A stretch of 64,000 bases of DNA from Caulobacter sp. FWC26. Lineage in GTDB: Bacteria > Pseudomonadota > Alphaproteobacteria > Caulobacterales > Caulobacteraceae. Each line of letters opens with the position of its first letter. Positions within the stretch are counted from its first letter, which is position 1. The notes beneath the pieces were generated by a model. The model made no database searches, had not been told where the DNA came from, and saw nothing but the letters and a program-made list of their open reading frames with translations. The translations under genes were made by a program, and so were the position numbers. Below, one piece after another: positions 1 to 64,000 of this stretch. Location of the stretch: NCBI RefSeq assembly GCF_002742645.2, contig NZ_CP033875.1, positions 3,636,001 through 3,700,000 on the forward strand, read 5' to 3'.

Positions 1-75
1 AACGTGACCATGGCCGTGCTGCTGGTGGCCTCACTGGTTCCGATGGTGGCGGGCAAGGCCCCGACAGCAATCTAG
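1..75 (+). CDS. C-terminal end of an unidentified hydrophobic protein (5' partial)
   Basis: Only the last 24 codons and a TAG stop lie in the window, in frame 1. The visible tail is hydrophobic (VLLVASLVPMVAGK) and looks like a final membrane segment followed by a short polar end, as in a multi-pass membrane protein. The rest is outside the window, so no function can be given. It converges on the GGDEF-EAL gene encoded on the other strand. Confidence 0.4.
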   Translation, partial: NVTMAVLLVASLVPMVAGKAPTAI

Positions 76-125
76 GGTCGAAGCGCCCCCTCCGTCAGGC
101 GGCTGCGGGTGACAATGCGTAACCC

Positions 126-2333
126 TCAGGACACCGTCGCCAGATGCATCCGCCCGCCCTCGCTGACGATGGCGTCGATCGCCTCGGCGGGAACGGGGGC
201 GCTGAACAGGAAGCCTTGAGCCTGAACGCAGCCGATCGCCTGCAGCTGCTCGCGCTGCTGGTTGGTCTCGACGCCCTCGGCCGTGACCGACAGGTTCAGG
301 GCCTTGGCGAGGCGGACGATCGCGGCGACCACGGCGCCGGCCTCCTTGTCGCCGCCCAGCGGGGCGATGAAGCTGCGGTCGATCTTGATCTTGTCGATCG
401 GATAGCGCCGCAGATAGCTCAGCGAGCTGTAGCCGGTGCCAAAATCGTCCAACGCCAGGGAGAAACCCATCTCGCGCAGGCGTCGGATCGCGTCGTGCGT
501 GGCCTGGTCGTCGCCCAGCAGCGCGCCCTCGGTGATCTCCAGCTCGATGGTGTGGGCCCGCGCGCCGGTCTCGTCCAGGATCGCGGCGACCAGTTCGGGG
601 AAGCCGGCCTGACGCATCTGCAAGGCCGAGACATTGACCGCGACCTTCAGGCCCTTCCAGCGCAGGCTGTCGGCGAAGGCCTGACGCATGATCCGCCGTC
701 CCAGTGCGTCAATCAGGCCGCAGTCCTCGGCCAGGGGCACGAAGGCCGCCGGCGAGATCGGGCCCTTCTGCGGATGGGTCCAGCGGGCCAGAGCCTCGAC
801 GCCCAACACCTTGCCGGTCGAGTCGACCTGCGGCTGGTAGGCGACCCAGACTCCGCCGTCCTGCAGCGCGGCGCGCAGGTCGGCCTCAAGACCGCGCCGG
901 GCCTTCAGCGCCGCATCCATCTCGGATTCGAAGAAGCAGTAACGACCGCGCCCTTCTTCCTTGGCGCGATACATGGCCACGTCGGCGCGGCGAGCGGCCT
1001 CGACGGCGCCGAGGCAAGCCTCCTCGGGTTCGATGATGGCCACGCCGACCGAGCCGCCGACAAAGACCGTGCCGCAAGACAGGTCGACGGGCGCGCCCAT
1101 CGCCGCCACCAGGCGCTCGGCCAGGGCTGCGGCGCCCTTGGGATCGATATCGGCGGCGACCACGCCAAACTCGTCACCGCCAAGGCGGGCCAGGGTTTCG
1201 TTGGCGCGGCACAGGCCCGCCAGCCGGGTGGCGATCACCTGGATCAGCTCGTCGCCGGCCGCATGGCCGTGGGTGTCGTTGACCGCCTTGAACCGGTCGA
1301 GGTCGATCGCCAGAACCGCCATGGCGCCGCGCCGGCGCGAAAGTCCGTCGACGGCCTGCCGCATCCGCTCCTCATAGAGCACCCGATTGGGCAGTCCGGT
1401 GAGCGCATCGTGCATCGCCATGTGCTTGGCCCGCGCCTCGCTGGCCACCAGCCCCTCGGCGATGCGACGATTGCGGCGCGCGAACAGGAAGGCCACGCCG
1501 GCGAGGCCGCCGACCACGAGCAGGATCGGCGTGACGGCGCGGCGCAAGAGCCGCTGCCCCGGATGCGGCGGCGCCCAGTCCAGCGTCGCCACGATCTTTC
1601 CGGCGTGGTCGCGCAGGGGAACGTGGGCGTAGCCCTTCTCCTGCGTCGCATCGCCCTGATGCAGGTGCACGCCGGCCAGCAGGAACCGATTGGCGAAGGC
1701 CTCCAGGAACACTGCGTCCAGTCTCAGCACCGTGACGACAATCGGCGCGCGCGTTTGGCGGGTCAGCGCCTTGCCGAAATCGGACTGCACCAGACTCACG
1801 GTGACCAGATGAGCCTCGCCGTCGAGGGACTCCACGGCGCTGGCCTGGATCGGGCTCGAGACCAGGGCCCCGTCGGTGCTGGGTCCGGTCACGCGGGGAC
1901 GGGCCGCCTCCATGACACGAACCTTGGCGACCAGCGGCGCGAAGGTCGCGGCGTAGCGCTGGTAGTCGGCCGCCTCGGCCGGTCGACCGAAACGAGCATT
2001 GAACAGGGCCCGGTTGTCACCGTCGACCACGAAGATGCGGTCGAAGCCGGCCTGTCCGGTCAGGTAGGCCCCGATGTTCTCAGCCGTCCAACCAAGGTCG
2101 AAACGATTGTCCAGGTGGCGGACCGCGTCGTCCCACACCACCTGCGGCGAGATCACCCGTTCGACGTCGGCGATCTTGGACTCCATCCCCCGCGCGACCA
2201 GGGCCTGCTCATGCCGCAAGGCGTCGCCGTCGACGCGGTCGGCGATCATGAACAGCAAGGCGACCAGAACGCAGACCGTCAGCAGCGCCATGGCCGCCAG
2301 GGGCGCGGAAAGGCGGGTCTCGACACCCTTCAT
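126..2333 (-). CDS. Membrane-bound GGDEF-EAL protein with extracytoplasmic CHASE4-like sensor
   Basis: Likely a c-di-GMP synthase and/or phosphodiesterase of 735 aa. With the start at 2333 (MKGVETRL) the order is: membrane segment at about 9-32, a periplasmic CHASE4-like region, a second membrane segment at about 266-284, GGDEF (intact GGDEF at about 385-389, preceded by [11 protein letters not shown]), then EAL with VEALARW at about 513, [10 protein letters not shown] and EGVET. The GGDEF and EAL signatures are both intact, so either activity is possible. The inhibitory-site position reads RANE instead of RxxD, so feedback control may be weak. The open frame extends upstream, but those residues are Arg/Ser-rich and unlike any domain. 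An ATG four codons upstream (2345) is an alternative start. Confidence 0.88.
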
Positions 2334-2637
2334 CGTCGCGAACATCCAAGACCGCCAGGAGGTTGAACCCGAGCATTCCCATGCAATGGCTAAGCTCGAC
2401 CTAACGCGGCCTCGACAACTTGTCGCAGGGGCCGCATTGGCGGCGCGGAGACGGCGACATTCCCTTTGGCGCCAAAAGGCTTTAGAGCCCGTCACGGTGG
2501 ATCGCGAGCGCCTGTGCGCCGCGAGCCCGCCCTCGGTTCAAGATCGTGGAGCCGGTTTATCCGGTTTAGATGGTTCCATCTCAACCAGACAGGCTCTAGA
2601 CAGACCGCCCGTCCCTTTCAGCCGTACGAAAACGCCC
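2334..2637. other. Divergent intergenic region between the GGDEF-EAL gene and prfA
   Basis: These 304 bases separate two divergent genes and should hold both promoters. The only structure I see is the GGTTTAGATGG-type palindrome at 2549-2596. The open frames crossing it look like non-coding read-through. Confidence 0.5.
2549..2596. repeat. Dispersed palindrome, family A (GGTTTAGATGG / CCATCT)
   Basis: Starts GAGCC and ends GGCTC. The core CCGGTTTAGATGGTTCCATC is identical to that of the copy at 44779-44825, but the right arm here is degenerate (TCAACCAGAC instead of TAAACCGGAC). It lies upstream of prfA. It may act as an RNA hairpin or be a small mobile palindrome; neither can be told from sequence. 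Confidence 0.75.
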
Positions 2638-3708
2638 TTGCGACTGCCCCAGGCCCGCCTCGACCAGGTTCTCGACCGTTTCCGTGAAGTGGAGGCCCGC
2701 ATGGGCGCGGCCACTGACGGGACCGAGATCGTCAAGCTCTCCAAGGAGCACGCCGAACTGCGCCCGGTCGCCGAGGCCGTCGAGCGGCTGGCCAAGCTGA
2801 CCGCCGAGCGCGCCGAGCTGGACGTCATGGCCGCCGATCCCGAGATGGCCGAGATGGTCCGCGACGAGATCCAGGCGCTGGACGAAAAGCTGCCCGTGCT
2901 TGAGCGGGAGCTGGCCCTGATGCTGGCCCCCAAGGACAAGGACGAGAACGCCTCGGCCATCCTGGAAGTTCGCGCCGGCACCGGCGGCGACGAGGCGGCC
3001 CTGTTCGCCGGCGACCTCTTCCGCATGTACCAGCGCTACGCCCAGACCCAGGGCTGGCGCGTCGAGATCGACAGCATCTCGGAAGGCGAAATGGGCGGCT
3101 ACAAGGAAATCGTCGCCTCGATCACCGGCGAGGGCGTGTTCGGCCGGCTCAAGTTCGAGAGCGGCGTCCACCGCGTGCAGCGCGTGCCGGCCACCGAGGC
3201 GCAGGGCCGCATCCACACCTCGGCCGCCACCGTCGCGGTGCTGCCGGAAGCCGAGGACGTCGAGATCGAGATCAAGGAAAGCGACCTGCGGATCGACACC
3301 TACCGCTCGTCGGGCGCCGGTGGTCAGCACGTCAACAAGACCGACTCGGCCGTGCGCATCACCCACTTGCCGACCGGCGTGGTGGTGACCAGCTCGGAAA
3401 AGTCGCAGCACCAGAACCGCGCTCGGGCGATGAAGAACCTGAAGGCGCGTCTCTACGACATGCAGCGCGAGGCCCTGGACAGCGCCCGCTCCGAGGCCCG
3501 CAAGAGCCAGGTCGGCAGCGGGGATCGTTCGGAGCGCATCCGCACCTACAACTTCCCGCAGGGCCGGGTGACCGACCACCGCATCAACCTGACGCTCTAC
3601 AACCTGGCGCGGATCATGGAGGGCGACGCCCTCGACGACGTGATCAACCCGCTGATCGCCGAGGATCAGGCCGAGCGCCTGGCGAGCCTCGAAGAGAGCT
3701 TTAGCTGA
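2638..3708 (+). CDS. prfA: Peptide chain release factor 1 (RF1)
   Basis: Recognises UAA/UAG stop codons in the ribosomal A site and triggers peptide release. The 356-aa length from the TTG at 2638 (reads [14 protein letters not shown]) is normal for RF1. The anticodon-mimic tripeptide PAT is at about 184-186 (the SPF of RF2 is absent), and the catalytic GGQ at about 228-230 sits in [17 protein letters not shown]. The Gln is the methylation site known for this family; prmC is not adjacent here. The frame is open far upstream, but that part crosses the family A repeat and has no RF1 similarity. The RluF-like gene follows in the same direction across a family B repeat. Confidence 0.95.
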
Positions 3709-3715
3709 TGCGTTG

Positions 3716-3764
3716 GAGCATGATCTTGTCCGAAAACCGGTTCCCACTTTTCGGGATCACGCTC
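3716..3764. repeat. Dispersed palindrome, family B (GAGCATGATC...CCGGTTCCCACTTTTCGG)
   Basis: A 49-base inverted repeat: GAGCATGATC pairs with GATCACGCTC and CCGAAAA with TTTTCGG around CCGGTTCCCAC. Related copies are at 22722-22768 and, truncated, at 43744-43770. Elements with this GAAACCGGTTCCCACTTT core are common in Alphaproteobacteria. This copy fills the prfA-rluF gap almost exactly, so it lies within any shared transcript. Confidence 0.85.
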
Positions 3765-3766
3765 TG

Positions 3767-4534
3767 ATGGCTTGGACCCGCACCTATGACGAGGCCGAGC
3801 CTCAGCGGGTCAACAAGTGGCTGGCCCAGAGCGGGGTGTGTTCGCGCCGCGAGGCCGAGCAGCTGATCAGCGACGGCCTCGTGTCGATCGACGGCGAGGT
3901 GGTCGAGGACGTGGGTCGCAAGATCCAGCCCGGCCAGACCCTGACCCTGACCGACCGCGCCACGGCCAAGCTGGACTCTGTGCCGACCTACCTCGTTCAC
4001 AAGCCGCGCGGCGTGGTCTCGTCCCAGCCCGATCCGGGCCAGGTTCCGGCCGCGCGCCTGCTGACGCGGGCCAATCTGTGGGGCGATGCGCGGGGCGTCG
4101 CGATCCCGCAGTCGGGCGACCTGATCCCGCCGATCGGGCGCCTGGACAAGGACTCGCGCGGCCTTCTGCTGCTGTCGCAGGACGGCGTGGTGGCCAAGGC
4201 CGTGATCGGCCCGCAGTCCGAACTCGACAAAGAGTACCGCGTCGCTGTGATGGGCGAGCTCACCGAGGAAAAGCTGGAGCTCCTGCGCTTTGGCCTCGAG
4301 CTGGACGGCCGCGAGCTGCGCCCGGCCGAGGTCGAGATCATCTCCGACCAGCGTCTGAGCTTCGTGCTGCGCGAAGGCCGCAACCGCCAGATCCGCCGGA
4401 TGTGCGAGCTGGTGGACCTGAAGGTCGTCGACCTGTTCCGCGTCCGCGTCGGCCCGCTGGACCTGGGCGACATGCCCGAAGGCCATTGGCGTCCACTGAC
4501 GGCGGCCGAGCGGGCGGCGCTGGTGGCGGGTTAG
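3767..4534 (+). CDS. RsuA/RluF-family pseudouridine synthase
   Basis: Isomerises a specific rRNA uridine to pseudouridine. A 255-aa protein: an S4 RNA-binding domain at the N-terminus (RVNKWLAQSGVCSRREAEQL), then the catalytic domain with GRLDKDSRGLLLLS, whose Asp is the family nucleophile, then KEYRV and GRNRQIRRMCE. Within the family it resembles E. coli RluF (23S rRNA) more than RsuA, but the target base cannot be proved. The ATG at 3767 directly follows the family B repeat and has no clear ribosome-binding site. Upstream codons would only translate the repeat. The TAG stop overlaps the start of another palindrome. Confidence 0.9.
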   Translation: MAWTRTYDEAEPQRVNKWLAQSGVCSRREAEQLISDGLVSIDGEVVEDVGRKIQPGQTLTLTDRATAKLDSVPTYLVHKPRGVVSSQPDPGQVPAARLLTRANLWGDARGVAIPQSGDLIPPIGRLDKDSRGLLLLSQDGVVAKAVIGPQSELDKEYRVAVMGELTEEKLELLRFGLELDGRELRPAEVEIISDQRLSFVLREGRNRQIRRMCELVDLKVVDLFRVRVGPLDLGDMPEGHWRPLTAAERAALVAG

Positions 4535-4612
4535 AGCGCGTTAGGTTTAAGTGTGAGCGGTTAAACCGCTCGAACGCGCTCCAAATGGAGAGATAGAGCC
4601 GGACAGGCTCTA
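4534..4612. repeat. Tandem palindromes between convergent genes
   Basis: Two inverted repeats. The first is GAGCGCGTT (4534-4542) with AACGCGCTC (4573-4581), enclosing a perfect 8-bp stem GAGCGGTT/AACCGCTC at 4555-4571. The second is TAGAGCC-GGACA-GGCTCTA at 4594-4612, sharing its GGACAGGCTC end with family A. The left end supplies the last base of the rluF-like stop codon, and the right end supplies the stop of the small minus-strand ORF. It could terminate transcription in both directions, though no T-tract is seen. Confidence 0.7.
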
Positions 4613-4774
4613 TCCGATCTGTTCGATGATCTCGGCCCGCAGCTCAGCGCGGGTCATGCCGGGCCACGCCCATTCGGTTTGAGCCGGACGGACGGGCGAG
4701 GCCGCCGGACGCGGCGGGGTCGGGGTGCGGGCCATGCGCCGAGCGGCGGCCTCGCGGATAGAAACGGTTTTCAT
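4610..4774 (-). CDS. Small hypothetical protein, 54 aa
   Basis: Starts MKTVSIREAAARRMART, continues with a Pro-rich linker (PTPPRPAASPVRP), and ends in TEWAWPGMTRAELRAEII. It is cytoplasmic by appearance, with no signal peptide or membrane segment. GGAAC seven to eight bases before the ATG is a plausible ribosome-binding site and codon use is host-like. The TAG stop is provided by the TAGAGCC palindrome. The WPGMTRAELR-type tail suggests a short helical interaction motif, but I recognise no family. Confidence 0.55.
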   Translation of the reverse strand: MKTVSIREAAARRMARTPTPPRPAASPVRPAQTEWAWPGMTRAELRAEIIEQIG

Positions 4775-5051
4775 GAAGTTCCAAAACAGGGACCTGCGAC
4801 ATCGCCGGCCCCAAACGCTAGATGGGTGGGAAATCGCTCAAGACCGTCTCTGACGGTACGGAGCGGATGCAGCATCGCCCTGAACGTTCGGGCCTTGGGA
4901 GGCGCGAAGGCATAAGCGGGCGATCGCTTGCGGTTAACAGATGGTGCGCCATCCGCCCCGTTCAAGGGGCGCGGCGGATAATCGCCGTGCAGCTAGTGGT
5001 CTCAGCGGAAAGCGGACGCGCCAATGGTCCGTTCAGGGTGGGGCGCGGCCG

Positions 5052-5732
5052 CTAGGGTGGGTGCGGGACGCAGACGCCATACATCTTGTCCAAGACAGCT
5101 AGATACTCAGCCATCGGCTGCAATCCCATGGCCGCTCGTCGCGCCTCAAGTCCTTCCGGCGCCTCAACGTCACTCGGGACAGCGTATTTGCCCTCTTTGC
5201 AAGTTGTGCCTTGCGTGCCGTAACGCTGAGGTCGCCGATCTATCGTCGCGACGCGGTCATAGAGCCGTGCGTAGTCTTCTGGCCGCGCCTCGCGCGCCTT
5301 TGCGAGCGGCTCCAACAGCGCGAGGACCTGTCGCTGGAAATCGATGTCGCCCGAGTGATTGGCGATGAGCACCGCCGTTGCAGCGGTGCGCTCAGATGTC
5401 TCCGAGATTTTCGGCCAACCGTGCGCGGCGATGATGCCCTTCAGACGCTCGGTATGAGCTCGATCCTGTTCGTCGATGACGAGTCCTGCTTGTGCTTGCA
5501 CCTTCGCACGTATCTCTGGGGCAAGATCGCGGGTTGCCTCCAGCATGCTTGTTCGCATGGCCCGATCGACCTCGCCCATCCCAGCGATAGCCTCTATGAC
5601 GCTTGCCCTGCTTGCGACCCCCTTCAGCTTGCCAATGACAGGCGCAGCCGCTTCGAGTGGCGGTGTCTCAGCACTTCCAGACACGGGGCTGGTTGCAAGA
5701 ACAAGCGCGGTGAGGATGGCCGTCGAATTCAT
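5052..5732 (-). CDS. Exported DUF6624-family protein
   Basis: A 226-aa protein with a signal peptide (MNSTAILTALVLATSPVSGSA, cleavage near 21). The second half has the DUF6624 pattern: HGWPKISETSERTAATAVLI, a Gln/Asp-rich helix (HSGDIDFQRQVLALLEPL), the YARLYDRVATI segment and QRYGTQGT. No enzymatic activity is established for this family. Codon choice is visibly less G/C-biased than in neighbouring housekeeping genes, hinting at more recent acquisition. It stands alone, with no operon partner within 150 bases. Confidence 0.75.
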   Translation of the reverse strand: MNSTAILTALVLATSPVSGSAETPPLEAAAPVIGKLKGVASRASVIEAIAGMGEVDRAMRTSMLEATRDLAPEIRAKVQAQAGLVIDEQDRAHTERLKGIIAAHGWPKISETSERTAATAVLIANHSGDIDFQRQVLALLEPLAKAREARPEDYARLYDRVATIDRRPQRYGTQGTTCKEGKYAVPSDVEAPEGLEARRAAMGLQPMAEYLAVLDKMYGVCVPHPP

Positions 5733-5894
5733 CTGAACTCCCCCGAGGAAGTGACATGTAGGTCGACGGATGGGGGCGAAAGCATGTCCACTATGGGTCG
5801 CAAGTACGCTTTGACTGCGGCTCGGATTCCGGACCTTCAGCCCCTGACCCGCCGGGCTCAGGCACAGCCACCATGCTCTCGCCCTGACTGCGGG

Positions 5895-6290
5895 TTAGCG
5901 CTGCGGCTTGGTGTAGGGAACAAACACCCCCAAGCTGACAAAGCCCCTGGGGAAATACGACAGCGGATCGACCAGCTCCACGGCGTCCGGCGCGCAGAGC
6001 TCTCCCGAAACGGTGCGGGTGAGCAGGATGTCGGACTGGCGCAGCGACGAGGCGCCCGAACGCGGGCGGTTCACCAGCAGGCGGCCGCCGGGCATCTCGT
6101 AAACGATCGCCACGCCGTCGATGACCTCGCTGCTGCGGACGTCGCGCAGGCGGATGCAGTCGACCGGCTTGCCGGCCGTACGCCCCTCCAGCCGCTGGGC
6201 CAGACGGGCCTCCCCGGCCGGATTGGCCAGAGCGCTCGACGCCGCCGCGAGCGCCGCGATCACGACCACACCGCGCAGCATCGAACCCAT
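5895..6290 (-). CDS. Small exported hypothetical protein downstream of ispG
   Basis: A 131-aa protein starting MGSMLRGVVVIAALAAASSA, a typical signal peptide ending at ALA. The mature part has two Cys (one in DCIRLRD, one in GELCAPDA) that could form a disulfide. The start at 6290 is set by GGAGAGG a few bases upstream; the longer frame only adds Arg-rich residues from inside ispG. It begins 10 bases after the ispG stop, so the two are probably cotranscribed. The DCIRL...SEVIDGVAIVYE pattern recurs in alphaproteobacterial hypothetical proteins; the function is unknown. Confidence 0.7.
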   Translation of the reverse strand: MGSMLRGVVVIAALAAASSALANPAGEARLAQRLEGRTAGKPVDCIRLRDVRSSEVIDGVAIVYEMPGGRLLVNRPRSGASSLRQSDILLTRTVSGELCAPDAVELVDPLSYFPRGFVSLGVFVPYTKPQR

Positions 6291-6300
6291 CGCGCCTCTC

Positions 6301-7452
6301 CTATTCCGCGGCGACCGTCTGGGCCGCCTCGTCCTGAGCCTTCGCGGCCTGGATCTCGGCCGCCTTCTTCTCAACGAGTTCGACGATGTGATCGATCATC
6401 CCCTCGTTGGATTGTTTGTGGTCGGGCTTGCCGGCCATGTAGACCATGCCCGCGCCGGCCCCGCCGCCGGTGAAGCCGATGTCGGTCATCAGCGCCTCGC
6501 CCGGACCGTTGACCACGCAGCCGATGATCGACAGCGACATCGGCGTGGCGATGTGGGCCAGGCGCTCTTCCAGGGCCTCGACCGTCTTGATGACGTTGAA
6601 GCCCTGTCGCGCGCATGACGGGCAGGCGATGATGTTGACGCCCCGGTGGCGCAGGCCCAGCGACTTCAGGATGTCGAAGCCGACCTTGATCTCCTCGACC
6701 GGGTCGGCGGCCAGGCTCACGCGGATGGTGTCGCCGATGCCGGCCCACAGCATCGAGCCGATGCCGATCGAGGACTTGACCGTGCCGGTGCGCGTGGCCC
6801 CGGCCTCGGTGACGCCCAGGTGCAGCGGGCAGTCGATGGCCTCGGCCAGCTGGTAGTAGGCGGCCACGGTCAGGAACGGGTCGGACGCCTTCACCGAGAT
6901 CTTGAACTCGTGGAAGTCGTGGTCCTGCAGGATACGGGCGTGGTTGAGCGCGCTCTCGACCATCGCCTCGGGGCACGGCTCGCCGTACTTTTCCAGCAGC
7001 TCCCGTTCCAGCGAGCCGGCGTTGACGCCGATCCGCATCGAGCAGCCGTGGTCGCGGGCGGCCTGGATGACCTCCCGCACGCGGTCGGGCGAGCCGATAT
7101 TGCCCGGATTGATCCGCAGGCACGCCGCGCCGGCCTGCGCCGCCTCGATGCCGCGCTTGTAGTGGAAGTGGATGTCGGCCACGAGCGGAACCTTGGCCTC
7201 GCGGGCGATGGTCTTGAACGCGGCCGTGCTCTCGACGTCCGGGCAGCTGACGCGGACGATGTCGGCGCCGGCCTCCTCAAGCTGTCGGATCTGCTCCAGC
7301 GTGGCCTTGGCGTCGCTGGTCAGGGTGTTGGTCATCGACTGCACCGAGATCGGCGCGTCGCCGCCCACCTCGACATTGCCGACGCGGATCTTGCGCGATT
7401 GCCGGCGCGTGATCATGCGCCAGGGACGGACGTGCGTGTGGTCTGCGGCCAT
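6301..7452 (-). CDS. ispG: 4-hydroxy-3-methylbut-2-en-1-yl diphosphate synthase (GcpE)
   Basis: Reductively converts MEcPP to HMBPP in the MEP isoprenoid pathway, using a [4Fe-4S] cluster. The 383-aa length fits the bacterial enzyme. A TIM-barrel N-terminal part contains [12 protein letters not shown] and [11 protein letters not shown]. The C-terminal part carries the cluster cysteines in [12 protein letters not shown] and in [10 protein letters not shown], with the third-ligand and Glu pattern intact. A small exported-protein gene follows in the same direction. The C-terminal Ala/Glu-rich tail (about 25 residues) is dispensable-looking. Confidence 0.96.
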
Positions 7453-7521
7453 GGCGCTAATTTAGAGGGTGTTGAGGGCGGATAGAAGGGCGTTTGCGCG
7501 CAAAGCGCGCCCCCAAGACCT

Positions 7522-7553
7522 CCGACCTCCCCGGCGTTCGCCCGGGAGATCGG
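7522..7553. repeat. CCCCGGC-type palindrome (family C) 3' of the RodZ-like gene
   Basis: CCGACCTCCCCGGCG, a TTCG loop, then CGGGAGATCGG: an imperfect hairpin between ispG and the RodZ-like gene, both on the minus strand. It is closely related to the perfect copy at 11775-11806. It could act as a transcription terminator or attenuator, but no T-tract follows. Confidence 0.6.
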
Positions 7554-7556
7554 GGG

Positions 7557-8603
7557 TTACTGAGCCTTGGGCGTAACCGCAGTCACCGCCGCCGGCGGCG
7601 GGATCAGCTTGGCCACGGCGGTCTGGTTGGCGGTCAGGCGGCCCGTGAGGCGGCCGTTGTAATAGACCTCGAACAGCGGCGGATCGACGACGTCCAGAAC
7701 CAGGCCCGGCGTGCGCGGGGCGCGGTAGGCGTCGCCGGCCGAGAGCCAGCGGGTCATCTCGATGCCGCCGTCGGCGCGGCGCACCGTGAAGGCGCCGGCC
7801 TTGCGCGCCTGGATCGTCACGCCCGAGGCGTCGGCGGGGCTAGCGCCCAGCAGCTGGCCCTTGGGCTTGAACGGCGCGCCGATGGCCAGTTGCTCGACAT
7901 TGGTCACGCCGGCGGCGGCCTCGGCCTCTGCCCGCGCCTTGGCGGCCAGCTTGGCGGCGTCCACCGAGCCGCCGTTGGCGGCGGCGTCGTCGAGACCCGG
8001 GGTCTTGTAGGGTTCGGGCGTGGTGGACTCCACCGGCGCCGGCAGCGGCGCGCCGAGCGAGACCGATCCGCCGTTGGCGCCATGGGCGACGCGGACCTGG
8101 GCCGACTCCGGCGCGATCTGGGGCGGCGGCTCGTCCTTGCTGATGGCCCGCTGCGCCACGTTCCACAGCAGGATGGCGCCCACCACCAGCAGACCGCCCG
8201 CCAGGATCAGGGCCAGGCGCGGGTCGCGCTCGCGGCGCACGCCGACCGGCGCGCGCAGTTCGCCGCCGTCGTCCGGCGCATCGGTCTTGAAGCGGGCCAC
8301 GGCCGCCTCGCCGTCCAGGCCCAGCAGGCCGGCATAGGCGCGGACATAGCCGATGGTGAAGGGGCGCGAGGGCAGGTCCTCAAGGCGCATGTCCTCAAGC
8401 GCCTCGATATAGCTCTGGCGGATACGGGTGGCGTCGGCGACGTCCTGGGTGGTCAGGCCGCGAAACTGACGCGCGGCTTTCAGCGCCAGACCGATGTCGG
8501 CGCCGTCATCCAGAGACGGGTGTCCCACGACGAGCGGAGCCTCGTCCGTATCGACGTCAGCGAGAAGGTGCAAACGCCTCACGTTCCCCGTATCCAGCGG
8601 CAT
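7557..8603 (-). CDS. rodZ: RodZ-like cytoskeletal/morphogenesis protein with HTH domain
   Basis: A 348-aa protein with RodZ architecture: an N-terminal Xre-like helix-turn-helix at about 37-100 (GLALKAARQFRGLTTQDVAD... RIRQSYIEALE...PFTIGYVRAYAGLLGLD), a basic stretch (RRERDPR), one membrane segment at about 129-147 (LALILAGGLLVVGAILLW), a long Pro/Ala-rich periplasmic linker, and a C-terminal DUF4115-like beta domain (GEMT-like region with GDAYRAPRTPGLVLDV). RodZ links MreB filaments to the cell wall machinery. The first 36 residues are longer than usual and the ATG lacks a good ribosome-binding site, so the true start may be further in. Confidence 0.82.
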   Translation of the reverse strand: MPLDTGNVRRLHLLADVDTDEAPLVVGHPSLDDGADIGLALKAARQFRGLTTQDVADATRIRQSYIEALEDMRLEDLPSRPFTIGYVRAYAGLLGLDGEAAVARFKTDAPDDGGELRAPVGVRRERDPRLALILAGGLLVVGAILLWNVAQRAISKDEPPPQIAPESAQVRVAHGANGGSVSLGAPLPAPVESTTPEPYKTPGLDDAAANGGSVDAAKLAAKARAEAEAAAGVTNVEQLAIGAPFKPKGQLLGASPADASGVTIQARKAGAFTVRRADGGIEMTRWLSAGDAYRAPRTPGLVLDVVDPPLFEVYYNGRLTGRLTANQTAVAKLIPPPAAVTAVTPKAQ

Positions 8604-8762
8604 AATCGGCTAAAAGCCCCCGACAATCGCGCGACGCGCGAGGCGCGTCACGCTCCCCCACCCCGTTTTGACGGAGTTCTTAATATGTCTTTGTGAATAA
8701 CAAACTAAGTAGCCGGATTCAATGTACTAAACGGTGACGCTTGGTTAACAGCCAAGCTTTTG

Positions 8763-11027
8763 TCACACGGCGACGTAGAGTTTCCGCGCCAAGGTTTCGA
8801 TCTCGCCGCGCAAGGATCCGCCAGACCCTTTCAGCAGCGCCTCGACATTCCGACGAGCCGCCTCGCGATCCAGCGACAGGACCATCTGCTTGACGGGACC
8901 GATCCCCGCAGGCGGCATCGACAAACGATCGAAACCGAGCGCCACAAGCGCGAAGGCCTCCAGCGGACGGCCGGCCATCTCACCGCAGACCGACACCTGG
9001 GTCCCGGTGTCGGCGCAGGCCTGCTGGATCGTCTTCAGCGCCCGCAGCGCGGCCGGCGACAGCGGGTCGTAGCGGTCCGAGACGCGGGGATTGCCCCGGT
9101 CTGCGGCGAACAGGTACTGCATCAGATCGTTGGTGCCCACCGACACGAAGTCGGTCATCGGCAGCAGCGCGTCCAAATGCCACAGCAGCGACGGCGCCTC
9201 GACCATGGCCCCGACGTCCAGCCGCGCGGGCGCGGGCCGGCCGCGCTTCAACGCCCAGGCGATCTCCTGGTCGACGAACGACCGGGCGGCGCGGAATTCG
9301 TCCACATTGGCCACCAGCGGGAACATGATCCGCAGCGGCCGTCCGTTGGCGGCCTTGATCAGGGCGCGGATCTGCATCCGCAGCAGGGCCGGACGGTCCA
9401 GGCCCATGCGCACGGCGCGCCAGCCCAGGGCCGGGTTGTCCTCGCGCTCCAGCTCCATGTACGGCAGCAGCTTGTCGCCGCCGAGATCCAGCGTGCGGAA
9501 GGTCACCGGCATGCCGTTGGCGGCTTCCAGCACCTTTTCATAGAGCGCCGTCTGGGCCTCCAGGCGCGGCAGCTCCTCGGCCACCATGAACTGGAACTCG
9601 GTGCGGAACAGGCCGATGCCCTCGGCGCCCGTCTCACCCAGAATGTCGAGATCGACGGCCAGGCCGGCGTTCATCAGCAGGGTGATCTTGGCGCCGTCCT
9701 TGGTGATCGGCGGGGTGTCGCGCAGGCGGGCGAACTCGGCCTTGCGCTGGGCGCGGACCTCCATCCGGGCCTTCAGCGCCTTGACCACGTCCGGGCGCGG
9801 ACGCAGCCACGCCTCCTGGGTCTCGGCGTCGACCACGACGGGGTCGCCTTCGTTGACGCGGTCGCGCAGACCGACCAGACGACCAACGCACGGGATGTCG
9901 AGCGCGCGGGCGACGATGCCGGCGTGGCTGGCGGCGCTGCCCTCTTCGAGCAGGATGCCCTTCAGCTTGGTGCGATCGTATTCCAGGAGGTCGGCGGGGC
10001 CCAGGTTCCGGGCGATCAGGATCGCGTCGTCCGGCAGCTGACGCACGGCGTGGACATCGCCCGACAGGTGGCGCAGCAGCCGGTCGTTGAGGTCCTCCAG
10101 GTCGTGCAGCCGCTCGCGCAGATAGGGATCGCGCGCCTGGCCAAGACGGGCGCGGTGCTCGGAGCGGACACGCTCGACGGCGGCCTCGGCGGTCAGGCCC
10201 GAGCGCACCGCCTCCTGTAGCGAGCGGTTCCAACCCCGGTCGTGGGCGAACAGGCGGTAGGTCTCCAGCACCTCGTAGGAGGCGCCGACCAGACCGTGCT
10301 GGCCTTCCAGCATCTCGTCGATCTGGGTCTGCAGCGCCTCGATGGCGTAGGTCAGGCGCGCTTCCTCGGCCAGGGCGTCGTCCGACAGCAGGGTCTCGGG
10401 CGCGACCGGCTGCTCGTGCAGCACCGCCACGCCATAGGCCAGGCCCTCGGCGAAGCGCGAGCCCTTGAGGCGCTCGGGCTTGTGCGGCGCCAGCTCGACG
10501 TCCTTGAGTTCGTCGGCGCCCAGCAGCTCGCTGGAGCTGACCATCTCGGCCAGCACCATGGCGATGATCTGGAGGTCCTCGACCTCCTCTTCATCGTAGT
10601 TGCGCTCGGTGCGGTTCTGGACGACCAGCACGCCGATCGCGCGGCCGCCGCGCAGCAGCGGCACGGCCAGGAAGGCGTGGTACGGATCTTCGCCGGTTTC
10701 CGGGCGGTACGAGAACGACGGGTGGCTGGCGGCGTCCGACAGGTTCAGCGGCCGCCCCAGGCGCATGGTCTCGCCGACTAGGCCCTCGCCCGGCTTCAGG
10801 CGCGTGACGTGGACGGCTTCGCGGGCCAGACCCTCGGTGGCGAACAGCTCAAGATCGCCCGAGGCGCGGCGCAGATAGATCGAGCAGACCTCCGCCACCA
10901 TCGAAATGGCGATGGTGCGCACCACCATGTCCAGCTTGCCCTGAGCGGGCCCCGCGCCGGCCATGGCCTCGCGGATCTGCCGAAGCAGACTGCGTGGTCC
11001 TCGAACGGCGATGCCGGATGCCGCCAT
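8763..11027 (-). CDS. ptsP: PTS phosphoenolpyruvate-protein phosphotransferase EI-Ntr
   Basis: First enzyme of the nitrogen-type PTS: takes phosphate from PEP and passes it to NPr (PtsO). About 754 aa from the ATG at 11027 (MAASGIAVRGPRSLLRQIRE). An N-terminal GAF domain spans about 1-160 (binds glutamine in related proteins), followed by the EI domains: N-terminal helical region, the phospho-His motif GSAASHAGIVARALDIPCVG, and the PEP-binding barrel with GLFRTEFQFM, DLGGDK and VCGEMAGRP. A TTG nine codons upstream (11054) is an alternative start. In Caulobacter this system feeds nitrogen status into the stringent response. Confidence 0.94.
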   Translation of the reverse strand: MAASGIAVRGPRSLLRQIREAMAGAGPAQGKLDMVVRTIAISMVAEVCSIYLRRASGDLELFATEGLAREAVHVTRLKPGEGLVGETMRLGRPLNLSDAASHPSFSYRPETGEDPYHAFLAVPLLRGGRAIGVLVVQNRTERNYDEEEVEDLQIIAMVLAEMVSSSELLGADELKDVELAPHKPERLKGSRFAEGLAYGVAVLHEQPVAPETLLSDDALAEEARLTYAIEALQTQIDEMLEGQHGLVGASYEVLETYRLFAHDRGWNRSLQEAVRSGLTAEAAVERVRSEHRARLGQARDPYLRERLHDLEDLNDRLLRHLSGDVHAVRQLPDDAILIARNLGPADLLEYDRTKLKGILLEEGSAASHAGIVARALDIPCVGRLVGLRDRVNEGDPVVVDAETQEAWLRPRPDVVKALKARMEVRAQRKAEFARLRDTPPITKDGAKITLLMNAGLAVDLDILGETGAEGIGLFRTEFQFMVAEELPRLEAQTALYEKVLEAANGMPVTFRTLDLGGDKLLPYMELEREDNPALGWRAVRMGLDRPALLRMQIRALIKAANGRPLRIMFPLVANVDEFRAARSFVDQEIAWALKRGRPAPARLDVGAMVEAPSLLWHLDALLPMTDFVSVGTNDLMQYLFAADRGNPRVSDRYDPLSPAALRALKTIQQACADTGTQVSVCGEMAGRPLEAFALVALGFDRLSMPPAGIGPVKQMVLSLDREAARRNVEALLKGSGGSLRGEIETLARKLYVAV

Positions 11028-11184
11028 GACGCCTGTACGCGCTCCCTGTCCCAAGACCCGTCCTGTCCTGGCGTCAACGGCCAGGGGGAAGACGGCTCTT
11101 ACCTCCTAGATGGGGGCTACAGCAGATTTCGCCCGGGGACCAGTCGCGCGCGTCAACCGAACGTCGATTAGGTGTGCGCTCACG

Positions 11185-11218
11185 AAAAAGCGCCGCCCGG
11201 AGGGGAACCGGACGGCGC
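11185..11218 (-). terminator. Rho-independent terminator after the glycine-zipper gene
   Basis: Read on the minus strand: GCGCCGTCCGG, a 7-base loop, CCGGGCGGCGC, then TTTTTC. The stem is 11 pairs with one mismatch and the T-run directly follows. It lies 46 bases after the stop of the gene ending at 11264. Confidence 0.8.
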
Positions 11219-11263
11219 AGTCTTGCACACTGGGGGAGGGATCAGAACTCCAGCGGCGATCGG

Positions 11264-11662
11264 TTAGCGGCGGTAGCCGTAGGCGTAGCGGTCGTCATAG
11301 CGATCGCGGCGCTCATAGCGTTGGCCGTAGCGGTCGTAGGCGTAGCGGCTGTCGGCGCGGCTGTCGTAGGCGTAGCGGTTGTCGTAGCCGTAGCGCGGGG
11401 CGGTCCGGTACGACTGGCTGTAGCGCCGGTCGTACTTGTTCTTGGCGGTGCTGGCGCCCAGGGCCGCGCCCGCGACGGCGCCGATGGCGACCGCTTCACC
11501 CTTGCCGTCGCCAATGGCCGCGCCGGCGATGCCGCCGATCACCGCGCCGATGATGGCGCGCTCGGTCTTCTCACCGGCGAAGGCGGCGGTGGCGGGGGCG
11601 ACCAGCGCGCCGGCGACGGTGACGGCGATGGCGGTCTTGGTGAACTTGCCGAGGGTCTTCAT
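11264..11662 (-). CDS. Exported glycine-zipper protein with Tyr/Arg-rich tail
   Basis: A 132-aa protein: signal peptide (MKTLGKFTKTAIAVTVAGAL... AFA), a glycine-zipper membrane-like segment at about 36-70 (AIIGAVIGGIAGAAIGDGKG and AVAIGAVAGAALGAS), and a tail of alternating Tyr, Asp and Arg (YDNRYAYDSRADSRYAYDR). Glycine zippers of this YMGG/17-kDa-antigen type associate with the envelope. The start is clear: a GGAGACC lies shortly upstream of the ATG. It is monocistronic with its own terminator. Two related proteins are encoded at 18824 and 19945. Confidence 0.8.
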   Translation of the reverse strand: MKTLGKFTKTAIAVTVAGALVAPATAAFAGEKTERAIIGAVIGGIAGAAIGDGKGEAVAIGAVAGAALGASTAKNKYDRRYSQSYRTAPRYGYDNRYAYDSRADSRYAYDRYGQRYERRDRYDDRYAYGYRR

Positions 11663-11774
11663 GGCGGGTCTCCTATCTCTGTTGATAGGCGTTGTAGGCC
11701 CTTCGGCCTGAACGAGATCGGGACCGGCCGTTCAGGTGGGGTTTAGGTTTGGGGGGCTTTCAAGATCCGATCCT

Positions 11775-11806
11775 CCGACCTCCCCGGCGAATGCCGGGGA
11801 GGTCGG
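11775..11806. repeat. Perfect CCCCGGC-type palindrome (family C)
   Basis: CCGACCTCCCCGGC, loop GAAT, then the exact reverse complement: a 14-bp perfect stem directly after the stop of the split EamA gene on the minus strand. Related to 7522-7553, 31643-31661 and 34706-34836. Confidence 0.8.
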
Positions 11807-11807
11807 G

Positions 11808-12758
11808 TTAGAGGGGGCTGGTTCGCTCCACGTGATCCCCCCGATGCCGCCGCGCCGACCACAGCACCCCGGCCAGCATCAGCAGGATCGCGAGGCTCTC
11901 CAGCGCGCGCGGCCAGCGGCCCTCGTGCAGGAAGCCGTACAGCAGGGCGAACACGGTCTCGAACACGATCAGCTGGCCCGACAGCGACAGCGGCAACAGG
12001 CGGCTGGCGGCGTTCCACAGGCCGTTGCCGATCACTGAGGCGCCGATGGCGACGGCGAAGCTGACGCCCCAGAACAGCCCCCAGGCGCTGGCGGCATGGG
12101 CCTTGCCGCCCAGGGCGAAGGCCGGGACCACGATGAGCAGCGACAGCAGACCCGTGGCGACGCCGGTCAGCAGCGACCACTCGTGGCTGTTGAACTTCGG
12201 CGTGGCGGCCAGGCGCCGGGCGTCTCAGACGGCGTAGGCGGTCCAGACCCCCAGGGCCAGCAGGGCGCCCAGCAGGCCGACGAGCGTCCGGCTCATCCCC
12301 GCCCGCCCGGCGGCGGCGAAGGCGTCGAGGTTGATGCAGAGCCCGCCGGCGAGGATCAGGGCCAGCGGCCAGATCAGGCGCCGCAGCGGCGTCCCCTCGC
12401 CCGGTCTCGCGCCAACCAGGGTGATGGTCACGGGCAGGAGGCCGATGACCAGTGAGGCCAGGGCCACGCCCGCGCTCTGCACCGCCACGGCCAAGCCCAC
12501 ATAGTAGATCAGGTTGCCCAACAGGCTCAGCAGGATGAGGTCGCGCCAGTCGCGGCCGTCCATCCGCGCCATCACCGCCTTCCAGCTGGGCAGCAGCAGG
12601 AGCGCCGCCGCCAGGCCATAGGCCAGATACCGCCCCGCCGTCGCCTGCAGCGGCGTGAACTCGGAGAGCAGCTTCGGCGCCAGGAACACCCCGCCCCAGA
12701 ACGCCCCGGCGATCACGCCGCACAGCAGGCCGAGCAGGAGGTTGCGCGAAGGGGTCAT
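11808..12758 (-). pseudogene. EamA/DMT-family transporter interrupted by one in-frame TGA
   Basis: Translation from the ATG at 12758 gives a good drug/metabolite transporter N-terminal half (GLLCGVIAGAFWGGVFLAPK, 10-TM family), ending WTAYAV then TGA at 12225-12227 (codon 178). The same frame continues without any shift as DARRLAATPKFNSHEWSLLT and four or five more membrane helices to the TAA at 11808. The full length of about 316 codons is normal for the family, and this position is often Trp or another residue before N/DAR in related proteins, so one TGG-to-TGA change would explain it. Either a recent inactivating mutation or a sequencing error. The AraC-type gene lies 84 bases upstream on the same strand. 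Confidence 0.85.
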
Positions 12759-12842
12759 ACGTTCGGCTTACCATCGCCGTCACGATCCGCCTTGGCGAAA
12801 GCTCCTGATCGCTTGGCGGAAACTCACGGGTGATCAGCGGCC

Positions 12843-13574
12843 CTACCGCCGCTTCCGCCAAGCCCCAGGCGTCACACCCAGCGCCGCCTTCATGCGCTTG
12901 GTCAGGCCGCTCTGGTCGCCATGGCCCGTACGCACGGCGATCTCGGCGATCGACAGCGAGGTGTCCGAAAGCAGCCGTTGCGCCGCCCGCAGGCGGGCGG
13001 CGGACACGGCCGCGTGCGGCGTCATTCCGTAGGCGTCGGCGAAGCGGGCGAAGAAGCGGCTCTGACTCATGCCGGCCTCGGCGGCCAGATCGCGGACGGT
13101 CAGGGGCTGGTCGTAGCGGGCCTCGATCAGCGCAGCGGCGCGGGCGAGACGCGGATCGACGGCGATCGGCCCCGCCGACAGCCCGCGCAGAAGCAGCGGG
13201 GTCCAAAGGGTAGCGACCCCAGGCTCAATGGCCCCGGGCCTCTCGCCCGCCAGGAACTCCAGCAGTCCGCGCACCGCGCCCGTCACCGGCGCAAAGGGTC
13301 GCTCGCGCAGACGCTCGAACGGCTTCATCAGGTCGCCACCGATATCGGCGACCACGAACAGGTTCTCGCCCGAGGCCGCGAAGGCGTGGCGGGCGCCGGG
13401 CGGCACCACCGCCGCGCGGCCTGGATCCACTCGCCCGCCCCGGCCCTCGATCTCCATCTCCAGCACGCCCCGGCGCGGCAACACGATCTGGTCGAAGGCG
13501 TGGTCGTGCGGCGGCGCGTCCTCGCCATAACGGCGGAACGAAAGTTCGGCGGGCGCGGTCAAGGCATCGGCCAT
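12843..13574 (-). CDS. AraC-family transcriptional regulator
   Basis: A 243-aa regulator. The N-terminal cupin sensor (HDHAFDQIVLPRRGVLEMEI, PGRAAVVPPGARHAFAA) is of the type that binds small ligands. The C-terminal part is a double HTH: ALIEARYDQPLTVRDLAAEA with MSQSRFFARFADAYGMTP, then RTGHGDQSGLTKRMKAALGVTPGAWR. It sits just upstream of the EamA gene on the same strand, a common regulator-exporter pairing, so that transporter is the likely target. The start at 13574 (MADALTAPAELSFRRYG) lacks a clear ribosome-binding site and may be leaderless. The longer frame upstream is antisense to the esterase gene. Confidence 0.87.
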   Translation of the reverse strand: MADALTAPAELSFRRYGEDAPPHDHAFDQIVLPRRGVLEMEIEGRGGRVDPGRAAVVPPGARHAFAASGENLFVVADIGGDLMKPFERLRERPFAPVTGAVRGLLEFLAGERPGAIEPGVATLWTPLLLRGLSAGPIAVDPRLARAAALIEARYDQPLTVRDLAAEAGMSQSRFFARFADAYGMTPHAAVSAARLRAAQRLLSDTSLSIAEIAVRTGHGDQSGLTKRMKAALGVTPGAWRKRR

Positions 13575-13694
13575 GTCGCGACTATAGCCCCGCCGACGCA
13601 TCCTCACAGCCTCGGCGGCAAGATCAGCGTCGCCCTGGTTCCGCCTTACGGGCGCTGCGGCTAGGTTGGCGGTTGCGCGATAAGGAGTGTGTCG

Positions 13695-14621
13695 ATGAGG
13701 GCCATAATGCTGGGACGCGGGCTGCTGACCCTTCTGGCCCCGTTGGCGGTCTTGTGCGGCGCCGCCGGCGCCCAGGCGGCCTGCGCCGTCGGTTCGCCCG
13801 GCGCGACCGTAAGCGTCGACGTCGGCGGGACCGGGCGGCCGTTCCTGCTGCGCCGCCCGGCGGCGCTCGACGCGGCCAGGCCCGCGCCCTTGCTGATCCT
13901 GCTGCACGGCAGCGGCGGCGAAGGCGGCAAGATGCTGACCGACTCCAAGCTGGAGGCGACGGCCGAGCGTCACGGCTTCCTGGTCGTCGCGCCCACCGCC
14001 GCCATCCCCGCCGGCAAGGGCTTTGCGTGGAACATTCCGGGCGTGCCGACCGTGACCGGCAAGATCCCCGACGCCTCGGACGCCGACGACGTGGCCTATC
14101 TGGCGGCGCTGGTCGACGGTCTGGTCGCCGAGGGCTGCGTCGAGCCCGCGCGCGTCTATGTCACCGGCCTGTCGGGCGGCGGACGCATGGCCTCCTGGCT
14201 GGGCTGCGTGGCCTCGGACCGTTACGCGGCCATCGCGCCGGTGGTGGGCCTGCGGGCGGGCAATCCGCGCCGCGAAGAGCCGGACGAGCCCGATCCCGCC
14301 ACCTGCCAGCCGGCGCGTCCGATGCCGGTGATCGCCTTCGCCGGCGACACGGACACGACCAATCCTACGCAGGGCGGCGGCGCGGGCTACTGGCAGTACA
14401 CGATGCATGCGGCCGAGCAGCGCTGGGCGGCGCTGAACGGCTGCCAGGCGCCGCCGACCACGCAATGGGTCGCGCCCGGCGTTTATGAGGAGCGCTATTC
14501 CGGCTGTCGGGACGACGCCGATGTGGTGGGCCGCATGACCGTCGGCGGCGGCCACATCTGGCTCGCCGACAACGACGCCTTGTGGGCCTTCGTCTCGCGC
14601 TATCGGCGGGAGGGCCGTTAG
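13695..14621 (+). CDS. Secreted LpqC/PHB-depolymerase-type alpha/beta-hydrolase
   Basis: A 308-aa esterase of the LpqC family (poly-3-hydroxybutyrate depolymerase or feruloyl-esterase-like). The signal peptide ends near GAQAA. LLHGSGGEGG forms the oxyanion loop, and TGLSGGGRMASWLGC holds the GxSxG nucleophile. AFAGDTDTTNP and GGGHIWLADN supply the likely Asp and His. Several Cys pairs suggest disulfides in the periplasm. AAGGAG seven bases before the ATG at 13695 fixes the start; the in-frame GTG two codons earlier lies too close to it. Substrate unknown; an aromatic or polyester ester is possible. Confidence 0.85.
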   Translation: MRAIMLGRGLLTLLAPLAVLCGAAGAQAACAVGSPGATVSVDVGGTGRPFLLRRPAALDAARPAPLLILLHGSGGEGGKMLTDSKLEATAERHGFLVVAPTAAIPAGKGFAWNIPGVPTVTGKIPDASDADDVAYLAALVDGLVAEGCVEPARVYVTGLSGGGRMASWLGCVASDRYAAIAPVVGLRAGNPRREEPDEPDPATCQPARPMPVIAFAGDTDTTNPTQGGGAGYWQYTMHAAEQRWAALNGCQAPPTTQWVAPGVYEERYSGCRDDADVVGRMTVGGGHIWLADNDALWAFVSRYRREGR

Positions 14622-14649
14622 GCGGTCCGTCCTCAATCCCCAAACGCGC

Positions 14650-14758
14650 CGTCATCCCGGCTGGAAGACCGCGTAGCGGGCTGTAACGCCGGGACCCAGG
14701 GGCGACCGCATTGCGCCGGCCGCTGGGTCCCGGGTCGGCTTCGCCGCCCGGGATGACG
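14650..14758. repeat. Composite hairpin repeat, family D (CGTCATCCCGG ... GGATGACG)
   Basis: About 109 bases bounded by CGTCATCC and GGATGACG, with an internal CCGGGACCCAGGGGC / GCTGGGTCCCGGG pair. Same plan as 35623-35732 and 50681-50791. It lies between two genes on the plus strand. Confidence 0.85.
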
Positions 14759-14896
14759 CGTGTTTTGATCCTGGAGAGGTCGGAGGCTTTGGCCTCCGCT
14801 ACCAAGCACAGCCGTCTCACCGAACGCCGGTTCGCCACGCCAACGTCACGATTCACCTCAAGCTTGCGCCCTCGATTCGCCTTCTTGGAGACGCGC

Positions 14897-15340
14897 ATGA
14901 TCGCCGCCCTGCTGACCGCCCTGGCCCTGCAAGCCGCCCCGCCCCCGGCGTTGGACCCGGCGGCCGTCAAGGCGGTGGAGGCGGTGGCGTTCGACTATGT
15001 CGACGGTCAGCTGGAGGGCGACACCGCCCGCGTCACGCGCGCCCTGCACCCGGACCTGGCCAAGCGCGCCGTCCGCGCCAAGGCCGATCCCGACGAGGTC
15101 CTGGCCCTGCGCCGCATGAGCCGTGACGAACTGATCGACCTCACCCGGCAAGGCGCCCTGAAGACCCCGCGCGACCAGTGGGACCGCACCGTCCGGGTGC
15201 TGGACGTCGCCGGCAATGTGGCGGTGGCGCGCGTCGAGACGCCGTGGTTCGTCGACCACCTCAGCCTCGGCCGGTTCGGCGAGCGCTGGGTGATCGTCAA
15301 CGCGCTCTGGTATCCCAAGCCTCGGCCGGCGGCGAAGTAG
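14897..15340 (+). CDS. Exported lumazine-binding-like (NTF2-fold) protein
   Basis: A 147-aa protein beginning MIAALLTALALQAAPPP, a short signal peptide. The mature region (VEAVAFDYVDGQLEGDTARV... ALHPDLAKR... VARVETPWFVDHLSLGRFGERWVIVNALW) matches the putative lumazine-binding/SnoaL-like NTF2 fold, in which a conical barrel binds small molecules or just acts as a scaffold. TTGGAG six bases before the ATG supports the start. No catalytic residues can be assigned. The stop lies three bases from that of the convergent CZB gene. Confidence 0.72.
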   Translation: MIAALLTALALQAAPPPALDPAAVKAVEAVAFDYVDGQLEGDTARVTRALHPDLAKRAVRAKADPDEVLALRRMSRDELIDLTRQGALKTPRDQWDRTVRVLDVAGNVAVARVETPWFVDHLSLGRFGERWVIVNALWYPKPRPAAK

Positions 15341-15343
15341 CCG

Positions 15344-15697
15344 TCAGGCCGGGACGGCGGTCTTCAGACGTCGGATGGCCACGGCGACCTGGAGTGACGC
15401 GGTCGAGAACGGCGAACCGCCCTCCAGGAGTCGGGCGGCGGTAGCGGTGTCGCCGCGATTGATCGCGACGGCGATCTCACCCGCAGACTTATGAAAGTCG
15501 CGGTGAGCTTCAACGCATTGCAGATAGGTGCGGTCCCCCGCCAAGCGCGACTTGGCCTCGCCGTGCAGCCACCGTCCCAGCGCGCAGTTGCAGTCGGAAC
15601 TGGCGCGCTCCACGTCGACATGGGCCCGCGTTTCCATCGCGATCCGCAAGTTCACTTTCCAGTCGGCATGAGCCGCCATCGCCGCGTCGAAATCCAT
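15344..15697 (-). CDS. Stand-alone CZB (chemoreceptor zinc-binding) domain protein
   Basis: A 117-aa protein made almost entirely of a CZB domain. The four expected zinc ligands are all present: His10 (HADWKVNL), Cys38 (CALGRWLHG), His65 and His69 (VEAHRDFHK). The C-to-H spacings (27 and 4) equal those of the CZB domain of E. coli DgcZ (C52, H79, H83). CZB domains usually sit at the end of a chemoreceptor or diguanylate cyclase; here there is no partner domain and no such gene adjacent. It could be a zinc- or hypochlorous-acid-responsive adaptor acting in trans. Confidence 0.8.
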   Translation of the reverse strand: MDFDAAMAAHADWKVNLRIAMETRAHVDVERASSDCNCALGRWLHGEAKSRLAGDRTYLQCVEAHRDFHKSAGEIAVAINRGDTATAARLLEGGSPFSTASLQVAVAIRRLKTAVPA

Positions 15698-15847
15698 GTC
15701 GCCCCCATCTGGTTCTGGCTTTTATTTTCGGGGGCGAGGTGCGGCCAACAGCCTTTCCAGGATATGCGCGGACATGGTTAAGCACCCCGGATCGGGTTTC
15801 TAAGAACGTCGTTATCGCGATGTTGAGCGCGCTGCGAAAAGGACGAC

Positions 15848-16312
15848 TCAGCCGTGCCCCGGCATCGCCAGGGGCTCGTCGGCGTCGGCGACCAGGCGGC
15901 GGGCCTGTTCCAGGGCCGCGTCGATGTCGTTCTCGATGAACGCGACCTCAAGGTCGGTCAGCGGGTGCGGGGCGGCGATGACCTTGCGCAGGTAGTCGCG
16001 CTTTTCCAGCGGGTTCATGGTCCACCAGCCGACGGTGTGACCCTCCTCGATGACCGCGTCGCCCATGGCCAAGAGGTCGTCGGTGTCGAAGATCGGCTGG
16101 CCGGGCTTTTCGGGGAACCACTGGCCGTCGTCCGGCAGCGCCTGGTCCAGCTGCCGCAGCAGGGCCGCCAGCCACGGGCTGATCAGCAGCGGCTTCTCGT
16201 AGCCGTCGCCGAACTTGGCCCGCAGGAGCAGGTCGTAGAGCAGCTCCAGACCCGCGTCACCGTGGAAGGTGACGGTCTTGGCGTCGGGGTCGAACTTGAA
16301 GACGTCGGGCAT
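15848..16312 (-). CDS. Hypothetical cytoplasmic protein
   Basis: A 154-aa acidic protein, MPDVFKFDPDAKTVTFHGDA, with no signal peptide or membrane segment. It has several Trp (GQWFPEKPG, VGWWTMNPLEKRDYLRKV) and a C-terminal helical acidic region (DLEVAFIENDIDAALEQARRL). AAGAGAG shortly upstream of the ATG supports the start at 16312; the longer frame runs into a repeat element. I do not recognise the family. Confidence 0.7.
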   Translation of the reverse strand: MPDVFKFDPDAKTVTFHGDAGLELLYDLLLRAKFGDGYEKPLLISPWLAALLRQLDQALPDDGQWFPEKPGQPIFDTDDLLAMGDAVIEEGHTVGWWTMNPLEKRDYLRKVIAAPHPLTDLEVAFIENDIDAALEQARRLVADADEPLAMPGHG

Positions 16313-16373
16313 GGGACTCTCTTGGGCTGACGCCCTCATAACGTCCGAACGCGACGTTTTCTTGCAAGATGGA

Positions 16374-16499
16374 GAGCGCCCCCTCCACCGCTTCGCGGTC
16401 CCCCTCCCCCGTTTCACGGGGGAGGATGAAACCGTGTCCTCCTGCCCCGCTTGCGGGGGAGGTGGCGCGATGCGCAGCATCGTGACGGAGGGGGCGCTC
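16374..16499. repeat. Composite hairpin repeat, family E (CCCCCTCC / GGAGGGGG)
   Basis: A 126-base element with a perfect 13-bp outer stem, GAGCGCCCCCTCC (16374-16386) and GGAGGGGGCGCTC (16487-16499). Inside lie CCTCCCCC/GGGGGAGG (16403-16425) and a CCTGCCCCGC/GCGGGGGAGG hairpin (16441-16462). It is downstream of lysC. A partial relative, CCTCCCC-TTAGC-GGGGGAGG, is found near 48885. Confidence 0.8.
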
Positions 16500-16512
16500 C
16501 CTCCGTCTCAGA

Positions 16513-17760
16513 TCAGAGCTGATCCAGCCCGTACACCGCGTGCAGGGCGCGGACGGCCAGTTCGGTGTAGGCCGCGTCGATCAGGACCGAGATCTTGATC
16601 TCCGAGGTCGAGATGACCTGGATGTTGATATTCTTCTCGGCCAGGGCCGCGAACATCGACTGGGCGACGCCGGCGTGCGAACGCATGCCCACGCCGATCA
16701 CCGAGACCTTGGCGACGTCCTCGTTGACGGCCACGTCCTCGAAACCGATCTCGGTCTTGGCGGCCTGGACGATCTCGACGGCGCGGGCGGCGTCACGCTT
16801 GCCGACCGTGAACTCCATGTTGGCGGTCGCGGCGCTGCGGGCGCGCGACTGCACGATCATGTCGACGTTCACATTGGCGTCGGCCAGCCGGCCGAAGATC
16901 TGCGAGGACACGCCCGGGTGATCGGGCAGGCCCAGCAGGGTGATCTTGGCTTCGTCGCGGCTGTAGGCGACGCCGGAGACGATGCGCTTTTCCATGATTT
17001 CTTCCTCGTCGCAGACGATCGTACCTTGGCCCGGGGCTTCGCCCGGTTCGACGAAACTCGACAGCACCCGCACCGGGACGCGATGGGCCATGGCCATCTC
17101 GACCGAGCGGGTCTGCAGAACCTTGGCCCCCAGCGAGGCCATTTCGAGCATTTCTTCGTAGGAGATCTTGGCCAGGCGCTTGGCCTTGCTCTCGATCCGG
17201 GGGTCGGTGGTGTAGACCCCGTCCACGTCCGTGTAGATGTCGCAGTCGCCCTTGACGGCGGCGGCGATGGCCACGGCGCTGGTGTCCGAGCCGCCCCGGC
17301 CCAGGGTGGTGATGCGGCGGTTCGGCGTCACGCCCTGGAAGCCCGCGATCACGGCGATCTCGCCGTTGGCGAAGCAGGCCTCAAGGTTCTCCGGCGGGAT
17401 CTCCTCGATCCGCGCGCGGCCGTGGGCCTCGTCGGTCAGGATCGGCACCTGCCAGCCCAGGAACGAGCGGGCCTTGTGACCCATGTTGCGCAGGGTCATG
17501 GCCAGCAAGCCAGCCGTGACTTGCTCGCCCGAGGCGACGACGGCGTCGTACTCGTCGTCCGACTCCGGCAGACCTTGGGCGGCGCGGCCAGCGCCGTCCG
17601 TCCAGGCGACCAGCTCATTGGTCTTGCCCGACATGGCCGAGACGACCACCGCGACCTGCTTACCCGTCGCGACCTCGGCGGCGACCAGGCGCGCCACACG
17701 GCGGATGCGCTCCAGATCGGCCACCGATGTGCCGCCGAACTTCATCACCAGACGTGACAC
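16513..17760 (-). CDS. lysC: Aspartate kinase
   Basis: Phosphorylates aspartate, the first step to lysine, threonine, methionine and diaminopimelate. A 415-aa monofunctional enzyme: the kinase domain starts LVMKFGGTSVAD and contains VVVSAMSGKTNELV and LGRGGSDTSAVAIA, followed by two ACT domains (ITLLGLPDHPGVSSQIFGRL; VSVIGVGMRSHAGVAQSMF) that bind amino-acid inhibitors. The GTG at 17760 is preceded by AAGGAC and gives the usual MSRLVMKFGG start. It is divergent from ubiG across 178 bases. Confidence 0.96.
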   Translation of the reverse strand: MSRLVMKFGGTSVADLERIRRVARLVAAEVATGKQVAVVVSAMSGKTNELVAWTDGAGRAAQGLPESDDEYDAVVASGEQVTAGLLAMTLRNMGHKARSFLGWQVPILTDEAHGRARIEEIPPENLEACFANGEIAVIAGFQGVTPNRRITTLGRGGSDTSAVAIAAAVKGDCDIYTDVDGVYTTDPRIESKAKRLAKISYEEMLEMASLGAKVLQTRSVEMAMAHRVPVRVLSSFVEPGEAPGQGTIVCDEEEIMEKRIVSGVAYSRDEAKITLLGLPDHPGVSSQIFGRLADANVNVDMIVQSRARSAATANMEFTVGKRDAARAVEIVQAAKTEIGFEDVAVNEDVAKVSVIGVGMRSHAGVAQSMFAALAEKNINIQVISTSEIKISVLIDAAYTELAVRALHAVYGLDQL

Positions 17761-17938
17761 GTCCTTGGTACCTCGACACTTGGTTATTTCTTGCGCCCGC
17801 GCGGCCGGATCGCTCCCCCTCGCGCAAGCCCGCGCCTTCTAGCGAGCCGATGGCGCAACGGCAATGTCGCGGACGTGTCTTTTTTGCGTGAGGGGGTTGG
17901 GACGTGGCGCACACGCGGCCTCGTGGTAGACACGCGCC

Positions 17939-18697
17939 ATGACACAAGCCGCTTCCCCCGCTCCCTCCTGGAGCATCGACCCCGCCGACGTCGCGCGGTT
18001 CTCGGCCATCGCCGCCGAGTGGTGGGACCCCAAGGGCAAGTTCGCGCCGCTGCATGTGTTCAACCCCTGCCGCCTGGCCTTCATCCGCGAGCAGGCCCTG
18101 GCGCGGTTCGGGCGCGACGGCGCCGTCCGGGCGCCGTTCGAGGGTCTTTCCCTGCTGGACATCGGCTGCGGCGGCGGCCTGCTGTCCGAGCCCATGGCGC
18201 GACTGGGCTTTGCGGTGACGGCGATCGACGCCTCGGAAAAGAACATCAAGACCGCCGCCACCCACGCGGCCGAGCAGGGCCTGACGATCGGCTACCGCCC
18301 CGCCACCGCCGAACAGCTGCTGGCCGAGGGCGCGGGGCCGTTCGACGTGGTGCTGACCATGGAGGTCATCGAACACGTCGCCGATCCGGGCCAGTTCCTG
18401 CGCACCTGCGCCAAGCTGCTCAAGCCCGGCGGGATCATGGTCGTGGCCACCCTGAACCGCACGCTGAAGGCCCTGGCCCTGGCCAAGATCGGCGCCGAGT
18501 ACGTGCTGCGCTGGGTGCCGCCCGGCACCCACGACTGGAAGCAGTTCCTCAAACCCGAAGAGCTGCGCGCCTTCCTCAGCAACGAGCCCGTGGCGATGCA
18601 GGGTCCGTTTGGGGTGGCCTACAACCCGCTGACCGGCCGCTGGAGCCGTTCAAGCGACACCGACATCAACTACATGATGACGGTGACGAGGGACTGA
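17939..18697 (+). CDS. ubiG: Ubiquinone biosynthesis O-methyltransferase
   Basis: SAM-dependent enzyme that performs both O-methylations of ubiquinone synthesis. A 252-aa protein with the UbiG N-terminus ([30 protein letters not shown]), the SAM motif [28 protein letters not shown], and [18 protein letters not shown]. The C-terminal part ([34 protein letters not shown]) is specific to UbiG and separates it from generic methyltransferases. Confidence 0.95.
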
Positions 18698-18823
18698 GGA
18701 CGCCGTTCGGGAACCTCCGCGCCAACCAACGCTTATCTGTCTCCGCAGGGGCGGACGCCCCCGGATTGGCGGCCCGTGCCGGGGTCGGACGTCGATCCGT
18801 TCGGTTGAACGGAGACCACCACC

Positions 18824-19828
18824 ATGACTTCCAGGATTCTCGCCTCGCTGCTCGCCACCACCGTGGCCTGCGGCGCGGTCGCCCCGGCCTTCGCCCAGGA
18901 TGCGGCCTATCAGCGTAGCCTCGAGCGCTACGACACCCAGCGCTCCAACTATTACGAAGGTGTGGCCGAGTATCAGGCGCGGCAAGAGGCCTATGAGCGC
19001 GACCGCGCCAACTATGTGCGCGCCCGCGACGACTATGACCGTCGCTACGGTCGCGGCGCCTATGACCGCCGCCATCCCAGCTACGCCGACCGCTATCGCG
19101 TGGCCCAGTACCGCGACAGCGCCGCCTACTACGCCGAGCAGGCCGAGTTCGAACGCGCCCGCGCCAACTACGAGCGCGCGCGCTACAGCTACGACCGCCG
19201 CTACGGCGAGGGCGCCTATGACCGCCGTAACCCGCGCGAGGCCGCGCGATTCCGCGTCAGCGGCGTCAGCTATGCCGGCTATGACGCCAACCGCGATCAG
19301 TGGGAGCGCGATCGCGACCGCTACATCGCCGCCCGCGACGCCTATGACCGTCGCAACGGCTACGGCAGCTATGACCGCCGCTATCCGGGCGAGGCTAGCC
19401 GCTACGGCGCGCCCTATGCCGGCGGTTACAGCATCGACACCAGCGTCAGCACCAACACCGGCGCCGACTGCCGACAGGACGCCAAGCGCAACGCCACCGT
19501 CGGCGGCGTGATCGGCGCCCTCGCCGGCGCGGCGCTCGGCTCGAACGTCGCCGCGCGCAACGCCCGTCCGGAAGGCACGGTGCTGGGGGCCCTGGTCGGC
19601 GCGGGCGTCGGTGCGGCCGTCGGTAACGCCTCGGCCAAGTGCGACACGCGCGGCGCCTATTACAGCTACGAGCAGACCCAACCCTACCGCTACAGCGACG
19701 GTCGCTACGCCGACTCCGGCGAGCGCTGCCGCCTGGCCCCGGCTCCGACCGAGTACAACGGCCGGGTCGAGACCCGTTACGTGCGCGTCTGCCCCGACGC
19801 CGACGGCCGCTATCGCGTCCAGGGCTGA
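18824..19828 (+). CDS. Exported Tyr/Arg-repeat protein with glycine zipper
   Basis: A 334-aa protein. Signal peptide MTSRILASLLATTVACGAVA...FAQ, then a region at about 25-185 made of three imperfect repeats built on (A/E)NY.RAR..YDRRYG.GAYDRR.P. Next a Cys (ADCRQDAK), a glycine-zipper segment at about 225-270 (GGVIGALAGAALGSNVAA; LGALVGAGVGAAVGN), and a C-terminal part with three more Cys. Likely periplasmic or envelope-bound. The repeat is rich in Tyr and Arg with charged helix-forming residues. Glycine-zipper proteins of this type are abundant in Caulobacter; the function is unknown. Confidence 0.78.
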   Translation: MTSRILASLLATTVACGAVAPAFAQDAAYQRSLERYDTQRSNYYEGVAEYQARQEAYERDRANYVRARDDYDRRYGRGAYDRRHPSYADRYRVAQYRDSAAYYAEQAEFERARANYERARYSYDRRYGEGAYDRRNPREAARFRVSGVSYAGYDANRDQWERDRDRYIAARDAYDRRNGYGSYDRRYPGEASRYGAPYAGGYSIDTSVSTNTGADCRQDAKRNATVGGVIGALAGAALGSNVAARNARPEGTVLGALVGAGVGAAVGNASAKCDTRGAYYSYEQTQPYRYSDGRYADSGERCRLAPAPTEYNGRVETRYVRVCPDADGRYRVQG

Positions 19829-19944
19829 CCCTGACCTCAACACCCGGTCGACGGTCGGCTCGCCGACTTTTCGGAAACCGGCCGCCGGCTTGGGCGTTGA
19901 GTCACCGAGGGATCGAACCAAGAAACAAGAACGGAGAGCTCGTC

Positions 19945-20247
19945 ATGCGCGCGCCCCTGAAAGCCATCATCCTGGCCACCGCCGTCGGCTTCACCGTCAG
20001 CACCGTGGCCGTGACCACCGCCGACGCCCAGTCGAAGAACCGCTATCGCGTTCTGGTCTGTAACAAGTCCAAGGCCAAGAACGGCGCCATTATCGGCGGC
20101 CTCGGCGGGGCCCTGCTGGGCAACACCGTCGCCGCGCGCGGCAACAAGACCGAAGGCGCCCTGCTGGGCGGCGCGGTCGGCGCCGTGGCCGGCCACGAGA
20201 TCGGCAAGAACAAGAAGAAGTGCCACTACGAGTACCGCTACCGCTAA
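19945..20247 (+). CDS. Small exported glycine-zipper protein
   Basis: A 100-aa protein. Signal peptide MRAPLKAIILATAVGFTVS...ADA, then AIIGGLGGALLGNTVAA and ALLGGAVGAVAGHEIGK, the two halves of a glycine-zipper 2TM (17-kDa-antigen-like) domain, and a basic Tyr-rich end (KKCHYEYRYR). ACGGAGAG lies a few bases before the ATG. It may be cotranscribed with the preceding glycine-zipper gene (116-base gap) but carries no repeats. Confidence 0.8.
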   Translation: MRAPLKAIILATAVGFTVSTVAVTTADAQSKNRYRVLVCNKSKAKNGAIIGGLGGALLGNTVAARGNKTEGALLGGAVGAVAGHEIGKNKKKCHYEYRYR

Positions 20248-20375
20248 GGCGGGCGGTCATCGCAGACGCCTTGAGGGCGCCGGACGCAGGTTCGGCGCCC
20301 TTCGCGTGTTCGGCTTGCGTGGCGGACCGCATCAGGCTCACATGCCGCCGCAAAGTTGTGCTTTTGGGGGCGGCG

Positions 20376-21116
20376 TTGACGGAAGCCTTGGTAATTCGCG
20401 GGTTGAACAAGACGTTCGCCAAGCCTGCGGTGTCGAACCTGGACCTGACGGTCCGCGCGGGCGAGCTCTACGCCCTGCTGGGCCCGAACGGCGCAGGCAA
20501 GACCACCACCCTGCGGATGGTCGCCGGCCTCACCCAGCCCGACGCGGGCGAGATCGCCATTTTCGGGGTCGACGCCCGCAAGGACCCGGCCGCCGCCAAG
20601 GCCCTGCTGGCCTGGGCGCCCGACGAGGCGATGATCTACGACAAGCTGACACCCCTGGAGTACCTGGAGTTCGTCGCCGGCCTCTGGAACATCGACCCGC
20701 GCACCGCCAAGACCAAGGCCGAAGAGCTCTTGTCGACGCTGGGCCTGGCGTCCGAGGCCCGCCGCCGCTGCGAAGGCTTTTCGCGCGGCATGAAGCAGAA
20801 GGTCGCCCTGGCCGGCGCCCTGATCCATGATCCCAAGCTCCTGATCCTGGACGAGCCGCTGACGGGCCTCGACGCCGCCGCCGCGCGCCTGGTCAAGGAC
20901 ATGCTGCAGGCCCGCGTCGACGCGGGAGGGACGGTGATCCTGACCACGCACATCCTGGAGGTGGCCGAGCGCATGGCCCACCGCATCGGCATCATCGCCG
21001 GCGGTCGCCTGCTGGCCGAAGGCACGCTGGAGGAACTGCGCGGAAAGGCCGGTGAGGCCAGCGGCCGCACCCTGGAGGACGTCTTCCTGCAACTGACGGC
21101 CGAGGCCGCCGCGTGA
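20376..21116 (+). CDS. ABC transporter ATP-binding protein
   Basis: A 246-aa ATPase: Walker A GPNGAGKTTT, Q-loop region, signature FSRGMKQKVALAGAL (degenerate from LSGGQ to FSRGM, typical of ABC-2 exporters), Walker B LLILDEPLTGLD and the H-loop TTHILEVAE. The start is taken as the TTG at 20376 (reads LTEALVIRGLNKTF), behind a G-rich stretch. The frame extends upstream into the preceding gene, and a GTG at 20358 is possible. The stop overlaps the permease GTG by four bases (GTGA), so the pair is translationally coupled. The substrate is unknown. Confidence 0.88.
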   Translation: MTEALVIRGLNKTFAKPAVSNLDLTVRAGELYALLGPNGAGKTTTLRMVAGLTQPDAGEIAIFGVDARKDPAAAKALLAWAPDEAMIYDKLTPLEYLEFVAGLWNIDPRTAKTKAEELLSTLGLASEARRRCEGFSRGMKQKVALAGALIHDPKLLILDEPLTGLDAAAARLVKDMLQARVDAGGTVILTTHILEVAERMAHRIGIIAGGRLLAEGTLEELRGKAGEASGRTLEDVFLQLTAEAAA

Positions 21117-22663
21117 GCCTGCCATTCAAGCCGGCCAGCACGCCCTGGCTTCTGGCCCACGAGATTCGCCTGGCCTGGCGCGGCGCCATGGCCGGCCGCA
21201 AGTCGCGCGGCCCGGGGTCGATCATCGCCTTCGCCATCCTCGGCGCCTTCGCTCTGGCCGGCGGCGTCTTCCTGGCGCTGGCGACCAAGGGACACGAGGT
21301 CCCGATCATCCCCTTCGCGGTGATCATCACCGACATGGCGCTGGCGGTGATCCTGACCCTGATGCTGTCGACCACCTTGGCGGCCTCGGCTGACGCCCTC
21401 TACGAGCGCGGCGACCTCGACCTGCTGTTCTCCTCGCCGCTGTCGCCGCGCAGGGTTCTGTTCGTCCGGGCCCTGGGCCTGGCGGTCAACGCCGGCCTCT
21501 GGTTCATGCTGCCGGCCGTTCTGTTGCTGACCCCGGCGATCGTCATGGGACACCCGCACTGGGCCGGCGTGTTCGTGGTGCTGGCCTCGGCGGCTTTGGC
21601 CGCCTCGGGCGTGGGCCTGCTGCTGGCCATGGCGCTGTTCGCGCTGATCGGCCCGCGCCGCACCCGCACCGTGGCCCAGGTCATGGCGGCCCTGATCGGC
21701 GCGGCCTTCTTCCTGGCCAGCCAGTACCGCAACCTGATGGGCGAGAAGGCGTCGGAAAGCCTGTTCGCGCGCATCGCGCTGGACGTGCGCGACGGGCGCA
21801 TCCAGCCGCCGCCGTTCGCCGACCTGCCGCTGCGCGCGGCGGTCGGCCAGCCGATCCCGCTGCTGATCCTGCTGGCGATCGGTCTGGGCGTGTTCCTGTT
21901 CGCCGCCCGGGTGCTGGGCCGGCGTTTCGCCGACGCCGCCGCCGCGACGCAGGGGGCCGAGACGCGCAAGGCGGCCAAGGGGCCTACCCGCGACTTCGCG
22001 GCGGGCGCGTTCCAGGCCACGCTGCGCAAGGAACTGCGCCTGATCAGCCGCGACGCGGCGCTGCTCTCGCAGGTGCTGCTGCGCGTGCTCTACATGGTGC
22101 CCCTCGCCTTCGTGATGGTTCGCGTCGCCGGGCGCCTGCCTGACTGGGCCCTGGCGGGCCCGGCGGCGGCGGTCACCTTTCTGGCCGGACAGGTGGCGGG
22201 GAGCCTGATCTGGATCACCGTCTCGGCCGAGGACACGCCGGACCTGCTGGCCATCTCGCCCACGCCGATGAGCGTGCTGCGCCGCGCCAAGCTGGCGGCC
22301 GCCCTGATCCCGGTGGCGGGACTGCTGGTCGTGCCGATCGCCGCCCTGATCTGGTACGCGCCCCTGGCTGGACTTTGGACCGCGCTCGGCGCCGGGCTGA
22401 CGGCCTGGACGGCTGGCCTGATCGGCGTCTGGCATCAGAAGCCGGGCAAGCGCGCCGACTTCCGCCGGCGTCGCGGCGGCTCGTTCCTGGCCGCGCTGGC
22501 TGAACTGGTCATCGCCGCCCTGATCGGCGGCGCCACCGCCCTGGCGGTCGCGGGCCTGCTCGTCTGGGCGCTGATCCCGCTGATCGTGGCCGGCGCGCTG
22601 ACGATGGCCCTGCGGCGCACCGACGAGCAGATCGCCGCCGCCCTCCGCGCGGCGGCGAACTAG
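21113..22663 (+). CDS. ABC-2-type exporter permease, large
   Basis: A 516-aa membrane protein with about twelve hydrophobic segments, in two blocks separated by a basic cytoplasmic loop (RRFADAAAATQGAETRKAAKG). It has the ABCB-like exporter feature ALYERGDLDLLFSSPLSPRRV seen in putative ABC-2 permeases of this size. It starts at a GTG overlapping the ATPase stop. With its partner it forms a two-component exporter of unknown cargo. The TAG stop is followed directly by a dispersed palindrome. Confidence 0.85.
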   Translation: MSLPFKPASTPWLLAHEIRLAWRGAMAGRKSRGPGSIIAFAILGAFALAGGVFLALATKGHEVPIIPFAVIITDMALAVILTLMLSTTLAASADALYERGDLDLLFSSPLSPRRVLFVRALGLAVNAGLWFMLPAVLLLTPAIVMGHPHWAGVFVVLASAALAASGVGLLLAMALFALIGPRRTRTVAQVMAALIGAAFFLASQYRNLMGEKASESLFARIALDVRDGRIQPPPFADLPLRAAVGQPIPLLILLAIGLGVFLFAARVLGRRFADAAAATQGAETRKAAKGPTRDFAAGAFQATLRKELRLISRDAALLSQVLLRVLYMVPLAFVMVRVAGRLPDWALAGPAAAVTFLAGQVAGSLIWITVSAEDTPDLLAISPTPMSVLRRAKLAAALIPVAGLLVVPIAALIWYAPLAGLWTALGAGLTAWTAGLIGVWHQKPGKRADFRRRRGGSFLAALAELVIAALIGGATALAVAGLLVWALIPLIVAGALTMALRRTDEQIAAALRAAAN

Positions 22664-22669
22664 AGCCTC

Positions 22670-22768
22670 TAGCCCGATATCGGAATCGATTTCGGGCTAA
22701 AGTCTCTAAATCAAACACTTAGAGCGTGACTCGTGCCGAAACCGGTTCCCACTTTCGGCGTCACGCTC
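22670..22768. repeat. Dispersed palindromes including family B copy 2
   Basis: TAGCCCGA (22670-22677) pairs with TCGGGCTA (22692-22699). Then comes CTAAATCAAACACTTAGAGC, leading into the family B element at 22722-22768: GAGCGTGAC...GTCACGCTC around CCGAAACCGGTTCCCACTTTCGG. It separates convergent genes. A GACTC (CcrM methylation sequence) lies in the left arm. Confidence 0.8.
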
Positions 22769-22772
22769 TGAC

Positions 22773-25037
22773 TCAGGCCTCGAGCAGCGCCCGGATCCGG
22801 CAGACCACGCCCTCGGGCTGGAAGTCGATCACCGCCGCGCCTGACAGCTCCGCCGCCAGGCCGCGCTCGATCAGACGCGAGCCGAAGCCGCGCCGTTCGG
22901 GCGGCGTCACGGGCGGCCCGCCCCGTTCGGTCCAGGTCATGTCCAGACGGGGCGCGCCCGGCTCAGGCGCCAGATCCCAGGCGATCCGGATCCGCCCGTC
23001 CGGACCTGAGAGGGCGCCGTACTTGACCGCGTTGGTGGCCAGTTCGTGCAGCGCCATCGACAGCGACAACGCCGTCTTCGGCGACAGGCGGATGGCCCTG
23101 CCGTTCAGCTCAAAGCGGGCGTCGCCGCCATGCAGCGCGGCCACACGGCAGGCGACGTCGTGCATGTCCGCGCCTTCCCAGTTCTCGCGCGTCAGCAGAT
23201 CATGCGCCTCGGCCAACGCGACGATGCGGTTGGAAAACGCTTCCTGCGCCTCCGCCATCGAATGCTGGCCGTTGAAGCTCTGGGCGGCGATGGCCTGGAT
23301 GGTGGCGAGGCTGTTCTTGACCCGGTGGTTCAGCTCGTTGACCAGCAGGCGCAGATGCAGTTCGGCGCGCTTGCGCTCGGTGATATTGACCGCCGCTCCG
23401 AGGAAACGCCGAGGCTTGCCGTCCTCGTCGAAGAACACCTTGCCCTTCACCGACAGCCAGCGCTCGACATGGTCGTCCCGACCGATCACCCGGAACTCGA
23501 CGGCGTACTCGGCGCGGACGGCAGGATCCAGGGCGCGAGCGATCGCGTCGCGCGTCCGTTGGACATCCGCCGGATGGGTGAGCGGCATCAGACTCTCGAG
23601 CGAGACCGGCTCGCCGGCCGGAACGCCGAACATCGCGTAGCAGCGATCCGAAAGCCGAACCTCGCCCGACTGCAGATCGTGATTCCAGGTGCCCACGTCG
23701 GCGGCGTCGATCGCCAGCCGCAGGGTCTCCTCCTGGCTCAGCAGACGTTCCACCGCCTCGCGACGATCGGTGACGTCTGAGGCGACGCCCACAAAGCGCG
23801 TACACACCTCGTGCTCGAAGAAGGCCTGGCCGAACACCTCGATCCAACGCGAGGCGCCGTCGTTGGCGCGGTGAATCCTGTAGTCGAGATTGATCGTGCC
23901 CGTCCCGTGCGGGTCGGTGGCGGCGGCCATCGCGTCGCGCACCGCCTCGCGATCGTCGGGGTGCACCAGCGCCAGGAAGCGAGACGTACTGGGCGCCTCG
24001 TTCTCGGTGAGTCCGAAGATCGCCCGGGTACGCGCGTCCCAGTAGCGTTGGCCAAGGTGTGGCCGGATCACCCAACGCCCAAGACCCGCCGCCTGGGCGG
24101 CCAGATCCAGGTCGACGCGGGCGGCGGCCAACTCGGCCTCCACCTGCTTGCGCTCGGTGACATCGATGATGACGCCGGCGTTGCGCGACGGCTGGCCGGC
24201 GTCGTCCAGGTACGCCTTTCCGCGCGTATAGATCCAACGCACCGAGCCATCGGCCTGCACCAGGCGATACTCCTCGGAGAAGGTTTCGCCGGTCGCCGCC
24301 GAGGCCATAGCGGCCTCGCGAATGCGCTCGCGGTCATCAAGATGCAGCGCCGGCGTGAAGGCCTCTACCGGCAGGCCCCGCTCCGCCAGGGAGGGGTCGA
24401 CATTGTGCAGTTCGGCGTATCGCGCGTCGGCGTAGACCTTGTTGGCCTTCATGTCCCATTCCCAGGCCCCGACCACGCCGGCCGCTTCGCGGGCCATCTG
24501 GTAGCGTTCCTGGGTACGGCGGAGGGTCTGCTCGGCTTCCACCGACCGTGAAATTTCGACGGCCGCCACCAGCACGCCGCCCACGCCGCTCGGCGCGCTT
24601 TCGTCGGGCAGCGGACTGTAATTGATTGCGAAGTAACCGGTTTCCAAAACACCGTCGCGCAGCACCTTCAGCGGCAGGCGCTCAAAGGCGTAGCCGCCGC
24701 TTCGACCAGCAAGAATATCGTCGTGCAAGCTGCGCAGCGTCGCCTGAAACGCCGGGGTGGCGTCAGAGAGCCGTTGCCCCAGCGAGACGGGATGGCGCTC
24801 GTGCAGGGCGGGCGCGTAGGCGTCGTTGTAGATGAGCACCAGCTCCGGGCCCCAGCGCAGGGCCATCGGGAAGTTGCTGGCCAGCACGATGTCGACCGCC
24901 AGGCGCAACGCCGGCGACCAGGTCTCACGCCCGCCCAACGGCGTCGTCGACCAATCAAACGCGCGGACGCGCGCGGCCATCTCGCCACCGACGATCTTCG
25001 TCATTGCAGGCGTGGCTTGTTCGCCGCCCTCGCCCAT
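22773..25037 (-). CDS. Multi-PAS HWE-family sensor histidine kinase
   Basis: A 754-aa soluble kinase with no membrane segment. It has an N-terminal PAS/GAF-like sensor region (FDWSTTPLGGRETWS, common to soluble alphaproteobacterial kinases), then about three further PAS domains each ending in a PAC-like VTERK or TERK (near 270-300, 400-430, 530-560). The kinase core has the H-box ELNHRVKNSLATIQAIA, the N-box HELATNAVKYGALS and the W-x-E motif (TWTERGGPPV) that define HWE kinases, then GFGSRLIERGLA. AGGGGA upstream supports the ATG at 25037. No response regulator is adjacent, so it is an orphan; general stress or light input is possible. Confidence 0.9.
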   Translation of the reverse strand: MGEGGEQATPAMTKIVGGEMAARVRAFDWSTTPLGGRETWSPALRLAVDIVLASNFPMALRWGPELVLIYNDAYAPALHERHPVSLGQRLSDATPAFQATLRSLHDDILAGRSGGYAFERLPLKVLRDGVLETGYFAINYSPLPDESAPSGVGGVLVAAVEISRSVEAEQTLRRTQERYQMAREAAGVVGAWEWDMKANKVYADARYAELHNVDPSLAERGLPVEAFTPALHLDDRERIREAAMASAATGETFSEEYRLVQADGSVRWIYTRGKAYLDDAGQPSRNAGVIIDVTERKQVEAELAAARVDLDLAAQAAGLGRWVIRPHLGQRYWDARTRAIFGLTENEAPSTSRFLALVHPDDREAVRDAMAAATDPHGTGTINLDYRIHRANDGASRWIEVFGQAFFEHEVCTRFVGVASDVTDRREAVERLLSQEETLRLAIDAADVGTWNHDLQSGEVRLSDRCYAMFGVPAGEPVSLESLMPLTHPADVQRTRDAIARALDPAVRAEYAVEFRVIGRDDHVERWLSVKGKVFFDEDGKPRRFLGAAVNITERKRAELHLRLLVNELNHRVKNSLATIQAIAAQSFNGQHSMAEAQEAFSNRIVALAEAHDLLTRENWEGADMHDVACRVAALHGGDARFELNGRAIRLSPKTALSLSMALHELATNAVKYGALSGPDGRIRIAWDLAPEPGAPRLDMTWTERGGPPVTPPERRGFGSRLIERGLAAELSGAAVIDFQPEGVVCRIRALLEA

Positions 25038-25137
25038 CCCAAGGTCCCCTGCCCGATCCGCCGATCGGCCCTGGCCTCAAGGTGACTGCTCGCGGAGGCG
25101 GTTTCAAGCTCCGCCTTAAATCAAGCGCTGCAGTTGC

Positions 25138-25162
25138 GGAGCGAGAGGGAAACCCTCGCTCC
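25138..25162 (-). terminator. Candidate hairpin downstream of rhlE
   Basis: GGAGCGAG (25138-25145) pairs with CTCGCTCC (25155-25162) around AGGGAAACC. It lies 31 bases after the rhlE stop on its strand. No T-tract follows, so an intrinsic terminator role is uncertain. Confidence 0.35.
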
Positions 25163-25192
25163 GGTTGCACAACCTATTGTAATCTTTGACGA

Positions 25193-26620
25193 TCAGTCGA
25201 TCGGCGACCAGCGCTTCTCGCTGGCGGCCTCGGCGCGCTTGGGGCCGCGAAACTCGTTTCGGGGAGCCGCGCCCTTGGGCGCCTGCCCCCGGGCCTGATC
25301 CCGACCCTGGCCACGCCCTTGGCCGGACTTCTGGCCGCCCTCGGTTCGGCCAGCGCCGCCGCCAGGCTTGCGGTTACGCTTGCGGCGCAGTTCGGACGGG
25401 ACGTTGTTGCGCGGGTCGGCCTTGCGCGGGTCGACGTACTTTTCAGCCGGAACCAGCTTGTCGGCGACGGCGGCCGCGGCGGCCAGCTGCTTGTCATTGC
25501 GACGGTCGAAGGACGGGATCGTCTGGCGGGTGGCCTTCTGGATGTCCTTCAGCAGATTGCGTTCGTCATCGGCGCAGAAGCTGATGGCGATGCCGTCCTT
25601 GCCCTTGCGGGCGGTGCGGCCGATCCGGTGGACATAGGCCTCCGGCACGTTGGGCAGCTCGTAGTTGATGACGTGGCTGACGTCGTTGACGTCGATGCCG
25701 CGCGCGGCGATGTCGGTGGCCACCAGGGCCCGCATCTCGCCGGCCTTGAAGGCCGCCAGGGCCCGCTCGCGCTGACCCTGGGTCTTGTCGCCGTGGATCG
25801 AGGCGGCCTCGATGCCGGCGGCGTTCAGATACTTGGCCACCCGGTCGGCGCCGCGCTTGGTGCGGGTGAAGACGATGGTGCGCGAGAAGCTGCTATCGGC
25901 GAACAGTTCGGCCAGCAGCGGACGCTTGCGCTGGGCCTCGATGAACAGCACGCGCTGGTCGATGCGCTCGACCGTCGTGGCCTGCGGGGCGACCGAGACC
26001 TGCACGGGGTTGTTCAAGAGCTCGCCGGCCAGCTTGCCGATCTCGCTGGGCATGGTGGCCGAGAAGAACAGGTTCTGGCGGTTCTTGGTCAGTTGGGCGG
26101 CGATCTTGCGGATCGGCACCACGAAACCCAGGTCCAGCATCTGGTCGGCTTCGTCGAGGACGAAAATCTCGGTGCCCGAGACGATGGCCGACTTCTCGGC
26201 CATGTGGTCCATCAGGCGGCCGGGGGTGGCGACCAGAACGTCGATGCCGCCGGCCAGGGCCTTCATCTGCGGGCCGTACTTGACGCCGCCATAGATGGTG
26301 TGGACCGACAGGCCCATATGGACGGCGTAGGCCTTGAAGTTCTCGGCGATCTGGGTGGCCAGCTCGCGGGTCGGGGAAAGGACCAGGCAGCGGAAGCCGC
26401 GGCGCGGGGCCGGCTTACGGTCTTCGGCCAGGCGCTGCAGGATCGGCAGGGCGAAGGCGGCGGTCTTGCCGGTGCCCGTCTGGGCGATGCCCAACAGGTC
26501 CTTGCCTTGCAGCACCACCGGAATGGCCTGGGCCTGGATCGGCGTCGGTTCCTTGTAGCCCTTTTCAGCAAGCGCCTTCAGCAGCGGCTTGGCCAGGCCA
26601 AGGTCGGAAAATTGAGTCAC
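25193..26620 (-). CDS. rhlE: DEAD-box RNA helicase RhlE
   Basis: ATP-dependent RNA unwinding. A 475-aa protein with the full set: Q motif (FSDLGLAKPLLKAL ... GYKEPTPIQAQAIP), motif I AQTGTGKTAAF, Ia PTRELATQI, II DEAD (VLDEADQMLDLGF), III SAT, IV, V ATDIAARGID, VI HRIGRTARKG. The C-terminal tail is basic, Gly/Arg/Gln-rich and low-complexity, typical of RhlE and able to bind RNA. The start is the GTG at 26620 (VTQFSDLG); the longer frame upstream is unlike helicase. In C. crescentus RhlE matters for growth at low temperature. Confidence 0.94.
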   Translation of the reverse strand: MTQFSDLGLAKPLLKALAEKGYKEPTPIQAQAIPVVLQGKDLLGIAQTGTGKTAAFALPILQRLAEDRKPAPRRGFRCLVLSPTRELATQIAENFKAYAVHMGLSVHTIYGGVKYGPQMKALAGGIDVLVATPGRLMDHMAEKSAIVSGTEIFVLDEADQMLDLGFVVPIRKIAAQLTKNRQNLFFSATMPSEIGKLAGELLNNPVQVSVAPQATTVERIDQRVLFIEAQRKRPLLAELFADSSFSRTIVFTRTKRGADRVAKYLNAAGIEAASIHGDKTQGQRERALAAFKAGEMRALVATDIAARGIDVNDVSHVINYELPNVPEAYVHRIGRTARKGKDGIAISFCADDERNLLKDIQKATRQTIPSFDRRNDKQLAAAAAVADKLVPAEKYVDPRKADPRNNVPSELRRKRNRKPGGGAGRTEGGQKSGQGRGQGRDQARGQAPKGAAPRNEFRGPKRAEAASEKRWSPID

Positions 26621-27012
26621 GTGTGTTGTGTCTTTCAAGCGCCGAAAAACAGCGCATGCGTTCCTCGCACGGCTGGCCTGTCGGCTATCGTTCGGGGGAG
26701 CGCCCCGCGTGCACGGGCGATCGGTGAGAAAAGCTCTCAAGGCGCTCGACAGGCTGGCCCGAAAACGGACCCTCACGCGGCTGGAGCGCCAATAGCGCCG
26801 GAGTGGCGCGAGTGGGTGTATCGGTTATCCGAGTAGGAAAGTCAAGTTTTGAGAGCGGCGGCGGCTTTACCGCAAACTCGACGCACCTCGCGCAAATGGT
26901 TAATAACGCTTAACCTCAAAAGCTGAGACTCAGGCGATGTTGGAGCGTTGTGACGGGAGTTGATTGGCTTGGTAAGCCAATCGGTGTTTCAAAAGCCGCA
27001 AGGGAATCGCCG
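26621..27012. other. Gene-free region between rhlE and the retropepsin module
   Basis: 392 bases between two divergent genes. The part next to rhlE is probably its promoter and a leader; such helicase genes often have long cold-regulated leaders. An AT-richer stretch with GTTAATAACGCTTAACC is at 26907-26925. A perfect 9-bp hairpin lies at 26962-26982. I find no credible ORF. Confidence 0.5.
26962..26982. promoter_or_regulatory. Perfect palindrome upstream of the small partner gene of the retropepsin
   Basis: GATTGGCTT, GGT, AAGCCAATC: nine perfect pairs around three bases, 30 bases before the start at 27013. It could be an operator for a dimeric repressor or an RNA hairpin in the leader. No T-run follows. 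Confidence 0.45.
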
Positions 27013-27276
27013 ATGACCATCCTTCGAGACGACATCGCCGCATTCGAAAAGATGCGCGCGGAATTAGAGGCCGCTCATGCCAAGGAGTGGGTTGTCATCC
27101 ATGGTGGCGAGCTTCAAGGCGTTTTCAATGACTTCGAAGAAGCGGCCACGCTTGCCGTGGAGCGTTTCGGGTCAGGGGCTTGCCTGATTAGGCAGATCGG
27201 CGCGCCAGCTGCAATCCAGCTGCCGGGTGGAATGATTTTCACGCCTTCGCATGCCCTCAGCGCAAGCCGGGTTTAA
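27013..27276 (+). CDS. Small protein paired with a retropepsin-like protease
   Basis: An 87-aa protein: a helical N-terminus (FEKMRAELEAAHAKE), a beta-rich middle (WVVIHGGELQGVFNDFEEAA) and SGACLIRQIGAPAAIQLPG. The middle resembles DUF5678-type small proteins, but this is only by eye. AAGGGAA upstream of the ATG supports the start. Its last 26 bases overlap the protease gene in another frame, which implies coupled expression in a fixed ratio. Candidate roles are adaptor, inhibitor or substrate of that protease. Confidence 0.72.
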   Translation: MTILRDDIAAFEKMRAELEAAHAKEWVVIHGGELQGVFNDFEEAATLAVERFGSGACLIRQIGAPAAIQLPGGMIFTPSHALSASRV

Positions 27277-27706
27277 AGCCGGAAGGGCAGGCGCGTCCCC
27301 AGCCGATCTGCTCGTGCAACTCGGCCCGACGTTGTTGGTCGACATAGGCTTGAAGTCCCAATCGCCACCGGGCGACAAGCCTGATCTGCCCAAAAAGAAG
27401 GTCAAAGCGCTGATCGACACCGGAGCAGGTGGTGACTGCATCGACGATGATCTCGCCCGCTCGCTGGGGCTTCCGATAACCGATGAGGGCGAAATCAGCG
27501 GTGTTGGCGGCCGCCATTGGGCCTACATCTATACTGCCCGCATCTACATTCCGAGCCTGGAGCGGCTCCTGTTTCAACCCTTCACCGGGGTCAAGCTTCA
27601 GCGGGGCGACCAGTGGCATGGCGTCATACTCGGACGGTCGTTCCTGCGTGGATACAAGCTCGCGTACAATGGCGCTGACGGAAGCGTATCGGTCGATGCG
27701 CTATGA
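27251..27706 (+). CDS. Retropepsin-like aspartic protease
   Basis: A 151-aa protein. KVKALIDTGAGGDCIDDDLA is a clear aspartyl-protease active site (D-T-G-A followed by the expected hydrophobic, helix-forming residues), and GVILGRSFLRGYKLAYNG matches the second hydrophobic-Gly motif of retropepsin folds (usually ILGRDFL). With a single active-site Asp it must dimerise to be active, like viral retropepsins. No signal peptide or membrane segment, so it is cytoplasmic. Codon use is less G/C-biased than in surrounding genes. Bacterial members of this group are poorly studied and the substrate is unknown. Confidence 0.82.
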   Translation: MPSAQAGFKAGRAGASPADLLVQLGPTLLVDIGLKSQSPPGDKPDLPKKKVKALIDTGAGGDCIDDDLARSLGLPITDEGEISGVGGRHWAYIYTARIYIPSLERLLFQPFTGVKLQRGDQWHGVILGRSFLRGYKLAYNGADGSVSVDAL

Positions 27707-27766
27707 CGGATCAATTTCACGCCGCCTAGATTGACCCACGCGCCGCCCCGCGCCAAACCGCCCCCA

Positions 27767-28171
27767 ATGACCAAGCCGATCGTCCTCGTCGCCGCCGCCG
27801 CCCTGATCGATGTCGACGGGCGCGTGCTGATCTGCCAGCGGCCGCCGGGCAAGCAACTGGCGGGCCTTTGGGAGTTTCCCGGCGGCAAGGTCGAGCCTGG
27901 CGAGACTCCGGAAGAATGCCTGATCCGCGAGTTGCAGGAAGAGCTTGGGATCAAGGTCGCCCAGGCCTGCCTGGCGCCCTTTGTCTTTGCGTCTCACAGT
28001 TACGAGTCTTTTCACCTCCTGATGCCACTGTACCTCCTGCGTCGGTGGGAAGGCCAAGTGACGCGCAAGGAGCACGAGGCGCTGGCATGGGTGAAACCGG
28101 ACAAGCTGAGCGACTATCCGATGCCGCCGGCCGACGAGCCGCTGGTGGCCTGGCTGCGCGACGTCCTCTGA
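27767..28171 (+). CDS. mutT: MutT-type Nudix hydrolase (8-oxo-dGTP diphosphatase)
   Basis: Hydrolyses oxidised nucleotides such as 8-oxo-dGTP before they enter DNA. A 134-aa protein with the Nudix box intact: GGKVEPGETPEECLIRELQE followed by ELGI. The preceding LWEFP is the usual MutT sequence. The ATG at 27767 gives the usual start; a TTG twelve codons upstream would add a Pro-rich stretch. Its stop is overlapped by the next small gene. Confidence 0.92.
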   Translation: MTKPIVLVAAAALIDVDGRVLICQRPPGKQLAGLWEFPGGKVEPGETPEECLIRELQEELGIKVAQACLAPFVFASHSYESFHLLMPLYLLRRWEGQVTRKEHEALAWVKPDKLSDYPMPPADEPLVAWLRDVL

Positions 28172-28323
28172 CCGCGTTCTGGCGTGACCAGTCCGGCGCG
28201 ACGGCGGTCGAGGTCGGGGTGATCGTGGTGCTGATCAGCATCGCCCTGATCGGCGCCATGACCGTGCTGAGCGACGGCATCAAGACCGCCTTCACCAAGT
28301 CCGCCGACGCGATGGGCAGCTAA
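28168..28323 (+). CDS. Orphan Flp/PilA-type pilin-like protein with a CTG start
   Basis: A 51-aa protein resembling Flp pilins: a short leader ending in SG, then ATAVEVGVIVVLISIALIG (cleavage G|A with Glu at +5) and IKTAFTKSADA, close to the end of Caulobacter PilA. No ATG, GTG or TTG exists in this frame before the leader; the only possible start is CTG at 28168, overlapping the mutT stop as CTGA, or re-initiation after mutT. No other pilus gene is nearby. It could be a minor pilin or a decaying copy. Confidence 0.7.
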   Translation: MTAFWRDQSGATAVEVGVIVVLISIALIGAMTVLSDGIKTAFTKSADAMGS

Positions 28324-28341
28324 CGGCGCCTACGCCGCCCC

Positions 28342-29253
28342 TTAACCCGCCTTGTCGCCGGTCGATTGCTCCTGGGTCCCAAGGGCGTCGGCCAGGCGCA
28401 TCTTGGCCGAGCCCGGCCGCAGCGGCTTTTGCTGGCTGTCGTGCGGCGCCCAACCGGTGACCGAGACGATCTCGAACGTCGCCGGCACCTTGCCATCGGC
28501 CTCGGCGAAGCGTTCGACATAGAGCTCCATCGCCCGAAACAGCACGCGCCGCGTCAAAGGCTTGCGCGAGCGGTCCAGCAGCACGCTGGTCTCGCCCATC
28601 TTGCGCAGATCCCGCAGCAGCGCGATCGGATGGCCATAGCGCACCTTGACCCGATCGACGTCCGCCACCGGCAGGGCGAAGCCCGCCCGTTGCAGCAGGC
28701 CCGCCGCATCGATGGCGTCGGCGAACGGCGACACCCGCATCGACGCGCCGTCCGACAGTTCGGCCTCGGCCGCCAGCAGGCACTGGCGCAGCTCCGTCAG
28801 GGTCGCCCCGCCAAAGATCGCGCCGACGAACAGCCCGTCCGGCCGCAGCGCCCGGCGGATCTGGATCAGCGCGCCGACAAGGTCATTGGTCCAGTGCAGC
28901 GACAGGGTCGAAACCACGAGGTCGAGCGTGGCGTCGCCGAACGGCAACCGCTCCTCGTCGGCGACGACGCGCAGGCTCTCGCGGCCGGCCAGCATCCGCC
29001 CCGACAGGTCGGCCTCGATCAGCGTGTCGAGGTTGGCGCGGGCGTCACTGTCGTTCAACGCCTTGAAAAAATGACCGTTTCTCGCGCCGAGGTCGACGGC
29101 GACCGGAAAGCGTCGCAGGATCGTCTCCAGCCGCATCACCACATCCTGAGCGGCGCGGACCTTCAGGAAGTCGGCGGCGCCGAACTCGGGCGCGGCGCGG
29201 TCAAGGCGCCGGCGAAGCAGGGCGCGGTCGAACAGGAGCGGAGAAGCGGTCAT
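28342..29253 (-). CDS. SAM-dependent methyltransferase (BioC/NDUFAF5-like)
   Basis: A 303-aa protein. It starts MTASPLLFDRALLRRRLDRA, then the SAM motif (VAVDLGARNGHFFKAL), LPFGDATLDLVVSTLSLHWT (the typical motif of BioC/NDUFAF5-type enzymes) and a Rossmann C-terminal half. Mitochondrial NDUFAF5 hydroxylates an Arg of complex I; the bacterial homologues are often annotated as methyltransferases of unknown substrate. Its ATG shares two bases with that of comF, which runs the other way. Confidence 0.85.
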   Translation of the reverse strand: MTASPLLFDRALLRRRLDRAAPEFGAADFLKVRAAQDVVMRLETILRRFPVAVDLGARNGHFFKALNDSDARANLDTLIEADLSGRMLAGRESLRVVADEERLPFGDATLDLVVSTLSLHWTNDLVGALIQIRRALRPDGLFVGAIFGGATLTELRQCLLAAEAELSDGASMRVSPFADAIDAAGLLQRAGFALPVADVDRVKVRYGHPIALLRDLRKMGETSVLLDRSRKPLTRRVLFRAMELYVERFAEADGKVPATFEIVSVTGWAPHDSQQKPLRPGSAKMRLADALGTQEQSTGDKAG

Positions 29254-30049
29254 GGGCGCGGAACATGGCGATTTCGAACCGACATGGAAAGCCGCCACCC
29301 GCCTCATGGTCCCGCGTCTGCGCGGTCTGGGTCGGGGGATGCTGGACCTGATCCTGCCGCCCGCCAGCCTGCAAGGCCAGGCCGCGCTCACCGGCGGTCT
29401 CGACCCAGCAGCTTTCAGCAAGGTCACCTTCATCGACGATCCGGTCTGCGACGGCTGCGGCCTGGCCATGCCCTATGTCGATGCGGCGGCCGAACGCTGC
29501 CCCGCCTGTCAGGCCAAGCCCAAGGCCTTCGCTCGGGCGCGGGCGGCCTGTGTCTATGACGAGCACTCGCGCGATCTGGTCTTGATGCTCAAGCACGCCG
29601 ACCGCACCGAGCTGGCGGGCCTGTTCGCGCGCTGGCTGTCGCGCGCGGCGGTCGACTTGCTGGACGAAGCCGACGCCATCGCGCCCGTCCCCGCCCATCG
29701 GTCGCGGATTCTGAGCCGCCGCTACAACCAGGCCGCCGAGATCGCCCGCCCCTTGGCCCGCATGGCGGGGCGCCCCTACCTGCCCGACGCCCTGGTCCGC
29801 CGACGCGACACCGCCAGCCAGGGCGGCAAGTCGGCCACGGGGCGCAGGCGCAATGTGGCGGCCGCCTTCGTCGTCCCGCCGGCCCGGCGACGCCAGGTCG
29901 AGGGCCGCAGGATCCTGCTGGTTGACGATGTTCTCACCACCGGCGCCACCGCCGAGGGCTGCGCGCGGGCGCTGCTGGCGGCCGGCGCGGCCAGGGTGAC
30001 CCTATCCGTCGTCGCGCGCGTTACAGAAATGCAGGCGCGTCCTATATGA
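29252..30049 (+). CDS. comF: ComF-family phosphoribosyltransferase-like protein
   Basis: A 265-aa protein. Zinc-finger-like N-terminus (CDGCGLAM ... CPACQAKP), then a PRTase domain: VPAHRSRILSRRYNQAAEIA and the PRPP-binding RILLVDDVLTTGATAEGCARAL. ComF is needed for DNA uptake in competent bacteria and may process nucleotides or aid single-strand DNA transfer; in Caulobacter its role is not established. GGAGAAG lies five bases before the ATG. It is divergent from the methyltransferase gene with overlapping start codons, so both promoters must lie inside the other gene. Confidence 0.88.
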   Translation: MGAEHGDFEPTWKAATRLMVPRLRGLGRGMLDLILPPASLQGQAALTGGLDPAAFSKVTFIDDPVCDGCGLAMPYVDAAAERCPACQAKPKAFARARAACVYDEHSRDLVLMLKHADRTELAGLFARWLSRAAVDLLDEADAIAPVPAHRSRILSRRYNQAAEIARPLARMAGRPYLPDALVRRRDTASQGGKSATGRRRNVAAAFVVPPARRRQVEGRRILLVDDVLTTGATAEGCARALLAAGAARVTLSVVARVTEMQARPI

Positions 30050-30077
30050 GGGCGTCGGAACACCAGCGAGTCACCTC

Positions 30078-30332
30078 ATGGCCAAGGTCACCATCTACAC
30101 CCGCCCCTTCTGCCCCTACTGCGCGCGCGCCGTGGCGCTGCTGAACGACAAGGGCGCTGACTTCACCGAGATCGAGGCGGGCATGGACCCGGCCCTGCGC
30201 CAGGAGATGATGCAGCGCTCGGGCCGCAACACCTTCCCGCAGATCTTCGTGGGCGAGCAGCACATCGGCGGCTGCGACGACATGATGGCTCTGGAAGACC
30301 AGGGCAAGCTGGACGCCCTGCTGAACGCATGA
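30078..30332 (+). CDS. grxC: Glutaredoxin 3
   Basis: Glutathione-dependent disulfide reductase of 84 aa, with the dithiol active site CPYC in IYTRPFCPYCARAVAL and the TFPQIF cis-Pro and GGCDD glutathione-binding motifs. It follows comF by 28 bases and overlaps the next gene by ATGA, so comF, grxC and the amidase are probably one operon. Confidence 0.94.
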   Translation: MAKVTIYTRPFCPYCARAVALLNDKGADFTEIEAGMDPALRQEMMQRSGRNTFPQIFVGEQHIGGCDDMMALEDQGKLDALLNA

Positions 30333-31165
30333 GCCAGGCCGCGCCGCTTCGCGTCGGGCTGATCCAGACCCGCACCCCCGCCACCCACGCCGCCGCGCTC
30401 GACCACGTGGCGCCGCTGGTGCGCGAGGCGATCGCGGGCGGCGCCACGTTCGTCCTGACGCCCGAATGCACCAACGTGGTGCAGAAGGACCGCAGCCTGC
30501 TGCTGCCGGCGCTGAAAACGCTGGACGAGGATCCGGTGGTGTCGGGCCTGCGCGAGATCGCCGCCCAGACCGGAACCTGGATCGACATCGGCTCGGCCCT
30601 GGTGCGGCGCGAAGCCGGCGAAAAGGCCGCCAACCGTCAGGTGGTCATCGACCCGACCGGCGCGATCGTGGCCACCTACGACAAGCTGCACATGTTCGAC
30701 GTGGACCTGCCCACCGGAGAGACGGCGCGGGAGTCCTCGGCCTATGAGCCCGGCGAGGCGGCCGTCGTGGTCGACACGCCCTGGGCGAAGCTGGGCCTGA
30801 CCATCTGCTACGACATGCGCTTTCCGGCCCTGCACCGGGCCCTGGCCCTGGCCGGCGCGACCGTGCTGACCGTTCCGGCCGCCTTCACCCGCCCGACCGG
30901 TGAAGCCCACTGGGAGACCCTGCTGCGCGCCCGCGCCATCGAGACCGGCTCGTTCGTGCTGGCCGCCGCGCAGGGCGGCTTCCACGAGGACGGGCGCGGC
31001 ACCTGGGGCCGCTCGATCGTAGTGGGGCCGTGGGGCGAGATCATCGCCACGCTGGACCATGACGAACCCGGCGTGCTGCTGGCCGATCTCGACCTGACCG
31101 CCGCCGCCAAGGCGCGCGCGGCGATCCCCGCCCTGAAGAACGCCCGGGCCTTTACCGGTCCATGA
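30329..31165 (+). CDS. Carbon-nitrogen hydrolase (Nit1/Nit2-type amidase)
   Basis: A 278-aa nitrilase-superfamily protein with the Glu-Lys-Cys triad: Glu in LTPECTNV, Lys in ATYDKLHMFDVDLP, Cys in GLTICYDMRFP. HMFDVDLP and CYDMRFPALHR are typical of the NIT group, whose mammalian Nit1 repairs deaminated glutathione; with grxC just upstream this is the most attractive role. The start overlaps the grxC stop (ATGA), giving coupled translation. Confidence 0.9.
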   Translation: MSQAAPLRVGLIQTRTPATHAAALDHVAPLVREAIAGGATFVLTPECTNVVQKDRSLLLPALKTLDEDPVVSGLREIAAQTGTWIDIGSALVRREAGEKAANRQVVIDPTGAIVATYDKLHMFDVDLPTGETARESSAYEPGEAAVVVDTPWAKLGLTICYDMRFPALHRALALAGATVLTVPAAFTRPTGEAHWETLLRARAIETGSFVLAAAQGGFHEDGRGTWGRSIVVGPWGEIIATLDHDEPGVLLADLDLTAAAKARAAIPALKNARAFTGP

Positions 31166-31184
31166 CCGACCCCATCTCAAGAGC

Positions 31185-31622
31185 ATGATCAAGTACGCGC
31201 TCCGGTGCGACCGGACTCATGAATTCGAAGGCTGGTTCGGATCTTCGGCCGACTATGACGATCAGGCCGCGCGCGGTCTGGTCGAATGCCCCGTGTGCGG
31301 CTCGACCGGCGTCTCCAAGCAGATCATGGCCCCGGCCGTCGCCGGCACGAAAGCGCAGCGGTCCGCCGAGCCCGCCGTCGATCCCAAGATGCGCGAGATG
31401 ATGATGACGGCCATGGGCGAGGTCCGCCGCCACGTCGAGGAGAACTTCGACTATGTCGGCGACGCCTTCGCCAAGGAGGCCCGCGCCATCCACGAGGGCA
31501 AGTCCGAAGACCGCGGCATCTACGGCGAGGCCTCCCCCGCCGAGGTCAAGGCCCTGGTCGAGGACGGGGTAAAGGTCGCGCCCCTTCCGCCCGGACCGCC
31601 GAAGAAGACGGACGTGAATTGA
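31185..31622 (+). CDS. DUF1178 protein
   Basis: A 145-aa protein. MIKYALRCDRTHEFEGWFGSS and VECPVCGSTGVSKQIMAP form the DUF1178 N-terminus; its two CxxC-like pairs suggest a zinc ribbon. The second half is acidic and helical (RRHVEENFDYVGDAFAKEA) with a Pro-rich tail. Function unknown. It follows the amidase by 19 bases and probably ends this operon; a family C palindrome comes next. Confidence 0.88.
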   Translation: MIKYALRCDRTHEFEGWFGSSADYDDQAARGLVECPVCGSTGVSKQIMAPAVAGTKAQRSAEPAVDPKMREMMMTAMGEVRRHVEENFDYVGDAFAKEARAIHEGKSEDRGIYGEASPAEVKALVEDGVKVAPLPPGPPKKTDVN

Positions 31623-31640
31623 GGGCTTTCATTACCCCGT

Positions 31641-31667
31641 TCTCCCCGGCCTTCGCCGGGGAAATCG
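31641..31667. repeat. CCCCGGC-type palindrome (family C)
   Basis: TCTCCCCGGC, CTTC, GCCGGGGAAAT: a hairpin between the DUF1178 gene and the restriction-modification gene. Confidence 0.65.
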
Positions 31668-31738
31668 GTGGATAAAGCGCTGGACACATGCGCCGCCCGC
31701 CGGGATCGCTATGCTGCCAGGGTTGAGTCGGAGACCCC

Positions 31739-34696
31739 ATGACGCCCGCGCAGTTCGTGAAGAAATGGAGCGACAGTCAGCTGCGCGAGCGGCAGGCCTC
31801 GCAGTCGCATTTCAATGACCTGTGCGCGTTGCTCGGCGTCCCCAATCCCATCGAGGATGATCCCGTCGGCGAGCGCTACTGCTTCGAGCGCGGCGCCTCC
31901 AAGACCGGCGGCGGCGACGGCTGGGCTGACGTCTGGCGCAAGGGCTGTTTCGGCTGGGAGTACAAGGGCAAGCACAAGAACCTGGACGCGGCCCTGCGCC
32001 AGCTTCAGGCCTATGCGCTGGACCTCCAGAACCCGCCGTATCTGGTCGTCTCCGACATGGAGCGGATCATCGTCCACACCAACTGGACGAACACGGTCAG
32101 CCGCAAGCTGGTCTTCACCCTGGACGACATGCTGGACCCCGAGCAACTGGCCGTGCTGCGGCTGGTGTTCGAGGGCTCCGAAAGCCTCAAACCCAAGATC
32201 AGTCCCCAGGAGCTGACCGCCAAGGTCGCCCAAAGGTTCGGCGATCTGGGCCGGCGGTTGCAGGAGCGCGGTCACAACCCGCGCGACGTGGCCCACTTCC
32301 TCAATCGCCTGGTCTTCTGCATGTTCGCCGAGGACGCCAAGCTGTTGCCCGAGGGGCTGTTCACCCGGCTGACGCGCTCGATGCAGCTGCGCCCGGCGGC
32401 CGAGACCGCCCCGCAGTTCAACGAGCTGTTCGCCAAGATGAGCGTCGGCGGCCTGTTCGGGGCCGATGTGATCAAGTGGTTCAACGGCGGGCTGTTCGAC
32501 GACAAGCCGGCCCTGCCGCTGGAGCGGGCCGACGTCAAGCTAATCTGCGACACCGCCGCCGAGCACGACTGGTCCGACCTCGACCCCTCGGTGTTCGGCA
32601 ACATGTTCGAAGAGGCCCTGAAGGCCACGCGCGAGCGGGCGGCCCTGGGCGCCCACTACACCGACCGCGAAAAGATCCTGAAGATCATCGACCCGGTGAT
32701 CACCTGGCCGCTGATGGCCGAGTGGGACGCGGCCCTGGCCAAGATCCGCGAGGCCCTGGACGCCCGCGCCGCCGCCGAGGTCGAGCGCAAGGCCGTGCTG
32801 GAGGCCGCCGCCGAGGCCATGCGCCAGGACCCCGTCAAGGCCAAGGCCGGCGAGGCGGCCCGCCGCAAGGCCCTGACCGCCATCGCCAAGCGCTCTGACG
32901 CGGCGCTGGGCCAGGCCAAGGACCAGCTGGAGGCGTTCCTGGGCCGGCTGTCGCGCTTTCGCGTGCTGGACCCGGCCTGCGGCAGCGGCAACTTTCTGTA
33001 TGTGGCCCTGCACGCCCTGAAGGACATCGAGCGCCGCGCCCTGGTGGACGCCCAGCGCCTGGGCCTGGAGGTTCCGGCCCCGCGCGTCGGCCTGGCCTGC
33101 GTGCGCGGCATCGAGATCGAGGAATACGCCGCCGAACTGGCCCGCGTGACCCTGTGGATCGGCGACCTGCAATGGAACGCCAAGAACAACTATACGGGCC
33201 TGGCCGAACCGATCCTGTCGTCGCTGGACCAGATCGAATGCCGCGACGCGTTGCTGAACAAGGACGGCACCGAGGCCGAGTGGCCGGCGGTGGACGTGAT
33301 CGTGGGCAATCCGCCGTTCTTGGGCGGGAAGAAGCTGCTCGGCGATTTAGGCGAAAATCATGTCGAGAAGCTTCGTGCGGTCTATCGTGACAGGGTCGCG
33401 GGCGGCGCGGACTTTGTTTGCTACTGGGTTGAAAAGGCTTGGCGGAAGATTTCCTCAGAGGAGCCAACCGCCGTAAGAGCGGGTTTCGTGACTACGAACT
33501 CGATCCGTGATGGCGCCAGCCGTAAGGTCCTGGATCCCATCGCCGACGCGGTCGCCATATACGAGGCTTGGGCCGACGAGCCTTGGACGCTCCAAGGCGC
33601 CGCTGTTCGCGTTTCCATGACTTGTTTCGGCAATGGATTTATCGAACGGCGGCTCGAAGGGCGACCGACCACTCTGATCAATGCCGACCTTACGGGTTCA
33701 GCCGCAAACATCGTTCGCGCGGAGCGTCTCACGGACAATGGCGACGTGTGTTTCGAGGGCGGTCAGAAGTTTGGTGCCTTCGATATTCCCGGTGATTTGG
33801 CTCGCGAGTGGTTGGTCGAACCCCGAAACCCGAACGGCCTTACGAACTCGTCCGTATTGCGGCCTTTGCTGAACGGCGCTGACCTCGTCCGTCGCTCAAG
33901 TGACACGTGGGTGATCGACTTCGAAGCCATGGCAACCGAGCGCGAAGCGGCGTTTTTCGAAAAGCCGTTCGAATACGCGCTCAAGCACGTGAAGCCCGAA
34001 CGCGACCTTAGCACCGTGCCGCGCAATAGAGAGTTTTGGTGGAAGCACCACAGGGCTCGGCCAGAACTGAGGCAGGCGCTGATTGGTAAGCAACGGTACA
34101 TCGGGACCCCCGTGGTAGCCAAGTACCGCACCTTTGTTTGGCTCGACACGACCGCTTGGCCTTCAAACCTGCTGGACGCCATCGCTCGCGATGACGACAC
34201 CACCTTCGGCGTTCTCCAATCCCGTTTCCACGAGCTGTGGTCGTTGCGGATGGGTTCAAGTCTTGAGGATCGCCCCCGCTACACCCCGTCCACCACCTTC
34301 GAGACCTTCCCCTTCCCCGAAGGCCTGACGCCGAACATCCCCGCCGCCGACTATGCGAACGACCCGCGCGCCCAGGCGATCGCGGCGGCGGCGGCCGAGC
34401 TGAACCGGCTGCGCGAGGCGTGGCTGAATCCGCCGGACCTGGTGAAGATCGAGCCCGAGGTCGTGCCCGGCTATCCCGACCGCATCCTGCCCGTCAGCCC
34501 CGAAGCGGCGGCCGAGCTGAAGAAGCGCACCCTGACCAACCTCTACAACCAGCGTCCGGCCTGGCTGGACATGGCCCACCAGCGCCTGGACGCCGCCGTC
34601 GCCGCCGCCTACGGCTGGCCCGAAGGCCTCAGCGACGACGAGGTTCTGGAGCGCCTGTTCGCGCTCAACCAGGAGCGTGCGGCGGCGGGGCGGTAG
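31739..34696 (+). CDS. Single-polypeptide type IIL (MmeI-like) restriction-modification enzyme
   Basis: A 985-aa fused nuclease, adenine methyltransferase and recognition protein. The N-terminus has the MmeI-type PD-(D/E)xK site: Asp64, nine residues, Glu74-x-Lys76 (GWEYKGKHK). A helical linker follows, then the methyltransferase motifs DPACGSGNFLYVAL and NPPFLGGK (the NPPF of adenine-N6 enzymes). The rest is the target-recognition domain and C-terminal part. From about residue 525 to 840 (33310-34260) codons shift to TTA, AAT, CAT, CTT, CGT and AGG, unlike the G/C-ended codons on both sides. GGAG shortly upstream fits the ATG. No separate modification or restriction gene is adjacent, as expected. 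Type IIL enzymes modify one strand only. Confidence 0.9.
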   Translation: MTPAQFVKKWSDSQLRERQASQSHFNDLCALLGVPNPIEDDPVGERYCFERGASKTGGGDGWADVWRKGCFGWEYKGKHKNLDAALRQLQAYALDLQNPPYLVVSDMERIIVHTNWTNTVSRKLVFTLDDMLDPEQLAVLRLVFEGSESLKPKISPQELTAKVAQRFGDLGRRLQERGHNPRDVAHFLNRLVFCMFAEDAKLLPEGLFTRLTRSMQLRPAAETAPQFNELFAKMSVGGLFGADVIKWFNGGLFDDKPALPLERADVKLICDTAAEHDWSDLDPSVFGNMFEEALKATRERAALGAHYTDREKILKIIDPVITWPLMAEWDAALAKIREALDARAAAEVERKAVLEAAAEAMRQDPVKAKAGEAARRKALTAIAKRSDAALGQAKDQLEAFLGRLSRFRVLDPACGSGNFLYVALHALKDIERRALVDAQRLGLEVPAPRVGLACVRGIEIEEYAAELARVTLWIGDLQWNAKNNYTGLAEPILSSLDQIECRDALLNKDGTEAEWPAVDVIVGNPPFLGGKKLLGDLGENHVEKLRAVYRDRVAGGADFVCYWVEKAWRKISSEEPTAVRAGFVTTNSIRDGASRKVLDPIADAVAIYEAWADEPWTLQGAAVRVSMTCFGNGFIERRLEGRPTTLINADLTGSAANIVRAERLTDNGDVCFEGGQKFGAFDIPGDLAREWLVEPRNPNGLTNSSVLRPLLNGADLVRRSSDTWVIDFEAMATEREAAFFEKPFEYALKHVKPERDLSTVPRNREFWWKHHRARPELRQALIGKQRYIGTPVVAKYRTFVWLDTTAWPSNLLDAIARDDDTTFGVLQSRFHELWSLRMGSSLEDRPRYTPSTTFETFPFPEGLTPNIPAADYANDPRAQAIAAAAAELNRLREAWLNPPDLVKIEPEVVPGYPDRILPVSPEAAAELKKRTLTNLYNQRPAWLDMAHQRLDAAVAAAYGWPEGLSDDEVLERLFALNQERAAAGR

Positions 34697-34705
34697 GTCA
34701 CCCGA

Positions 34706-34836
34706 TCTCCCCGGCGAAGGCCGGGGCCCAGATTCATCCGGAGCGTTTGGGGTGGGCCCGCCCACCGCCTCAGCCACATCGGAGACGCCAGCGGGTTCGA
34801 TCTGGGCCCCGGCGTTCGCCGGGGAAGTCGGAGAGC
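34706..34836. repeat. Composite CCCCGGC element with GGGCCC arms
   Basis: Two hairpins facing each other: CTCCCCGGCGAAGGCCGGGG followed by CCCAGA (34706-34732) and TCTGGGCCCCGGCGTTCGCCG followed by GGG (34801-34825). The arms CCGGGGCCCAGA and TCTGGGCCCCGG are mutual inverted repeats, so the whole element can fold as one structure. Directly after the restriction-modification gene. Confidence 0.7.
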
Positions 34837-34845
34837 GGGAGGAGA

Positions 34846-34882
34846 TAAAAAAAGATCCCCGCGAGGGCCGCCTCCGGGGATC
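34846..34882 (-). terminator. Rho-independent terminator
   Basis: Read on the minus strand: GATCCCCG, a GC-rich inner region, CGGGGATC, then TTTTTTT. Located 104 bases after the stop of the minus-strand gene ending at 34986; a clear intrinsic terminator by eye. Confidence 0.85.
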
Positions 34883-34985
34883 GTGTCGATCTGTTTGTAC
34901 CCCGCAACCGCCGGGATTGGACCGCAGCGCACTATCGGCTTCAGCGCCGCTGACCTCAAGCCCTCGGCGAACGCCGGGAGAGACG

Positions 34986-35504
34986 TCAGAACTTCGTCTT
35001 GCAGCCCTGCTTGAGGTGCACCCCGCGCAGGAAGCCGCGGCGGGCGAGGCCGGCGTCGACGGCGGCGTTCATCTGGCGGTCGGCGGGAGCCGCGCCGGTG
35101 ACTTCGCGCACGAGGCCGCGGAACGGGATGATGCTGTTGATGATGGTCTTGCCGCCGGCTTCGGCCAGCTTGCCGGCGCGGTTCTCGGCGTATTCGGCGC
35201 CGACCACATAGTCGGGACCCAGCACCGCGTTCAGCGCCTTCACCTCATTGGCCAGGGCCTGGCACGATTTCAGGCCCTTGAGGCTGTAGGGATCCTCAAA
35301 CGCCTTCACCAGGACCGGCGGGATGTCGCGTTTGGAGAGGCCGACGTCGCGCACCGGCTGCGTGCCGATATCGACGGCCCTCTTGCCCGCCTCGCCCCAG
35401 CGGCCGGACGGCTCGTCGGGCTTGGCCGGCGGCTTGACTTGGGCTTGAGCCGTAGAGGCCAGCAACAAGGCAGCGGCGGTGAGGATCAAAAGGTTCTTCG
35501 GCAC
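34986..35504 (-). CDS. Exported hypothetical protein
   Basis: A 172-aa protein from the GTG at 35504 (reads VPKNLLILTAAALLLASTAQAQ, a clean signal peptide), preceded by GGGAGGG eight bases upstream. The mature part is helical with a Gly/Lys-rich VDIGTQPVRDVGLSKRDIPP, KSCQALANEVKALNAVLGPD and a C-terminal basic end with Cys (GCKTKF). The DVGLSKRDIPP and LAEAGGKTIINSIIPFRG sequences look like those of a conserved alphaproteobacterial family, but no function is known to me. Confidence 0.7.
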   Translation of the reverse strand: MPKNLLILTAAALLLASTAQAQVKPPAKPDEPSGRWGEAGKRAVDIGTQPVRDVGLSKRDIPPVLVKAFEDPYSLKGLKSCQALANEVKALNAVLGPDYVVGAEYAENRAGKLAEAGGKTIINSIIPFRGLVREVTGAAPADRQMNAAVDAGLARRGFLRGVHLKQGCKTKF

Positions 35505-35622
35505 GGTAACGCCCTCCCGACTAGACACGTCAGCGGGAACGGCGAAGCTCGCCGCCGGTTCCCGTCGTCAGTCCCTCAGCGCGAACTCTAAAGTCTGTGC
35601 ACGATCCATCGCCACCCCAAAG

Positions 35623-35732
35623 CGTGTCATCCCAGCCGAAGCGGAGCGGAGAGCCGGGCCCCAGGGGCGGCGCGCGCGGCGCTTCGTCACCCCTGGGTCC
35701 CGGATAGCGCTCCGCGCTTCCGGGATGACACG
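35623..35732. repeat. Composite hairpin repeat, family D copy 2
   Basis: CGTGTCATCCC at the left end and GGGATGACACG at the right, enclosing GAGCCGGGCCCCAGGGGC and CCCCTGGGTCCCGG. Same architecture as 14650-14758 and 50681-50791, but different in sequence between the arms. Between two minus-strand genes. Confidence 0.85.
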
Positions 35733-35756
35733 GGTTTAAGCGCTTGGGTGAGACCC

Positions 35757-36239
35757 CTAGTTCGGCGGACCGCCCGCTTCCAGATCGAAGGCGGCGTCAA
35801 AGGCCTCGTCGCTGGGGGTGGCGCCGCCCAGGGCCGCCTCGAACAGGTCTTCCAGCGAGGACCAGATGAAGGCCAACTGCTCCATCACCGTCGGGACGCT
35901 GGCCGGGTCGAAGCCGGGATAGAGATCCTCCACCAGCCACAGGCCCGTGCCGGGATCAAAGGCGAAGCGACAGCCGATCAGCCGGAACTGCGCCCTGGCC
36001 ATGGTCTCGAACAGGGCGGTCAGGTCGCGGGCCTCGTCCAGGTCGTCATTGTCCAGCACCAGGCAGCGAATCTGCAGCCAGCCGTGGTCGGGCAGCAGGT
36101 AGAAGGCCCCCTCGTCCTGGTCCTCGCCCGAGACCTCCAGGCCCCGGTCGATGGCCTCAACGACATAGCCCGCCGCGCGGCAGACCTGAGTCAGCGTGGT
36201 CAGCAGGGCCGCTTCCTGGTCGGGGGTGAGGTTGGTCAT
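35757..36239 (-). CDS. Hypothetical acidic protein, possibly YbjN/secretion-chaperone fold
   Basis: A 160-aa protein starting MTNLTPDQEAALLTTLTQV. The alternation of helix, then GAFYLLPDHGWLQIRCLVLD, RLIGCRFAFDPGTGLWLVED and a long helical end recalls the YbjN/type III chaperone-like fold; this is only a guess from secondary structure. No signal peptide. The longer frame upstream covers the divergent xyl promoter region and is unlikely to be translated. Confidence 0.6.
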   Translation of the reverse strand: MTNLTPDQEAALLTTLTQVCRAAGYVVEAIDRGLEVSGEDQDEGAFYLLPDHGWLQIRCLVLDNDDLDEARDLTALFETMARAQFRLIGCRFAFDPGTGLWLVEDLYPGFDPASVPTVMEQLAFIWSSLEDLFEAALGGATPSDEAFDAAFDLEAGGPPN

Positions 36240-36328
36240 GGCGTAGGGTCCGGATCGTGGAGGGGCGGCCGCTTCTAGCATGGACCGCCCGCGAGGCGGA
36301 CGATTCCATGATTGGTCAGACAACCTAC

Positions 36329-36357
36329 TTGCCGTCGCCACATGTTAGCGCTACCAA
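36329..36357 (+). promoter_or_regulatory. xylX promoter with XylR operator
   Basis: The palindromic sequence TGTTAGCGCTACCA at 36343-36356 is the xylose-repressor (XylR, LacI family) operator known from the C. crescentus xylX promoter. It overlaps a candidate sigma-73 promoter: TTGCCG at 36329-36334, 15 bases, GCTACCAA at 36350-36357 (consensus -10 GCTANAWC). XylR bound here blocks transcription until xylose appears. xylR itself is not in the window. Confidence 0.9.
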
Positions 36358-36425
36358 GTGCCGACGAACGCGCGCCGCCGACGATGTCGGCGCTTCAGAC
36401 GCACGAGTTTTGGGGAGACGACGCC

Positions 36426-37580
36426 GTGGGCGTGAGTGAATTCCTGCCGGAAGACTGGAAAGACGCGACCCTGCTGGGGCGCATGGATTTCGGCGAAGGC
36501 CCGACGCCCGTGCTGGTGCGCGGCGGCCGCGTCGAGGACGTGTCGAAGATCGCCCCCACCGTCGCCGACCTGATGAACGCCTATCCGGCCGGCGCGGCGA
36601 TCCCGCGCGGCGAGGACAAGGGCCCGCTGGAAGCCCTCGACATCCGCCCCGTCTGGGAAGACCCGAACAGCGCTGCGCCGGTCAAGCTCCTGGCGCCCGT
36701 CGACCTGCAGTGCCTGAAGGCCGCCGGCGTGACCTTCGCGGTCTCGACCCTGGAGCGGGTGATCGAGGAGCGCGCGCGCGGCGACGCCGCCGCCGCCCTG
36801 AAGATCCGCGAGCAGCTGTCGGCCAGCATGGGCGGCGACCTCAAGAGCGTGAACCCGGGCTCGGAGGGCGCCGAGCGCCTGAAGCAGACCCTGATCAAGG
36901 ACGGTCTCTGGTCGCAGTACCTGGAAGTGGCGATCGGTCCCGACGCCGAGATCTTCACCAAGGGCCCGACGCTGTCGTCGATGGGCTGGGGCGATCAGGT
37001 CGGCGTCCGCAGCGACAGCCACTGGAACAACCCCGAGCCGGAAGTCGTGCTGCTTTGCGACGGTTCGGGACAGATCCGCGGCGCGGCGCTGGGCAATGAC
37101 GTGAACCTGCGCGACTTCGAGGGCCGCTCGGCCCTGCTGCTCAGCAAGGCCAAGGACAACAACGCCAGCTGCGCCATCGGTCCGTTCTTCCGCCTGTTCG
37201 ACGACACCTTCTCGCTGGACGACGTCCGCTCGGCCGAGGTCGAGCTGAAGATCACCGGCCGGGACAACTTCGTGCTCGACGGCAAGTCGAACATGAGCCT
37301 GATCAGCCGCGATCCGGCCGTGCTGGCGGGCCAGGCCTATGGCAAGCAGCACCAGTATCCGGACGGCTTTGCGCTGTTCCTGGGCACCATGTTCGCCCCG
37401 ATTCAGGACCGGGATGCGCCCGGCCAGGGCTTCACCCACAAGGTCGGCGACCGCGTCCGCGTCTCGACGCCGAAGCTGGGCGTGCTGGAGAACGAGGTCA
37501 CGACCTGCGACCAGGCCAAGCCCTGGACGTTCGGCATCTCGGCCCTGATCCGCAACCTGGCCGGCCGCGGCCTCCTCTAA
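36426..37580 (+). CDS. xylX: 2-keto-3-deoxy-D-xylonate dehydratase
   Basis: Converts 2-keto-3-deoxyxylonate to alpha-ketoglutarate semialdehyde (Weimberg pathway). 384 aa in the fumarylacetoacetase fold: PVLVRGGRVEDVSKIAP at the N-terminus, then VDLQCLKAAGVTFAVST, the metal-binding ERVIEERARGD...AEIFTKGPTLSSMGWG region, SHWNNPEPEVVL and RDFEGRSALLLSKAKD. The start is the GTG at 36426, behind GGGGAG (36414-36419), as in the well-known Pxyl leader. The ATGs at 36342 and 36384 also lie in frame, but the first is inside the operator. First gene of xylXABCD. Confidence 0.95.
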   Translation: MGVSEFLPEDWKDATLLGRMDFGEGPTPVLVRGGRVEDVSKIAPTVADLMNAYPAGAAIPRGEDKGPLEALDIRPVWEDPNSAAPVKLLAPVDLQCLKAAGVTFAVSTLERVIEERARGDAAAALKIREQLSASMGGDLKSVNPGSEGAERLKQTLIKDGLWSQYLEVAIGPDAEIFTKGPTLSSMGWGDQVGVRSDSHWNNPEPEVVLLCDGSGQIRGAALGNDVNLRDFEGRSALLLSKAKDNNASCAIGPFFRLFDDTFSLDDVRSAEVELKITGRDNFVLDGKSNMSLISRDPAVLAGQAYGKQHQYPDGFALFLGTMFAPIQDRDAPGQGFTHKVGDRVRVSTPKLGVLENEVTTCDQAKPWTFGISALIRNLAGRGLL

Positions 37581-37596
37581 TCGAAAGCCTCCCGCG

Positions 37597-39033
37597 ATGA
37601 CCGACACCCTGCGCCACTACATCGGCGGCGAACGCGTCGCCGCTGACGCGCCGGCCGAGAGCCTGAACCCGTCCAACACCAACGACGTCGTCGCCAAGGT
37701 CCCGATGGGTGGGCAGGCCGAGGTCGACGCCGCCGTGGACGCGGCCCGCAAGGCCTTCCCGGCCTGGGCCGACGCCTCGCCGGAAGTGCGTTCGGACCTC
37801 CTGGACAAGGTCGGCTCGACCATCATCGCCCGCAGCGCTGATATCGGCCGCCTGCTGGCCCGCGAAGAGGGCAAGACCCTGGCCGAAGGGATCGGCGAGA
37901 CCGTCCGCGCCGGCCGCATCTTCAAGTACTTCGCTGGCGAGGCCCTGCGCCGCCACGGCCAGAACCTGGAAAGCACCCGTCCTGGCGTCGAGATCCAGAC
38001 CTACCGTCAGGCCGTCGGCGTCTATGGCCTGATCACGCCCTGGAACTTCCCGATCGCCATCCCGGCCTGGAAGGCCGCCCCGGCGCTCGCCTTCGGCAAC
38101 ACCGTGGTGATCAAGCCTGCCGGCCCGACCCCGGCCACCGCCAATGTGCTGGCCGACATCATGGCCGAATGCGGCGCCCCGGCCGGCGTCTTCAACATGC
38201 TGTTCGGCCGCGGCTCGATGGGCGACGCCCTGATCAAGCACAAGGACGTGGACGGGATCTCGTTCACCGGCTCGCAGGGCGTGGGCGCCCAGGTCGCCGC
38301 CGCCGCCGTGGCCCGCCAGGCCCGCGTGCAGCTGGAGATGGGCGGCAAGAACCCGCTGATCGTGCTGGATGACGCCGACCTGGAACGCGCCGTCGCCATC
38401 GCGCTCGACGGCTCCTACTTCGCCACCGGCCAACGCTGCACCGCCAGCTCGCGCCTGATCGTCCAGGACGGCATCCACGACAAGTTCGTCGCCCTGCTGG
38501 CCGAGAAGGTCGCCGCCCTGCGCGTCGGTGACGCGCTGGATCCCAACACCCAGATCGGCCCGGCCGTCTCCGAAGACCAGATGGAGACTTCGTACCGCTA
38601 TATCGACATCGCTGCGTCAGAAGGCGGCCGTGTGGTCACCGGCGGCGACCGCATCAAGCTGGACAATCCGGGCTGGTACGTGCGTCCGACCCTGATCGCC
38701 GACACCGAGGCCGGGATGCGGATCAACAATGAGGAGGTCTTCGGCCCCGTCGCCTCGACCATCCGCGTCAAGAGCTACGAAGAGGCCCTGGAGATCGCCA
38801 ACGGCGTCGAGTTCGGCCTGTCGGCCGGCATCGCCACCACTTCGCTCAAGCACGCCCGTCACTTCCAGCGCTACGCCCGCGCGGGCATGACCATGGTCAA
38901 CCTGGCCACGGCCGGCGTCGACTATCATGTGCCGTTCGGCGGCACGAAGAGCAGCTCGTACGGCGCCCGCGAACAGGGCTTCGCGGCGGTCGAGTTCTTC
39001 ACCCAGACCAAAACCTCCTACTCGTGGTCGTAA
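37597..39033 (+). CDS. xylA: Alpha-ketoglutarate semialdehyde dehydrogenase
   Basis: Oxidises the XylX product to alpha-ketoglutarate with NAD(P)+, the last Weimberg step. A 478-aa aldehyde dehydrogenase: PWNFPIAIPAWKAAPALAFG, the NAD-binding FTGSQGVG, catalytic Glu in LEMGGKNP and catalytic Cys in ATGQRCTASSR, then EEVFGPV. Not xylose isomerase, in spite of the shared gene name. Starts 16 bases after xylX. Confidence 0.95.
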   Translation: MTDTLRHYIGGERVAADAPAESLNPSNTNDVVAKVPMGGQAEVDAAVDAARKAFPAWADASPEVRSDLLDKVGSTIIARSADIGRLLAREEGKTLAEGIGETVRAGRIFKYFAGEALRRHGQNLESTRPGVEIQTYRQAVGVYGLITPWNFPIAIPAWKAAPALAFGNTVVIKPAGPTPATANVLADIMAECGAPAGVFNMLFGRGSMGDALIKHKDVDGISFTGSQGVGAQVAAAAVARQARVQLEMGGKNPLIVLDDADLERAVAIALDGSYFATGQRCTASSRLIVQDGIHDKFVALLAEKVAALRVGDALDPNTQIGPAVSEDQMETSYRYIDIAASEGGRVVTGGDRIKLDNPGWYVRPTLIADTEAGMRINNEEVFGPVASTIRVKSYEEALEIANGVEFGLSAGIATTSLKHARHFQRYARAGMTMVNLATAGVDYHVPFGGTKSSSYGAREQGFAAVEFFTQTKTSYSWS

Positions 39034-39038
39034 GCAGC

Positions 39039-42503
<3,465 letters not shown>

Positions 42504-42604
42504 CAGCCATCGCGGATGTTGTGGATCACGGAATTCTTGTCTGGGTTGAAACCCATTTTAGGGATATAAAGTCCGCGTCGGGTTGATCATCGCGTGCGGA
42601 CAGG

Positions 42605-42784
42605 ATGTTGGCGGGAGACCGAGCCCTCGTTCACCGACCAGAGTCCCCGACCCTGGTCGTCCTGACCACGGCGCTGCAGCTGGGTCTGGTGGTCGTGGTC
42701 TGGCTGCTGGCGCTGGTCCCCGCCGCGCTGGCGGCCTTGGCGCTGCTGGCGGCGAAGGCGATCCGGCGTGCGTTGCGCCCCTGA
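42605..42784 (+). CDS. Small hydrophobic protein, 59 aa (tentative)
   Basis: MLAGDRALVHRPESPT, then one long hydrophobic stretch (LVVLTTALQLGLVVVVWLL...ALAALALLAAK) ending RRALRP. One or two membrane segments; host-like codons. The ribosome-binding site is poor (AGG directly before the ATG). Longer frames on the opposite strand overlap it, so coding status is uncertain. Located between xylD and the TPR-GNAT gene. Confidence 0.4.
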   Translation: MLAGDRALVHRPESPTLVVLTTALQLGLVVVVWLLALVPAALAALALLAAKAIRRALRP

Positions 42785-42839
42785 CACCTTGGCGCAACCG
42801 CGCCGCCCCGCCAGTATGGGCGCATCCGACGGAGGGCTC

Positions 42840-43718
42840 ATGCGGGACATCGACTGGCTGCTGGCCGAGGCCAACGTCCTGCACGAACGCGGCGAGGCGG
42901 AACAGGCGCGGACGCTATACGACGACGCCCTGCGCCAGGCCCGTGCGGCGGGAGACCCCGTCAGCTTGGCCAAGGCCCTGCGGCACGTCTCCGACCTTGA
43001 TCGCACGGCGGGAGACCCCGAGGCCGCCCTCGCCGCCGCCGAGGAGGCCGCCACGCTGTACGGCGCCCAGGGACCGGAACACCGTCTGGACCTTGCCAAC
43101 GCCCTGCGCCTGACCGCCCTGGCCCTCGAAGCGCTGGGCCGTCCCGCCCTGCAGCCGTGGCGCGAGGCCGGCGATCTCTACGCCGCGCTCGATATCGCGG
43201 CCGGACTCGCAGAGGCCGAGCGTCACCTGGGGCTGGCGGTCCGCCCGGCGCAATCACGCGAGCTGGCGATCCTGGCGCGGCTCTGGTGGCAAGGCTGGCG
43301 AGACGCGCACCTGCCGATCGTGCCCGACGCCCTGGTGCGCCTTCGTACGCTGGAGAGCTTCACCGCGCGGATGGCCGCCGCCCTGCCCGAGGTGCGCGTG
43401 CTGGGCCCGGTCGGCGCGCCGCTCGGCCTGCATCTGATCAAGGGCGACGAGCTGAACCAGTTCTACCTGGCGGCCGAGGCGCGCGGGACCGGGGCTGCGG
43501 CGGTGCTGATGGCCGACGCCGAAACGCATCTGGCTGACGCGGGTGTGCAAACCGCCTGGCTGGCCTGCGCCGTCGGCAACGACCGCGCCGCCCGCTTCTA
43601 TGAGAAGTCAGGCTGGACTCGGGCGCGGGTCGAAACCGTGCAGAGCGAGACCTCTGAAGGCTTTTTTCCCCTGGAAGTCTGGCGCTACGAGAAGCCTCTG
43701 AGGGGCGACAAGTCGTAG
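42840..43718 (+). CDS. TPR-like repeat fused to GNAT acetyltransferase
   Basis: A 292-aa protein in two parts. Residues 1 to about 135 are helical repeats: LLAEANVLHERGEAEQARTL and LAKALRHVSDLDRTAGDPEA are TPR-like (Ala at the small positions, paired helices), followed by LANALRLTALALEALGR. From about 140 to 290 a GNAT domain: FYLAAEARGTGAAAVLMADAE (the R-G-x-G-x-A acetyl-CoA motif as ARGTGAA) and LACAVGNDRAARFYEKSGW. GGAGGG just before the ATG fits the start. The TPR would bind a protein or peptide partner; the acceptor is unknown. Confidence 0.82.
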   Translation: MRDIDWLLAEANVLHERGEAEQARTLYDDALRQARAAGDPVSLAKALRHVSDLDRTAGDPEAALAAAEEAATLYGAQGPEHRLDLANALRLTALALEALGRPALQPWREAGDLYAALDIAAGLAEAERHLGLAVRPAQSRELAILARLWWQGWRDAHLPIVPDALVRLRTLESFTARMAAALPEVRVLGPVGAPLGLHLIKGDELNQFYLAAEARGTGAAAVLMADAETHLADAGVQTAWLACAVGNDRAARFYEKSGWTRARVETVQSETSEGFFPLEVWRYEKPLRGDKS

Positions 43719-43731
43719 CGCGAGGCGCTAA

Positions 43732-43770
43732 ATCAAACGCTTAGAGCGTGAATCGCGCCGAAACCGGTTA
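43732..43770. repeat. Family B palindrome, truncated copy
   Basis: CTAAATCAAACGCTTAGAGC leads into GAGCGTGAATCGCGCCGAAACCGGTT, then the match ends where the other copies have CCCACTTT. The left part matches 22708-22750 nearly base for base. It contains GAATC, a CcrM methylation sequence. Confidence 0.75.
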
Positions 43771-43906
43771 CGAGCCTGATGGACGCGATGTCCGCGTAGG
43801 CGTGTCGCGGGAGCGGCCTTCCGCCAAATAATCAGAGGCAGCGTGGACCTAGCGCCTTCGCCCGCGAGCCGCCACATTGGCCAAGTCACGAGCGCAGGAG
43901 ATCCGC

Positions 43907-44779
43907 ATGACCGACACCCCCACCTACGTCCCGCCGAAGGTCTGGACCTGGGACAAGGAGAGCGGCGGCCGGTTCGCCGCGATCAACCGCCCGATCGCCG
44001 GCGCCACTCACGACAAGCCCCTGCCGGTCGGTAAGCACCCGCTGCAGCTCTATTCGCTGGGCACGCCGAACGGCGTAAAGGTGACGATCATGCTTGAGGA
44101 GCTGCTGGCCCTGGGCCACGCGGGCGCGGAGTATGACGCCTGGCTGATCAATATCGGCGAGGGCGACCAGTTCGGCAGCGGCTTCGTCGAAGCCAATCCG
44201 AACTCCAAGATCCCGGCCCTGGTCGACCACAGCGGGTCCAAGCCGATCCGCATCTTCGAGTCCGGCGCCATCCTGATGCACCTGGCCGAAAAGTTCGGGG
44301 CCTTTCTGCCGACCGAGACAGCGGCGCGGGCCGAGTGCCTGTCGTGGCTGTTCTGGCAGATGGGCAGCGCGCCGTTCCTGGGGGGCGGGTTTGGCCACTT
44401 CTACGCCTATGCGCCCTACAAGATGGAGTACCCCATCAACCGCTACGCCATGGAGGTGAAGCGCCAGATGGACGTGCTGGATCGCAATCTGGCCGAGCGC
44501 CCGTTCATCGCCGGCGATGAGTACACCATCGCCGACATGGCCATCAGGCCCTGGTACGGGGGGCTGGCCAAGGGCGTGCTGTATGAGGCCGGCGAGTTCC
44601 TGTCGGTGCAGGACTACAAGAACGTCATCCGCTGGGCCGACGCGCTGGGCGCCCGGCCGGCGGTGCGGCGCGGGCGGATGGTCAACCGCACCTTCGGCGA
44701 TCCGTCCAGCCAACTGCGCGAGCGCCACGACGCCAGCGACTTCGACACCAGGACCCAGGACAAGCTGGAGACGAAGTAG
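43907..44779 (+). CDS. YghU-type glutathione S-transferase
   Basis: A 290-aa protein with an N-terminal extension typical of YghU/Nu-class GSTs (PKVWTWDKESGGRFAAINRP), the thioredoxin-like domain (LYSLGTPNGVKVTIMLEELL, NPNSKIPALVDHS, FESGAILMHLAEKFG) and a helical C-terminal domain (YTIADMAIRPWYGG). YghU proteins bind two glutathione molecules and have disulfide-bond reductase activity. GGAG six bases before the ATG at 43907 fixes the start. The TAG stop runs into a family A repeat. Confidence 0.92.
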   Translation: MTDTPTYVPPKVWTWDKESGGRFAAINRPIAGATHDKPLPVGKHPLQLYSLGTPNGVKVTIMLEELLALGHAGAEYDAWLINIGEGDQFGSGFVEANPNSKIPALVDHSGSKPIRIFESGAILMHLAEKFGAFLPTETAARAECLSWLFWQMGSAPFLGGGFGHFYAYAPYKMEYPINRYAMEVKRQMDVLDRNLAERPFIAGDEYTIADMAIRPWYGGLAKGVLYEAGEFLSVQDYKNVIRWADALGARPAVRRGRMVNRTFGDPSSQLRERHDASDFDTRTQDKLETK

Positions 44780-44825
44780 AGCCCTTTTGTCCGGTTTAGA
44801 TGGTTCCATCTAAACCGGACAGGCT
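44779..44825. repeat. Family A palindrome, intact copy
   Basis: GTCCGGTTTAGATGG (44789-44803), TT, then CCATCTAAACCGGAC (44806-44820): a perfect 15-bp inverted repeat inside GAGCC...GGCTC. The other copy is at 2549-2596. It lies between convergent genes, its first G belonging to the GST stop codon. Confidence 0.85.
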
Positions 44826-44841
44826 CCAGGGGGAACGCCCC

Positions 44842-47070
44842 CTAGTTCGGACCACCCGTGCTGAAGTCGAACTGCTCGGGACGGGGCTTGCCGCCGCCGA
44901 AGGCGTAGCTGAAGCCGATGAACGCGGTGCGGACATTGACCTTGGTCTCGTTCCGGTCGCGCAGGCGCGCGGCGTTGGTCACACCGGCGATCTTGAAGCT
45001 GTCGACCACGTCATTGACCGTCACCACGAAGTTCAGCTTGTCGTTGACCTTGCGGCGATAGCCCAGATTGATCATCTCGAACGGCTCGCGATAGCCCTGC
45101 GGCGTGATCCGCCGACCCGAGGTGAAAGCGTTGATCTGGAAGAAGTCCTTCGGGGTGGCCTGGTAGTTGATGTTGGCCCGGCCCGACAGGCTGGTGTCCG
45201 AGCGCTTGCCGGTGAAGCCGAGGCTGGCCGCGTCGATCTCGTTCCAGAACGCCTGGCCGCTGATGTTGTAGGTCAGCTTGGGCGTCAGCCGGCCGACCAC
45301 GACGAACTCCAGCCCGCCGTTACGGCTCTTGGCCAGGTTTTCGCGGGTGGTCAGGAACACGCCGCCGCCCAGGTCCTTGACCAGGTCGGTCACGCCATCG
45401 CGGGTGTCGCGATAGAAGGCGGTGGCCAGATAGGTCATCGGGCCCTTGCGGTACTGCCAGCCCAGCTCGAACGAGTCGGTAATCTGCGGCTTCAGGTTCG
45501 GGTTGCCCGCCCGGAAGTTATAGGGGTCCTGGTAGATCGGATACGGGTTCAGGTCCTGCGGACCCGGGCGCGCCACGCGGCGGCTGAAGCTGGCGCTCAG
45601 GCTGTTGGCGTCGTCCAGGCGATAACCGGCGTGCAGGGTCGGATAGAGGCGGAAATAGTCGTTCTCGCCCTTCTGGCCCGAGGTGATCTGGTCGGTGCGG
45701 ATGTTGACCTGCTCGGCGCGCAGGCCGGCCTGGACGGTCAGGTCGCCAAACGGACGCTCATAGGTGACGTAGCCCGCGAACACGTCCTGGTCATAGACGA
45801 AGCGGTTGGTGCGGGTCGGATCGACGGTCTGCCCGTTCAGCGTCGCGCCCCGCGCGCCGTAGTTGTTGTAGTCGTTGTCGGCGGCTTCGAAATCCAGGCC
45901 GGTCTTCAGCTTGGCCTGCTCGGCCAGCGGCTTGGTGTAGTCGAGCTTCCAGTTGGCGCGCTTCTGCTCGGAACCGAAGCTGTAGCCCTCATAGAGATCG
46001 GGCGCGCCCACGGTGTAGTCGGCGAAGGCCGAGCCGCCGCGCTTGAAACGGGTGATTTCGTACTCGGCGTGCGAGGTCAGCTCGTGGCCCGCGCCGGTGA
46101 ACTGACGACGGTAGTCGCCGGCGACGGCGGAGTTGTCGCGGATCATCACGCCGGTGCTGTTACGCAGATAGGCCTGCTGGGTGACCCCGGCGCCGTTGCG
46201 CGACAGATAGGTCTCGCGGCCGTCGCCGTCGTAGTCCATGCCGCGATAACGCACCTCGGCCGAGAGGCGGGTCTTCTTGTCGAGGTCGTAGTCGATCCCT
46301 GTACGCAGCGACAGCGCCCCGCCCTTGTTCAGCACCTCGGCCGTCTGGTCGGCGTCCAGGGTGACGGCGCCGGTCGTGCTGAGCGACTGGCGGTCGACCA
46401 CCATCGTCACTTCCTGGCGGTCGTAGCGATAGCTGGCGTCGCCCGACAGCGTGACCTTGCCCTCGCGGCGCGTGGCGCTGATGCCGCCGTTGTAGCGGCC
46501 GTCGGGACCGACATTGGCGCGCACCGTTCCGTTCACGCCGGCCTTCTGGGTCTTCTTGGTGATCAGGTTGATGACGCCGGCCGAGCCGTCGGGGCGATAG
46601 GCGGCCGACGGATTGGTCATCACCTCGACGCGGTCGATCTGGTCGGCCGGCAGCGACTGCAGCGCGTCGGCGCGGTTGTCGCCGTTGAACATGCCAGACG
46701 GCTTGCCGTCGATCAGGATGGTCACGTTGGAGTCGCCGCGCAGGCTGACATTGCCCTGCACGTCGACCTCGACAGACGGAATGTTGCGCAGCGCGTCGCT
46801 GATCGAGCCGGTCTTGGCGCTCAGGTCATTGGCGACGCTGTAGCTGCGGCGGTCGATGTCGGTGCGCATGGCCGTGGAGTCGCTGCGGATCACCACGCCT
46901 TCGACGGCGGTCGGCGCTTCCTGGGGCTTGGCCGGCGCGGATTGGGCCGGCGCGGATTGGGCGGGCGCGGCCTGAGCCGGCGCGGCTTGCGTGGGAGCCG
47001 TCTGGGCCAGACCCAGGGTCGGCGGAACGATCACCGCGGCGGCGGCGAGGAGAGCGAACTTCAGTCGCAA
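44842..47070 (-). CDS. TonB-dependent outer-membrane receptor
   Basis: A 742-aa receptor. Signal peptide (RLKFALLAAAAVIVPPTLG), then an Ala/Pro/Gln linker with repeated PAQAAPAQSAPAQS, the plug with SISDALRNIPSVEVDVQGNV and INLITKKTQ, and a beta-barrel ending in an aromatic residue region (FSYAFGGG...FSTGGPN). The start is the TTG at 47070, behind GAGG; another TTG at 47082 is possible. It is divergent from xylE in the xylan/xylose region, so pentose or oligosaccharide uptake is the likely role, though the ligand is unproved. Confidence 0.87.
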   Translation of the reverse strand: MRLKFALLAAAAVIVPPTLGLAQTAPTQAAPAQAAPAQSAPAQSAPAKPQEAPTAVEGVVIRSDSTAMRTDIDRRSYSVANDLSAKTGSISDALRNIPSVEVDVQGNVSLRGDSNVTILIDGKPSGMFNGDNRADALQSLPADQIDRVEVMTNPSAAYRPDGSAGVINLITKKTQKAGVNGTVRANVGPDGRYNGGISATRREGKVTLSGDASYRYDRQEVTMVVDRQSLSTTGAVTLDADQTAEVLNKGGALSLRTGIDYDLDKKTRLSAEVRYRGMDYDGDGRETYLSRNGAGVTQQAYLRNSTGVMIRDNSAVAGDYRRQFTGAGHELTSHAEYEITRFKRGGSAFADYTVGAPDLYEGYSFGSEQKRANWKLDYTKPLAEQAKLKTGLDFEAADNDYNNYGARGATLNGQTVDPTRTNRFVYDQDVFAGYVTYERPFGDLTVQAGLRAEQVNIRTDQITSGQKGENDYFRLYPTLHAGYRLDDANSLSASFSRRVARPGPQDLNPYPIYQDPYNFRAGNPNLKPQITDSFELGWQYRKGPMTYLATAFYRDTRDGVTDLVKDLGGGVFLTTRENLAKSRNGGLEFVVVGRLTPKLTYNISGQAFWNEIDAASLGFTGKRSDTSLSGRANINYQATPKDFFQINAFTSGRRITPQGYREPFEMINLGYRRKVNDKLNFVVTVNDVVDSFKIAGVTNAARLRDRNETKVNVRTAFIGFSYAFGGGKPRPEQFDFSTGGPN

Positions 47071-47341
47071 GGGAGACCTCAACTACAAGCGTCGAGCCTT
47101 ACGCTGCGGACGTCCGCGCGGTCTCGACCCCCAGCCGTAAAGACCCTCCGACGCGCCGGGACAAATTGCTTTTCGGCAATGTTGCGGGTCGCGGGGCGGG
47201 GGTGACATTCCCGCCACAGGCGCGGGCGTGCGGGTCGACACTCTTCCGTCGCGGAAGGCGGCGGCGGTCTGCTATCGATAGCCTCGCAGGGGTGAGTCCC
47301 GCGCACCGTCGATGTGGTCGTCAGAACCACCGCTTGCGCGC

Positions 47342-47355
47342 TGATACCGGTAACA
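47342..47355. promoter_or_regulatory. Candidate XylR-type operator upstream of xylE
   Basis: TGATACCGGTAACA matches 11 of 14 positions of TGGTAGCGCTAACA, the reverse complement of the xylX operator, and keeps its dyad. A weak TTGCGC at 47334-47339 could be the -35 of xylE. In the 366-base gap shared with the divergent TonB receptor gene, which also holds GTGGT...ACCAC at 47314-47330 and GGGCCGGTCCGGCCC at 47406-47420 near the xylE ribosome-binding site. Confidence 0.5.
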
Positions 47356-47436
47356 CTAAGGTCGCCGGCAACCAGAGGTCTGACAAGGACCAGTAGGGCA
47401 TCAACGGGCCGGTCCGGCCCCATGGGGAGGAAACCT

Positions 47437-48873
47437 GTGGCTTCAGTATCCAACGCCGGGCCCAGCGCCGGCATGAGCGCCGACGGGGGGAAGGTCAATA
47501 TGGCCTTCGTCGCCGCGATCGTCGCCGTCGCCACGATCGGCGGCTTCATGTTCGGCTACGACAGCGGCGTCATCAACGGCACGCAAGAGGGCCTGAACAG
47601 CGCCTTCAACCTCACCGAGTTCGGCACTGGCCTGAACGTGGCCGCGATCCTGATCGGCTGCGCCATCGGCGCCTTCGCCGCCGGCCGCCTGGCCGACGTC
47701 TGGGGCCGCCGCACCGTGATGATCATCTCGGCCGTGCTGTTCATCATCAGCGCCCTGGGCACCGGAGCGGCGCACACGTCGACCATCTTCGTGATCTTCC
47801 GCCTGGTCGGCGGCCTGGGCGTCGGCGCGGCCAGCGTGCTGTGCCCGGTCTACATCTCGGAAGTCACGCCCGCGAACATCCGCGGCCGCCTGTCGTCCGT
47901 GCAGCAGATCATGATCATCACCGGCCTGACCGGCGCCTTCGTGGCCAACTACGCCCTGGCCCATAGCGCCGGCAGTTCGACCGCCGAGTTCTGGCTTGGC
48001 CTGCCGGCCTGGCGCTGGATGTTCTGGATGCAAGTCATCCCGGCTGGCGTCTTCTTCCTGTGCCTGCTGGGCATTCCGGAGAGCCCGCGCTACCTGGTCG
48101 CCAAGGGCCAGGAGGCCAAGGCCGAGGCCATCCTTTCGCGCCTGTTCGGCGCGGGCGCCGGCGCGGCCAAGGTCGCCGAGATTCGCGCCTCGCTGAGCGC
48201 CGACCACAAGCCGAAGTTCTCGGACCTGCTGGATCCCGTCAGCAAGAAGATCCGCCCGATCCTGTGGGCCGGACTCGTGCTGGCCGTCTTCCAGCAACTG
48301 GTCGGCATCAACATCGTCTTCTACTACGGCTCGGTGCTGTGGCAGTCGGTGGGCTTCACCGAGGACGACAGCCTGAAGATCAACATCCTGTCGGGCGCGC
48401 TGTCGATCGTGGCCTGCCTGGCCGCCATCGCCCTGATCGACCGCATCGGCCGCAAGCCGCTGCTGCTGATCGGCTCGGCCGGCATGGCCGCAACCCTGGG
48501 CGTCCTGACCTGGTGCTTCTCGACCGCCACCACGGTCGACGGCGCCCTCCACCTGGCCGGCAACGTCGGCCCGATCGCGCTGATCTCCGCCAACCTCTAC
48601 GTGATCTTCTTCAACCTCTCCTGGGGTCCGGTCATGTGGGTGATGCTGGGCGAGATGTTCCCCAACCAGATGCGCGGCTCGGCCCTGGCCGTCGCCGGCT
48701 TCGCCCAGTGGATGGCCAACTTCGCCATCTCGTTCAGCTTCCCGGCCATGGCCAAGGTCAGTCTGGCGGCCACCTACGGGTTCTATGCCGTCAGCGCGGT
48801 GATCTCGTACTTCCTGGTCCAGAAGCTGATCCACGAGACCCGTGGCAAGGAACTGGAGGCCATGGAGGGGTAG
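47437..48873 (+). CDS. xylE: D-xylose transporter, MFS sugar porter family
   Basis: Proton-coupled xylose uptake through the inner membrane. 478 aa, 12 membrane segments. Sugar-porter motifs: FGYDSGVINGT, GRLADVWGRR, PESPRYLVAKG, and HETRGKELEAME at the end. The start is the GTG at 47437, seven bases behind GGGAGG; the longer frame upstream is not protein-like. It lies near xylXABCD and beside a TonB receptor and secreted xylan enzymes. A strong terminator follows. Confidence 0.92.
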   Translation: MASVSNAGPSAGMSADGGKVNMAFVAAIVAVATIGGFMFGYDSGVINGTQEGLNSAFNLTEFGTGLNVAAILIGCAIGAFAAGRLADVWGRRTVMIISAVLFIISALGTGAAHTSTIFVIFRLVGGLGVGAASVLCPVYISEVTPANIRGRLSSVQQIMIITGLTGAFVANYALAHSAGSSTAEFWLGLPAWRWMFWMQVIPAGVFFLCLLGIPESPRYLVAKGQEAKAEAILSRLFGAGAGAAKVAEIRASLSADHKPKFSDLLDPVSKKIRPILWAGLVLAVFQQLVGINIVFYYGSVLWQSVGFTEDDSLKINILSGALSIVACLAAIALIDRIGRKPLLLIGSAGMAATLGVLTWCFSTATTVDGALHLAGNVGPIALISANLYVIFFNLSWGPVMWVMLGEMFPNQMRGSALAVAGFAQWMANFAISFSFPAMAKVSLAATYGFYAVSAVISYFLVQKLIHETRGKELEAMEG

Positions 48874-48916
48874 GCCGGCAATCCTCCCCTTAGCGGGGGA
48901 GGATCTAGAGATCCAC

Positions 48917-48952
48917 AACGCCCGGAGGCTCCGCCTTCGGGCGTTTTCTTTT
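48917..48952 (+). terminator. Rho-independent terminator of xylE
   Basis: AACGCCCG (48917-48924) pairs with CGGGCGTT (48938-48945), followed by TTTTCTTTTG. A GGAGG/CCTCC hairpin precedes it at 48885-48902. Confidence 0.9.
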
Positions 48953-48966
48953 GCGTCGCGCCGAAA

Positions 48967-48981
48967 TGACACCGGTGGACA
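48967..48981. promoter_or_regulatory. Candidate LacI-family operator upstream of the GH43 gene
   Basis: TGACACCGGTGGACA has the dyad core CACCGGTG, common in operators of LacI-type sugar regulators, 61 bases before the GH43 start. It also resembles the site before xylE (shared ACCGGT). The regulator is not identifiable here. Confidence 0.35.
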
Positions 48982-49041
48982 AAGACGCGAGAGCCGCTAG
49001 CCTGCCGCCAACAAGACAAGTCCGTGTTCGGGAGGAACACC

Positions 49042-50661
49042 ATGGTCGAGATCAACCGCCGCACGCTGGGCTCGCTGCTGGCCGGCGCCGGCCTGACCGC
49101 CCTGCCCGCGTCCGGCCAGGCGATGCAGATGGGCCTCCTCCCCGCCAAGCCGACCACGGGCCCGACCTGGGCAAAGGGCATCGAAGGCCAGCGCAAGGCC
49201 GACCTGGGCGACGGGACCTTTCTCAATCCAATCCTGACCGGCGACCGTCCCGACCCGTCCATCCTGAAGGACGGCGCCGACTACTACATGACCCACAGCT
49301 CGTTCGACGCCTATCCGGGCCTGCTGATCTGGCACAGCCGCGACCTCGTGAACTGGACGCCGGTCGCCCCGACGCTGAAGACCAATGTCGGCTCGATCTG
49401 GGCCCCCGAACTCTGCAAGCACAAGGGCCGCTACTACATCTACCTGCCGGCCAAGTTTCCGGGGAACAACACCAGCTACGTGATCTGGGCCGACAGGATC
49501 GAAGGGCCGTGGTCCGAGCCGATCGACCTGAAGCTGCCGCGCTATATCGACCCCGGCCACATCGTCGACGAGAAGGGCGAGCGCTGGCTGTTCCTGTCGG
49601 GCGGCGACCGCATCAAGCTGTCGCCGGACGGCCTTTCGACGGTGGGCCAGCCCGAGCACGTCTATGACCCCTGGCGCTATCCCGACGATTGGGATGTCGA
49701 GGGCTTTTCGCCCGAGGGCCCCAAGGTCATGCGGCGGGGCGATTATTTCTACATGATCACCGCCGTGGGCGGCACGGCCGGTCCGCCCACCGGCCACATG
49801 GTCATCGCCGCCCGCGCCAAGTCGTTGGCCGGCCCGTGGGAGAACCATCCACGCAACCCGCTGGTGCGCACCACCGACAACGCCGAGACGTGGTGGTCGC
49901 GCGGCCACGCCACCCTGGTCGAGGGCCCGACGCCCGGCGACTGGTGGGCCGTCTATCACGGCTACGAGAACGGCTATTACACCCTGGGCCGCCAGACCCT
50001 GCTGGCCCCGGTGACCTGGACCGCCGACGGCTGGTTCGACATCGGCGGCGGCGATCTCTCTCAGCCCATCAAGAAGCCCAAGGGCGGCAAGCCCGGCCCG
50101 CACGGCATGGCGCTGTCGGACGACTTCTCGACCGACAAATACGGCGTGCAGTGGAACTTCTTCGACCCCAAGCCGGGCGAGCAGGATCGCATCAAGCGCG
50201 AAGGCGGCGCCCTGATCCTGAAGGGCGCGGGCGAAGCGCCGTCCACGGGCTCCCCGCTGATCTTCGTCAACGGCGATCAGGCCTACGAGATCGAATGCGA
50301 GATCGAGATCGAGCCTGAGACCCGCGCGGGCCTGATCCTGTTCTACGATCGCCAGCTCTATTGCGGCCTCGGCTTCGACGCGAAGACCTTCGTCACCCAC
50401 CAGTACGGCATCGAGCGCGGCCGTCCCGCCAATCCGCATGGCGCCAAGATGCTGATGCGGCTGCGCAACAACCGGCACATCGTCAGCTTCCACACCAGCG
50501 GCGACAGCGGCAAGACCTGGAAGCGCTTTGATCGCGGCATGGAAGTCAGCGGCTACCACCACAATGTGCGCGGCGGCTTCCTGATGCTGAAGCCGGGACT
50601 CTACGCGGCGGGCAAGGGCTCGGCGCGGTTCCGGGGGTTCAAGTATCGGGCGTTGGACTAG
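49042..50661 (+). CDS. Secreted glycoside hydrolase family 43 (xylosidase/arabinofuranosidase-like)
   Basis: A 539-aa protein. The N-terminus INRRTLGSLLAGAGLTALPA carries twin arginines, so export is probably by Tat. The five-bladed propeller domain begins LNPILTGDRPDPSILKDGAD (catalytic base Asp) and contains SIWAPELCKHKGRYYIY and the general acid Glu in SPEGPKVMRRG. From about 350 comes a beta-sandwich domain (FSTDKYGVQWNFFDPKPG to the end) typical of GH43 xylosidases. GGAGG six bases before the ATG fits the start. Just downstream of xylE and upstream of the esterase gene, consistent with xylan or arabinoxylan use. Confidence 0.9.
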   Translation: MVEINRRTLGSLLAGAGLTALPASGQAMQMGLLPAKPTTGPTWAKGIEGQRKADLGDGTFLNPILTGDRPDPSILKDGADYYMTHSSFDAYPGLLIWHSRDLVNWTPVAPTLKTNVGSIWAPELCKHKGRYYIYLPAKFPGNNTSYVIWADRIEGPWSEPIDLKLPRYIDPGHIVDEKGERWLFLSGGDRIKLSPDGLSTVGQPEHVYDPWRYPDDWDVEGFSPEGPKVMRRGDYFYMITAVGGTAGPPTGHMVIAARAKSLAGPWENHPRNPLVRTTDNAETWWSRGHATLVEGPTPGDWWAVYHGYENGYYTLGRQTLLAPVTWTADGWFDIGGGDLSQPIKKPKGGKPGPHGMALSDDFSTDKYGVQWNFFDPKPGEQDRIKREGGALILKGAGEAPSTGSPLIFVNGDQAYEIECEIEIEPETRAGLILFYDRQLYCGLGFDAKTFVTHQYGIERGRPANPHGAKMLMRLRNNRHIVSFHTSGDSGKTWKRFDRGMEVSGYHHNVRGGFLMLKPGLYAAGKGSARFRGFKYRALD

Positions 50662-50680
50662 GCCAAACATCCGAAAACCC

Positions 50681-50791
50681 TTGTCATCCCGGAAGCCTCG
50701 CAGAGGCTATCCGGGACCCAGGGGCGGCGCGCACGGCGTTTTGTCACTCCCTGGGTCCCGGCTCTTCGCTGCGCTTCGGCCGGGATGACAA
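50681..50791. repeat. Composite hairpin repeat, family D copy 3
   Basis: TTGTCATCCCGG at the left and CCGGGATGACAA at the right, with CCGGGACCCAGGGGC and CCCTGGGTCCCGG inside. Same architecture as 14650-14758 and 35623-35732. It fills the gap between GH43 and the esterase, so it lies inside any transcript joining them. Confidence 0.88.
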
Positions 50792-50818
50792 CATTTGGTG
50801 GAAACTCGGAAGATTGAG

Positions 50819-51676
50819 ATGCTGAAGCCTCTCCTCATCGCCGCCGCCCTCCTCGGCCTGCCCCTCACGGCCCACGCCCAGGAACCGATCTTCAAGGCGT
50901 CCAAGATCGTGCTCGTCGGCGACTCCACCGTGGCGGTGAACAGCGGCTGGGGCGGGGCGTTCTGCGCCACGCACGTGACCTCGAACCTCGCCTGCGTGAA
51001 CCTGGGACGCGGCGGCCGGTCCAGCCGCACCTATCGCGAGGAAGGCTCCTGGGCCCTCGCGCTCAAGGAAATCAGCGCGGGCGGGTTCGACGAGACCTTC
51101 GTGCTGATCCAGCTGGGTCACAACGACCAGCCGGGCCGCCCCGAACGCTCGACGGACCTGGCCACCGAGTTCCCCGTCAACATGCGGCGCTTCGTCGAGG
51201 AGGCCCGTGCGGCGGGCGCCAAGCCGGTGCTGGTCACGCCGCTGATCCGCCGACAGTTCAAGGACGGCCAGGTGTTCGATGACCTCGCCCCGTGGGCCGA
51301 GGCGATCCGCAAGCTCGCCGCCGAGACCAACACCCCGCTAGTGGACCTGCATGCGCTGAGCCGCGACGCCGTCCAGGCGCTGGGGCCCGTAGCGGCGATG
51401 CGGCTTGCCGAGATCCCGCCTCCCGCTGCGGTCGTGGCCTCGGCCGCGTCAGGGACGACCACGGGCGCGATGTTCTACGAGCCGGTCCTGCCGGGCGCGG
51501 TCGCTACGCCCCGCCCGCCGGCCGCGCCGCCGCCCCCGCCCGGCGCGATGGCCAGCTTCAAGCCGGTGTTCGACTACACCCACCTTGGGCCCGAAGGCGC
51601 GGCGCTGTTCTCGGCCATGGTCGCCAAGGCGCTGGCGGATGTCGCGCCCGAGCTGCGGCGAAACCTGCTGCCCTAG
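50819..51676 (+). CDS. SGNH (CE12-like) carbohydrate acetylesterase
   Basis: A 285-aa protein with signal peptide MLKPLLIAAALLGLPLTAHA. The rhamnogalacturonan-acetylesterase pattern: VLVGDSTVA (nucleophile Ser36), GRGGRSSRTYREEGSW, IQLGHNDQPG, and the Asp/His pair in DYTHLGPEG. An unusual Pro/Ala-rich insert (TPRPPAAPPPPPGAMAS) separates the last helical part from DYTHLG. It could remove acetyl groups from xylan or pectin. Its TAG stop shares the sequence CTAG with the stop of the convergent gene. Confidence 0.85.
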   Translation: MLKPLLIAAALLGLPLTAHAQEPIFKASKIVLVGDSTVAVNSGWGGAFCATHVTSNLACVNLGRGGRSSRTYREEGSWALALKEISAGGFDETFVLIQLGHNDQPGRPERSTDLATEFPVNMRRFVEEARAAGAKPVLVTPLIRRQFKDGQVFDDLAPWAEAIRKLAAETNTPLVDLHALSRDAVQALGPVAAMRLAEIPPPAAVVASAASGTTTGAMFYEPVLPGAVATPRPPAAPPPPPGAMASFKPVFDYTHLGPEGAALFSAMVAKALADVAPELRRNLLP

Positions 51677-53265
51677 CTTCGCCCCTCCAGCGTCGCCGTG
51701 AGGGCCCGCAGCAGGGCCTCGCGCGCGCGGTCGTCGGGCGCGGCGGCCAGGGCCTGGCCCAGGGCCAGCTGGAAGGCGGCGCGCTGATTGTGCCAGTCCA
51801 GCTTGCCCGGGGCGCCGGCCGGCAGGCGCGGCGGTCCGTCGCCGATCGGTCGCGCCGCGCCTACGCCGTCGAGCGCGAAGCCCTCGTCCAGCGCCGGGAT
51901 CACCAGACGCTCCGCCGCGAAATCCGCGTCGATGAGACGGCGGCGCAGCCCCTCGGCCGCATCGGGTTCGCCGTGGGCGATGAACACCGAGCCCGTCACC
52001 GGCAGCCGGTCCTTGGCCCAGGCCACCAGCCCCGCCGCGTCGGCGTGGCCGGAATAGGCGTCGAGTTGACGGATACGGGCGCGGACGCTGATCTCGTCGC
52101 CGCGGATCGTCACTCGGTTGCGGCCATCGGCCAGCAGGCGACCCAGCGTGCCGGTGGCCTGATAGCCGCACAGCAGCACCGTCGCCTCGCGTCGCCAAAG
52201 AAGGCGCTGCAGGTGCTTGCGCACCCGCCCCGCGTCGCACATGCCGCTGGCGGCGAGGATGACGTGCCAGCCCTTCAGGCGGTCCAGGCCATCGCTCTCG
52301 GCGGGCGAGTCGAGAAACCGCAGATGGTGGGAGGGCCGCAGCGCCTCGAACGGATTGGTCTCCGTGCGCGGGTTCCAGCCCCGGGCCTGGAAGACCTTGG
52401 TGGCCTCGATGGCCAGGGGCGAGTCCAGGAAGATGTCGCCTCGTGGAACCTCACCCTGGTCCATCAGGTCTAAGAGGTCGACCAGCAGTTCCTGGCTGCG
52501 CTCAACCGCGAAGGCCGGGATCAGCAGCGGACCGCCGGCGGCGTGGGCGGCGCGGACCTCCTCGGCCAACTGCTGCTTGCGCGCGGCGCTGTCGACGCCC
52601 ACCCGGTCGCGGTCGCCATAGGTCGACTCGATGACGAGATGATCGACGCCGACGGGGGCGTCGGGATCGTCGAGGAACGGACTGCCGCCGGGGCCAAGAT
52701 CGCCCGAGAACAGGATGCGCTTGGCCTTCCCCTCCGGACCGACATCGACCGAGATCGAGGCCGCGCCCAGCATATGCCCGGCCGGCCACCAAGTGGCGAC
52801 GATGTCCTGCGCGATACGGACCGGCTCGCCCAGCTTGACCTTGCGAAACTGCTTGGCCACCCGCTCGCCGTCGCGCTCGGTGTAGATCGGCTCGACCGGC
52901 GGCAGGCCGCGCCGCAGGTTGCGGCGATTGAGGCTCTCGACCTCGTTCTCCTGGATCCCGCCGGCGTCGACCAGCATGACCGCGCAGAGGTCGCGCGTGG
53001 CGGCGGTGGCGTGGATCGGCCCCTCGAACCCGGCCAGCATCAGCTTGGGCAACAGGCCCGAATGGTCGATATGGGCGTGGGTCAGCAGCACGGCGTCCAC
53101 CTGCCCCGCGTCGAACGGGAAGGGGTTGTAGTTCAGCGCCTTGAGGGTCTTGGAGCCCTGAAACATGCCGCAGTCGATCAGCACCGTGGCGTGCGGCGTG
53201 ACCAGTCGGGCGCAGAAGCCGGTGACGCAGCCCGCCGCGCCGTGGAAGGTCAGGGTCGTGGTCAT
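51673..53265 (-). CDS. Beta-CASP metallo-beta-lactamase-fold RNA exonuclease
   Basis: A 530-aa protein of the RNA-processing exonuclease family (CPSF/RNase J relatives, RMR1 group). Motifs: MBL site HAHIDHSGLLPKL, WWPAGHMLGAASI, FSGDLG, then the beta-CASP domain with PAFAVERSQELL, ASGMCDAGRVRKHL (motif B) and GHADAAGL, and VFIAHGEPDAAEGL. The start at 53265 (MTTTLTFHGAAGCVTG) follows AAGGATGG. Substrate RNA unknown. Confidence 0.9.
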   Translation of the reverse strand: MTTTLTFHGAAGCVTGFCARLVTPHATVLIDCGMFQGSKTLKALNYNPFPFDAGQVDAVLLTHAHIDHSGLLPKLMLAGFEGPIHATAATRDLCAVMLVDAGGIQENEVESLNRRNLRRGLPPVEPIYTERDGERVAKQFRKVKLGEPVRIAQDIVATWWPAGHMLGAASISVDVGPEGKAKRILFSGDLGPGGSPFLDDPDAPVGVDHLVIESTYGDRDRVGVDSAARKQQLAEEVRAAHAAGGPLLIPAFAVERSQELLVDLLDLMDQGEVPRGDIFLDSPLAIEATKVFQARGWNPRTETNPFEALRPSHHLRFLDSPAESDGLDRLKGWHVILAASGMCDAGRVRKHLQRLLWRREATVLLCGYQATGTLGRLLADGRNRVTIRGDEISVRARIRQLDAYSGHADAAGLVAWAKDRLPVTGSVFIAHGEPDAAEGLRRRLIDADFAAERLVIPALDEGFALDGVGAARPIGDGPPRLPAGAPGKLDWHNQRAAFQLALGQALAAAPDDRAREALLRALTATLEGRS

Positions 53266-53394
53266 CGGGAAGCCATCCTTGTCGCTGAACGCTCGCACCA
53301 AGGCTTGCGCCGGCCCCCGCCACCCTGATCTAGGTCAAGTCCACGCGGCGTCAGACGAATAGTCTGCGCCCCGACGCCACTGTGAGCAACCGTC

Positions 53395-54180
53395 GTGACC
53401 GAAGTTCTCCCGCCTCCCGCCATCCCCGACAACACCGCTCAGCTGGCCTCGCCGTCCTATCGGCTGGCGGCGCTGGACCAGGACTTCCTGCTGGGCGAGT
53501 CGATGCGCGGCGTACGGTTCCTGCTGGAGTTCGCCAAGGCCGACGAGGCGCTGCGCCGCTGGGGCGTACGCTCGACCATCGTGGTGTTCGGCAGCGCGAG
53601 GGTGCGCGAGGACGGCCCGCCGGAACGCGCCCGCTGGTACGCCGAGGCCCGGCGGCTGGGCCGCATCGTCTCCGAGCGCGGCGGGGCCAAGCATCAGAAC
53701 GGCGACAAGGTCCGCGACAATGTCATCGCCACCGGCGGCGGGCCGGGCCTGATGGAGGCCGCCAACCGCGGGGCCTTCGAGGTCGGCGCGCCGTCGATCG
53801 GCTTCAACATCACCCTGCCCCACGAGCAGGTTCCCAACCCGTACTGCACGCCCGACCTGACCTTCCGCTTCCACTATTTCGCGATGCGGAAGATGCATCT
53901 GGCCATGCGGGCCAATGCGCTGGTGGTGTTCCCCGGCGGCTTCGGCACCTTTGACGAGCTGTTCGAGATCCTGACCCTGCGCCAGACCGACAAGGCGCCG
54001 CCGATCCCGATCGTGCTGTTCGACGAGGCCTACTGGCGGTCGATCATCAACTTCGAAGCCCTGGTCGAGCACGGCATGATCGCTGCGGCCGACCTTGAGC
54101 TGATCCATTTCGCCGACGACGCCGAGGCGGTATGGGCCGCGTTGCTCCGCTGCGGCCTCAAGACGCCGACCAGCGCCTAG
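53395..54180 (+). CDS. LOG-family protein (Lonely Guy-like)
   Basis: A 261-aa protein with the LOG signature VFPGGFGTFDELFEIL (PGGxGTxxE) and GGGPGLMEAANRGA. LOG enzymes release ribose-phosphate from nucleoside monophosphates (cytokinin riboside in plants); the bacterial members often act as nucleotide nucleosidases, and some large ones are PpnN-like ppGpp-regulated. The substrate here is not known. The GTG at 53395 is the likely start. Confidence 0.88.
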   Translation: MTEVLPPPAIPDNTAQLASPSYRLAALDQDFLLGESMRGVRFLLEFAKADEALRRWGVRSTIVVFGSARVREDGPPERARWYAEARRLGRIVSERGGAKHQNGDKVRDNVIATGGGPGLMEAANRGAFEVGAPSIGFNITLPHEQVPNPYCTPDLTFRFHYFAMRKMHLAMRANALVVFPGGFGTFDELFEILTLRQTDKAPPIPIVLFDEAYWRSIINFEALVEHGMIAAADLELIHFADDAEAVWAALLRCGLKTPTSA

Positions 54181-54773
54181 CTCAGCAGATGCCGCACGGT
54201 GGATCGCAGCACGTCCGTCAGGGCGGCGCGGTCGAGGTCGGGGTGACTGACGCCGCGCACCAGGAGGCCGTCGAACAATAGCCCGACCACCTCGCAGCGC
54301 GCCCGAAACTCAGCTTCGCTCCAGTCCGGTTTGCGATAACGCTCCATCATCTTGCGGGCGAAAGCGCGTTCCTGCTCGTCGGCGGCGCGCACGATCGAAG
54401 CGACCTTGGGGTTACGAGCGGCTTCGGCCACCACCTCCAGGGCCAGGGCGGCGCGCCCTGTGTCCATACATTTGTCGACACCCTCGGGCAGGTGGTCCCC
54501 GATGGCGTCGAGCAGCCCCATCGGCTGGCTTTCCATCTCGGCGAACTTGTCGCGCATCTCGGCCAGGTCCTGGGCGACGATGGCGGCGATGATCGCCTCC
54601 TTGTTCTCGAAGTAGCGATAGATCTGCCCGACGCTGAGGCCGGCGGCCTTGGCGATGTCGGCCATGCTGGCGCCGTGGAAGCCCGACTGGCGCACGCGCT
54701 CGCACGCCGCGTCCAGGATCTGCTGGCGGCGTATTTCCGGCGACGGGCGGCCCGATTGCGGTTCGTCAGACAT
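54177..54773 (-). CDS. tipR: TetR-family repressor TipR
   Basis: A 198-aa repressor with the TetR N-terminal HTH (ILDAACERVRQSGFHGASMA ... AGLSVGQIYRYFENKEAII) and an all-helical ligand domain. It is divergent from acrA, with a perfect palindrome in between. In C. crescentus the TetR regulator at this place, TipR, represses acrAB-nodT and releases it with nalidixic acid-like drugs. Its stop shares CTAG with the LOG gene. Confidence 0.88.
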   Translation of the reverse strand: MSDEPQSGRPSPEIRRQQILDAACERVRQSGFHGASMADIAKAAGLSVGQIYRYFENKEAIIAAIVAQDLAEMRDKFAEMESQPMGLLDAIGDHLPEGVDKCMDTGRAALALEVVAEAARNPKVASIVRAADEQERAFARKMMERYRKPDWSEAEFRARCEVVGLLFDGLLVRGVSHPDLDRAALTDVLRSTVRHLLS

Positions 54774-54833
54774 CGAAAGTCCAGGTCGGCATTATATTTC
54801 CGTTAGGTCAGGCCAAACTGCCGGCTCCGGGTG

Positions 54834-54860
54834 TTGACTTGCGACACTCCAGCTCCTATG
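54834..54860 (+). promoter_or_regulatory. Candidate acrA promoter
   Basis: TTGACT at 54834-54839 and CCTATG at 54855-54860, 15 bases apart. The palindrome at 54871-54894 would cover about +5 to +30, so a bound TipR could block RNA polymerase. Confidence 0.5.
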
Positions 54861-54870
54861 TCCAGCCCGC

Positions 54871-54894
54871 TTGAGAATGAACGTTCATTCTCAA
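54871..54894. promoter_or_regulatory. TipR operator: perfect 24-bp palindrome
   Basis: TTGAGAATGAAC followed by its exact reverse complement GTTCATTCTCAA. A second half-site, GTTCAT, follows at 54898-54903. Lies between tipR and acrA, 66 bases before the acrA ATG. Confidence 0.9.
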
Positions 54895-54959
54895 ATCGTT
54901 CATCATACGAGCCGCGTCAAGGGTAATAGCCCACGTGGCCTCGCCTCCCGGGGTCAAAC

Positions 54960-56126
54960 ATGCACTTCCAACGCTCGGTCGCGGCGACGACCGTGGGACT
55001 CGCCGCCATTGCGCTCACCCTCACCGCCTGCGGCCAGAAGCCCGGCGGAGGCGGCGGCATGGGCATGGGCGGTCCGACCGAGGTCGGCTACATCGTCGTC
55101 CAGTCGCAGCCCGTCGGCCTGACGACGGAGCTGGCCGGCCGCACCTCGGCCTATCTGGTCTCGGAAGTGCGGCCTCAGGTCAGCGGCGTGATCAAGGCGC
55201 GGCTGTTCGAAGAAGGCTCGGTCGTCCGGGCCGGCCAGTCGCTGTACCAGATCGACCCCGCGACCTATCAGGCCGCCTATAACAGCGCCGCCGCCGCCCT
55301 CGCCCAGGCCCAGGCCCAGGCGACCGCCGCCAAGCTGAAGGCCGATCGCTACAAGGCCCTGGTCGAGACCGGCGCGGTCTCCAAGCAGGACAATGACGAC
55401 GCCCAGGCCGCCGCCCTGCAGACCGCCGCCGCCGTCGGCGTGCAGAAGGCTGCGCTGGACACCGCCCGGATCAATCTGAACTACACGCGCGTGGCCGCGC
55501 CGATCTCGGGCCGCATCGGCAAGAGCAGCGTGACCCCCGGCGCCCTGGTCACCGCCAGCCAGGCCGCTCCCCTGGCCACGGTGCAGGACCTGTCCAAGGT
55601 CTATGTCGACCTGACCCAGACCTCGGCCGAGCTTCTGAAGCTCAAGCAGCAGTTCGCCAGCGGCAAGCTGGGCAAGACCAACTCGGCCCAGGTGACCCTG
55701 AAGCTCGAGGACGGTTCGACCTATCCCATTCCCGGCAGGCTGGAGTTCTCGGACGTCACCGTCGACGCCGGCACCGGTTCGGTGACGCTGCGGGCGGTGT
55801 TCCCCAACCCCAACGGCGCTTTGCTGCCCGGCATGTATGTCCGCGCGACCCTGGGCCAGGGCGTCGCCCCCAGCGGCGTGCTGATCCCGCAGACCGCGGT
55901 CAATCGCGACCCCAAGGGCGGGGCGACGGTGATGCTGGTCGGCGCCAAGGGTCCCGAGCCGCGTCCGATCACCTTGGGCCAGACGATCGGCGACAAGTGG
56001 CTGGTCACCAGCGGCCTCAACGTCGGCGACAAGGTCATCGTCGAGGGCCTGATGAAGGTCCGTCCGGGCGCGCCGATCAAGGCCGTCCCCGCCGGCGCGG
56101 CCCCCGCCGCTCAAGCTCAGCGCTAA
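54960..56126 (+). CDS. acrA: RND efflux periplasmic adaptor (lipoprotein)
   Basis: A 388-aa membrane fusion protein. The signal peptide ends in a lipobox (LTAC at about 21-24), so the protein is lipid-anchored. Then the lipoyl halves (EVRPQVSGVIKARLFEEGSVVRAGQ and LDTARINLNYTRVAAPISGR), an alpha-hairpin (about 105-165) that touches the outer-membrane factor, and beta-barrel and membrane-proximal domains to the Pro/Ala end. Joins AcrB to NodT. First gene of the acrA-acrB-nodT operon. Confidence 0.95.
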   Translation: MHFQRSVAATTVGLAAIALTLTACGQKPGGGGGMGMGGPTEVGYIVVQSQPVGLTTELAGRTSAYLVSEVRPQVSGVIKARLFEEGSVVRAGQSLYQIDPATYQAAYNSAAAALAQAQAQATAAKLKADRYKALVETGAVSKQDNDDAQAAALQTAAAVGVQKAALDTARINLNYTRVAAPISGRIGKSSVTPGALVTASQAAPLATVQDLSKVYVDLTQTSAELLKLKQQFASGKLGKTNSAQVTLKLEDGSTYPIPGRLEFSDVTVDAGTGSVTLRAVFPNPNGALLPGMYVRATLGQGVAPSGVLIPQTAVNRDPKGGATVMLVGAKGPEPRPITLGQTIGDKWLVTSGLNVGDKVIVEGLMKVRPGAPIKAVPAGAAPAAQAQR

Positions 56127-56138
56127 GGCCCGTCCGCC

Positions 56139-59100
56139 ATGCTCTCGCGTTTCTTCATCGACCGGCCCATCTTCGCGTGGGTCATCGCCATCGTGATCAT
56201 GTTGGCCGGGGCGCTCGCCATCCGGACCCTGCCGATCGCGCAATATCCCGAGATCGCCCTGCCGCAGGTGTCGATCTCGGCCAACTATCCCGGCGCCTCG
56301 GCCAAGACCGTCGAGGACAGCGTCACCCAGGTCATCGAACAGAAGATGAAGGGCCTGGACGGCCTGGACTACATGTCGTCGAGCAGTGACAGCTCGGGCT
56401 CGGCCACCGTCACCCTGACCTTCAAGGCCGGGACCGACATCGACATCGCCCAGGTCCAGGTCCAGAACAAGCTGCAGACCGCCACCGCCCTGCTGCCGCA
56501 GGAAGTGCAGCAGCAAGGCCTGACCGTCGCCAAGTCGGCGCGGAACTTCATGATGGTGGTGGGCCTCTATTCGGAAAATCCCAAGACCACCAACACCGAC
56601 CTCGCCGACTATCTGGCGTCCAACATCCAGGATCCGCTCAGCCGCGTCGACGGCGTCGGCGACATCCAGCTGTTCGGCGCGCAGTACGCCATGCGCATCT
56701 GGCTGGATCCGCAGAAGCTGGCCAGCTTCAGCCTGACGCCGGCCGACGTCGCCGCCGCGATCCGGGCGCAGAACGCCCAGGTCTCGGCCGGCCAGATCGG
56801 CGGCACGCCGAATCTGCCGGGCACGGGCCTGAACGCCACCATCACCGCCCAGTCGCGCCTGCAGACCCCCGAGCAGTTCCGCGAGATCATCGTCAAGAAC
56901 AGCCCTGGCGGCGCCACCGTCCGCCTCGCCGACGTCGCGCGCGTCGAGCTAGGCGCCGAAAACTATCTCTCGGTCGCCAAATTCAACGGCCATCCGGCCG
57001 CGGGCATCGCCATCAAGCTGGCGCCCGGCGCCAACGCGCTGGACACCGCCGCTGCGGTCAAGACCAAGATGGCCCAGCTCGAAAAGACCTTCCCGGCCAG
57101 CTACAAGTACGTCGTTCCCTACGACTCGACGCCGTTCGTGAAGCTGTCGATCGAGGAAGTGGTCAAGACGCTGATCGAAGCCATCGTGCTGGTGTTCATC
57201 GTCATGTTCCTGTTCCTGCAGAACTGGCGTGCGACCCTGATCCCGACCATCGCCGTGCCGGTCGTCCTCCTGGGCACCTTCGGCGTGCTGGCGGCCTTCG
57301 GCTACTCGATCAACACCCTGACGATGTTCGGCCTGGTGCTGGCTATCGGCCTCCTGGTCGACGACGCCATCGTGGTCGTCGAGAACGTCGAGCGGGTGAT
57401 GAGCGAGGAGGGCCTCTCGCCCAAGGAGGCCACGCGCAAGTCGATGAACGAAATCACCGGCGCCCTGATCGGCATCGCGCTGGTGCTGGCCGCGGTGTTC
57501 GTGCCGATGGCCTTCTTCGGCGGCTCGCAAGGCGTGATCTATCGTCAGTTCTCGATTACGATCGTCTCGGCCATGGCCCTGTCGGTGGTCGTCGCCCTGA
57601 TCCTGACGCCCGCGCTCTGCGCCACCATGCTCAAGCCGGTCCAGGCCGGTCACCACGACGAGAAGACCGGCTTCTTCGGCTGGTTCAACCGCAGCTTCAA
57701 CGACATGAGCGGCCGCTACCAGGGCTCGGTGCGCAAGATCCTCGGCAAGAGCGGTCGCTGGATGGCCGTCTACGCCGCGATCATCGTGGCCATGGGCCTG
57801 CTATTCGTCCGCCTGCCCAGCGCCTTCCTGCCCGAAGAGGACCAGGGGACCATGCTGACGCTCGTCCAGCTGCCCGCCGGCGCGACCGAGGAAAAGACCC
57901 TGGCCGTGCTGGACAAGGTCCGCGACCACTTCCTGGTCGCCGAGAAGGACGCTGTGCAGTCGGTGTTCACCGTCTCGGGCTTCAGCTTCGCCGGCGCGGG
58001 TCAGAACGCGGGTCTGGCCTTCGTCCGCCTGAAGGACTTCGACGTCCGCAAGTCGGCGAACCTCAAGGCTCAGGCTGTGGCCGGCAGGGCCATGGGCGCC
58101 TTCGGCCAGATCCGCGACGCCATGGTGTTCCCGATCGTCCCGCCGGCGGTGCAGGAGCTGGGCAACTCGTCCGGCTTCGACTTCCAGCTCCAGGACGTCA
58201 ACGGCGTGGGCCACGAGACCCTGATGAACGCCCGCAACATGATGCTGGGCATGGCCTCGCAGGATCCGAACCTGGTGGGCGTGCGCCCGAACGGTCAGGA
58301 CGACACCCCGCAGCTGAAGATCGAGGTCGACCAGGCCAAGGCCGGCGCGCTGGGCCTGACCACCGCCGACATCAACAGCGCGCTCAGCGCAGCCTGGGGC
58401 GGCGCCTACGTCAACGACTTCATCGATCGAGGTCGGGTCAAGAAGGTCTACATGCAGGCCGACGCGCCGTTCCGCATGACGCCGGAAGACCTGAACCGCT
58501 GGTATGTCCGCAACAACAGCGGCCAGATGGTGCCCTTCCCGGCCTTCGCCACCGCGTCCTGGACCTACGGTTCGCCGCGCCTGGAGCGCTATAACGGCCT
58601 GCCGTCGGTCAACATCCAGGGCTCGCCCGCCCCCGGCAAGAGCTCGGGCGACGCGATCGCGGCGATGGAGGCGCTGGCGGCCAAGCTGCCGCCGGGCGTC
58701 GGCTACGAGTGGACCGGCCTGTCGGCCCAGGAACTGGAGGCCGGCAACCAGGCCCCCGCCCTGTACGCCATCTCGATCCTGGTGGTGTTCCTGCTGCTGG
58801 CGGCCCTCTATGAAAGCTGGTCGATCCCGCTGGCGGTGATCATGGTCATCCCGCTGGGCGTCATCGGCGCCCTGCTGGCCACCTTCGCCCGCGGCCTCAG
58901 CAACGACATCTACTTCCAGGTGGGCCTGCTGACGACCATGGGCCTGGCGGCCAAGAACGCCATCCTGATCGTCGAGTTCGCCAAGGACCTCTACGAGAAG
59001 GGCATGGGGCTGATCGAGGCCACGCTGGAGGCGGTTCGTCTGCGCCTGCGCCCGATCATCATGACCTCGCTGGCCTTCGTCTTCGGCGTGCTGCCGCTGG

Positions 59101-59294
59101 CGATCTCCAACGGGGCGGGCTCCGGCGCCCAACACGCGATCGGCACCGGCGTTATCGGCGGCATGATCTCGGCCACCCTGCTCGCGATCTTCTTCGTTCC
59201 GCTGTTCTTCGTGGTGGTCGAGAGGATCTTCAAACCCAAGCACCCCCGTCACGACGCCGCCCAAGGCGACGCGCCGTCGGCAGAGGCTCACTGA
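56139..59294 (+). CDS. acrB: RND multidrug efflux pump AcrB
   Basis: A 1051-aa inner-membrane proton/drug antiporter. 12 membrane helices and two large periplasmic loops. TM4 has the proton-relay pair DD in [22 protein letters not shown]; the F-helix-like hydrophobic residues and [16 protein letters not shown] of TM10 are intact. Begins [18 protein letters not shown], the HAE1 signature. 12 bases after acrA. In Caulobacter this is the AcrB2 pump linked to nalidixic acid resistance. Confidence 0.96.
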
Positions 59295-59295
59295 G

Positions 59296-60699
59296 ATGCT
59301 GCGTAACCTCACCCTGATCCTGGTCGCCTCGACGGCGGTCGGCGCCTGCACCCTGGCGCCCAAGTACGAGCGGCCGGCCCTGCCGGTCGCCCAGACCTGG
59401 TCCACCCCGACGCCGGAGGCGGCGACGCCCGTCTCGGCGGCCGACCTCGACTGGCGCCAGGTGCTGGTCGATCCACGTCTGCAAGGCGTGGTCGACCTGG
59501 CCCTGAAGCAGAACCGCGACCTGCGCGTGGCGGTGCTCAACATCGAGAAGGCCCGCGCCCAGTATGGCGTCCAGCGCTCGGCCCTGTTCCCGGGGATCAA
59601 CGGGACGGTCTCCGAGCAGCGCGGCCGCACCCCGGCCTCGACCTCTCAGACCGGCCAGGCCTTCGACACCGAGGCCTACAGCGCCACCATCGGCTTCACC
59701 GCCTATGAGCTGGACCTGTTCGGCCGGGTGCGGAGCCTCAACGACGCGGCGCTGCAGAGCTATCTGGCCACCGAGCAGACCAGCCGCTCGGTCCGCGTCA
59801 GCCTGATCGCCGAGACCGCCAACGCCTGGCTCACCCTGGCGGCCGACCAGGAACGCCTGGCGCTGGCGCAGAGCACCCTGGCCACCCGCGAAGACTCGCT
59901 GCGCCTGGTGCGCCAACGGGTCGACGGCGGGGCGGGCTCGCTGCTGGACCTGCGCAACGCCGAGACCCTGGCCGAGACGGCGCGCTCCGACGTCGCCGTC
60001 TATACCGCCCAGGTCGCCCAGGACCGCAACGCCCTGACCCTGCTGGTCGGCGGCGAACTGCCCGCCGCCTTGCTGCCGACGGGCCGCCTGGACGCCGACG
60101 GCGTTCTGGCCGACCTGCCCGCGGGCCTGCCCTCGGACGTTCTGGTGCGTCGTCCTGATGTGCTGGCCGCTGAACACCAGCTCCGCGCGGCCAACGCCAA
60201 TATCGGCGCGGCGCGGGCGGCGTTCTTCCCGCGTATCAGCCTGACCGGCTCGACGGGCTCGGCCAGCCCCGACCTCGACGGCCTGTTCAAGAGCGGGACG
60301 GGCGTCTGGAGCTTCACGCCGCAGATCAGCCTGCCGATCTTCGCCGGCGGGGCCAATGTCGCGAACCTGGACATCTCCAAGGCCAACCGCGACATCGCCG
60401 TGGCGACCTACGAGAAGACGGTGCAGACCGCCTTCCGCGAGGTCTCCGACGCCCTGTCCGTGCGCGCCAAGGTGGCCGACCGCCTGGCCGCCCAGGAGCG
60501 CCTGACGGCCGCCGCCGCCGACAGCGCCCGCCTGTCCCAACAGCGTCGCGACGCGGGCCTCGACAGCGCGCTCACCCTGCTGGACGCCCAGCGCAGCCTC
60601 TACGCCGCGCAGCAAGGCCTGATCGCCACGCGCCTGGCCCAGGCCACCAACCTGGTCACCCTCTACAAGACCCTCGGCGGCGGCGCGCCCGCCGCCTGA
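59296..60699 (+). CDS. nodT: Outer-membrane efflux factor NodT
   Basis: A 467-aa TolC/OprM-type channel. Lipoprotein signal [18 protein letters not shown] with Cys18. Two repeats of the outer-membrane efflux protein domain ([20 protein letters not shown] and [18 protein letters not shown]), then [20 protein letters not shown], which marks the NodT subfamily. Starts one base after the acrB stop. Completes the tripartite pump. Confidence 0.95.
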
Positions 60700-60711
60700 G
60701 GTCCACCGGCT

Positions 60712-60732
60712 TCCCCGGCGCGGCCGGGGGAG
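60712..60732. repeat. CCCCGGC-type palindrome after nodT
   Basis: CTTCCCCGGCGCGGCCGGGGG: a short family C hairpin 12 bases after the nodT stop, possibly the 3' end structure of the operon. No T-run. Confidence 0.5.
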
Positions 60733-60934
60733 TTCGCGGTCCGCCATCCCACCTGACGGCCGTGAACGGAACGGGCGTGCTTCTCCCCCCCACCCTTGGA
60801 GCCGCCCGTTCCACCCGCCGCCGCATACCGGCGGTTGGCGAGACTCCCCGAAACGGGGATTTTCACCGCCCCGTAACCACACTCACGCAATCGATTGTAG
60901 TAGAGCTTCTCGCGTGTTGGTTCGGAGACGCCCC

Positions 60935-61099
60935 ATGTCGACCGCAAAGGAAAAAGAACAAGCCCTCCACCTGACGGGCATCGCCGTGGCCACGGTTCTG
61001 GCCATCACCGCCATTGTGCTGGCCGCCGCCTGTCCTCCACAGGACCTCACGCCCGCACGGGCGCGAATGTTCGCCGCCTCCAGCGAGGGCGCGCTCTAG
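60935..61099 (+). CDS. Small membrane protein, 54 aa
   Basis: A short basic start (MSTAKEKEQALHLTG), one membrane segment (IAVATVLAITAIVLAAAC) followed by PPQDLTPAR and a hydrophilic end. The Cys after the helix could also be a lipobox (LAAAC). GGAG seven bases before the ATG supports translation. The TAG stop shares CTAG with the putR stop. Function unknown. Confidence 0.62.
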   Translation: MSTAKEKEQALHLTGIAVATVLAITAIVLAAACPPQDLTPARARMFAASSEGAL

Positions 61100-61563
61100 A
61101 GCGGCAGCTGCACCGTGCTCTTGACCTCTTCGAGCACGGCGTAAGTCCGCGTTTCACGCACCCCCGGCATCTTGACCAGGATGTCGCCCAGGAAGTTGCG
61201 GTAGGCCTCCATGTCGCGCACGCGGGCCTTGATCAGATAGTCGAAGCCGCCCGCCACCATGTGGCACTCCAGGATTTCGGGGGCGCGCCGGACGGCGGCG
61301 GCGAAGTCCTCGAACGTCTCGCCTGTCGTGCGCTCAAGCACCACTTCCACGAAGATCAGCAGCGCCCGGTCGACCTTGGCCGGATCCAGCAGCGCCGCAT
61401 AGCCGGTGATGAAACCGCGCTCGCGCAGTCGCCGGACGCGGTCGAAGGTGGCCGCCGGAGACAGGTTGCAGCGCTTGGCGAGCTCGGCGTTGGTGATGCG
61501 GCCATCGGCCTGCAAAACCTTCAACAGCCTGCGATCGGTATCATCCAGAGTAGAAATGGCCAT
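61096..61563 (-). CDS. putR: Lrp/AsnC-family regulator of putA
   Basis: A 155-aa regulator: DNA-binding HTH (LDDTDRRLLKVLQADGRITN ... AELAKRCNLSPAATFDRVRRL) and a C-terminal RAM ligand domain (VAGGFDYLIKARVRDMEAY). It is divergent from putA. In Alphaproteobacteria the Lrp-type PutR activates proline dehydrogenase genes in response to proline. Confidence 0.88.
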   Translation of the reverse strand: MAISTLDDTDRRLLKVLQADGRITNAELAKRCNLSPAATFDRVRRLRERGFITGYAALLDPAKVDRALLIFVEVVLERTTGETFEDFAAAVRRAPEILECHMVAGGFDYLIKARVRDMEAYRNFLGDILVKMPGVRETRTYAVLEEVKSTVQLPL

Positions 61564-61999
61564 ATCGCGCTTTTCCCGAAGAAGCTTCGAAAATTAAGGA
61601 ATACAAACGTAACACATTCGGAAAGCGTGGCGGTATACCCCTCAACGTTCCAGCACCGCAACGCGCCCCCCTCCTCCCGGCGCCGCGGACACGGCCAGCG
61701 GCCGTTTGTTGGAGCATCCGCGACGCTCGCCCCTCTCCCCCGAACCGGGCGTCGCGCTAGAGAGGAAGGGACGCGCGCGTCTCCCCCCCTGAACGCGTCC
61801 CTTCCTCCCTCCCCTTTTCTCTCCGGCGCCGTCGGCGCAAGCTTGACGCACATCCGGCCGGCGCGGTGTCGGCGCGCTGGAGCGGACGACATTTTTCGGC
61901 CACTTCGCCGAACAAATTTCGGCCTGCACTCACAACAAACGAAGCACCTTTCGTCAAAGGCAAGTTAGACCGACGATATACCAACAAGCGGAAACGACC
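61564..61999. promoter_or_regulatory. putR-putA divergent intergenic region
   Basis: 436 bases with no credible gene. It holds the two promoters, AT-richer stretches near each start (AAAATTAAGGAATACAAACG after putR; GAACAAATTTCGG upstream of putA), and the inverted repeat at 61762-61807. Confidence 0.6.
61762..61807. repeat. Perfect 14-bp inverted repeat
   Basis: GAGGAAGGGACGCG (61762-61775), an 18-base CT-rich loop, CGCGTCCCTTCCTC (61794-61807). Too long and central for a standard Lrp site; related to the CCTCCC-type dispersed repeats of family E in base composition. Confidence 0.7.
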
Positions 62000-64000
62000 A
62001 TGACCGACTGGGACAGCCTCGACGCCGGCAAGTATCGCGACGAAGCCGCGGTGATCGCCGACCTGCTCGCCGCCAAGCCGCTCTCCGCCGAGGACCGCGC
62101 CGCCGTCCGCGCCGAGGCCGAGGCCCTGGTGCGCGGCGCCCGCCGCAGCGTCCGCAAGCAGGGCGTCGTCGAAAGCTTCCTGCAGGAGTTCAGCCTGGGC
62201 ACCCGCGAGGGCCTGGCTTTGATGTGCTTGGCCGAGGCGCTGCTGCGCACGCCCGACGACGACACCCGCGACAAGCTGATCGCCGAGAAGATCGGCTCGG
62301 CCGACTGGGCCTCGCACCTGGGCGGCTCCGACAGCCTGTTCGTCAACGCCTCGACCTGGGGCCTGATGCTGACCGGCAAGATCGTCGAGCCCGACGACGA
62401 GGCCAAGAAGGATCTGCCCGGCTTCGTCAAGAAGCTGGCCGGACGCCTGGGCGAGCCGGTGATCCGCGCCGCCGTGGGGCAGGCCATCCGCATCATGGGC
62501 GAGCAGTTCGTGCTGGGCCGTACGATCGAGGCGGCGATCAAGCGCGCCGCGAGCGAAGACACCATGTGCTCGTTCGACATGCTGGGCGAAGGCGCCCGCA
62601 CCGCCGCCGACGCCGAGCGCTACGAGAAGGCCTATGCCGACGCCATCGAGACGGTCGGCAAGCTGTCGAACGGCGCCGGTCCCGAGAAGGGCCATGGCGT
62701 CTCGGTCAAGCTGTCGGCCCTGTGCCCGCGCTATGAGGCCACCCACGAAGACCGCGTCTGGGAAGAGCTCTATCCCCGCACCCTGCGCCTGGCCAAGATC
62801 GCCGCGCGCCACAACCTCAACTTCACCATCGACGCCGAAGAGGCCGACCGCCTCGCCCTGTCGCTGAAGCTGCTGGACAAGCTGTGCCGCGAGCCGGAGT
62901 TGGGCGACTGGAAGGGCCTGGGCCTGGCCGTCCAGGCCTATCAGAAGCGCTGCGGCGAGGTGATCGCCCGCCTCAAGGCGCTGTCGGAAGAGACCGGCCG
63001 CCGCCTGATGGTCCGCCTCGTCAAGGGCGCCTATTGGGACAGCGAGATCAAGCGCGCCCAGGTCGCGGGCCGCCCGGACTACCCGGTCTATACGACCAAG
63101 CCCGCCACGGACCTGTCGTACCTGGTCAACGCCAAGGCCCTGATCGACGCCGCCCCGCACCTCTACGCCCAGTTCGCCACTCACAACGCCCACACCCTGG
63201 CGGCCGTGGTCCGCATGGCCAAGAACGCCGGCGTCACGATCGAGCACCAACGCCTGCACGGCATGGGCGAGGCGCTCTACAAGGCCGCCGACGACCTCTA
63301 TGACGGCATCGTCCTGCGGGCCTACGCCCCGGTGGGCGGTCACGAAGACCTGCTGCCCTATCTGGTCCGTCGTCTGCTGGAGAACGGCGCCAACACCAGC
63401 TTCGTCCACGCCCTGCTGGACGAGCGCGTGCCGGTCGAGAAGGTCGTCACTGACCCGATCGACGTGGTCGAGGCCCATCCCGATCGCCACGCCAAGATCC
63501 CGACGCCGATCCGCGTCTATGGCGACCGCCGCCAGAACAGCGCGGGCCTGGATCTCTCGGTAAAGGCCGATCGCGCTCGCCTCGAGGCCGCCGTCGCCGC
63601 CCTGGACGGCGTCACCCTATCGGCCGGTCCGCTGGTCGGCGGCAAGGTCATGGCCGGCGGCGCGCCGCTGCCGGTGATCGCCCCCGCCAATACGCAGAAG
63701 ACCATCGGGGTCGTGTCGGAGGCGCAAGCCCCACAGATCGACGAGGCCTTCAATCTGGCCCGCGCCGCGCAACCGGCCTGGGACCGCGCCGGCGGCGTGG
63801 CTCGCGCACAGGTGCTGCGCGCCATGGGCGATGCGCTGGAAACCAATATCGAGCGCCTGATCGCCATCCTGTCGCGTGAAGCCGGCAAGACCCTGTCGGA
63901 CGGCATCGCCGAGGTGCGCGAGGCCGTAGACTTCTGCCGCTACTACGCGGTGCTGGCCGAGGATCAGTTCGGCGAGGCCGAGATCCTCAAAGGTCCGGTC
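62000..64000 (+). CDS. putA: Bifunctional proline dehydrogenase/P5C dehydrogenase PutA (3' partial)
   Basis: Oxidises proline to glutamate. 667 codons lie in the window and the frame is open at the end; the typical protein is about 1000 residues or more, so the rest is outside. The visible part: an N-terminal arm helix region, the FAD proline dehydrogenase domain (GHGVSVKLSALCPRYEATHE, MVRLVKGAYWDSEIKRAQ, FATHNAHTLA, HQRLHGMGEALY, RAYAPVGGHEDLLPYLVRRL) and the beginning of the aldehyde dehydrogenase domain from about 540 (SREAGKTLSDGIAEVREAVD at the end). No N-terminal ribbon-helix-helix domain, so unlike E. coli PutA it is not its own repressor; PutR does that job. Confidence 0.96.
   Translation, partial: MTDWDSLDAGKYRDEAAVIADLLAAKPLSAEDRAAVRAEAEALVRGARRSVRKQGVVESFLQEFSLGTREGLALMCLAEALLRTPDDDTRDKLIAEKIGSADWASHLGGSDSLFVNASTWGLMLTGKIVEPDDEAKKDLPGFVKKLAGRLGEPVIRAAVGQAIRIMGEQFVLGRTIEAAIKRAASEDTMCSFDMLGEGARTAADAERYEKAYADAIETVGKLSNGAGPEKGHGVSVKLSALCPRYEATHEDRVWEELYPRTLRLAKIAARHNLNFTIDAEEADRLALSLKLLDKLCREPELGDWKGLGLAVQAYQKRCGEVIARLKALSEETGRRLMVRLVKGAYWDSEIKRAQVAGRPDYPVYTTKPATDLSYLVNAKALIDAAPHLYAQFATHNAHTLAAVVRMAKNAGVTIEHQRLHGMGEALYKAADDLYDGIVLRAYAPVGGHEDLLPYLVRRLLENGANTSFVHALLDERVPVEKVVTDPIDVVEAHPDRHAKIPTPIRVYGDRRQNSAGLDLSVKADRARLEAAVAALDGVTLSAGPLVGGKVMAGGAPLPVIAPANTQKTIGVVSEAQAPQIDEAFNLARAAQPAWDRAGGVARAQVLRAMGDALETNIERLIAILSREAGKTLSDGIAEVREAVDFCRYYAVLAEDQFGEAEILKGPV

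Follow-up and report, generated by a model that had tools for sequence, protein, structure and literature searches.

Within a 64,000-nucleotide stretch of the Caulobacter sp. FWC26 genome (hereafter the window), two overlapping genes encode a small partner protein and a protease whose motifs and predicted fold are those of retropepsin-like enzymes. With about even confidence, we propose that this protease is an intracellular homodimer controlled by its co-translated partner. The partner would be made first and the protease second, their translation probably being coupled through the gene overlap; the partner would bind the protease and control its activity, its conserved, unstructured, hydrophobic tail (LPxxMIF) plausibly occupying the substrate groove as a pseudosubstrate would. 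Once some signal had removed or displaced the partner, the freed protease would cut one or a few host or invader proteins. Dimer formation, protease activity, binding, inhibition through the tail, trigger, target and benefit are all steps that we infer; a regulator–protease pair is the best-supported reading, and among the possible roles of the partner inhibition is weakly favoured.

Results

The partner gene (27013..27276, + strand) runs from an ATG at 27013 to a stop at 27274-27276 and encodes 87 aa, while the protease gene (27251..27706, + strand) runs from an ATG at 27251 to a stop at 27704-27706 and encodes 151 aa. The start codon of the protease falls within the partner gene, and the two genes share 26 bases in different frames (27251..27276, + strand), as a first, sequence-only reading of this DNA had described for an 87-aa gene and a DTGA protease gene; its coordinates were correct. 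A Shine-Dalgarno-like AAGGGA (27000..27008, + strand), overlapping a GANTC site (GAATC), precedes the partner gene, which an in-frame GTG at 26950 could extend to 108 aa; most listed partner relatives use the ATG rather than the extended GTG start. The protease is encoded once in the source genome (4.87 Mb in 3 contigs), and its best named match, a Caulobacter segnis MAG protein, is 91% identical.

Across loci, the reading frame of the protease is open where the partner ends or directly behind that point, with exact starts established for part of the loci; genes that overlap or abut in this way would suit translational coupling in which the partner is made first. A programmed frameshift fusing partner and protease in a gag-pro-like manner was also considered, prompted by NTT-TAA or NTT-TAG stops at many close-family loci, where the protease is read in +1. 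We rejected it because the stop comes earlier in two loci (L034 and L038) and because the protease start region is conserved in the barely overlapping L012; the fixed place of these stops is due to the G-F-K/R codons of the protease.

The protease scores above the cut-offs of PF13975 (29.7 bits, cut-off 28.2) and PF13650 (25.9 bits, cut-off 24.3). Residues 54–59, LIDTGA, conform to the Xaa-Xaa-Asp-Thr/Ser-Gly-Ser/Thr/Ala motif of clan AA, A2-like retropepsins, with the catalytic DTGA at residues 56–59 (27416..27427, + strand) invariant in 14 aligned sequences. Further on, ILGRS at residues 126–130 (27626..27640, + strand) contains the hydrophobic-hydrophobic-Gly motif of the psi-loop of retropepsin-like aspartic proteases (ILG, residues 126–128), its G-R being invariant in the same number of aligned sequences. 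The predicted model and its fold matches point to a single-lobe retropepsin fold. The earlier assignment to retropepsin-type DTGA aspartic proteases thus agrees with motifs, PF13975 and predicted fold, while the scores against NCBIfam TIGR02281 (clan_AA_DTGA, 15.1 bits) and TIGR03698 (clan_AA_DTGF, 24.2 bits) lie below the curated cut-offs of 57.95 and 57.35, respectively. By eye the protein shows no membrane segment, and the protease would probably work intracellularly as a homodimer. Two viral-contig proteases of the family (L089 5890-6447 and L093 5905-6492) end in a SEC-C motif, which may serve targeting.

The window partner alone matches no family, and DUF5678 (Pfam PF18929) is not matched at E up to 1. 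Among 50 aligned partner relatives, 13 match DUF5678 at E values of 1 or less, the best being 2.9e-4; the runner-up family has 2 matches. A partner profile search returned 4,501 proteins at E 1e-3, and precomputed annotation names DUF5678 in three (P0172, P0175, P0176) of the 120 listed matches. The partner in viral contig L093, which sits upstream of a retropepsin, scores 28.8 bits, over the DUF5678 cut-off of 23.2, whereas that of a Leptospira phage stays below the cut-off (E 0.0065), as does the one match found by a DUF5678 search of 142 class genomes, at L027. Judged through its relatives, the window partner appears to be a remote DUF5678 relative, not a member by cut-off; we know of no function for this family. 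Some proteins that match the partner profile (P0167-P0181 and P0211) are 163–181 aa long, about twice the partner's length, and are perhaps duplicated partner domains.

The predicted partner model (mean pLDDT 80.6) shows a helix-strand-strand-helix-strand core and no structure past residue 61, mean pLDDT falling from 71 (residues 61–70) to 59 (71–80) and 52 (81–87). The tail carries the conserved, hydrophobic motif L70-P-G-G-M-I-F76 (27220..27240, + strand), again with no predicted structure: in 50 aligned sequences, unweighted, L70 is present in 40 and P71 in 44, and positions 74–76 are hydrophobic in 86–92%. Against tail inhibition, an artificial one-chain model leaves the tail at a mean pLDDT of 46 (residues 71–80; pTM 0.66), the tail differs in the LIRHT branch, where it reads APF or similar, and the predicted partner fold finds no match in the PDB (best E 1.5) and so gives no functional hint.

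The same tail would also suit a substrate: the protease would trim it, and the trimmed partner would be the active product. Retropepsins take extended, often hydrophobic sites, and the tail is just such a conserved, hydrophobic segment devoid of predicted structure, in a protein whose gene comes first. Its shortness, the variation of its letters between branches and the existence of partner-only loci (see below) make this role, in our estimate, quite improbable. Somewhat unlikely, yet ahead of the substrate role, is that the partner is an adaptor whose core binds a target and delivers it to the protease, the tail merely docking on the latter. The core residues L58, I59, R60, A44, A48 and W26 are conserved at least as well as the tail, the SEC-C endings of the L089 and L093 proteases are perhaps for targeting, and the Pseudomonas protease RimB works together with RimK (PMC11957791); partner-only loci, on the other hand, would need another role under this reading. 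By sequence, inhibitor and adaptor look alike.

In Caulobacteraceae, 20 of 390 genomes yielded 21 partner matches, and a protease ORF follows directly downstream in 21/21, as recognized with a profile built in two rounds on these families, which includes some of the scored loci. Two of these loci are irregular: the protease is split over two frames in L028, and in L038 the contig stops within the partner. Some records carry several labels (L002 = L005 = L033; L003 = L030; L004 = L028; L006 = L036). A search from the protease side matched 7 of 199 relatives; four have the partner (G000, the source genome, G038, G105 and G172), and the three without it are weak matches in longer proteins.

Across the class, 16 partner match rows fell in 14 of 289 genomes, from which 10 loci were counted after leaving out the source genome and four unrelated long ORFs (L021-L024). 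An intact protease stands behind the partner in three (L012, L015, L016) and a broken protease or by-eye remnant in two (L020, L025); four show no protease within roughly 1.5 kb (L013, L014, L017, L018), and one ends with its contig (L019/L026). The partner-then-protease order is thus less strict in the class, at 5/10 loci, two of them broken. One class genome has three partner–protease pairs in tandem (L027 302-3067).

Viral contigs carry the pair as well. A partner alignment reached 10, with an adjacent protease in five (L052-L056, of which L055 and L056 bear an identical pair), a by-eye protease remnant beside the partner in L049, and no protease match near the partner-type gene in L048, L050, L051 and L057; a second partner scan added L078, which ends right after the partner. 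A protease alignment likewise reached 10, eight with an upstream partner (the four contigs of L053-L056 and, newly, L088, L089, L090 and L093) and two without (L091, L092). With a remote protease as query, 22 phage records matched, three of which cover at least 80%, all Leptospira phages. In the one of these three that was inspected for the pair (KF114880), the annotation lists the partner as a hypothetical protein and leaves out the protease frame, whose end is overlapped by a short call in another frame; a portal-like gene comes after the pair. The window protease itself matched nothing in phage records, nor anything in viral contigs by close search; phage copies were reached only via alignments or via a remote relative as query.

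Pair order and adjacency therefore persist from Caulobacter to a Leptospira phage, down to ~25% protease identity. The sequence-only reading had named lack of joint conservation as what would count against it; the pair is conserved together. Distances among partners and among proteases correlate (r 0.93, 30 pairs), also when only the 9 pairs of the mid group are taken (r 0.80); within the close family the correlation is weak and not significant (r 0.30, p 0.10, 10 pairs), so that no fine co-evolution is shown, and this weakness also counts against a controlling partner. So do the partners lacking a protease in 4/10 class loci and 4/10 viral contigs and the proteases lacking a partner in 2/10 viral contigs. 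Partner-only and protease-only cases would also be expected if the two genes shared transcription only, with no functional contact. Set against this are the order and adjacency kept from Caulobacter to the Leptospira phage amid different neighbours, and a unit that is either absent or present as both genes, and we regard mere co-transcription as very improbable.

The pair is an accessory, laterally moving two-gene unit, differently placed elsewhere. Third-position GC is 0.63 for the partner and 0.695 for the protease, compared with a mean of 0.894 (SD 0.041, minimum 0.777) for 46 crudely called window genes, and the codon-adaptation index of both lies below those of all 46. A codon style unlike that of the host, earlier ascribed to the partner, is confirmed by third-position GC and extends to the protease. 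In 25/27 loci, the GC content of the pair is below that of its flanks. These flanks are, in the window, a DEAD-box helicase and a MutT gene (names assigned from sequence). From 41 same-genus genomes searched, the 15 best loci were examined beside the source locus: the pair is missing from the helicase/MutT site in 10/10 relatives that align on both flanks, the other five aligning on the MutT side only. The empty-site gap in the 10 measures 22 to 691 bp; it is 116 bp in the nearest relative, which has a 99% identical MutT. Elsewhere, the neighbours of the pair differ among loci, nearly all listed neighbour families being found once.

The slot itself (window 26851-27729; L059-L068) holds other ORFs in some relatives (~200 aa in L060; ~150 aa and secreted-looking in L061 and L066), an apparent decayed copy of the L061/L066-type ORF in L064, and nothing evident in six, with gaps of 22 to 210 bp. 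Several slots contain a GC-rich palindromic repeat, cctcccccgc...gcgggggagg, REP-element-like by eye. After the MutT gene, at about 28182-28323, a short stretch (DQSGATAVEVGVIVVLISIALIGAM...) is Flp-type-pilin-like. Among plasmids, no match was found for the window protease, the partner, the 941-bp region or the proteases of two relatives; for the L093 protease, 35 plasmid records matched but none reached 80% coverage, and the 15 listed are short or partial and, where annotated, mostly SecA or other metal-binding proteins.

As far as sequence comparison goes, this spread would be compatible with a part played in phage conflict. If the pair were a toxin-antitoxin-like or anti-phage unit, the partner would neutralise a toxic protease released on infection; this reading overlaps with control by the partner and would give it its setting, and we hold it possible but doubtful. 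The small partner comes first, with the protease frame open at or right behind its end, and the patchy, mobile distribution and phage-borne copies would suit a stress or defence function. A neighbour scan covered L052, L053 and L056 among the pair-bearing viral contigs: an exonuclease match adjoins the pair in L052 and L053, a RecT-like protein in L056, and integrase and repressor genes in L053, a temperate-phage contig, the last a setting that favours this reading. Beside partner-only genes stand a terminase (L051) and a Sak4-like protein (L050); the next gene in L050 looks like an XRE-type regulator.

A broader neighbour scan (69/71 crudely called ORFs) matched 39 PADLOC families at E 1e-5, 25 of them listed, with one member each. 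Single neighbours match AbiEi (E 4.5e-75), PDC-S35 (3.6e-68) and a TIR effector (Pfam CAP12-PCTIR, 2.8e-38), on the same or different proteins; these matches look real, whereas those to RmuC, DNA polymerase A and a response regulator look like housekeeping. Listed neighbour families (25 of 60) are mostly housekeeping, and because the scan had no control set, we claim no enrichment of defence genes. The window protease also resembles the B component of the PADLOC candidate PDC-M08, which again would favour an anti-phage role, but the match to PDC-M08B, a family with no given curated cut-off, is weak (E 6.8e-5), the best such match (E 3.3e-7) belongs to the partnerless L092, the PDC-M08 models are matched by 0/12 partner-type proteins tested, and the window partner has no PADLOC match.

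Also speaking against an anti-phage unit, conserved GANTC sites upstream of the pair suggest ordinary host regulation in Caulobacteraceae. A TTAAC-N12-GACTC element (26910..26931, + strand; GACTC = GANTC), absent from the sequence-only reading, is conserved in relatives and may be a promoter or regulatory element: 7/11 close-family loci have TTAAC-N12/13-GANTC roughly 91–105 bases ahead of the ATG. The pattern TTAACN{6,20}GANTC has 1 match in the window (chance mean 0.86) and 36 in the source genome, no excess over the 47 for a reversed control; since these counts match chance, it is conservation that argues for the element, among loci that share ancestry. A second GANTC lies at -8 to -10 in 7/11 close-family loci, and in total the 11 upstream regions of the pair, 150 bp each, contain 20 GANTC sites, compared with 5 in the 4,547 bp that precede 36 other window genes. 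GANTC is the site of CcrM. In Caulobacter, conserved promoter GANTC motifs accompany methylation-linked genes (PMC3973325; for GcrA, PMC3667746). The source genome (G000) has three GcrA-family matches over cut-off (C3:3060749, C3:1678405 and C1:53796), the last on contig C1, off the main contig. The pair may be regulated by CcrM or GcrA.

The sequence-only reading also placed a perfect 21-base palindrome upstream. It is present (26962..26982), as an inverted repeat of two perfect 9-base arms around a 3-base spacer. In the window, 21 inverted repeats have perfect 9-base arms separated by 0–8 bases (2–12 in 12 simulated sequences), two of them with a 3-base spacer (0–2 simulated), and by eye this repeat is not kept in 10 other close-family upstream regions. 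Being unconserved in these 10 loci and of a kind common in the window, it is ruled out as an operator.

Discussion

Several bacterial retropepsins invite comparison. Caulobacter has its own, PerP, a periplasmic protease that acts on PodJ; that description sets it apart from the window protease. PerP is named a retroviral-type aspartic protease in PMC4140852. The retropepsin-like APRc (RC1339) of Rickettsia conorii is reported to be membrane-embedded; the window protease differs in showing no such part by eye and in being encoded together with a small partner. Comparable in arrangement are RimB and RloA of Pseudomonas, retropepsins encoded with genes of their pathway (PMC11957791, PMC12239564). 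Their partners are the ATP-grasp protein RimK or RloB and RloC, the candidate partner here is an 87-aa DUF5678-type protein, and RloA is secreted, unlike the proposed intracellular window protease. RimABK systems have the ATP-grasp ligase RimK beside the retropepsin; the gene overlapping the window protease encodes only 87 aa. The module resembles other retropepsins that work with a partner, such as RimB with RimK, and is not identified as that system. Pfam DUF5678 is matched by partner relatives, not by the window partner itself.

In the open-access literature, we found no paper on the pair, including under DUF5678, PDC-M08 or a retropepsin with an antitoxin or phage. What the sequence-only reading suggested as an undescribed system is a variation on bacterial retropepsins that has not been described, and not a new enzyme class.

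Extending control by the partner to the whole family, DUF5678-type proteins might act on intracellular retropepsins as cognate inhibitors or sensors, and the pair might be a "loaded protease", widespread and carried by phages, for conflicts between phage and host or between phages: the tail would be displaced on infection or under stress, and the freed homodimer would cut an essential host or phage protein. This generalization is speculative, and we consider it unlikely.

Few bacterial retropepsins have been studied, and their control is mostly unknown. The pair described here combines a protease and its candidate regulator in one compact two-gene unit. It occurs in Caulobacter and Phenylobacterium assemblies as well as in phage genomes, and it offers a first functional lead for DUF5678. 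If the partner were indeed a natural inhibitor, it would represent a new mode of control for retropepsins, a class of medical interest.
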